Shown here: in pieces, positions 1 through 22,234 of the stretch
How positions within the stretch are numbered: position 1 is the stretch's first letter
Layout: each line of letters opens with the position of its first letter
IMG/VR virus record: IMGVR_UViG_3300020578_006482
Coordinates: 1-22,234 of that record
Length of the DNA: 22,234 nt
Origin: a virus
Reading direction: 5' to 3' (one strand)
Position numbers and translations under genes: made by a program
The notes under the pieces: generated by a model
What the model was told of the DNA's origin: nothing
The model's input: only the letters and a program-made list of their open reading frames with translations
Databases searched by the model: none

Positions 1-1582
1 CGATCTCTTCGCGTTTCTGCTTGTCGGCCTCCTTGTTGGCTTCCGCTTCTCGGATCATTCTTTCTATGTCCTTGTCGCTGAGGCCGCTGTTGGCCTGTAT
101 CTGTATCTTCTGTTCCTTGCCAGTGCCTTTGTCCTTGGCGCTGACATGCACTATGCCATTGGCGTCGATGTCGAATGTGACTTCTATCTGTGGCACGCCT
201 CTTGGGGCCGGTGCGATGCCGGTGAGTTCAAAGTTGCCCAGCAGCTTGTTGTCTGCGGCCATCTCCCTCTCGCCCTGGAACACCCTCACGCTCACGGCTG
301 GCTGATTGTTTTCTGCTGTGCTGAACACCTGGCTTTTCTTTGATGGTATTGTGGTGTTCTTGTCGATCAATCTAGTGAACACGCCACCCAGCGTTTCTAT
401 ACCAAGTGATAGCGGTGTCACATCCAGCAACACCACGTCCTTGACATCGCCCTGCAACACTCCGCCCTGCACGGCCGCTCCCAGCGCCACGACCTCATCT
501 GGGTTGACGCCTTGGTTTGGCTCCTTGCCGAATAGATTTTTCACTGCTTCCACTACCTTGGGCATCCTGGTCATGCCGCCCACCAGCAGCACTTCCTGTA
601 TGTCGCTGGTCTGCAGTTCCGCGTCCTTGATTGCTTGTTTGCAAGGTGCTATTGTTTTTTGAATGAGATGTTCCACCAATGACTCCAGTTTGGCCCTGGT
701 GATCTTCATGTTGACGTGCTTTGGACCGGTCTTGTCTGCTGTGATGAACGGCAGGTTTATCTCGGTCTGTGCTGATGATGACAGCTCGATCTTGGCTTTC
801 TCAGCTGCCTCCCTGATTCTCTGTATTGCCAGCCTGTCTGTTTTGAGATCCACGCCGGTGTCTTTTCGGAATTCCGCTATGATGTGATCCTGTACCACTG
901 AGTCAAAGTCCTCTCCGCCCAGTGCTGTGTTGCCATTGGTGCTCTTGACTTCGAACACCCCGTCGCCCAGTTCCAGTATGCTGATGTCGAACGTGCCCCC
1001 ACCCAGGTCATACACCGCTATGGTCTTGGCTTCCTTCTTGTCCATGCCATACGCCAGTGCGGCTGCTGTGGGTTCATTGATGATCCTCAACACTTCCAAT
1101 CCTGCGATCTTGCCTGCGTCCTTGGTGGCCTGCCTCTGTGCGTCGTTGAAGTAGGCTGGCACAGTGATCACTGCCTTGCTCACGGTCTGCCCCAGATATT
1201 TCTCTGCGGTCTCTTTCATCTTGGACAGCACGAATGAGCTGATCTGCGGCGGCGAGTACTTTTTGCTGCGGCTTTCCACCCAGGCATCTCCGTTGTCTGC
1301 CCTGATCACTCGATATGGTAATTTTTCTATGTCTTTCTTCAGCGCGGGGTCGTCGAAGGTTCTTCCTATCAGACGTTTCACGGCGAAGAACGTGTTCTCG
1401 CTGTTGGTCACGGCCTGCCTTTTGGCCGAATGTCCCACCAGTTTTTCACTCTCAGTGAACGCTATCACCGATGGAGTTGTTCTGTATCCTTCTTGGTTTT
1501 CTAGTATCTTGGGATTTTTGCCATCCATTATGGCCACGCACGAGTTCGTGGTGCCCAGGTCTATACCTATAATTTTGCTCAT
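1..1582 (-). CDS. dnaK: Hsp70 chaperone DnaK (3' end beyond the window)
   Basis: ATP-dependent Hsp70 chaperone that folds client proteins with DnaJ and GrpE in the cytoplasm. The reverse-strand reading starts [15 protein letters not shown], the phosphate-1 motif of the ATPase domain. It continues with the family signatures [21 protein letters not shown] and [11 protein letters not shown], then the substrate-binding domain ([28 protein letters not shown]). About 527 codons lie in the window; a typical DnaK has about 640, so roughly the last 110 residues (helical lid) are outside. The frame is open throughout. The ATG is preceded by a strong GGAGGAAA ribosome-binding site, which fixes the start. 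It lies downstream of bS21 but has its own perfect late-type promoter and a hairpin leader. The sequence is of ordinary bacterial type, which suggests acquisition from a host. Whether a partner DnaJ or GrpE exists nearby cannot be seen. Confidence 0.97.
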
Positions 1583-1602
1583 CGCATTTCCTCCTATTGT
1601 TA

Positions 1603-1644
1603 AGCAAGGTTGTATCAGACAGCCCTTTTAGGCACTGCCTTGCT
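1603..1644 (-). promoter_or_regulatory. Hairpin in the dnaK leader
   Basis: Arms AGCAAGG (1644-1638) and CCTTGCT (1609-1603) are perfect complements, with a second shorter stem (CAG...CTG plus CC/GG around a UAAAA loop) inside. The outer arm starts two bases after the late promoter box; the GGAGG site begins about 8 bases after the 3' arm and is not itself paired. It could protect the 5' end, act as a temperature- or protein-sensitive leader, or attenuate read-through from the bS21 gene. It is not the CIRCE operator (TTAGCACTC-N9-GAGTGCTAA). Confidence 0.55.
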
Positions 1645-1646
1645 GT

Positions 1647-1654
1647 TATTTATA
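1647..1654 (-). promoter_or_regulatory. T4-type late promoter for dnaK
   Basis: An exact TATAAATA on the minus strand, the consensus late promoter box of T4-like phages, read by the gp55 sigma factor with the gp45 clamp. In T4 this box covers about -13 to -6, so transcription would start near 1641 and give a leader of about 60 nt before the dnaK ATG. The motif is short, but its exact match and placement between genes make it convincing. Confidence 0.65.
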
Positions 1655-1726
1655 CAACTTAATATAGTGATTGCGGTGAGATTTTACGACCTTTTTACCA
1701 AAAAAAAATTCAAGTATTTCAAACGC

Positions 1727-2041
1727 TTATTTTTTACGCTTCAAAGTCCATGGATATGCTTCTTCCACCCACCTGCGGGTGGCCCTGCGCTTGGCCAGCA
1801 TGGCCTGCTTGCGTGCTTCTCTGCGCTTGGCGCTGCGTGGGGTAAAAGTTTCTCGCTCGCGCATCTCCTCGAACACCCTGTTCTCCTTCATCATGCGCTT
1901 GATCTTTCTGTATGCCTTGATTGCGTCACCACCCGGTGGCACATCCACGTAGTAGCCTCGGAAGCGTCGCTCCCTGTTACCATCCCTGCGATCGTCGGAC
2001 CGCATAGTGTTATTGTATATTTTGTTTGCTATGTTTTTCAT
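1727..2041 (-). CDS. rpsU: Ribosomal protein bS21, long phage form
   Basis: Small-subunit ribosomal protein that sits near the 3' end of 16S rRNA, where the anti-Shine-Dalgarno sequence lies. Residues about 38-90 ([19 protein letters not shown], then [29 protein letters not shown]) match the bS21 core. The protein has 104 residues against about 70 in bacteria: there is an arginine-rich N-terminal extension ([14 protein letters not shown]) and a basic tail ending KRKK. The chosen ATG lies inside the 3' end of clpX (32-base overlap). A TTG one codon earlier and a later ATG at 2005, just past the clpX stop, are alternatives. bS21 is among the ribosomal proteins most often found in phages; it probably joins host ribosomes and biases initiation. 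Confidence 0.88.
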
Positions 2042-3263
2042 CAACCTTGTTTTTAAATATTAGCACAGGATCCGCTCCTGCGTCAATGCAGTTCTCTGTG
2101 ATCTCTACCTTGATCACGCCCTTATTGCGCATTTCGTGTGCATCAAATTGATAGGGCAACAGGGTTGTGTCCAGTATGCTCTTCAATCCTCGTGCATTGG
2201 TTCCCAGTTCTCGTGCTTTTTTGGCAATGGCCAATTTGGCTCCCTTGGTCAGGCTGAGTTCTATATCATCCAAACCAAATAGGTATTGGTACTGCTTGAC
2301 CAAGCTGTTCTTGGGTTCCGTCAGCACGCTGACCAATTGCAGCTCGCTTAGGTTGTTCACATGCGTGACCATGGAAAACCTGCCCACGAACTCGGGTATC
2401 ATGCCATATTTGATTAGATCCTCGGGCTTGACTTCGGACAGAAAACTATTGCCTTCCTTCCTGCCTATCTCGGCACCAAATCCCATGCCGCCAGAGTGTT
2501 TCCGCTCTAGCTGCTTCTCCAGGTCAGTGAAAGCACCACCCACTATGAACAGTATGTTGCGTGTTTCAATCTCAACCATATTGCCATCCGGGTGCTTCCT
2601 GCCGCCGTGCGGAGGCACGCGGCACAGTGTGCCCTCCACTATTTTCAATAGTCCCTGCTGCACTCCCTCGCCAGAAACGTCTCGGGTGACGCTCACGCCC
2701 TCGCTCCTCTTGGCTATCTTGTCTATCTCGTCTATGAACACTATGCCCTTCTCTGTCATCTCCTTGTCGCCCTTGGCCGCGTTGTACAGCTTGCTGATCA
2801 CGTTCTCCACGTCATCGCCCACGTAGCCCGACTCTGTGAGGCTGGTGGCGTCGCTGATGGCGAATGGCACGCTGAGGTATTTGGCTATGGTCCTGGCCAG
2901 CAGCGTCTTGCCGGATCCCGTGGCGCCCAATATCAATACGTTGCTTTTCTCCAGTTCAAAATCTTCCGGCGGCATCATGATGCGCTTGTAGTGATTGCTC
3001 ACTGCCACGCTCATCACTGTCTTGGCATGGTCCTGCCCCACCACGTAGTCATCCAAGAATTCCTTTATCTTGACAGGGTTGAGCAGCTCGCCGCTTTTGA
3101 CCTTTTCTTTCTTGATCTTGACGTTGTCTTCCTCCAGTATCTCGTTGCATAGATGTATGCACTCGTTGCAGATGGACACCTTGTTGGCTCCCACTATCAT
3201 CTTGGTGACGTCTTTCCTGCTTTTGCTGCAGAACGAGCACGTGAGGTTTTCTTCGCCGCTCAT
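2010..3263 (-). CDS. clpX: ATP-dependent unfoldase ClpX
   Basis: AAA+ unfoldase that threads proteins into ClpP or remodels complexes. Seen in order: an N-terminal zinc-binding domain with C9, C12, C32 and C35; Walker A GATGSGKT (113-120); pore loop GYVG (146-149); Walker B with DEID (178-181); the RKH loop (222-224); and a sensor-2 region TNARGL. Its 417 residues equal the usual bacterial length. The ClpP-docking tripeptide, normally IGF, reads MGF (260-262), so docking to host ClpP is still plausible. No clpP is in the window, so it must use host ClpP or act alone. The start is one base after the stop of the preceding gene with no visible ribosome-binding site, which implies translational coupling. 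Confidence 0.96.
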
Positions 3264-3264
3264 G

Positions 3265-3831
3265 CTATTTGCTATCTAGATTGCGTTTGATCTTTTCGAA
3301 CAGATGTGGCACTGCGGGTATCCTGTTCCTGTTGAGCACAGAGAACGCTCGTGCATCATCTTCGTTGCTGTTTATAAAATATGTCTTGGCCATGGTCAAT
3401 ATGTAGCCGCTCCACACTTTCAGTTGATTGCTGCTGTAGTCCATGTTCATAACCACCGTGGTCGCTGTCCTGCAGGCATTCAACAGCCATGCGTAATCTC
3501 TCCCCTTGGCATTGGGTCTCCAGTTCTCCAGATACTTTTCGTACTCTGCATCTTCGTCGTTGCCGAAAGGATCCAGTGCTGAGAAATTGTTGTCATCCCA
3601 TAGATACACAGTGAGATCATCAACCGGCATGTGCTTGTTCAACTGATCAGCAAAACTGTCCTTGTCTTTCTTGCTTAAATTCACGAGGCAGAAACTCTTG
3701 TTTTGATTTTGGAAGAAGCTGGGAGGGGTAACCAAGGTGATCTGTCCTGACTTCTTGCGAAGGTTCAATTTGCCCAGAGTCGGATGCTCTGTTTGTGGTA
3801 TCTCATTTGTTTTCTTGTCCGTGCTACCCAT
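3265..3831 (-). CDS. Unknown 188-aa protein upstream of clpX
   Basis: I do not recognise this protein. It is soluble-looking, without signal peptide or membrane segment. It has a basic N-terminal third ([10 protein letters not shown]), an acidic middle ([26 protein letters not shown]) and a C-terminal half with [19 protein letters not shown] and [13 protein letters not shown]. The start overlaps the end of the large membrane-protein gene by 8 bases and the stop is one base before clpX, so the three genes are co-translated. Its tight linkage to clpX makes an adaptor or substrate-handling role thinkable, but nothing in the sequence proves it. Confidence 0.8.
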
Positions 3832-6088
3832 TTGAGTTCAAAATCTCCATAATAATTTTTTGGTCCTGCTCTGGCAGATCTCCCAAAGCAATTTCACCCT
3901 GTTCTATTCTAGTTATCAGATTGTTGATGCGATCCTCGATTCTTTGGCGATATTCGTTGTCGCTCAGCATCTTCTTTTTGTGTCTGGTAATTTTCTCATT
4001 TGGTAAAAGGATTTTTGGCTGCATGACTGTGGGTACATCCTGCTCATTTACTGATTGTATGGGTGGTAATATGATTTCATTCTTCTCTGGTTCCCTGATC
4101 TCCAATATCTTGCTCCAACCATTGCTCTCCACCTGCTCCTCGTTCTGAATGTAGTGTTTCTTGGGCACTCGTATCTTTTTGCCATCTTTGATCACTATGT
4201 CAAATTCTTTCAGTTCCGCGTTGTCTTCTTTGAAGCTATCTATCAGCTTGTCCAATTCCTGGTCCGTGATGTCTCTGTTTTCCACCTTGGGTTCTATGCC
4301 AAACACTTCTTTGAATTCTTGTGTGGTCATGGTGTTCAATCCGGTCTGTTCCACTGCTGTGTTCTTTGGTTCTGTTACGGCGGGGTCCGGGTGCTCGCTC
4401 AATATCAGTGCCACTGTGTGGGCCACGTCTGGCGGCAGTTGATCTGCCGTGGTATTGCCCCGCAATATATCATCCACATAGTCCTGGAAGAATGCTCTGC
4501 GGCTCGCAGTTATGGGAGGATGATTCCTGCTGTCCTCTGCCGTGACCGGATACGCTTCTAGGAACGCCGCCCTATTGATATCATCTCTTTCTTTCTTTAG
4601 ATCCTCGTCGGTGGCATTTTGAAATTTGCCGTGGATGCTGTGGAATATTTTCAATGCCTTGTCGCTCTCCGCAGGATCTGGCGTTGGCATTTTAGTTTGC
4701 TCTATGGGTTTGGCTTGTGCAACTTGTTTTTCTATCTTGATGGGCTTTTTTTTCCTAACGAAAACCTGCCCCAACCTGCCCATCAAAGACCTATTTTCTG
4801 GTTCTATGACCTCCGTGAGATCAGGCCTGATCCTGTCAGGCACATTATGTTGGGTTATTATTTCCTCAGGTCTTTTTTTTTCCGATTCTGCTTCGGTGGC
4901 CTTGATCTCTATGGCATCCTTGATCACGTAGCTGACGGAGTCGTCTGCTTTGGCTTCTTCCTTGCTTGGTGCTGTCTCTGTGGGACTGACCTCTGTCTTT
5001 TTTATTTTTTCATTGAATTTACGCAATTTGGACTGCCAGTCCTGCATGGTGGCCATTGCCTCTTCTCGAGCCAACTCTGCTTTGGCCTTGTCCATGAAAT
5101 CGTTCCATTCTTGCACTTTGGGTTCAACTTTGGGTGCCGGTGGTGCATCGATGTCCGGCTTCTCCAGGTCTATGATCTCCTTGGGCTTGATGGTCAGTGA
5201 TGGGAACCGCTGCATGAAGCTCTGGTTGGCAGCCACCAACATCAGCACGGCCAGCGGGTCGAACACGAATATGATCACTATGATCACCCATCTCACCGCC
5301 GCTTCCACGTCCACCGACTTGGCCAGGCCCAGGTCCACTGCCAGCGCCCCGATGTATTTGATGGGGCCTATCTCCGCGTCTATCTTGACCTGTGCTGACT
5401 GCAGTGGCGCCCGCTGATTGATCAGCTGCTGTATCCTCTGCTGGCTGCGTGATATCTGTGCTTCTGCCTGTGCGTTGTTGCCCTGGTTGCTGGTGGTCAG
5501 TTGACGTATCTCCCTGTCTATGGCGTCTCGCTCTTCCTTCTGTTTGTTCTTTAATTCTATGCCCTTGGCCACTTTGTCGTTGAAGAATGTGCTGGTGGCG
5601 CCCTGTGATGTGTAGGCCTCCACTTCTCGGTCCAGCTGCTTGATCTTGTCGCGCAACTGTGCTATCCGCTCACCGGATCCACCGCCCGCGCCGGAGTTTC
5701 GCTTGATGATCTCCTGCTGACGTTCGATCACATCCTGCTCGCTCTTGATCTGGCTGTTGATTATCTGTATCTGCTGCGAATTGTTGCTGCTCTGGAAGTT
5801 GGTCTCCAGGTGCGCCTTGCTGAGGAACCCAAATATGCCCATGCTGGTGATCAAGCACAGCACTATCACTGACAGGAACAGGTAGGTGCGCAGGGCCCTA
5901 TTGGTCACGTGCCAGTTTCGGTACAGCCAGGAAGCGCAGACCAGCTTGCCGGCCTCCAGCGCTGATCCCATGGCTATGACCGGCCAGTAGGCGCCGGGGA
6001 ATATGGTGGCCAGCCCCACGATGCTGTAGAAGGCCGCTATGCCGGAAATGCTGAGCGCTGACAACAGCGTCAATAACGCAATAAACAT
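3824..6088 (-). CDS. Large membrane protein with coiled coil (marine T4-like phage family)
   Basis: A 754-residue protein. Three hydrophobic segments occupy about residues 1-95 (around FIALLTLLSALSISGIAAFY, YWPVIAMGSALEAGKLVCAS and TYLFLSVIVLCLITSMGIFG). A long Q/E/K-rich coiled coil follows (about 100-235), then a fourth hydrophobic segment (VRWVIIVIIFVFDPLAVLML). The roughly 450-residue C-terminal half is charged, proline-spotted and probably cytoplasmic. From memory, the N-terminal block (SIVGLATIFPGAYWPVIAMG, SMGIFGFLSKAH) resembles a conserved unnamed protein of marine T4-like phages. A late-type motif lies 5 bases upstream of the ATG, so late expression is likely, and it leads a gene block ending with clpX and bS21. 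The function is unknown; a role in the virion or in host membrane remodelling is possible. Confidence 0.85.
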   Translation of the reverse strand: MFIALLTLLSALSISGIAAFYSIVGLATIFPGAYWPVIAMGSALEAGKLVCASWLYRNWHVTNRALRTYLFLSVIVLCLITSMGIFGFLSKAHLETNFQSSNNSQQIQIINSQIKSEQDVIERQQEIIKRNSGAGGGSGERIAQLRDKIKQLDREVEAYTSQGATSTFFNDKVAKGIELKNKQKEERDAIDREIRQLTTSNQGNNAQAEAQISRSQQRIQQLINQRAPLQSAQVKIDAEIGPIKYIGALAVDLGLAKSVDVEAAVRWVIIVIIFVFDPLAVLMLVAANQSFMQRFPSLTIKPKEIIDLEKPDIDAPPAPKVEPKVQEWNDFMDKAKAELAREEAMATMQDWQSKLRKFNEKIKKTEVSPTETAPSKEEAKADDSVSYVIKDAIEIKATEAESEKKRPEEIITQHNVPDRIRPDLTEVIEPENRSLMGRLGQVFVRKKKPIKIEKQVAQAKPIEQTKMPTPDPAESDKALKIFHSIHGKFQNATDEDLKKERDDINRAAFLEAYPVTAEDSRNHPPITASRRAFFQDYVDDILRGNTTADQLPPDVAHTVALILSEHPDPAVTEPKNTAVEQTGLNTMTTQEFKEVFGIEPKVENRDITDQELDKLIDSFKEDNAELKEFDIVIKDGKKIRVPKKHYIQNEEQVESNGWSKILEIREPEKNEIILPPIQSVNEQDVPTVMQPKILLPNEKITRHKKKMLSDNEYRQRIEDRINNLITRIEQGEIALGDLPEQDQKIIMEILNSNG

Positions 6089-6093
6089 GTGAG

Positions 6094-6101
6094 TATTTAA
6101 T
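6094..6101 (-). promoter_or_regulatory. Late-type promoter motif abutting the 754-aa membrane gene
   Basis: ATTAAATA matches the T4 late box TATAAATA at six of eight positions. It is followed by exactly five bases (CTCAC) and then the ATG. In T4 the box ends at -6, so the predicted first transcribed base is the A of the start codon. The mismatch keeps confidence moderate; the same five-base spacing recurs at 9695. Confidence 0.45.
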
Positions 6102-6152
6102 CTAACATTATGATGTATAAAATGCTATTGATTTTTCTTTTACCAAGTCTGT

Positions 6153-6160
6153 AATAAATA
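6153..6160 (+). promoter_or_regulatory. Late-type promoter motif before the 86-aa gene
   Basis: AATAAATA on the plus strand, seven of eight matches to TATAAATA, followed by seven A-rich bases and ATG. The predicted start is only about two bases ahead of the start codon. It is divergent from the late-type motif at 6094-6101, so about 80 bases serve both directions. Confidence 0.5.
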
Positions 6161-6167
6161 AAACAAA

Positions 6168-6428
6168 ATGAGCGCCAACGGCATAGCACATCTAGCAAAT
6201 AAAGAGTTGAAGCAGACCGGAAAACTGGATCTAGCAAAGCTCAAGAGAGAAGGCAACACTCTCAATGATGACGGCACGGTGGCCAGCGGACCTGATGCTA
6301 CCAAACCATTTTACAGAGACAGAAACCAATACGATATCGATCAATTACCTACAAAATATAATGGTAATAATTTAACGGATAATGCCAACGCGGGAGGACT
6401 TGTGGAAGGCCGTCCCTGGACCACTTAA
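6168..6428 (+). CDS. Small unknown 86-aa protein, late-type
   Basis: A lone plus-strand gene between two minus-strand blocks. The N-terminus MSANGIAHLANKELKQTGKL is predicted helical. The C-terminal half has the ordered pattern YDIDQLPTKYNGNNL ... NAGGLVEGRPW, tyrosine/proline/glycine-rich and typical of small structural or packaging proteins. I have an impression, not verified, that similar short proteins occur in marine uncultured phages. No signal peptide or membrane segment. A late-type motif just upstream and the absence of a Shine-Dalgarno sequence suggest late, near-leaderless expression. It ends 10 bases before the convergent lipoprotein gene. Confidence 0.75.
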   Translation: MSANGIAHLANKELKQTGKLDLAKLKREGNTLNDDGTVASGPDATKPFYRDRNQYDIDQLPTKYNGNNLTDNANAGGLVEGRPWTT

Positions 6429-6438
6429 TACAACCTAA

Positions 6439-6903
6439 TTAGTATAGAAATTTCCATTCATATAAAGAACCACCATCTCTAAATTGCAATCCTTTACACG
6501 CATTGTTCGTGAAATGCCTAGAGGTACCATTCAATTCAATATAGGATTGATATACCCTGCAACGTCCACCTGATATGGGAAAACTGTGTACCACACGCAC
6601 CTTGCCCTGCGCCAGTCTCTCTCTGCTGTGCCAAGCAGTGATCTGGCCATTTTCTGCATTGTTTAGCGCATGGAATACTGCGGATTGGTGCATCTTCTTC
6701 TCATCGTCATTGAGGCTGAATCTTAGATACTGTATGTGATTCCACATCATGCCTGGTGCGGACCATAGCTGGTTCTCGCCCAGCGTCACTGGTTCAGGAA
6801 AATTATGAAAAGTGCCCTGTGTTTCTCTGACGTAGCCCCCACTGGCACAGTTGCCTAAAAATAACAGACTACTTAATATAGTGATAACCCGGAACAATCT
6901 CAT
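6439..6903 (-). CDS. Lipoprotein of unknown function
   Basis: From MRLFR a short hydrophobic stretch leads to the lipobox LGNC, with Cys19 as the lipidation site; the mature part has about 136 residues. The residue after Cys is Ala, with no Asp sorting signal, which in proteobacteria favours the outer membrane. The mature domain has two further cysteines (GGRCRVYQSY, NACKGLQF) that could form a disulfide, and is beta-rich. An ATG three codons upstream (6912) is also possible; I preferred 6903 because GGTGG lies just before it and the n-region is typical. It overlaps the upstream secreted-protein gene, so the two are coupled. Role unknown: superinfection exclusion, outer-membrane modification or a spanin-like lysis role are candidates. 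Confidence 0.75.
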   Translation of the reverse strand: MRLFRVITILSSLLFLGNCASGGYVRETQGTFHNFPEPVTLGENQLWSAPGMMWNHIQYLRFSLNDDEKKMHQSAVFHALNNAENGQITAWHSRERLAQGKVRVVHSFPISGGRCRVYQSYIELNGTSRHFTNNACKGLQFRDGGSLYEWKFLY

Positions 6904-7207
6904 ATCCACCATCCATTCTTTTACATGCTATTGATTTCTGCTCCACCATGGTCTGCCCCAGCGGCATCATCCATGTGAAGTATTGGCAGGAATCCGCGAT
7001 ACCCATGCCATGCAAGAAATCCTTTACTCCATCCTCGCAAGTCACAGTCTCCTCGGTTTTGACGTCCACTAAGTTCCCCGCGGTATCAACCACTCGTATC
7101 TGCACCGTCTTTATGTTGCAGTATTGGTTGTTCCAGGGACCGCCCGCCTGTGTGGGCAGTGCCTGTGCAGTCAGCACAAGCAGAGCCGCCATGAATATTC
7201 TGATCAT
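6869..7207 (-). CDS. Small secreted cysteine protein
   Basis: A 112-residue protein with a clear Sec signal peptide (MIRIFMAALLVLTAQALPTQA, cleavage near residue 21-22). The mature part has about 91 residues and four cysteines (QYCNIK, TCEDG, SCQYF, ACKRM), enough for two disulfides in the periplasm. I do not recognise a family. It starts three bases after the stop of the LPP20-type gene and overlaps the following lipoprotein gene, so all three envelope proteins come from one transcript and may form a periplasm/outer-membrane assembly. Confidence 0.75.
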   Translation of the reverse strand: MIRIFMAALLVLTAQALPTQAGGPWNNQYCNIKTVQIRVVDTAGNLVDVKTEETVTCEDGVKDFLHGMGIADSCQYFTWMMPLGQTMVEQKSIACKRMDGGYEIVPGYHYIK

Positions 7208-7210
7208 GGT

Positions 7211-7771
7211 CTAGCTCTTCTTGTCTAAAACGTCTTTTGCTTTCTTATCCAGCTCGGCCGGAGATAGAGAAGAGTTTTTTCTGCTCTTGATATCAGAGAT
7301 CACTCTGTCCACATCTTCCTTGGATATACTGATCATCACGTACGATCTGTAGCTCTTGTCTCCTGTCGCGAACACTTCTTTCTTTGTGACCGCGTAGTTG
7401 ATCAATAGTGTGTCAGATATAACGTTGACCACGGTGTCCTGTGCGCCAGCCTTCACGGTTTGGCTCTCATCAGTGCCACCCTCATTCTTGGCGATTGTGG
7501 TCCTGTTGTTCATCTCACCGTTGATCCTGTCGGCCAACTTTGCCTTGGCCAATAGTATGCTCTTCTTGATGGCCAGTTCCATATCAGGGCTGACAGATTG
7601 ACCTGTCTCTTGATATATCTTACCATCAAATCCTTTGTAGTCCACGTACCAAGATGGTACCGATTCAACTGTTGCATTCTTGTTTCCATCATGCTTGATG
7701 GCGTAGGTGCTACAGTTGGCCATCAATAATAGCCCAGCAAACGCGGCACAAAGTCTAATAGACTTGTTCAT
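7211..7771 (-). CDS. LPP20-type lipoprotein
   Basis: A signal peptide ending in the lipobox LMANC puts the lipidated Cys at residue 20. The mature protein carries the LPP20 pattern: a VPSWYVD motif, then GQSVSPDMELAIKKSILLAKAKLADRI (a helix typical of this family), then a central segment and the strand YRSYVMISISKEDVDRVI. It has 186 residues in all. LPP20-family proteins are outer-membrane or surface lipoproteins in Gram-negative bacteria; some are tied to motility. The ribosome-binding site AAAGGAG sits 5 bases before the ATG. It is the second gene of a transcript that starts with a 46-aa membrane protein. Its presence in a phage suggests change of the host surface during infection. Confidence 0.75.
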   Translation of the reverse strand: MNKSIRLCAAFAGLLLMANCSTYAIKHDGNKNATVESVPSWYVDYKGFDGKIYQETGQSVSPDMELAIKKSILLAKAKLADRINGEMNNRTTIAKNEGGTDESQTVKAGAQDTVVNVISDTLLINYAVTKKEVFATGDKSYRSYVMISISKEDVDRVISDIKSRKNSSLSPAELDKKAKDVLDKKS

Positions 7772-7789
7772 TTTTCTCCTTTGGTTAGT

Positions 7790-7930
7790 TTATGATTTCA
7801 GTTTCAGTGAAACCCAATCCAACGCATATACCAGGGACTGTTTTGTCCACAGCACTATGTCTTGGATCTTGTCTGGGTGTACCAGGAACACATAGGTACC
7901 TAGCGCACCAATTATTATGCCTTTTATCAT
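7790..7930 (-). CDS. 46-aa membrane-associated small protein
   Basis: A short ORF starting MIKGIIIGALGTYVFLVHPD and ending VSLKLKS. A hydrophobic helix (about residues 3-17) is followed by an amphipathic helix with Trp and Lys. A near-consensus promoter ends six bases before the ATG, and the LPP20 gene with its own ribosome-binding site follows 18 bases after the stop; this placement is the main evidence that it is real. It resembles small phage membrane proteins (holin-like or envelope-associated) in size only. The predicted mRNA would be leaderless. Confidence 0.65.
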   Translation of the reverse strand: MIKGIIIGALGTYVFLVHPDKIQDIVLWTKQSLVYALDWVSLKLKS

Positions 7931-7936
7931 AATACT

Positions 7937-7964
7937 ATTGTAACACAAATACCAAATACGTCAA
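7937..7964 (-). promoter_or_regulatory. Sigma70-type promoter, leaderless, envelope cluster
   Basis: TTGACG (7964-7959), a 16-base spacer and TACAAT (7942-7937). Only AGTATT separates the -10 box from the ATG at 7930, so the expected start site is the start codon itself. It drives the 46-aa protein, the LPP20 lipoprotein and the two following secreted proteins. Confidence 0.75.
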
Positions 7965-8020
7965 CCAAGTTGATCTTGTATAACTGTTTGATTTTATTGG
8001 CTTTTTTAAAATATTTGTGA

Positions 8021-8938
8021 TCAATTCAGTTGGATTTCCTTTTTCCATTGTGATCTTTTACCTGTTTCTGTTCCACAGGACCTGCGGCACACGTAGAACG
8101 GATCTGTGATCAATTTTCCTTGGTATTGTATCATCAGTTGGCTGTTGGAGTACTGCCTGATGTCTTCGTGCCTATGTCTATCGATGTGAGATAGATAGGC
8201 CGAGGCCATGTGGCAGCAGGGCCATACTTCTCCACGATAATCAATGAAGATGCTTTTGTCTCTGTTCTTTTCACAAAGGATATCCTCATTGGAATAGTCC
8301 TTGGCGACGTGGGGTTCCGAAGCCCTGAGATCATCTGTCTCGGGATAGCTGTCCCAGCGATCCGTGGTCTTGCTCCTGAACCAAGTGAAGCCCATCTCAC
8401 GTGCCAATCGCTGTGCAGAATCAACTTGATGTTTGTTGTGATCGAACACCAACATGTCCCAATGGGCACTGGCTCCTGTGCTGATGTAGGCCTTTGCGTT
8501 GCGCATGATCTTGAGCCAGCTGGTGTTCCTTCTGTAGACATGGTTGGTATCTTCCAACCCATCGATGCTGAAAACCACATAATCAAATGGTCCCTTAAAT
8601 ATTTTTCCCAATGATCTGAACCATTCTTCTGTTTTCAAACTGCCGTTGGTATTGATACCCAGCACTAGATCGGGTTTGATAGATTTGAGATATCTGCAAA
8701 TCTCCAATAGATCTGGAGTGGCGCAGGGATCTCCCACGTTACCGCAAAAAAATATTTTATTAACTTTCGCTATGTTGTCTCTGTTGAAAAAATTAGTGAA
8801 GTAGTTGATCGTCAGGCTGTCCAAGCCTATGTTGGGATTCAATCCTGAACCATTGATGTTCCTGGCGCACTGGGGGCATTCCGCATTGCACAGGCTCGTG
8901 GGCTCAATATGAATCTCTCTGACGTGGTCCAATCGCAT
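8021..8938 (-). CDS. Radical SAM protein with SPASM-like C-terminus
   Basis: Uses a 4Fe-4S cluster and S-adenosylmethionine to make a radical that modifies a substrate. The cluster motif CNAECPQC (C17, C21, C24, CX3CX2C) is near the N-terminus. FFCGNVGDP and NTNGSL follow, typical of the radical SAM barrel. The C-terminal part holds extra cysteines (LCEKN, WPCCHMAS, VCRRSC), as in SPASM/Twitch proteins that bind a second cluster and often modify peptides. It has 305 residues. An in-frame GTG two codons upstream would lie inside the promoter's discard region (two bases after the -10 box), so the ATG at 8938 is the true start. The substrate is unknown; no obvious precursor peptide was found next to it. 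Confidence 0.9.
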   Translation of the reverse strand: MRLDHVREIHIEPTSLCNAECPQCARNINGSGLNPNIGLDSLTINYFTNFFNRDNIAKVNKIFFCGNVGDPCATPDLLEICRYLKSIKPDLVLGINTNGSLKTEEWFRSLGKIFKGPFDYVVFSIDGLEDTNHVYRRNTSWLKIMRNAKAYISTGASAHWDMLVFDHNKHQVDSAQRLAREMGFTWFRSKTTDRWDSYPETDDLRASEPHVAKDYSNEDILCEKNRDKSIFIDYRGEVWPCCHMASAYLSHIDRHRHEDIRQYSNSQLMIQYQGKLITDPFYVCRRSCGTETGKRSQWKKEIQLN

Positions 8939-8945
8939 GTACACT

Positions 8946-8973
8946 ATTATAAATGGTATTTTACAGTTGTCAA
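8946..8973 (-). promoter_or_regulatory. Consensus sigma70-type promoter, leaderless, radical SAM gene
   Basis: TTGACA (8973-8968), a 16-base spacer and TATAAT (8951-8946): both hexamers are perfect. Seven bases (AGTGTAC) separate the -10 box from the ATG, so initiation is expected on or next to the start codon. The -35 box overlaps the last codons of the preceding glucosaminidase gene. Confidence 0.85.
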
Positions 8974-9695
8974 TTCAGCTTGTCCAAGCCGTTGTCTCGG
9001 ATCACGTCCTTGATCTCGTTGCTGTAGTCGGGGTTTTGCGCCCAGCTGTTGATGCTGCCCGCCAATCTCATCACGTTCTTAGTGCCCAAAACTCTTTGCA
9101 ATGTTCTCTCTCTTTGGAATTCCTTGTGGACGGACTTGGTGTTGAGTATGTGTATCATGTCTCTCACACTGGCACATTTGGTGGGGTATTTCTTCACGCC
9201 CCATTTGGCGTGCAGGTTACGGTAGGCCTTGATCTGTGGCTCGTCGGGATTCCAGGTCCTCACGCCGAACAGGGCATTGCCCTCCAGGGCGAAACGGCTG
9301 GTGCCGTTGTCGGATTCGATCATGGCCATGGCCACTATTATGGCCTTGGGTATCTCCTGCTCGTTGTCATATTCGAAATTGAGGTAGTCCACGCACTTGC
9401 TCACAGCATCTATGAAGGTCTTTTGGTTGTAGTAATTCATCAGTGGCTCCACCAGGCCAAAACTCCTCGCCTTGTTCTTGAGGGTGTCCGTGGCCGACAC
9501 CGACACCTGCTTCTTTACCACCCAGTTGGGCCAAAAGGTGCCCGCAGCAAAGGCTATCAACATCAGCGAACCTATGATGTAAAGTCTAGTTCGATTAGTT
9601 TTGGAAAATATTTCACTCAGCCAATTGTTGAGTGTCTCTTTGGAAAATAACCCACGCAACACTTTTGCCGCGTTTTTTATTTTAACGTGGAGCAT
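8970..9695 (-). CDS. Membrane-anchored Bax/GH73-type glucosaminidase
   Basis: Likely cuts the glycan chain of peptidoglycan. One membrane segment (about residues 38-56, RLYIIGSLMLIAFAAGTFW) anchors the protein, with the catalytic domain outside the cytoplasm. AMAMIESDNGTSRFALEGN-ALFG closely follows the Bax/FlgJ-type pattern (ALESGWGTSRFA...GNNLFG), with E127 as the catalytic acid; SINSWAQNPDYSNEI is the family's C-terminal pattern. It has 241 residues. A signal-anchor lysin would be held in the membrane until release or holin collapse. A late-type motif five bases from the ATG fits late lysis timing. Alternatives are a host-wall remodelling enzyme or a virion-associated hydrolase. Confidence 0.8.
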   Translation of the reverse strand: MLHVKIKNAAKVLRGLFSKETLNNWLSEIFSKTNRTRLYIIGSLMLIAFAAGTFWPNWVVKKQVSVSATDTLKNKARSFGLVEPLMNYYNQKTFIDAVSKCVDYLNFEYDNEQEIPKAIIVAMAMIESDNGTSRFALEGNALFGVRTWNPDEPQIKAYRNLHAKWGVKKYPTKCASVRDMIHILNTKSVHKEFQRERTLQRVLGTKNVMRLAGSINSWAQNPDYSNEIKDVIRDNGLDKLN

Positions 9696-9700
9696 AGGGA

Positions 9701-9708
9701 TATTTATC
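9701..9708 (-). promoter_or_regulatory. Late-type promoter motif abutting the glucosaminidase gene
   Basis: GATAAATA, seven of eight matches to TATAAATA, followed by exactly five bases (TCCCT) and the ATG. With the T4 geometry the start site falls on the A of the start codon. It lies just downstream of the strong hairpin at 9712-9740, which would end or trim transcripts from the gene before. Confidence 0.6.
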
Positions 9709-9711
9709 TGT

Positions 9712-9740
9712 ATTCAGGGTGCTCCGTAGAGCACCTGAAT
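9712..9740 (-). terminator. Strong hairpin with UACG loop after the 121-aa gene
   Basis: ATTCAGGTGCTC (9740-9729), loop TACG, then GAGCACCCTGAAT (9724-9712): a 12-base-pair stem with one bulged C. UNCG-type tetraloops are exceptionally stable and typical of T4-type intergenic hairpins. No T tract follows on either strand, so it may act as an mRNA 3'-end stabiliser or processing stop rather than a classic rho-independent terminator. Confidence 0.6.
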
Positions 9741-9743
9741 TCA

Positions 9744-10109
9744 TTAAGCAACCTTGGATTGTGCTTTTGCTTCGTCTGCGGCGGTTTTATTACCAGACTG
9801 TAATGTCTTTTTGTAATCAAATTCTGCCTTGGACATATATTCATTCCAGTTTGATTTACTCAAACCTGTGAACCTTGTTATGGTGCCATCAGCTAGGATC
9901 TTGAATGATCCTGCTAACTTATGGCTGCCATCGGCTTGGAACTTGTGCACCACGCCTGTGGCCTTGCCATCTGAATTTTCTCTGCCCATGATGTACATGT
10001 AGCTGCCTGAATTTCCAGACCACTTGTCGTTGGTCTTGGTATCACGCTGACATCTTGCTATCACTTGATCCATGACCAGTCTCGATTGTGCTGAACATTT
10101 GTAGTTCAT
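9744..10109 (-). CDS. Unknown 121-aa protein from a strong promoter
   Basis: I do not recognise this protein. It has no signal peptide and only two cysteines, both near the N-terminus (YKCSAQ, ARCQRD). The middle is beta-rich (YMYIMGRENSDGKATGVVHKF, GSFKILADGTITRFTGLS). The C-terminus is a charged helix ending in an Ala/Lys tail (KTAADEAKAQSKVA). A perfect -35 box, 16-base spacer and TACAAT, plus the ribosome-binding site GAGGAG, predict high expression of this small single-gene unit, and the hairpin after the stop would stabilise the message. Such a layout is usual for abundant early or middle phage proteins. Confidence 0.75.
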   Translation of the reverse strand: MNYKCSAQSRLVMDQVIARCQRDTKTNDKWSGNSGSYMYIMGRENSDGKATGVVHKFQADGSHKLAGSFKILADGTITRFTGLSKSNWNEYMSKAEFDYKKTLQSGNKTAADEAKAQSKVA

Positions 10110-10120
10110 ATTTTCTCCTC

Positions 10121-10139
10121 TGTTACCATTATTGTAACA
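10121..10139. repeat. Inverted repeat TGTTAC-N7-GTAACA over a promoter
   Basis: Perfect six-base arms (10121-10126 and 10134-10139) separated by seven bases. They cover the -10 box and the expected start site of the promoter at 10131-10158. The position fits a repressor operator. Only this copy was noticed, so chance cannot be excluded. Confidence 0.4.
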
Positions 10140-10158
10140 GATTTTGGTTTTTTGTCAA
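10131..10158 (-). promoter_or_regulatory. Sigma70-type promoter for the 121-aa gene
   Basis: TTGACA (10158-10153), a 16-base spacer and TACAAT (10136-10131). Unlike most promoters here it leaves a leader of about 15 bases, carrying a GAGGAG ribosome-binding site. The -35 hexamer lies in the divergent region shared with the plus-strand metabolic island. Confidence 0.8.
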
Positions 10159-10211
10159 CTGCTTTTTTACCAGCTAATTACTTGAGAAATAAAAGAATGA
10201 TTTAGATTAAA

Positions 10212-11009
10212 ATGTCATTTAAACCTTTAGATAATCTTAATGGTAAAATTATTGTAGTTACCGGCGGTGGAGCCGTGGCAAGAGCTACAGCTAAAAAATT
10301 AAGTGAATATGGGGCCACTATTATTTTGTTAGCAAGAAATAACATAGAAGAATTACAATCTTATTTGAATACATTAGGAAGTAATCATAAAGTCATTTAC
10401 GTAGATATTTTAAAGACAGACACCATTAAACATGCAGTCGAAATCGTAAAAGAAAAATTTAAAAAATGTGACATATTAATCAATACCGCAGGTAGAAATA
10501 GGATTATGACTTTAAAAAATTTATATGAACTAACAGATGATATATTTGATGAAATTATGTTAACAAACACCAGAGGAACTTTTTCCATTATCAGAGAATT
10601 TCATGAGTTATTATCAATAAGTGGAGATAGTTTGATAGTTAATATTTCAAGTATTTCTCCAGCTCGCTCTATTGCAACCTATGGGGTAAAAGGTTGTATG
10701 GCTTATGGTGCTAGTAAAGCAGCTTTGGATTATCTAACCAAAGCATTGGCTCGAACATTGGCTCCTAACATTCGTGTTTTAGGTATAGCTCCTGCATATC
10801 TATCATCTGGAGGAACTTCGGGTGGTACTGATAAATCTGATATAAAAAAAGAATCTTTTTTAGAACACATAAAAAAAGAAACTGCAGCATCACCATTGGG
10901 AAGATTACAACATCCAGATGATGTAGCAAACGCAATTAAAAGTCTTGCCATGGATATACGTTTTGCGACAGGTAGTACTTTTGTTGTCGACGGGGGAAGA
11001 TTAACTTAA
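10212..11009 (+). CDS. Short-chain dehydrogenase/reductase (SDR)
   Basis: NAD(P)-dependent oxidoreductase with a Rossmann fold, 265 residues. Seen: the nucleotide-binding loop VTGGGAVARATA (a variant of TGxxxGxG), NTAG (about 91-94), the catalytic serine in NISSISPAR (about 144-152), Y165 and K169 in YGASK, and the typical C-terminal GSTFVVDGG. The stop and the next gene's start share one base (TAATG), so it is co-translated with the beta-keto acid cleavage enzyme. The simplest role is oxidation of a 3-hydroxy acid to the 3-keto acid that the next enzyme splits. The gene is visibly more AT-rich than the surrounding phage genes, which suggests separate origin. No convincing promoter was found in front of it. 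Confidence 0.92.
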   Translation: MSFKPLDNLNGKIIVVTGGGAVARATAKKLSEYGATIILLARNNIEELQSYLNTLGSNHKVIYVDILKTDTIKHAVEIVKEKFKKCDILINTAGRNRIMTLKNLYELTDDIFDEIMLTNTRGTFSIIREFHELLSISGDSLIVNISSISPARSIATYGVKGCMAYGASKAALDYLTKALARTLAPNIRVLGIAPAYLSSGGTSGGTDKSDIKKESFLEHIKKETAASPLGRLQHPDDVANAIKSLAMDIRFATGSTFVVDGGRLT

Positions 11010-11887
11010 TGAATAAAAAAACAATTATTACCTGCGCAATAACAGGATCATGGACAACCGCAGAACAAACTCCATACCTACCAATTACTCCAGAACAGAT
11101 TGCCAATTCAGGATTGGAATCTGCAGAAGCTGGTGCGGCCGTGTTGCACATTCATGTTAGAGATCCTCACACTGCACAATCGTCTATGAGTCTGGATCTT
11201 TATAGGGAAGTGATTCAACGTATTAGAGAAAAAAACAAAGAGGTATTATTAAATGTTACAACAGGACCTGGAGCTACCGGCCCATCTAATGTAGTTTTTG
11301 GAAAAACCTATGAAAGTTTTTGTGAGCCATGGCGTCGAGTTGAACACATAATGAAACTACGTCCAGACATATGCACGTTAGATCTCAATGTAATGAATAG
11401 GGGCAATGATAAGATCACTGTCAACAGTGTCAGAGTGGTGAGAGAAATGGCAGGCATCATCAAAGCTGCAGGGGTCAAACCAGAATTGGAAATTTTCGAC
11501 AGTGGTGATTTACACATCGCCAAGATGCTGATCGACGAAGGCATAATAGAAAACCCACCCCTATGGCAGATCTGCACAGGAGTGAAATGGGGATGGCAGT
11601 CCAGTGTGGACACGTTAGAATATGCAAAGAAATTGTTACCACAGGGAGCCAATTGGTATGCTTTTGGTATTGGCGCATGGCAGATGCCTTTTGTGGCATT
11701 GTCTACGATCAGTGGCGGCAACGCCAGAGTGGGATTGGAAGATAACATCTATATAGAAAAAGGAGTGCTGGCAAAGAGCAATAGAGAATTGGTGGAAAAA
11801 GCTGTGAGAATTGTGAAAGATCTAGGAGGAGGGATAGCCACCCCTACAGAAGCAAGAGAAATTTTAAAAATTAAACAAAGGTCATAA
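11009..11887 (+). CDS. Beta-keto acid cleavage enzyme (BKACE, DUF849)
   Basis: Zinc enzyme that condenses a beta-keto acid with acetyl-CoA and splits it to acetoacetate plus a new acyl-CoA. Visible: CAITGSW at the N-terminus, the zinc ligands H47 and H49 in LHIHVRDP, GPGATGP, DLNVMN, GVKWGWQSS, WYAFGIGAWQMP and the third zinc ligand E244 in RVGLEDN. The length of 292 is normal. The acidic residue that follows ITG in the lysine-pathway enzyme Kce is Ser14 here, so 3-keto-5-aminohexanoate is an unlikely substrate. The N-terminal third is AT-rich like the SDR gene; from about 11350 the base use resembles the phage genes. Co-translated with the SDR, so they probably act one after the other. Confidence 0.92.
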   Translation: MNKKTIITCAITGSWTTAEQTPYLPITPEQIANSGLESAEAGAAVLHIHVRDPHTAQSSMSLDLYREVIQRIREKNKEVLLNVTTGPGATGPSNVVFGKTYESFCEPWRRVEHIMKLRPDICTLDLNVMNRGNDKITVNSVRVVREMAGIIKAAGVKPELEIFDSGDLHIAKMLIDEGIIENPPLWQICTGVKWGWQSSVDTLEYAKKLLPQGANWYAFGIGAWQMPFVALSTISGGNARVGLEDNIYIEKGVLAKSNRELVEKAVRIVKDLGGGIATPTEAREILKIKQRS

Positions 11888-11908
11888 TATAAGCATATAT
11901 AATTATAA

Positions 11909-12025
11909 ATGAACAAAAAAACAACAATTATCATTACAATCATTATTTTTTTTGTTATAATGGCCTTGTTGTTTCCTAGCGAGTCATATCTTAAGGCTCT
12001 GATGCAGGGAGGAGGCGGGTTTTGA
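11909..12025 (+). CDS. 38-aa single-span membrane peptide
   Basis: A short ORF starting MNKKTTIIITIIIFFVIMAL and ending MQGGGGF: two lysines, one strong membrane helix (about residues 5-22), then a short polar tail. The tail codons double as the Shine-Dalgarno sequence (GGGAGGAGG) for the next gene, and its TGA overlaps that gene's TTG start. A possible -10 box (TATAAT, 11898-11903) lies five bases upstream of the ATG but has no good -35. Function unknown; coupling to the next membrane protein suggests a small complex. Confidence 0.55.
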   Translation: MNKKTTIIITIIIFFVIMALLFPSESYLKALMQGGGGF

Positions 12026-12255
12026 AACAAGAGACCAACCCATACATCAAATGGTTTCTCACTTTCCTTATGTTCTGTGGGGCCATCACCACGAGCCTTC
12101 AGCTACACATATTATCCGGGCTATTGTTCCTGGTAGCAGGCAACCTTGGCTGGGCTGTGGTCTTGATCAGGATGAGAGAATACGCGGCGGCGGTGGTGTT
12201 CATAATCATGGGCAGTGGTTGGTCAATGGGTTTAATAAAATATTTCTTTTTCTAG
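12022..12255 (+). CDS. 77-aa small membrane protein, TTG start
   Basis: Three hydrophobic segments (around residues 10-26, 29-51 and 54-77: WFLTFLMFCGAITTS, LSGLLFLVAGNLGWAVVLI, AAAVVFIIMGSGWSMGLI). The start is TTG, chosen because AGGAGG lies six bases before it and because it overlaps the preceding stop by four bases; the first in-frame ATG would remove 16 residues. It lies between BKACE and the dioxygenase, one base before the latter, in a unit that also holds a transporter. A helper of uptake is conceivable. No family recognised. Confidence 0.7.
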   Translation: MKQETNPYIKWFLTFLMFCGAITTSLQLHILSGLLFLVAGNLGWAVVLIRMREYAAAVVFIIMGSGWSMGLIKYFFF

Positions 12256-12256
12256 C

Positions 12257-13264
12257 ATGCGAGCAAATATAAATCTCATACCAAGAAAAGACGTGCAATA
12301 TGATATATGGTGCCCCATGGCCCTTAGCATCAAACCATCTCCGGACCCAACGATCAACGCCGTGGAAAAAGAATGCCTGGAGAATTTCCAATCTGTGGGC
12401 AAATCAGAGCACATAGAGATCTATAACAACGGAGAGCCACCTGCATGGGGAGAGCGTGTGTCGGGCATATTAAAGAAGCATGGTTACGAGCATGTGACAG
12501 TTCATCCGGGACAGGATCGAGCGTATTTCAAAAACCCTTCCAAATTGTTTCCCGACCAAAGGAAACCCTATAGAATGCAACCTATAGGTGATCTCATGGG
12601 GAAGATACAAAAGATATTTGATTTTTACAAGACCCAGACATGGAAGATCGAAGAACCAAAAACTGGAGTGTGCGGCCACTACTACAGAGGCAGGATGTTG
12701 TGGACGCAGGTGCAGAAGGGATATGATCCCGGCCACAGCGCAAATGAACCTTTGATGACAGAGATGAAAAAGCTCTTGGAGCCCACCACCAATATGGTTA
12801 AGCAATTCTTAAAGGACAACAACGTAAAGATGAAAAATCTAGACAGGAAGATCACCCTCCGACTGTTGGATTACGTAAACAAGGACAATCTGAATTCCAA
12901 ACTGGCCACGCATCTTGATGCCAGCCTATTGACAGGACTACTGTATCACGATGCTCCCACATTGTACACTGTGGATTTTACCGATGACAGTTTGACCATA
13001 GCTAATTCTGTACAGAGAGACATCAGTGATCTGGTGTCCGCGGGCAACTGTTTCTGGGTGCCTGGCTACGTGTACGCAGACGAGATGAAGAGCTATGTGT
13101 CCCCAAACTGGCATGGCGTGCAGGTGCCGGATCACATCACTAGACGTCTGAGCATGGTGGTACGCGTGGAATGTGAATTGGTTCACAATGGCACGAAGGT
13201 GAAGATGCCAGGATACTACTGGAATGATGAATTCAAGACATGGAGTAAAAAAAATGAAAGCTGA
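12257..13264 (+). CDS. 2-oxoglutarate/Fe(II) oxygenase, IPNS-type
   Basis: Non-heme iron oxygenase, probably a hydroxylase or desaturase using 2-oxoglutarate and O2. The iron triad is visible as H219-x-D221 (ATHLDASLLTGLL) and H286 (PNWHGVQV). It is followed 11 residues later by R297-x-S299 (RRLSMVVRVE), the co-substrate motif of the isopenicillin-N-synthase/plant-dioxygenase type. The gaps between these residues fit that family and the 335-residue length is normal. The N-terminal half (about 1-190) has the family's substrate-side helices but no sequence I recognise. The start is one base after the preceding stop and the end overlaps the transporter gene, so it is part of the island. The substrate is unknown. 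Confidence 0.75.
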   Translation: MRANINLIPRKDVQYDIWCPMALSIKPSPDPTINAVEKECLENFQSVGKSEHIEIYNNGEPPAWGERVSGILKKHGYEHVTVHPGQDRAYFKNPSKLFPDQRKPYRMQPIGDLMGKIQKIFDFYKTQTWKIEEPKTGVCGHYYRGRMLWTQVQKGYDPGHSANEPLMTEMKKLLEPTTNMVKQFLKDNNVKMKNLDRKITLRLLDYVNKDNLNSKLATHLDASLLTGLLYHDAPTLYTVDFTDDSLTIANSVQRDISDLVSAGNCFWVPGYVYADEMKSYVSPNWHGVQVPDHITRRLSMVVRVECELVHNGTKVKMPGYYWNDEFKTWSKKNES

Positions 13265-14522
13265 AGATAAGAAAATATTAAAGGTCACCGCGGCCAGCGG
13301 ATTTGGCACTTTTTTTGAATGGTATGATTTCCTGCTATACGCCACTGCCACTGCGCTGGTTTTCAATAAAATATTCTTTCCAACGGGAGATGCCGCCGTG
13401 GGCATCATACTTTCAATAGCAGTGTTTGCGGTTGGCTACATTGCGAGACCCTTGGGAGGTATACTGTTTGGACACTTTGGTGACAGGTATGGCCGTAAGT
13501 CCATGCTGATGGCCACCACGATACTGATGGGAATAGCCACCTTTGCTATCGGACTACTGCCAAGCTATGCATCCATAGGAATCTGGGCCCCGGCCTTGCT
13601 TGTGTTCCTGCGGATTCTGCAGGGTTTGAGCTTCGGTGGTGAGTGGGCCGGAGGCAGCCTCATGATATTGGAGCATGCTCCCGCCAAACACAGAGGTTTC
13701 TTCGCCAGCTTTGTCCAGATCGGATTCCCCTTGGGTTCGCTGGCAGCAGTTGCCAGCTTTTGGTTGGTCAATAGATTTTTCGAAGCAGATTTCTTGAATT
13801 GGGCTTGGCGCATACCATTCTTGTTCAGCGTGGTACTGATCGCTTTTGGCATCATGATCAGATCTAGATTGCCAGAGACTCCGGTATTTGAGAATCTCAA
13901 GAACAATAATAAAATAGTAAAATATCCAATAGTGACTGTGGTAAAAGATGAGTGGAGATCACTGCTGCTGGGCATTGGCATCAAGACTCCAGAGATTGCG
14001 ATCGCTTACCTTAGCGCGGTGTTCTTTCCGCTGTGGGCAGTGACCAATCTAGGAATGAAGAGAGGTGACATAATGGACGTGATCTTGACTGCTTATTTTG
14101 TCGCTTTGCTCATAATACCTTTGACAGCACACATCAGTGACTTGTTGGGGCGAAGAATAATTTACATAGTTGGATACGTGTCTATGATAATTGTATCATG
14201 GCACATGTGGACGGCACTGGCAGCAGGCAATATATTCTGGCCGCTGATGTATGGCGTCTGCATCGCTGCGTTCATGTTGGCTCCGCTGGCTGCTTTCCTG
14301 CCTGAAATGTTCAATTCGCAAACGCGATATACCGGAGCGGGCGTAACCAATCAGGTGGCCGCTGCATTGGGTGGTGGCGTGGTCCCATTGGTGGCCACTA
14401 CCATAGCCGTAAAAACTGGCAGTCTGGCCAATATTGGCTATCTGATGTTAGCGCTGGCAGTAATCAGCTTGATCTGCACTGTGCTGGCAAAAGAGACACA
14501 CAGAAAAGACCTAGGTAATTAA
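13254..14522 (+). CDS. MFS transporter, metabolite:H+ symporter (MHS) type
   Basis: Inner-membrane symporter of about 12 helices. The N-terminus SGFGTFFEWYDFLLYATA is the hallmark of the MHS group (ProP, KgtP, ShiA and similar importers of betaines and organic acids). The loop motif GHFGDRYGRKSM (MFS motif A), the GGEWAGG stretch and LPETPVFE are also typical. 422 residues from the chosen ATG. Two earlier in-frame ATGs exist at 13224 and 13227, but GGAG stands nine bases before 13254, and this start removes a hydrophilic extension. It overlaps the oxygenase gene by 11 bases and its 3' end overlaps the convergent 102-aa gene by 12. It likely imports the substrate of the neighbouring enzymes. 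Confidence 0.92.
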   Translation: MKAEDKKILKVTAASGFGTFFEWYDFLLYATATALVFNKIFFPTGDAAVGIILSIAVFAVGYIARPLGGILFGHFGDRYGRKSMLMATTILMGIATFAIGLLPSYASIGIWAPALLVFLRILQGLSFGGEWAGGSLMILEHAPAKHRGFFASFVQIGFPLGSLAAVASFWLVNRFFEADFLNWAWRIPFLFSVVLIAFGIMIRSRLPETPVFENLKNNNKIVKYPIVTVVKDEWRSLLLGIGIKTPEIAIAYLSAVFFPLWAVTNLGMKRGDIMDVILTAYFVALLIIPLTAHISDLLGRRIIYIVGYVSMIIVSWHMWTALAAGNIFWPLMYGVCIAAFMLAPLAAFLPEMFNSQTRYTGAGVTNQVAAALGGGVVPLVATTIAVKTGSLANIGYLMLALAVISLICTVLAKETHRKDLGN

Positions 14523-14819
14523 ATCTTCCTCTTCCTTGACTACCTGGGCTGGTTTCTTCATGGGCATGCCGCAATTATCAAACCATCTACCATCTGCCGA
14601 TTCGAAGGCCACGGCAAAGAAATTTTCGCCTTTTACGTTCTGCAGGGTGATCCTCCTGCGATAAATCTTTCCTTCATATAGTGTGGAATCCTTATTGATC
14701 AATTCCACCTGCTGCGTGTTTCCCATTTGGTACACTCGATCAATCCATCGGCCACCCATGTGATTGCTTTCTATCACCGTGCGTGTGCCTGGGGCCGCTG
14801 TTTTGTCCTCTGCGCTCAT
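14511..14819 (-). CDS. Unknown 102-aa protein, last gene of the ligase operon
   Basis: Start MSAEDKTAAPGTRTV, chosen because its ATG overlaps the stop of the 41-aa ORF in ATGA; an earlier in-frame ATG at 14831 would add four residues. The middle is beta-rich with RVYQMGNTQQVELINKDSTLYEGKIYRRRITL and ends in DGRWFDNCGMPMKK and an acidic tail. No membrane segment. The alternation of strands suggests a small barrel, but I recognise no family. Its 3' end runs 12 bases into the end of the convergent transporter gene. Confidence 0.7.
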   Translation of the reverse strand: MSAEDKTAAPGTRTVIESNHMGGRWIDRVYQMGNTQQVELINKDSTLYEGKIYRRRITLQNVKGENFFAVAFESADGRWFDNCGMPMKKPAQVVKEEEDLIT

Positions 14820-14941
14820 TGTGTTGTCCATGGGCCAGTAACCGGATCCAAGTGAGCGCTGAGTCGGCCAACGTCTGCGGAGGCCACTAGTGCTCGACCT
14901 AAAGGGTCTCTGATGTATTGTGTATAATGACCCAGCAACAT
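14816..14941 (-). CDS. 41-aa ORF coupled to IF-1
   Basis: Reads [20 protein letters not shown] and continues to PVTGPWTTQ. Its ATG shares a base with the infA stop (TGATG) and its stop overlaps the next ATG (ATGA), so it fills the gap between two genes exactly. That double coupling is the main reason to accept it. The content (Gly, Pro, aromatic) looks folded rather than random. Function unknown; it could also be the remnant of a longer gene. Confidence 0.55.
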   Translation of the reverse strand: MLLGHYTQYIRDPLGRALVASADVGRLSAHLDPVTGPWTTQ

Positions 14942-15159
14942 CACTTGAACCTGTAGGTTACTCGGCCCTTGGACAAATCATAGGGGCTGATCTCCACTTC
15001 GACCCTGTCCCCCGTGAGTATCTTGATCTTGTTCTGCTTCATCTTGCCGCTGGCGTAGCCCAGCACGGCATGACCGTTCTCCAGTTTGATCCTGAACATC
15101 TGGTTGGGCAACACCTCCGTTACCAATCCACTGAATTTCAACACTTCTTCCTTAGGCAT
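14941..15159 (-). CDS. infA: Translation initiation factor IF-1, full length
   Basis: Binds the A site of the 30S subunit and works with IF-2 and IF-3 in start-codon selection. All 72 residues are present: [20 protein letters not shown], then [20 protein letters not shown], then [20 protein letters not shown] ending [10 protein letters not shown]. These track bacterial IF-1 almost residue by residue (LPN-MFRV-LENGH, SGKM, ILTGD-V-VE-PYDL-KGR). It starts eight bases inside the end of the 70-aa gene and lies in one coupled operon with ligase and aldehyde dehydrogenase. IF-1 is rare in phages except some very large ones. With bS21 in the same window it points to active steering of translation initiation. 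Confidence 0.95.
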
Positions 15160-15364
15160 CCTTTTGATCTTTTTCTTTTCTCTCCCTGATTTCCTTCATG
15201 GTCTTTTGAAGAGAGTCAATGGTTATCTTATTTACTGCAATGCTGGCCTTGAGCAATTCATTATATCTGTTCTCGTGCCAACGCGAGCTCAGCCACCAAC
15301 CTATCACGCCGCCCAGCCACAACACAAGGGCTATGCCGAAAATCACTGCTAGGTCGTCGCTCAT
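15152..15364 (-). CDS. 70-aa membrane-anchored small protein
   Basis: One N-terminal membrane helix (about residues 6-26, [20 protein letters not shown]) followed by a charged helix with coiled-coil character ([19 protein letters not shown]). The shape resembles small phage inner-membrane proteins, including spanin-like ones, but the soluble part is short. Its start overlaps the previous stop (ATGA) and its end overlaps infA by eight bases. Function unknown. Confidence 0.75.
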
Positions 15365-15540
15365 TTAAACAATTTCTTGAACTTGTCTATGCTATTGCTG
15401 AGAGGTGCGTACACGTTCTCTATGAAAGAGATGTGTCGGCTCAGCCTGGCGTCCAAGGCATCTATTTTTAAATTCAGCTGTTTGATTTCTTTCAACAATA
15501 GGACCTGTGTATCTATACCCGCTTTGCTGGCCTTGCTCAT
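15361..15540 (-). CDS. 59-aa coiled-coil small protein
   Basis: Starts MSKASKAGIDTQVLLLKEIK and ends [13 protein letters not shown]. Heptad-like leucines and charged residues (LLLKEIKQLNLKIDALDARL) suggest a helical dimer. HISFIENVYAPL follows; from memory this pattern recurs in small proteins of marine T4-like phages. The start overlaps the previous stop (ATGA) and the end overlaps the next start (ATGA), which makes the call safe despite its size. Function unknown. Confidence 0.75.
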   Translation of the reverse strand: MSKASKAGIDTQVLLLKEIKQLNLKIDALDARLSRHISFIENVYAPLSNSIDKFKKLFK

Positions 15541-15752
15541 TTCTTACCTTTAAGAATTTCTTTGGGGGTCTGGGTGCCCGGCATCAGTTTACTCAATCTG
15601 CAACTAAACAATTTTTTTGGACCTTTGTTTGTAATTATAACAGGTTGTCCATTTTCGTCAATTGAAATATCTTTGATAGTGGCGGTAACATTACGGAATC
15701 TGCCCACCTCCACGGAGTCTCCGACGTGTATTTCAAATTTAAATGATTTCAT
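15537..15752 (-). CDS. 71-aa small beta-barrel-like protein
   Basis: The pattern HVGDSVEVGRFRNVTATIKD ... ENGQPVIITNKGPKKLFSCRL is a run of short strands like an SH3/KOW-type barrel, followed by a basic tail (KEILKGKK). This fold is common in RNA- or ribosome-binding proteins, so a link to the translation genes in this operon is possible; that is inference. It overlaps the aldehyde dehydrogenase end by 14 bases and the 59-aa gene by four. Confidence 0.75.
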   Translation of the reverse strand: MKSFKFEIHVGDSVEVGRFRNVTATIKDISIDENGQPVIITNKGPKKLFSCRLSKLMPGTQTPKEILKGKK

Positions 15753-17115
15753 TTCCGTAATTGATACACACAGTTGTTCTTCTCATGTATTGTTTCCAGC
15801 TGTCAGAACCAATCTCCCTGCCACCACCGGTTTCCTTTTCTCCCCCAAATGCAGCTCCTATTTCAGTACCATGTGTTCCCACATTGACGTTTATGATGCC
15901 ACAATCAGATCCTGTGGCCGATATGAACCATTCGGCCTCTTGTACCGAATCAGTAAAAATACTGCTGGACAATCCCTGTCTCACAATATTATTCATTCGA
16001 ATGGCATTGTCTAATCCAATATATTTCAATACATAAACGATCGGAGCGAATGTTTCACTTCTAACTAAATCACACTGTTCTTTCGTTTCTACAATAGCTG
16101 GTCTCACATAACAGCCTTGTATGATTTCTCCTCCATGCACTGTATGACCTTTACCACGACACTGTGATAATATATCTTGCATCTTGCTGACGGCATCAAG
16201 ATCAATCAGCGGCCCCATCAAATTTTTATTGTCCATGGGATCACCCACAGTGATTGATTTATATGCTGATAATAATCTATCCAATACTTTTTCGTAGATC
16301 GAAGCTTGTATCATTACCCTTCTCACCGTTGTGCATCTTTGTCCTGCGGTCGCTATGGCACTTGATACAATTGCTTTCACTGCCAGATCTATGTTGGCTG
16401 TGGGAGCAACTATTATGGCATTATTTCCACTTAACTCATACAGTCCTCTGCCCATTCTAGCAGACACCCTAGGAGACAATGACTTGCCCATCTCTGTGGA
16501 TCCTGTGGCACTCAATAGATGGACCCTGGAATCATCCGCCATCCATTCTGCCTGTTCGTTGCCTCCTTCTATTATCTGCAACAGATCCTGTAGATGAAAT
16601 CTATTACCTTGTGTGTGTCTAATTTTATTATAGGACAAAAATTCCAATATGGATTGATCCCATATTTCTTTGCATTTGCGAGCAACATTATTACTTCGTG
16701 GCGATGGCTTCCAAACCACAGAATTTCCACACACTATTGCGAGCACATGATTCCATGCCCAGACAGCACATGGAAAATTGAAAGCAGATATCACTCCTAC
16801 GATTCCAAGAGGATGCCACATTTCCTTTAGAGTGTGATCTTGTTTTTCCGACGGCATGGTCAATCCATACAGCTGTCTGGACAATCCCTGTCCAAACTCG
16901 CACATCTCGATTGCATTGAACACCTCTCCCAATGCTTCTTTGTATATTTTTTTAGAGTCACTGGTGATTAGTTTGGCCAATATCTCTTTGTTTTGAAATA
17001 ACTTCAAACGAAATATCCTTATTAATTTTCCTCTGATGGGGGCAGGCACGTCTTTCCATATATCCTGTGCGTCACGTGATCTGTTTATTATTATATGATA
17101 TTCCCTCTTGTCCAT
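15739..17115 (-). CDS. NAD-dependent aldehyde dehydrogenase, ALDH7-like
   Basis: Oxidises an aldehyde to the acid. Catalytic C261 in TAGQRCTTVRR, general base E227 in LYELSGNNA, the conserved Asn in AFNFPCAVWAWNHVLA, and the cofactor loop SATGSTEMGK are all present. The C-terminal GREIGSDSWKQYMRRTTVCI matches the ALDH7 (alpha-aminoadipic semialdehyde dehydrogenase, antiquitin) signature. 458 residues against about 500 in the family; the shortfall is mostly at the N-terminus. ALDH7 enzymes also accept betaine aldehyde and other amino-aldehydes. The gene starts one base after the ligase stop without a clear ribosome-binding site. It is somewhat more AT-rich than the ligase, which hints at insertion into an older replication operon. 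Confidence 0.9.
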   Translation of the reverse strand: MDKREYHIIINRSRDAQDIWKDVPAPIRGKLIRIFRLKLFQNKEILAKLITSDSKKIYKEALGEVFNAIEMCEFGQGLSRQLYGLTMPSEKQDHTLKEMWHPLGIVGVISAFNFPCAVWAWNHVLAIVCGNSVVWKPSPRSNNVARKCKEIWDQSILEFLSYNKIRHTQGNRFHLQDLLQIIEGGNEQAEWMADDSRVHLLSATGSTEMGKSLSPRVSARMGRGLYELSGNNAIIVAPTANIDLAVKAIVSSAIATAGQRCTTVRRVMIQASIYEKVLDRLLSAYKSITVGDPMDNKNLMGPLIDLDAVSKMQDILSQCRGKGHTVHGGEIIQGCYVRPAIVETKEQCDLVRSETFAPIVYVLKYIGLDNAIRMNNIVRQGLSSSIFTDSVQEAEWFISATGSDCGIINVNVGTHGTEIGAAFGGEKETGGGREIGSDSWKQYMRRTTVCINYGNEII

Positions 17116-17116
17116 A

Positions 17117-18397
17117 TTACATTTTTTCTCCCTTGTCGAATCCCCGGAATCTCAGAAATCTCGGAAATCGCAAAGAATACTCGTCCACGGCATCTTGGTT
17201 CTGCGTGATGGCATCTGCCCGAACTTCCACTATCTGCCCTATCAATTTTTTTGTGTCCTTCCAGAATGTCTCACGATCCTCGTCGGTCAATCCTGATCCC
17301 ACGTTGGTCTTAATAAACTTGCCATCGTCCTTGCCCTCAACTATGAGAGCTCCCAGCTTGCCTTGGTTCCTGCCCGTGCCCTCCTCAACGTCTATCACCT
17401 TCAAACTGACTTCTATGAAGGGTTTGACCTTAAGCCACAGCGAGGATCTCTTGCACTCATAAACCCCGTCCTGTGGTTTTATCATGATGCCCTCGAAACC
17501 TTTTGCAATGCATTGCTTGTTGTAGTTCATGAACTTGTCATATTCTTTGTCCAGGTCTAATTCTACGCTTTCCACCAAACGCATATTTTCCCCAAATTCA
17601 AATGAAGCCAACCATTTCTTCCTCTCGGCCAGTGTGTTTGCGCAACCGCCCTTGGCAAATTCATTCAACGGCATGCAATCGAACAGATTCAACACCGCGT
17701 CCTCGGTCTTGGCATCTCCCTTCCTGTGTATCTGCCTCATGAGGCTCTGGAAGTCCGCGCTCATGATCTCGCCGTCGAACACCCAGCTCTGATCTAATTC
17801 GTCGATCATGTTCTCGAACTGTGTGTTTATGTGCGGAAAGTTTGTGAGCTCCTTGCCGTTCCGGCTCATCAGCACTGCTTCATTTTTTGCCTTGTCGCAG
17901 ATTGCGATGACTCTCACGCCGTCCAGCTTGGGCTCCACGAACACCTTGCCCTTCATCTTGCCCTCGTGCTTCTTGCTGTCATCCGCCAGCATGCACTCGA
18001 ACACCGGCACCTTTATCCTGCTAAATTTATTGATTGTTTTTTCTGTTACCCCACATCTAAGATCCTTGATCAGTATCCTGCGATACCAGTGGTTCCACTC
18101 GTCCTTCGTGGCCAATGATCTAAGATGGTCCACCCTGTCTCTGGCAGCGTTGCCGGTCAGCGTTCTCTTTTCCAGCTGATCCGCAGTGCCAAGGAACGTG
18201 TCCCAATCCAGTCCGGGGCCGTCCTGCTTGCTCTCTGGTACCTGTTTGAGTCCAAAGGTACGCAGCTTGTCCATGGCCATGCTGACGCCATCGAAAAATT
18301 CTGTGTTGTTATTTTTGTCCTCTCGAGCGATCACGCTTTCCTTGAACTTGCGAGAGTTATCGCTTTCCAGCTCTTTTATGATCTTGTGTGGCACCAT
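17117..18397 (-). CDS. ATP-dependent DNA ligase, T4 gp30-like
   Basis: Seals nicks in replication and repair. The nucleotidylated lysine is K157 in VEPKLDGVRV (motif I, KxDG). WVFDGEIM (motif III), KGFEGIMIKP (motif IV) and SSLWLKVKP (motif V) follow, then the OB-fold domain with VRADAITQNQ near the end. The N-terminal 130 residues form a helical domain as in T4 ligase. 426 residues, slightly shorter than T4 gp30. The perfect promoter ends ten bases before the ATG, giving almost no leader. It is the first gene of an operon that continues through aldehyde dehydrogenase and IF-1. Confidence 0.93.
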   Translation of the reverse strand: MVPHKIIKELESDNSRKFKESVIAREDKNNNTEFFDGVSMAMDKLRTFGLKQVPESKQDGPGLDWDTFLGTADQLEKRTLTGNAARDRVDHLRSLATKDEWNHWYRRILIKDLRCGVTEKTINKFSRIKVPVFECMLADDSKKHEGKMKGKVFVEPKLDGVRVIAICDKAKNEAVLMSRNGKELTNFPHINTQFENMIDELDQSWVFDGEIMSADFQSLMRQIHRKGDAKTEDAVLNLFDCMPLNEFAKGGCANTLAERKKWLASFEFGENMRLVESVELDLDKEYDKFMNYNKQCIAKGFEGIMIKPQDGVYECKRSSLWLKVKPFIEVSLKVIDVEEGTGRNQGKLGALIVEGKDDGKFIKTNVGSGLTDEDRETFWKDTKKLIGQIVEVRADAITQNQDAVDEYSLRFPRFLRFRGFDKGEKM

Positions 18398-18407
18398 GTA
18401 ATTGAAT

Positions 18408-18435
18408 ATTATAGCACGCTTACCAAATCTGTCAA
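18408..18435 (-). promoter_or_regulatory. Consensus sigma70-type promoter of the ligase operon
   Basis: TTGACA (18435-18430), a 16-base spacer and TATAAT (18413-18408), both perfect. Ten bases separate the -10 box from the ATG, so the leader is at most about three or four bases, too short for a ribosome-binding site. The -35 box starts two bases after the stop of the methyltransferase gene. Confidence 0.85.
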
Positions 18436-18437
18436 CA

Positions 18438-18986
18438 TCATTGCTTTACCAAAAGATAATCCATGTTTCGCGGTTGATATGCTCCCAGGCAGGTATAACC
18501 CATGGATCGCAACATTTCAACAGCATCCAGGTTGCCTCTGTTTTGCTCCACGATTATTACTGGCCATGATCTCTCTATGGTTTGCATTGAACCCTTGACA
18601 GCTTTGGTCTCGAATCCCTCCACGTCGTATTTTATCAGTCCAACCTGGGAGATATTGAAACTGTCCAGGGTCCTGATAGGCACCATAACAGTGCCTCGCT
18701 CCTTGATCCTGCCAACTCTGGTGCTGTTGGTGTAGGTGGTCCTTTCGCTATCCCCGATGCCCACCACTGTGTAGATATACTTGTGCATGCTGGACACGTG
18801 CCGTTGGAATTCCTTTGTCTTGTCTCTGAAGTCAAAACAATGTATCTTTTTGAAATCAGACTCCAGGTTCATCGCAAATTGTCCCTGTCTCGCTCCCACG
18901 TCTATGGCAGCGGTGAAATTTCTGATGTAAGGCCTTGCCCATTGATAAACTTCTCGGCAGTGAGCTATCTTGCTATGATCGGCCAC
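18438..18986 (-). CDS. FkbM-family methyltransferase
   Basis: SAM-dependent methyltransferase, 182 residues. The SAM loop is DVGARQGQFA (29-38). RTLDSF (105-110) and LIKYDVEGFETKAVKGS (117-133) are the diagnostic FkbM motifs. Family members are usually O-methyltransferases acting on sugars or natural products; a nucleic-acid or nucleotide target has not been shown. The start codon is GTG, overlapping the end of the CTP-synthase-like gene by 14 bases; no earlier start fits. It is the last gene of the four-gene operon. Confidence 0.88.
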   Translation of the reverse strand: MADHSKIAHCREVYQWARPYIRNFTAAIDVGARQGQFAMNLESDFKKIHCFDFRDKTKEFQRHVSSMHKYIYTVVGIGDSERTTYTNSTRVGRIKERGTVMVPIRTLDSFNISQVGLIKYDVEGFETKAVKGSMQTIERSWPVIIVEQNRGNLDAVEMLRSMGYTCLGAYQPRNMDYLLVKQ

Positions 18987-19617
18987 GATATATGGATCGC
19001 GCCAGTTTCTTGCCGCAGTCTCCCAGCCCGTTGATGTGCCACACTATCCTTTGTCTCGGCACGCCGGTGAACAGGGCTATCTTTTTCAGCTCATCCTCGC
19101 CTAGTTCTTTGTCACTCTTGAGGCACAGAGCGAAGGGCATGATGCCCATACGCATCAGTTCCTTCACAGAATGCTGCACGGGCTTGGTCTTGATCTCGCC
19201 TGCGGCTCTAAGATAGGGCACAGGAACATACATCACGATCCTGACATTTTCTTTGAGGGTCATCTCCCGCACGGCCTCTATGGCCAATTGGTTCTCTAAG
19301 TCGCCCACGTTGCCGCCTATCACTGTGACCGTGTTATTGGCCCGCGTCTCCACGATCCAATTCCTGATCTCCTCTGTGATATGTGGAGTCACCTGCACCG
19401 TTCCTCCATTGTATCGACCCATCCGCTCCTTTTCCAGCACCTCTGCGATGATGTGTCCCACTGTCTTGTATCCTGCCGTGATCTTCTTGCTGACGTTGAG
19501 GCAGGGATCTAGATACTTGTATTCTGCCTTGCCACTGCATGATTTCTGTATTGCTTTTGCCAGCTCCACTTTGTCCACTGCGGAGTGTACCCCGTTCAAT
19601 ATGATTGTGTGGATCAT
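18973..19617 (-). CDS. Truncated CTP-synthase-like protein (UTP-site domain only)
   Basis: Clearly related to the N-terminal amidoligase domain of CTP synthase: KYLDPCLNV (34-42), LEKERMGRYNGGTVQVTPHI (61-80), IGGNVGDLEN (100-109), GEIKTKPVQHSVKEL (140-154) and KIALFTGVP (179-187) line up in order with PyrG. It has only 214 residues against about 545. The whole glutaminase domain is absent. About 35-45 residues after LDP-NV, which hold a catalytic Mg2+ aspartate, are deleted. The second Mg2+ ligand (Glu before IGG) is Val here, and the P-loop is degraded (HSAVDK in place of SSLGKG). The motifs lining the UTP/CTP site survive. CTP synthesis is therefore unlikely; nucleotide sensing, interference with host CTP synthase, or a new chemistry are possible. 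Confidence 0.85.
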   Translation of the reverse strand: MIHTIILNGVHSAVDKVELAKAIQKSCSGKAEYKYLDPCLNVSKKITAGYKTVGHIIAEVLEKERMGRYNGGTVQVTPHITEEIRNWIVETRANNTVTVIGGNVGDLENQLAIEAVREMTLKENVRIVMYVPVPYLRAAGEIKTKPVQHSVKELMRMGIMPFALCLKSDKELGEDELKKIALFTGVPRQRIVWHINGLGDCGKKLARSIYRGRS

Positions 19618-20177
19618 GCTTGTATTGTATTATCTTTTATAGAATTGTCAATGCCCAGCATTCGGAAATGATCTTCTATGCTCCATGTGCCTAGGTCGAT
19701 GATCTCTCCTCGCAAATTCTTGATCTGTTTGGTAAATCCCGCCAATTTATATCTCTTGAAAGGATGTTCCCAAGTGGCATTGTATTGCCACTCTCCTTCC
19801 AGTGTGTGTTTGTCACAGTCGGCGATCATGCACAAGGGCATGTGTATGGCCTCCATGGCAGTGATGTGATCTTCTAGATAGGCCTGCAGTATCTTGTTTT
19901 GTGGTATTGGATGCTCCAGATGGGCCTTGCCATCCGTGTACCCTTCGGCGGTGTAGTGTGCAGGTCCCGGACATCTTTCTTTCTGCACTTCTCTGAGATA
20001 TCTCTGCAGGAAATAATAAAATTTACCTTTGACCTCTTTGTCAACGTTGGTGCTCAAAAGATCATTCTTGAATCTATCCAGCGCAGCACACTCCGCTGCC
20101 AGCGACACCTTGCTGGCGGATCGGAACTGGACCCGACCCACGAGAGCCTGATCCAGTTTGCGAAATCGTTCCAGCAT
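19614..20177 (-). CDS. Unknown 187-aa protein of the ParB/CTPS-like operon
   Basis: I do not recognise the family. The N-terminal half is helical (KGKFYYFLQRYLREVQKE). The centre has a His/Cys-rich stretch: ERCPGPAHYTAEGY, AHLEHPIPQNKILQAYL, MPLCMIADCDKHTL. The spaced His and Cys could bind metal; HLEHPIP is faintly like HNH-type motifs but lacks the rest. It is coupled to the ParB-fold gene before it (TGATG) and to the CTP-synthase-like gene after it (ATGA), so the three products are made together. Confidence 0.75.
   Translation of the reverse strand: MLERFRKLDQALVGRVQFRSASKVSLAAECAALDRFKNDLLSTNVDKEVKGKFYYFLQRYLREVQKERCPGPAHYTAEGYTDGKAHLEHPIPQNKILQAYLEDHITAMEAIHMPLCMIADCDKHTLEGEWQYNATWEHPFKRYKLAGFTKQIKNLRGEIIDLGTWSIEDHFRMLGIDNSIKDNTIQA
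19624..19651 (-). promoter_or_regulatory. Sigma70-type promoter, leaderless, CTP-synthase-like gene
   Basis: TTGACA (19651-19646), a 16-base spacer and TACAAT (19629-19624); six bases (ACAAGC) then ATG. It lies inside the 3' end of the 187-aa gene, so the CTP-synthase-like protein and methyltransferase can also be made without the first two genes of the operon. Confidence 0.8.
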
Positions 20178-21280
20178 CAGGCCGCTCTCTTGATGAATGG
20201 CTTGAATTCCGAACAGATGTCTCCCGTCATTATTCCCATAGACACCTTGGGCTCATGAGGGGGATTCCACATGTTGTCCTTGTGCGCCTGCACTATGAAC
20301 ACTTCTCTCATCAGTGTGCTCATGGCCACTGGAGCGTCCCAAGATGTGCCTCGGGTGTGCTGCCACTGTGCCTTGGCTGCTGTGTGTATGCCCTGTGCGT
20401 TGAAGCCACATACCTTGGTGAGGGCTTCCAATATGAGGTCTATCCAATTTTCTGGCAAGAACTTCACTGCGCCATCTTCCTTGGCCAGAGCATACATCTT
20501 GACCAATCCTATGTACAGGCCTTGGTTGATCTCTCCCCCCTGCTCTTCTCCATAGTATTTCTTCACGCTGAGTAATATTTTTTTAAGCGTCTCTAAATCT
20601 CCCGTCATTTCAAGTCCCTTGTAGGCGTAGTCAAAATGTGAGAAGTAGTGTTTGTTGGGTCCGCATTTGCCTGACGACTTTCTTACTCGTTTTGGTTCGA
20701 GATCTATGGCACATTCCTTGAACAATGTGTCCACGAGATAGGCATTCTTGACTCTGGGATGGTTCCTGTCCCCCGTGCCATTCACGTCATTGTGCCATCT
20801 GTAGATCAATCCCCTGTGTATCTCTTCTGTGCCTGCTTTCAATATGCCAGTGTCATTGAGTATCTCGAACGCCACCGCGTCAAATGATTGCTCCTTGGTC
20901 TCAACCCAGGTCAATGGCACGCAAGTGAACCCCATAACCGACAGGGCCACCGCGGTGTGTTGACCATTGAACAGATACCATGAGTCTCCTCTCTTGACTG
21001 ACGAGCCTGGTTGCACCACCCTGGGATCAAATTTCTCGCAGATCCTTAACACATGATTGTCTCTGAGATCTCTCTGGATGTTGTAATCACAGTATATCCT
21101 ATCTAGAGGAACCTGTTCCACTCCACGTGGCAACACCATCTCTGGATCCTTTTGCAAGTTCTGCCATCTGGCCCTTGCTTCTTTTAGTCTTGTTTTGAAA
21201 TTAGGGATATCTCCTGACTCCCCTGCTTTGTGGAACTCTTCAACCACTTGGCTGAGAGCTTTTATTTTGTCCGTAGACAT
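20177..21280 (-). CDS. ParB-fold phage protein
   Basis: A 367-residue protein with a ParB/Srx-type N-terminal domain at about residues 54-120: VEQVPLDRIYCDYNIQRDLR, then a helix, VVQPGSSVKRGDSWYLFNGQ and HTAVALSVMG. The usual G(E/H)RR-type signature reads NGQHTAVAL, so the arginines tied to CTP binding in ParB are missing. The remaining 240 residues (KRVRKSSGKCGPNKHYFSHF, NQGLYIGLVKMYALAKE, TAAKAQWQHTRG) are unfamiliar. The ribosome-binding site AAAGGAG precedes the ATG. The long leader begins with a hairpin. It leads the four-gene operon with the CTP-synthase-like protein. It may bind DNA or nucleotide, or act as a ParB-type nuclease. Confidence 0.75.
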   Translation of the reverse strand: MSTDKIKALSQVVEEFHKAGESGDIPNFKTRLKEARARWQNLQKDPEMVLPRGVEQVPLDRIYCDYNIQRDLRDNHVLRICEKFDPRVVQPGSSVKRGDSWYLFNGQHTAVALSVMGFTCVPLTWVETKEQSFDAVAFEILNDTGILKAGTEEIHRGLIYRWHNDVNGTGDRNHPRVKNAYLVDTLFKECAIDLEPKRVRKSSGKCGPNKHYFSHFDYAYKGLEMTGDLETLKKILLSVKKYYGEEQGGEINQGLYIGLVKMYALAKEDGAVKFLPENWIDLILEALTKVCGFNAQGIHTAAKAQWQHTRGTSWDAPVAMSTLMREVFIVQAHKDNMWNPPHEPKVSMGIMTGDICSEFKPFIKRAA

Positions 21281-21350
21281 AGTTTTCTCCTTTTTTGTAG
21301 CTGACGAAAAATAGTTGCCTATCTCAGTCTCTGAACTACATTTTGTTTGT

Positions 21351-21382
21351 CAACGAAGGATGACCCTGTGTCATCCCAGTTG
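21351..21382 (-). promoter_or_regulatory. Hairpin at the 5' end of the ParB-fold leader
   Basis: GGATGAC (21376-21370), a five-base loop and GTCATCC (21364-21358), flanked by a second pairing CAAC/GTTG (21382-21379 with 21354-21351) across a small internal loop. The outer stem begins where the transcript is predicted to start (about 21383). It may shield the 5' end from RNase E or bind a regulator. No T tract follows. Confidence 0.5.
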
Positions 21383-21389
21383 AATTCTA

Positions 21390-21418
21390 ATATTAATTGA
21401 AGTATTTTAAAATGTCAA
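21390..21418 (-). promoter_or_regulatory. Sigma70-type promoter of the ParB-fold operon
   Basis: TTGACA (21418-21413), a 17-base spacer and TAATAT (21395-21390, four of six matches). It leaves a leader of about 100 bases, the longest in the window, which carries the hairpin at 21351-21382 and a ribosome-binding site. A second TTGACA at 21353-21348 has no matching -10 box. Confidence 0.5.
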
Positions 21419-21419
21419 C

Positions 21420-21722
21420 CTAAACTATCAATGGACTTTTTGGCACAGTTTTAATTGGGCTGACAGCATTAGTGTATTCAGTGACCACCTTGTCCAGGCA
21501 AGGGCCTATGGCCACCACAGCAGACCTGTTGATGGTCATACCGTTGGTGTTGTCCAAAGTGGGCACGAAAGCCCCAAACGCCAGTCCCTGCTGGCTGATC
21601 ATGATCACCACTGGCCTGTCCAAGGTTATGGTGTGCTCATCCTGCGCTAAAATCTTGGCCACCACTTCTTCACCGGTGTTGATCTTTATAGTCGCTATGG
21701 TATTATTTTCTGGTATTTTCAT
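21420..21722 (-). CDS. 100-aa small beta-barrel (Sm-like) phage protein
   Basis: The pattern IATIKINTGEEVVAKILAQD, EHTITLDRPVVIMIS and GLAFGAFVPTLDN reads as a run of strands like an Sm/Lsm barrel. Related small proteins with TGEE-V-A and a PVVI-M strand recur, to my memory, in marine T4-like phages with no known function. No membrane segment. The C-terminal 25 residues (SPIKTVPKSPLIV) look disordered. A promoter lies eight bases before the ATG, with no room for a ribosome-binding site. Confidence 0.75.
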   Translation of the reverse strand: MKIPENNTIATIKINTGEEVVAKILAQDEHTITLDRPVVIMISQQGLAFGAFVPTLDNTNGMTINRSAVVAIGPCLDKVVTEYTNAVSPIKTVPKSPLIV

Positions 21723-21730
21723 AGCTTTAT

Positions 21731-21757
21731 ATTATATGAATTGTGCCAGTGCGTCAA
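21731..21757 (-). promoter_or_regulatory. Sigma70-type promoter, leaderless, Sm-like gene
   Basis: TTGACG (21757-21752), a 15-base spacer (one shorter than its relatives) and TATAAT (21736-21731), then eight bases (ATAAAGCT) and ATG. The predicted start is on or within a couple of bases of the start codon. It lies right after the stop of the deacetylase gene. Confidence 0.65.
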
Positions 21758-21770
21758 CTTATTTCTCTAG

Positions 21771-22234
21771 CTAATATTCTGACTTGATGTGCGGCAACAC
21801 GAACTGCATGCCCAGCCAGCGGAATTGGCCGTCGGTGTCTTTGTATGAACAGTTGACCCTGCCGGTGCGAGTGATATATGGCTTCAGCACTTGCACATGC
21901 ACGCGATCCTGTGACCTCACGCTCACAGCCGCCGCGTACCACTCGTCGCCATGATGTGTGAAGCAGCTGATACGGCCTGCGGGTATTCCCGGCGCCAGCA
22001 CCAGCTCAATCTCTGGTGGATTTCGGAACTTGGTCACGCGCTTGTCCTCTGGCAGTATCTCCAACACGGGCAGGGGCTTGGAGTTAAGCACCTCGGCGAA
22101 TCGATCTGCCTTGCCCCAGTTCTCGTTGATGGGGAACCTGGGCAGCTCCAAGCGATCCTTGAGGCTGTCCATCACGCCCGAGTGCTGTCCGAAAGCCAGG
22201 CGGAAGCCCATGCTCTTTACTATGTTCTTGAATT
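21771..22234 (-). CDS. Polysaccharide deacetylase, C-terminal part (5' end beyond the window)
   Basis: The reading frame is open to the window edge, so the N-terminal catalytic (NodB-like, CE4) domain would lie outside. What is seen resembles the C-terminal section of marine polysaccharide deacetylases: MGFRLAFGQHSGV, then LPRFPINENWG-ADRF, then SKPLPVLEILPED and a beta-rich end (NPPEIELVLAPGI, FRWLGMQFVLP). These blocks follow the strand-ending GQxSG and PRFPMNE patterns I know from the family. An internal ATG at 22211 is unlikely to be the true start because the homology already begins there. Deacetylation of host surface glycans could help adsorption or entry. The call rests on remembered patterns. 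Confidence 0.65.
   Translation of the reverse strand, partial: FKNIVKSMGFRLAFGQHSGVMDSLKDRLELPRFPINENWGKADRFAEVLNSKPLPVLEILPEDKRVTKFRNPPEIELVLAPGIPAGRISCFTHHGDEWYAAAVSVRSQDRVHVQVLKPYITRTGRVNCSYKDTDGQFRWLGMQFVLPHIKSEY

Follow-up and report, generated by a model that had tools for sequence, protein, structure and literature searches.

The window, that is, the whole stretch of 22,234 nucleotides analysed here, encodes on its minus strand a protein of 214 residues, hereafter mini-PyrG (Table 1). This open reading frame had been proposed in an earlier sequence-only reading of the same DNA, and it holds up, with stops interrupting the plus strand across the interval. A ParB-like gene, a gene for a 187-residue protein and mini-PyrG follow one another in that order, joined by ATGA overlaps.

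Table 1. Mini-PyrG, its sequence features and the adjoining genes (positions in the window; residue names with three-letter codes follow the E. coli CTP synthase)
Feature	Position	Strand	Remarks
ParB/Srx-like (DUF6551-like) protein, 367 aa	20177..21280	-	travels with the 187-aa gene
Upstream gene, 187 aa, LEHPIPQN motif	19614..20177	-	no family match; overlaps mini-PyrG
Mini-PyrG, 214-aa CTP-synthase amidoligase-domain pseudoenzyme (best reading)	18973..19617	-	CTP_synth_N, Foldseek, 12 homologous contigs
Degenerate P-loop LNGVHSAVDKV, residues 7-17	19567..19599	-	PyrG has TGGVVSSLGKG; only Gly11, Ser14 and Lys18 equivalents retained
Deletion junction after LDPCLNV, residues 42-50	19468..19494	-	~35-42 residues, with His57 and Mg2+ ligand Asp72, removed
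TVQVTPHI, residues 73-80	19378..19401	-	nucleotide-site Gln114, His118
VIGGNVGDLEN, residues 99-109	19291..19323	-	without Glu140; Asp147, Glu149 retained
GEIKTKPVQH, residues 140-149	19171..19200	-	triphosphate contacts Lys187, Thr188, Lys189, Gln192 retained
KIALF, residues 179-183	19069..19083	-	Lys223, Phe227 retained; Phe/Tyr across family
Downstream FkbM-type methyltransferase	18438..18986	-	overlaps end of mini-PyrG gene

Mini-PyrG has the amidoligase domain of CTP synthase (PyrG) both in sequence and in predicted fold. The Pfam model CTP_synth_N matches residues 51-194 (E 4.8e-39, 134.8 bits against a cut-off of 26.1), the top PDB sequence matches are CTP synthases (E 1.4e-31), and every PyrG motif quoted in the sequence-only reading is present in the order given there. 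Structure prediction, which that reading had recommended, yielded an AlphaFold model (pLDDT 72, with poorly predicted stretches at residues 38-55 and 71-79) whose top Foldseek matches in the PDB are again CTP synthases (probability 1.00, E ~5e-15, TM ~0.67-0.71 on the query). The accompanying rmsd of ~9 A probably stems from the deletion together with these poorly predicted stretches, and the predicted fold is PyrG-like in a model of moderate quality only. Identity to full-length PyrG is 25% over residues 1-50, 44-45% over residues 51-192 and 10% over residues 193-214, the ~45% identity to cellular PyrG in the central segment being not notably host-like. Mini-PyrG shares the amidoligase fold and pyrimidine-triphosphate pocket with PyrG (PF06418 plus PF00117; TIGR00337, NF003792), but it has 214 rather than ~545 residues, has no glutaminase, lacks Asp72, Glu140, Lys40, His57, the P-loop glycines and Arg211, and falls far short of both curated full-length equivalog scores (147.8 versus 308 and 134.9 versus 462.75 bits). 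The absence of the glutaminase, already claimed from the sequence, is seen in the end of the protein at residue 214 and in the lack of any PF00117 match in the 13 records carrying mini-PyrG, which are contig fragments (positive controls, 14 of 14). A second PF06418 match was likewise absent from these fragments, and we rejected a split enzyme with its missing halves encoded elsewhere in the records; a full PyrG may yet lie outside the recovered parts of these phage genomes.

To map residues, ten mini-PyrG copies were aligned with 34 full-length PyrG proteins (from Pseudomonadota genomes, Salmonella, one Acinetobacter record and one megaphage) and numbered after the E. coli enzyme. The pyrimidine-nucleotide site is retained at 14 of 15 positions: Ser14, Asp42, Gln114, His118, Asp147, Glu149, Glu155, Arg158, Lys187, Thr188, Lys189, Gln192 and Lys223 are invariant among the mini-PyrG copies, Phe227 is Phe or Tyr, and the sole change is Thr144 to Asn. 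By contrast, only Gly11, Lys18 and Gly143 are kept in all 10 copies among the 12 residues of the ATP, catalytic and ammonia-gate set, with Ser15, Leu16, Gly17, Gly19, Lys40, His57, Asp72, Glu140 and Arg211 lost or changed. For His118, Arg158, Gln192, Lys223, Phe227 and Arg211, assignment to these sites follows what is generally known about E. coli PyrG. The difference between the two sets (Fisher p = 0.0008) is descriptive because the site lists were assembled partly from PMC8325340 and partly from such general knowledge. These counts bear out the selective survival of the pyrimidine-nucleotide face that had been noticed from the sequence. In the fly enzyme, Lys16, Lys38, Asp70 and Glu145 contact ATP in UTP phosphorylation and are equivalent to Lys18, Lys40, Asp72 and Glu140 of E. 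coli (PMC8325340), so that three of these four catalytic residues are gone from mini-PyrG.

The individual losses largely follow the sequence-only reading as well. Asp72 falls inside the deleted segment, which had been said to contain one Mg2+ ligand, and the P-loop is indeed eroded, Gly17 being replaced by Asp and Gly19 and Ser15 also lost while Lys18 is retained as K16 of mini-PyrG. The further claim that the other ligand, a Glu, had become Val stands in part: no acid occupies the position of Glu140, but Val99 is its counterpart only in an ungapped comparison, MAFFT placing a two-residue gap there. The loss of Lys40, the ammonia-gate His57 and Arg211 and the retention of Asp42 had not been remarked on in that reading. 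A further group of residues, H11, Y35, C39, N103, W193 and H194 of mini-PyrG, is invariant in the family and differs from PyrG.

Protein and motif scans of IMG/VR recovered mini-PyrG homologues in 12 further viral contigs, so the same architecture does recur in this viral database, a kind of collection in which the sequence-only reading had advised looking for the deletion; extra motif scans added no further members. The copies fall into lineage A (ten contigs including the window, 78-86% identity to the window protein), lineage B (L024 and L064, 59-62%) and lineage C (L063, 56%). The ten aligned copies have 211-229 residues and all share the deletion (10/10), and the open reading frame is intact in 12 of the 13 contigs, the remaining one being cut by the contig end. 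In a phylogenetic tree the mini-PyrG copies form a single clade (support 1.0); judged from alignment and tree, mini-PyrG derives from PyrG as one clade. Pairwise dN/dS is 0.023-0.106 for the unsaturated pairs (dS < 1), and mini-PyrG is maintained by strong purifying selection. Decay to a pseudogene in relatives, a doubt raised at the outset, is contradicted by these ratios and by the presence of the gene in three deep lineages. Mini-PyrG therefore combines lost catalytic residues with ongoing purifying selection, as a pseudoenzyme does. The viral nature of lineages A and C is backed by phage-family matches; that of lineage B is less firm, its contig also carrying several cellular-type metabolic genes.

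At the sensitivities used, the short form of CTP synthase was found in none of GenBank phages, BFVD or the PDB, and the statement that no phage protein of this kind had been described agrees with our searches of BFVD, PHROGs, GenBank phages and the literature. It was also absent from 200 Pseudomonadota genomes, where 187 genomes yielded a single match apiece, almost always within an open frame as long as PyrG. Plasmid sequences among the best matches listed were annotated as CTP synthase or unannotated and included no short form, and the exact GVHSA-DKV loop pattern returned chance matches only when one genome per species (GTDB) was searched. A cellular origin of the short form was rejected on the grounds of these chance matches and of the PyrG-length frames in Pseudomonadota. 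Virus-encoded relatives with the same domain do exist as the full-length CTP synthases of large viruses (PHROG 28378; megaphage LR756511; Marseillevirus LCMAC103). The megaphage protein (L055) is, unlike mini-PyrG, a complete two-domain enzyme with catalytic residues and lies outside the mini-PyrG clade, and that of Marseillevirus LCMAC103 has 552 residues as against 214.

The neighbourhood of mini-PyrG varies. The trio with the ParB-like and 187-residue genes occurs also in three relatives (L002, L003, L007) and, reordered, in L008, while in four others (L004, L005, L009, L015) a glycosyltransferase-like gene replaces the pair directly upstream. The FkbM-type methyltransferase is missing after mini-PyrG in several relatives. 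Neither the ParB-like nor the 187-residue gene was found near mini-PyrG in lineages B and C, where it lies beside dnaK and a T4-endonuclease-V homologue (lineage B) or on a T4-like contig that also carries uvsX and encodes a DnaB-like helicase (lineage C). Three lineages with unrelated neighbours imply that mini-PyrG acts without fixed neighbours, and an obligate partnership with the pair was rejected on the grounds of its replacement and absence in relatives. No PADLOC match linked the mini-PyrG locus to known phage defence.

Having lost the glutaminase half, the ammonia gate, both Mg2+ ligands, Lys40 and the adenine/P-loop contacts while retaining nearly all CTP/UTP-pocket residues, those of CTP feedback included, mini-PyrG is best read as a phage-borne pseudoenzyme derived from the CTP synthase amidoligase half, which probably senses a nucleotide or interferes with the host enzyme rather than making CTP. 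PyrG chemistry would not be expected to yield CTP in this protein. It would instead bind CTP or UTP, and more probably CTP, since Lys40 is lost whereas Glu155 and other feedback residues are retained. Since the PyrG UTP pocket is built from three subunits (PMC4521081), oligomerisation is probable, and mini-PyrG may function as an oligomer built on the tetramer core known from PyrG, either alone or with host PyrG. Polymerisation of E. coli CTP synthase is driven by CTP and blocked by the substitution E155K (PMC4126345), and a role for CTP in driving assembly and polymerisation has also been reported elsewhere (PMC9138612). Filament contacts of the fly enzyme lie in the glutaminase domain (PMC9138612), and a mini subunit could therefore cap or alter filaments. 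Fly and human CTP synthases with altered N-termini join and disrupt wild-type filaments (PMC5405848). Among these, Drosophila CTPsynB and A20R resemble mini-PyrG in having an altered N-terminal amidoligase region and affect the wild-type enzyme via mixed assemblies, but they are a eukaryotic isoform and engineered mutants that retain the glutaminase half, not phage genes, and the analogy is mechanistic only. A phage protein, gp64 of mycobacteriophage Giles, is reported to contact host CTP synthase in a biochemically unverified yeast two-hybrid result (PMC5705681), for which no homology to mini-PyrG is claimed. We tentatively propose, with a probability of about 0.4, that mini-PyrG binds CTP or UTP, oligomerises, and joins, caps or locks host PyrG so as to shift host CTP synthesis. 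During infection it would be a CTP-holding dead subunit in host PyrG assemblies, the shift in host CTP synthesis by the mixed assembly being the least certain step. The retained P-loop lysine, the invariant family-specific residues, the moderate quality of the model and an identity to cellular PyrG of only ~45% weigh against this proposal. It is possible, if doubtful, that in some T4-like phages and relatives the CTP-loaded dead subunit enters the host tetramer or filament and thereby resets CTP feedback.

A self-contained sensor or sponge, in which homo-oligomers bind CTP in the pocket between subunits and either signal to phage functions or buffer nucleotide for them, with no contact to host PyrG, is somewhat unlikely. 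One protein carries both sides of the three-subunit pocket, so that a homotetramer could complete its sites, and mini-PyrG adjoins different genes in each lineage; however, there is no fused or fixed partner domain to read out a signal, and a sponge would require very high expression. Less likely still is a new enzyme whose pocket holds CTP, UTP or dCTP while H11, K16, K34, Y35, C39, W193 and H194 catalyse a reaction other than ATP-driven amination. Six of these residues (H11, K34, Y35, C39, W193, H194) are invariant in the three lineages and differ from PyrG, and K16 is the retained P-loop Lys18; such family-specific residues and the P-loop lysine would be needless in a mere binder and could point to a new activity. 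Against this, none of the established Mg2+ ligands remains, the linked genes hint at no substrate, and no such activity has been described. The new ligase that the sequence-only reading had entertained is disfavoured as far as it would use ATP, since each of the three lineages has its ATP and Mg2+ sites taken apart.

We consider it very improbable that mini-PyrG belongs to a module with the ParB-like/187-residue pair, perhaps a split nuclease whose nucleotide-binding subunit is ParB-like, for which it would supply or sense the pyrimidine nucleotide. The persistence of the trio in two diverged variants and two gene orders (the window, L002, L003 and L007 versus L008) and the weak resemblance of the ParB-like protein to DUF6551/GmrSD_N are consistent with such a module, but not the substitution of the pair in the four relatives with a glycosyltransferase-like gene or the lack of both partners nearby in lineages B and C. 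An ammonia-dependent CTP synthase, reduced but still active, would account for the intact substrate pocket and is yet harder to credit, as the ATP-contacting Lys40, Asp72 and Glu140 (PMC8325340), the P-loop glycines and Arg211 are all missing. A truncated metabolic enzyme also invites the view of an auxiliary metabolic gene decaying towards loss, or of an assembly artefact; we regard pseudogene and assembly error as ruled out by dN/dS (0.02-0.11) and by recurrence of the same deletion in three deep lineages, with the frame intact in 12/13 contigs.

CTP synthase is universal and feedback-controlled, and its filaments are still poorly understood. Mini-PyrG is a natural amidoligase-only form in which the CTP half of the active site is kept without the ATP half, which shows that the two halves are separable in evolution. 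Its small size makes it a convenient protein in which to test CTP sensing and assembly in isolation. Should host PyrG be its target, mini-PyrG would represent an undescribed phage route to steering host nucleotide pools; the dead-subunit reading, if true, would mean phage nucleotide control in which a pared-down version of the enzyme serves as the regulator.

Several observations concern the surrounding sequence. The ParB/Srx-like and 187-residue genes co-travel in the window (19614-21280) and in L008 (8910-10004 and 10633-11193), and the pair could be a split GmrSD-like nuclease, the model of the 187-residue protein being too poor (pLDDT 55) to bear on this. The lineage B contig IMGVR_UViG_3300009103_001286 (L026, L029, L048, L064) carries genes for porphobilinogen deaminase, uroporphyrinogen decarboxylase, coproporphyrinogen oxidase and ferrochelatase, an aminotransferase resembling 5-aminolevulinate synthase, and SufB, NadA, DnaK and the T4-endonuclease-V homologue; this is a large phage encoding much of a heme pathway, or else the contig is misclassed. 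G+C content is 47% in the window and 33-39% in relatives, which suggests a different host or lineage. The window also encodes a ClpX-like ATPase (2010-3263; its translation reads as ClpX, with PHROG ATPase matches) and, between 10212 and 17115, cargo unusual in a phage, namely BKACE, an MFS transporter, an aldehyde dehydrogenase and an open reading frame that looks in translation like a short-chain dehydrogenase.

Follow-up and report, generated by a model that had tools for sequence, protein, structure and literature searches.

A ParB-fold protein paired with a probable HNH nuclease, and a neighbouring probable pseudo-CTP synthase, in a large T4-like phage

The type IV restriction enzyme GmrSD combines a DUF262 NTPase of the ParB/Srx fold with a DUF1524 HNH nuclease, as do BrxU and SspE, and cuts glucosylated-hmC DNA with NTP. 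GmrSD-type nucleases are best known as anti-phage defence. GmrS carries the motifs QR, (I/V)DGQQR and FxxxN, and the structural elements of GmrD follow the order a-b-a-a-b-a (PMC4619093). Phage-encoded ParB-fold proteins of the DUF6551 family bind CTP or ATP (PMC12704722). In CTP synthase, K18, K40, D72 and E140 (K16, K38, D70 and E145 in Drosophila) are the phosphotransfer residues, the activity of the Drosophila enzyme is dramatically reduced by K16A or K38A, and UTP binding has been assigned to D42, D147, E149, K187, T188 and K189 (PMC8325340). The active sites of CTP synthase span three subunits, and proteins with an altered N-terminal domain can act on filament assembly in a dominant-negative manner (PMC5405848).

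Here, we compare with these systems a four-gene interval in a virus record of 22,234 bases, the whole of which is referred to as the window. Its source is an uncultured large T4-like/jumbo myovirus. The DNA polymerase of a 172-kb relative (L016) has its closest matches, 49% in Sinorhizobium phage Phosso and 44.5% in Agrobacterium phage Atu_ph07, among jumbo phages that infect alphaproteobacteria. We consider it about two-thirds probable that the four genes represent two independent units, namely a ParB-fold protein (PARB) with a nuclease (UNK) and a UTP/CTP-binding pseudo-CTP synthase (CTPS-like), to which an FkbM gene has been added as an accessory.

Table 1. Genes of the interval and its flanks in the window, with the evidence for each assignment.
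Feature	Length	Position	Strand	Basis
PARB, ParB/Srx-fold DGQHR-type protein	367 aa	20177..21280	-	structure comparison and motifs
UNK, probable HNH nuclease, GmrD-like	187 aa	19614..20177	-	motif, model and profile matches
CTPS-like, compact probable pseudo-CTP synthase	214 aa	18973..19617	-	CTP_synth_N, E=4.8e-39
FkbM-family methyltransferase (GTG start)	182 aa	18438..18986	-	PF05050, E=1.3e-08
ATP-dependent DNA ligase, constant downstream neighbour of the CTPS-like gene		17117..18397	-	PF01068, phrog_114
Sm/Hfq-like protein, upstream neighbour		21420..21722	-	phrog_527

The interval lies wholly on the minus strand. A sequence-only reading had described these four genes as overlapping by 1 nucleotide (TGATG), 4 nucleotides (ATGA) and 14 nucleotides, which the coordinates confirm, and the folds it had named were likewise borne out by structure comparison (ParB), CTP_synth_N (CTP synthase) and PF05050 (FkbM). 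It had further taken the overlaps to imply joint action. This argument does not hold: overlaps are common in this genome, being present in 10 of the window's 23 pairs of neighbouring genes on one strand, and were therefore rejected as evidence of coupling. A 4-nucleotide overlap also links the CTPS-like gene of relatives to three unrelated upstream genes, which are glycosyltransferase-like, UNK or PARB.

Viral contigs were scanned with PARB, UNK and CTPS-like queries, and a uniform table of gene contexts was built. PARB was found just upstream of UNK and on the same strand in all 45 viral contigs carrying UNK, mostly directly adjacent or separated by one short intervening gene. A wider collection of genomes had UNK in four metagenome-assembled contigs only, again with PARB beside it. 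The complete quartet, by contrast, occurs among the scanned viral contigs only in the window and in L002. The proposed joint action of the four genes thus stands for PARB and UNK and falls for the quartet, and the neighbourhood search that had been suggested for the quartet returned this one recurrence and no wider one. Based on this co-occurrence pattern, we rejected the quartet as one system.

The CTPS-like gene was identified in 10 contigs (the window, L002 to L008, L087 and L093), and it is a neighbour that is independent of PARB and UNK. It is preceded by UNK in the window, L002, L003 and L007, while L008 has the order PARB-CTPS-UNK. In the other five (L004, L005, L006, L087 and L093) a weakly glycosyltransferase-like gene of 351-360 aa replaces PARB and UNK upstream of it, and no PARB homologue was found on these five records, one of which measures 41.7 kb, all being IMG/VR fragments of genomes that may carry PARB elsewhere. 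Conversely, PARB and UNK occur in about 40 contigs without the CTPS-like gene. The gene that follows the CTPS-like gene may be FkbM, a 69-aa ORF, UNK or the DNA ligase, and on every contig that extends far enough the ligase lies downstream, in some cases next to the CTPS-like gene and in others with FkbM, UNK or one or two small genes in between.

These patterns bear on the view that all four genes form a single CTP-controlled system, in which the CTPS-like protein would make CTP or hand it to a ParB-type switch acting with UNK and FkbM. This view can draw on the gene overlaps, on a PARB fold that is closest to CTP- or CDP-bound ParB structures, on the CTP binding reported for a phage DUF6551 ParB-fold protein (PMC12704722) and on the CTP/UTP pocket that the CTPS-like protein has kept. 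However, the quartet recurs in a single other contig, each of the two units is commonly found without the other, and the CTPS-like protein is unlikely to supply CTP since its catalytic residues have been lost. For the same reason, the earlier idea of a CTP synthase feeding a ParB CTP switch fails, and we regard the single system as very improbable.

FkbM is accessory, replaceable cargo. Its product scores above the cut-offs of both TIGR01444 (40.3 bits, cut-off 37.7) and PF05050 (35.6 bits, cut-off 22.7), and the gene separates the CTPS-like gene from the ligase in only 3 of the 9 informative contigs (the window, L002 and L087). This is relevant to the possibility that the locus is a base-modification cluster, in which the CTPS-like protein would serve as a base-directed ligase or amidase and FkbM would methylate bases, an alternative that the sequence-only reading had also raised. 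Such a cluster would fit with the glycosyltransferase-like gene that replaces PARB and UNK in five contigs, with the resemblance of PARB to DGQHR proteins (DpdB/DndB, at sub-threshold scores) and with a protein carrying a TGT-like DSGGYQ motif that was observed on one relative record. On the other hand, no gene of the thymidylate-synthase/dCMP-hydroxymethylase family (PF00303) was found in 12 records, one of them of 172 kb, and modification of the hmC/hmU type was rejected on this ground. Moreover, the phosphotransfer residues that a ligase would need are missing from the CTPS-like protein, and FkbM is sporadic. The modification alternative thus finds no support in this operon, and we consider it very improbable.

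The AlphaFold model of PARB (pLDDT 85.8) displays a ParB/Srx fold. It matches the ParB-CDP structure 7o0n with a Z-score of 7.7 (rmsd 2.3 over 91 residues) and KorB (8qa9) with a Z-score of 7.0 over 189 residues; Noc, sulfiredoxin and a serine kinase are other good matches. QR(D), [DN]GQH[TR] and FxxxN motifs are present in all 21 PARB sequences. As had been noted from the sequence, the ParB domain is devoid of the usual arginines: the phosphate-binding arginines of the ParB GxRR motif are replaced, the window protein having NGQHT at this place and members of the other clade DGQHR. The canonical ParB profile TIGR00180 gave no match for the window protein, and a value of 0.058, far under the cut-off, for the L036 member. 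DUF6551 matches 12 of the 21 members (best E=3e-6), most members being under the curated cut-offs; the DGQHR match is 0.0085, the DndB and DpdB matches are sub-threshold, and GmrSD_N matches one of the 21 members at E=0.033. Among cultured phages only distant relatives of PARB were found, in a Staphylococcus phage and in Sinorhizobium phage Phosso, the latter with a DGQHT motif. Because the phage DUF6551 proteins of this fold bind CTP or ATP, putative NTP binding by PARB is likely by analogy.

UNK is probably an HNH nuclease, as judged from its motif and its model. A near-invariant LEH[VP]IPQN motif (LEHPIPIN in one case) is present in all 22 UNK sequences and fits the GmrD motif (ILV)(ED)H(ILV)xPQ in nearly all of them, with P in place of I/L/V in part of the family. 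The second GmrD motif, L(GA)NLxLLxxxN, is not matched; UNK has MPLCxIxDxDKH there, lacking the LGNL asparagine, and its H124 sits at the position of the last asparagine of GmrD. In the UNK model (pLDDT 87.3) the motif region runs helix-strand-helix-helix-strand-helix, which is the element order of GmrD. Profile matches were weak and comprised PtuB HNH profiles for 7 of the 22 members (best E 0.0036), GmrSD_C for one of the 22 (E=0.094) and a CRISPR-associated HNH profile for one member (0.02). Cultured phages gave no match for UNK, and a Foldseek comparison with the PDB gave no useful structural match.

PARB and UNK might instead be a ParB-like DNA clamp and its structural partner, serving genome handling or transcription control with no nuclease involved. 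The best structural matches of PARB (ParB, Noc and KorB), its PHROG match to ParB-like partition proteins and the fact that no solved structure matched UNK all speak for such a clamp. Yet, the conserved LEHxIPQN motif of UNK, its GmrD-like element order and its HNH profile matches speak against it, so that we regard a clamp as unlikely, though worth keeping in mind. Our preferred reading likens PARB and UNK to a GmrSD type IV restriction enzyme in split form, with a probably similar mode of action. Comparison by hhalign of full-length PARB and UNK with whole GmrSD yielded nothing. When the comparison was cut to domains, UNK reached 30.8 against GmrSD_C, the highest of 40 column shuffles being 22.9, while PARB reached 26.7 against GmrSD_N, slightly above its shuffled maximum of 23.1. 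The QR, GQH and FxxxN motifs of PARB are also common to DGQHR domains. Most likely, PARB would bind a nucleoside triphosphate and recognise DNA or license cutting, and UNK would do the cutting as an HNH nuclease, as GmrD does with GmrS. The most likely outcome would be the destruction of non-self DNA, of the host chromosome or of a rival phage, during infection.

The second unit presents a different picture. Within the amidoligase domain, a stretch of about 140 residues of the CTPS-like protein is 40-45% identical to CTP synthases. It is far shorter than PyrG (about 545 aa), lacks the C-terminal glutamine amidotransferase domain and scores far below the PyrG equivalog cut-offs. Residues were numbered by alignment to the Salmonella CTP synthase of 545 aa, taken as E. 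coli numbering. An internal segment of about 35 residues is deleted and with it H57 and D72, which are absent from all 10 compact CTPS sequences, and in the same 10 sequences K40 is replaced by Y, T or S. In addition, in the seven sequences of the window type D and V replace the P-loop glycines G17 and G19, V replaces E140 and K replaces R211; K18 is kept, but in a broken P-loop. The eight residues of the UTP/CTP pocket that were checked (D42, D147, E149, K187, T188, K189, Q192 and K223) are kept in 10 of 10 sequences. The median pN/pS is about 0.14 for the CTPS-like gene and 0.15 for the adjacent ligase gene, and this equally strong purifying selection argues against a decaying gene.

A related compact form, 36-40% identical to that of the window, was found in L095, L104 and L106 and, as a partial sequence, in L097. 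Its deletion lies at the same place, and the P-loop lysine, G17 and E140 are retained. In L095, L104 and L106 the gene follows a complete DNA polymerase gene with an overlap of 1 base. These phages are T4-like, their nearest relative being Pelagibacter phage Mosig. Large T4-like phages of at least two lineages carry a compact CTPS, and in both lineages the gene is preceded by a phrog_527 Sm-like gene (seen upstream in L095). A tree of compact and full CTPS sequences placed the compact forms on a long branch, with support neither for nor against a single origin. Several other candidates were rejected: L098, L101, L102 and L146-L148 all encode full-length CTPS, and the 'phage' CTPS matches H13 and H14 lie in a pyrG-eno context of the bacterial type. 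In the genome-contig collection, no compact CTPS was confirmed with the patterns used.

The CTPS-like protein could still be an enzyme, that is, a minimal, ammonia-dependent amidoligase whose substrate would be UTP, dUTP or some other pyrimidine nucleotide and which would be encoded by an auxiliary metabolic gene. This idea gains from the strong purifying selection, from the DNA polymerase or DNA ligase genes next door and from the P-loop lysine, G17 and E140 of the polymerase-linked form. However, K40 and D72 are absent from all 10 sequences, the Drosophila K38A exchange, which corresponds to K40, dramatically reduces activity (PMC8325340), and the window form has lost G17, G19 and E140 as well. 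Activity of this kind is therefore improbable. From its residues, we infer a pseudo-CTP synthase with an intact UTP/CTP pocket and tetramer interface. Since the ATP/Mg phosphotransfer residues, glutaminase and ammonia gate are lost while the pocket is kept, the protein would most likely bind UTP or CTP without making CTP.

Such a protein may be a stand-alone sensor of pyrimidine nucleotides, or a non-catalytic subunit that would enter the CTP synthase tetramers of the host and alter their activity. The active sites that span three subunits and the dominant-negative N-terminal-domain proteins make the latter the most concrete hypothesis. We tentatively propose that the CTPS-like protein could mimic a subunit in host CTP synthase tetramers or filaments, which it would join by means of its preserved amidoligase surface and CTP pocket, shifting feedback inhibition or assembly and thereby resetting the pyrimidine pool in favour of phage replication; this seems possible, though doubtful. 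Our literature search found no publication on a CTP synthase pseudoenzyme. If this reading is correct, a viral CTP synthase that has lost its chemistry and conserved its pocket would clearly exemplify how a phage turns a metabolic enzyme into a regulator. Likewise, a phage-conserved GmrSD-like ParB-HNH pair would, if real, place a defence-type nuclease among the phages' own genes. The locus also calls for caution, as overlapping phage genes do not necessarily make one machine; the conserved unit here is the pair and not the quartet.

Compared with PyrG, the CTPS-like protein shares the amidoligase domain and keeps the UTP/CTP pocket, but it lacks the glutaminase, the segment with H57 and D72, and K40; the window type also lacks the P-loop glycines and E140. 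PARB has the ParB/Srx fold in common with the canonical ParB CTPase but not the GxRR arginines. Its best family matches are the ParB-fold proteins with DUF6551 or DGQHR domains (DndB, DpdB), whose family definitions do not include an HNH partner such as UNK. The HNH nuclease PtuB of Septu shares a weak profile match with 7 of the 22 UNK members, but the partner in Septu is the ATPase PtuA, whereas that of UNK is a ParB-fold protein. The likeness to GmrSD lies in the ParB/Srx fold, the QR and FxxxN motifs and the DGQ[QH]-type motif of PARB, in the EHxxPQ motif and the GmrD-like order of helices and strands of UNK, and in the arrangement as two coupled genes, as in the original GmrS and GmrD. 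The two proteins differ from GmrSD in that both are under the Pfam GmrSD cut-offs, that PARB has DGQH[T/R] where GmrS has DGQQR and carries a C-terminal helical domain of its own, and that UNK lacks the asparagine of the GmrD LGNL motif. Lastly, PARB and UNK form a conserved phage gene pair rather than part of a bacterial defence island.

In five contigs that carry the compact pseudo-CTP synthase gene (L004, L005, L006, L087 and L093), the exact site of the ParB/Srx-fold gene PARB and the probable HNH nuclease gene UNK is taken by a weakly glycosyltransferase-like gene. No contig was seen to contain both this gene and the PARB-UNK pair, which would fit the view that the pair encodes a putative nuclease attacking glycosylated DNA.

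Features of the window and the compared contigs
Feature	Location	Strand	Remark
Weakly glycosyltransferase-like gene	L005 8922-10004		equivalents in L004, L006, L087, L093
Compact CTP synthase, second type	L095 3666-4388; L104 262-984; L106 1116-1826; L097 4694-5152		
SDR dehydrogenase, beta-keto acid cleavage enzyme (BKACE), unknown protein, MFS transporter	window 10212-14522	+	
Aldehyde dehydrogenase	window 15739-17115	-	adjoins DNA ligase gene
DnaK and ClpX, phage-borne	window 2-3263	-	DnaK recognised by eye
Polysaccharide deacetylase	window 21771-22232	-	cut by window end; full copy L005 7484-8530
480-aa DSGGYQ protein	L153 8214-9656 = L016 record 125213-126652		

The second-type compact CTP synthase gene overlaps a T4-like DNA polymerase gene by 1 base in L095, L104 and L106. 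The window has its aldehyde dehydrogenase gene in common with L087 and also with L019, where it follows another gene.

None of the related contigs was seen to carry the SDR/BKACE/MFS cassette, which is encoded by the strand opposite to that of most phage genes and resembles metabolic cargo.

Lastly, the 480-aa protein, whose DSGGYQ motif recalls TGT/DpdA, had no Pfam or PADLOC match; Phosso and PA5oct-like Pseudomonas jumbo phages encode homologues.
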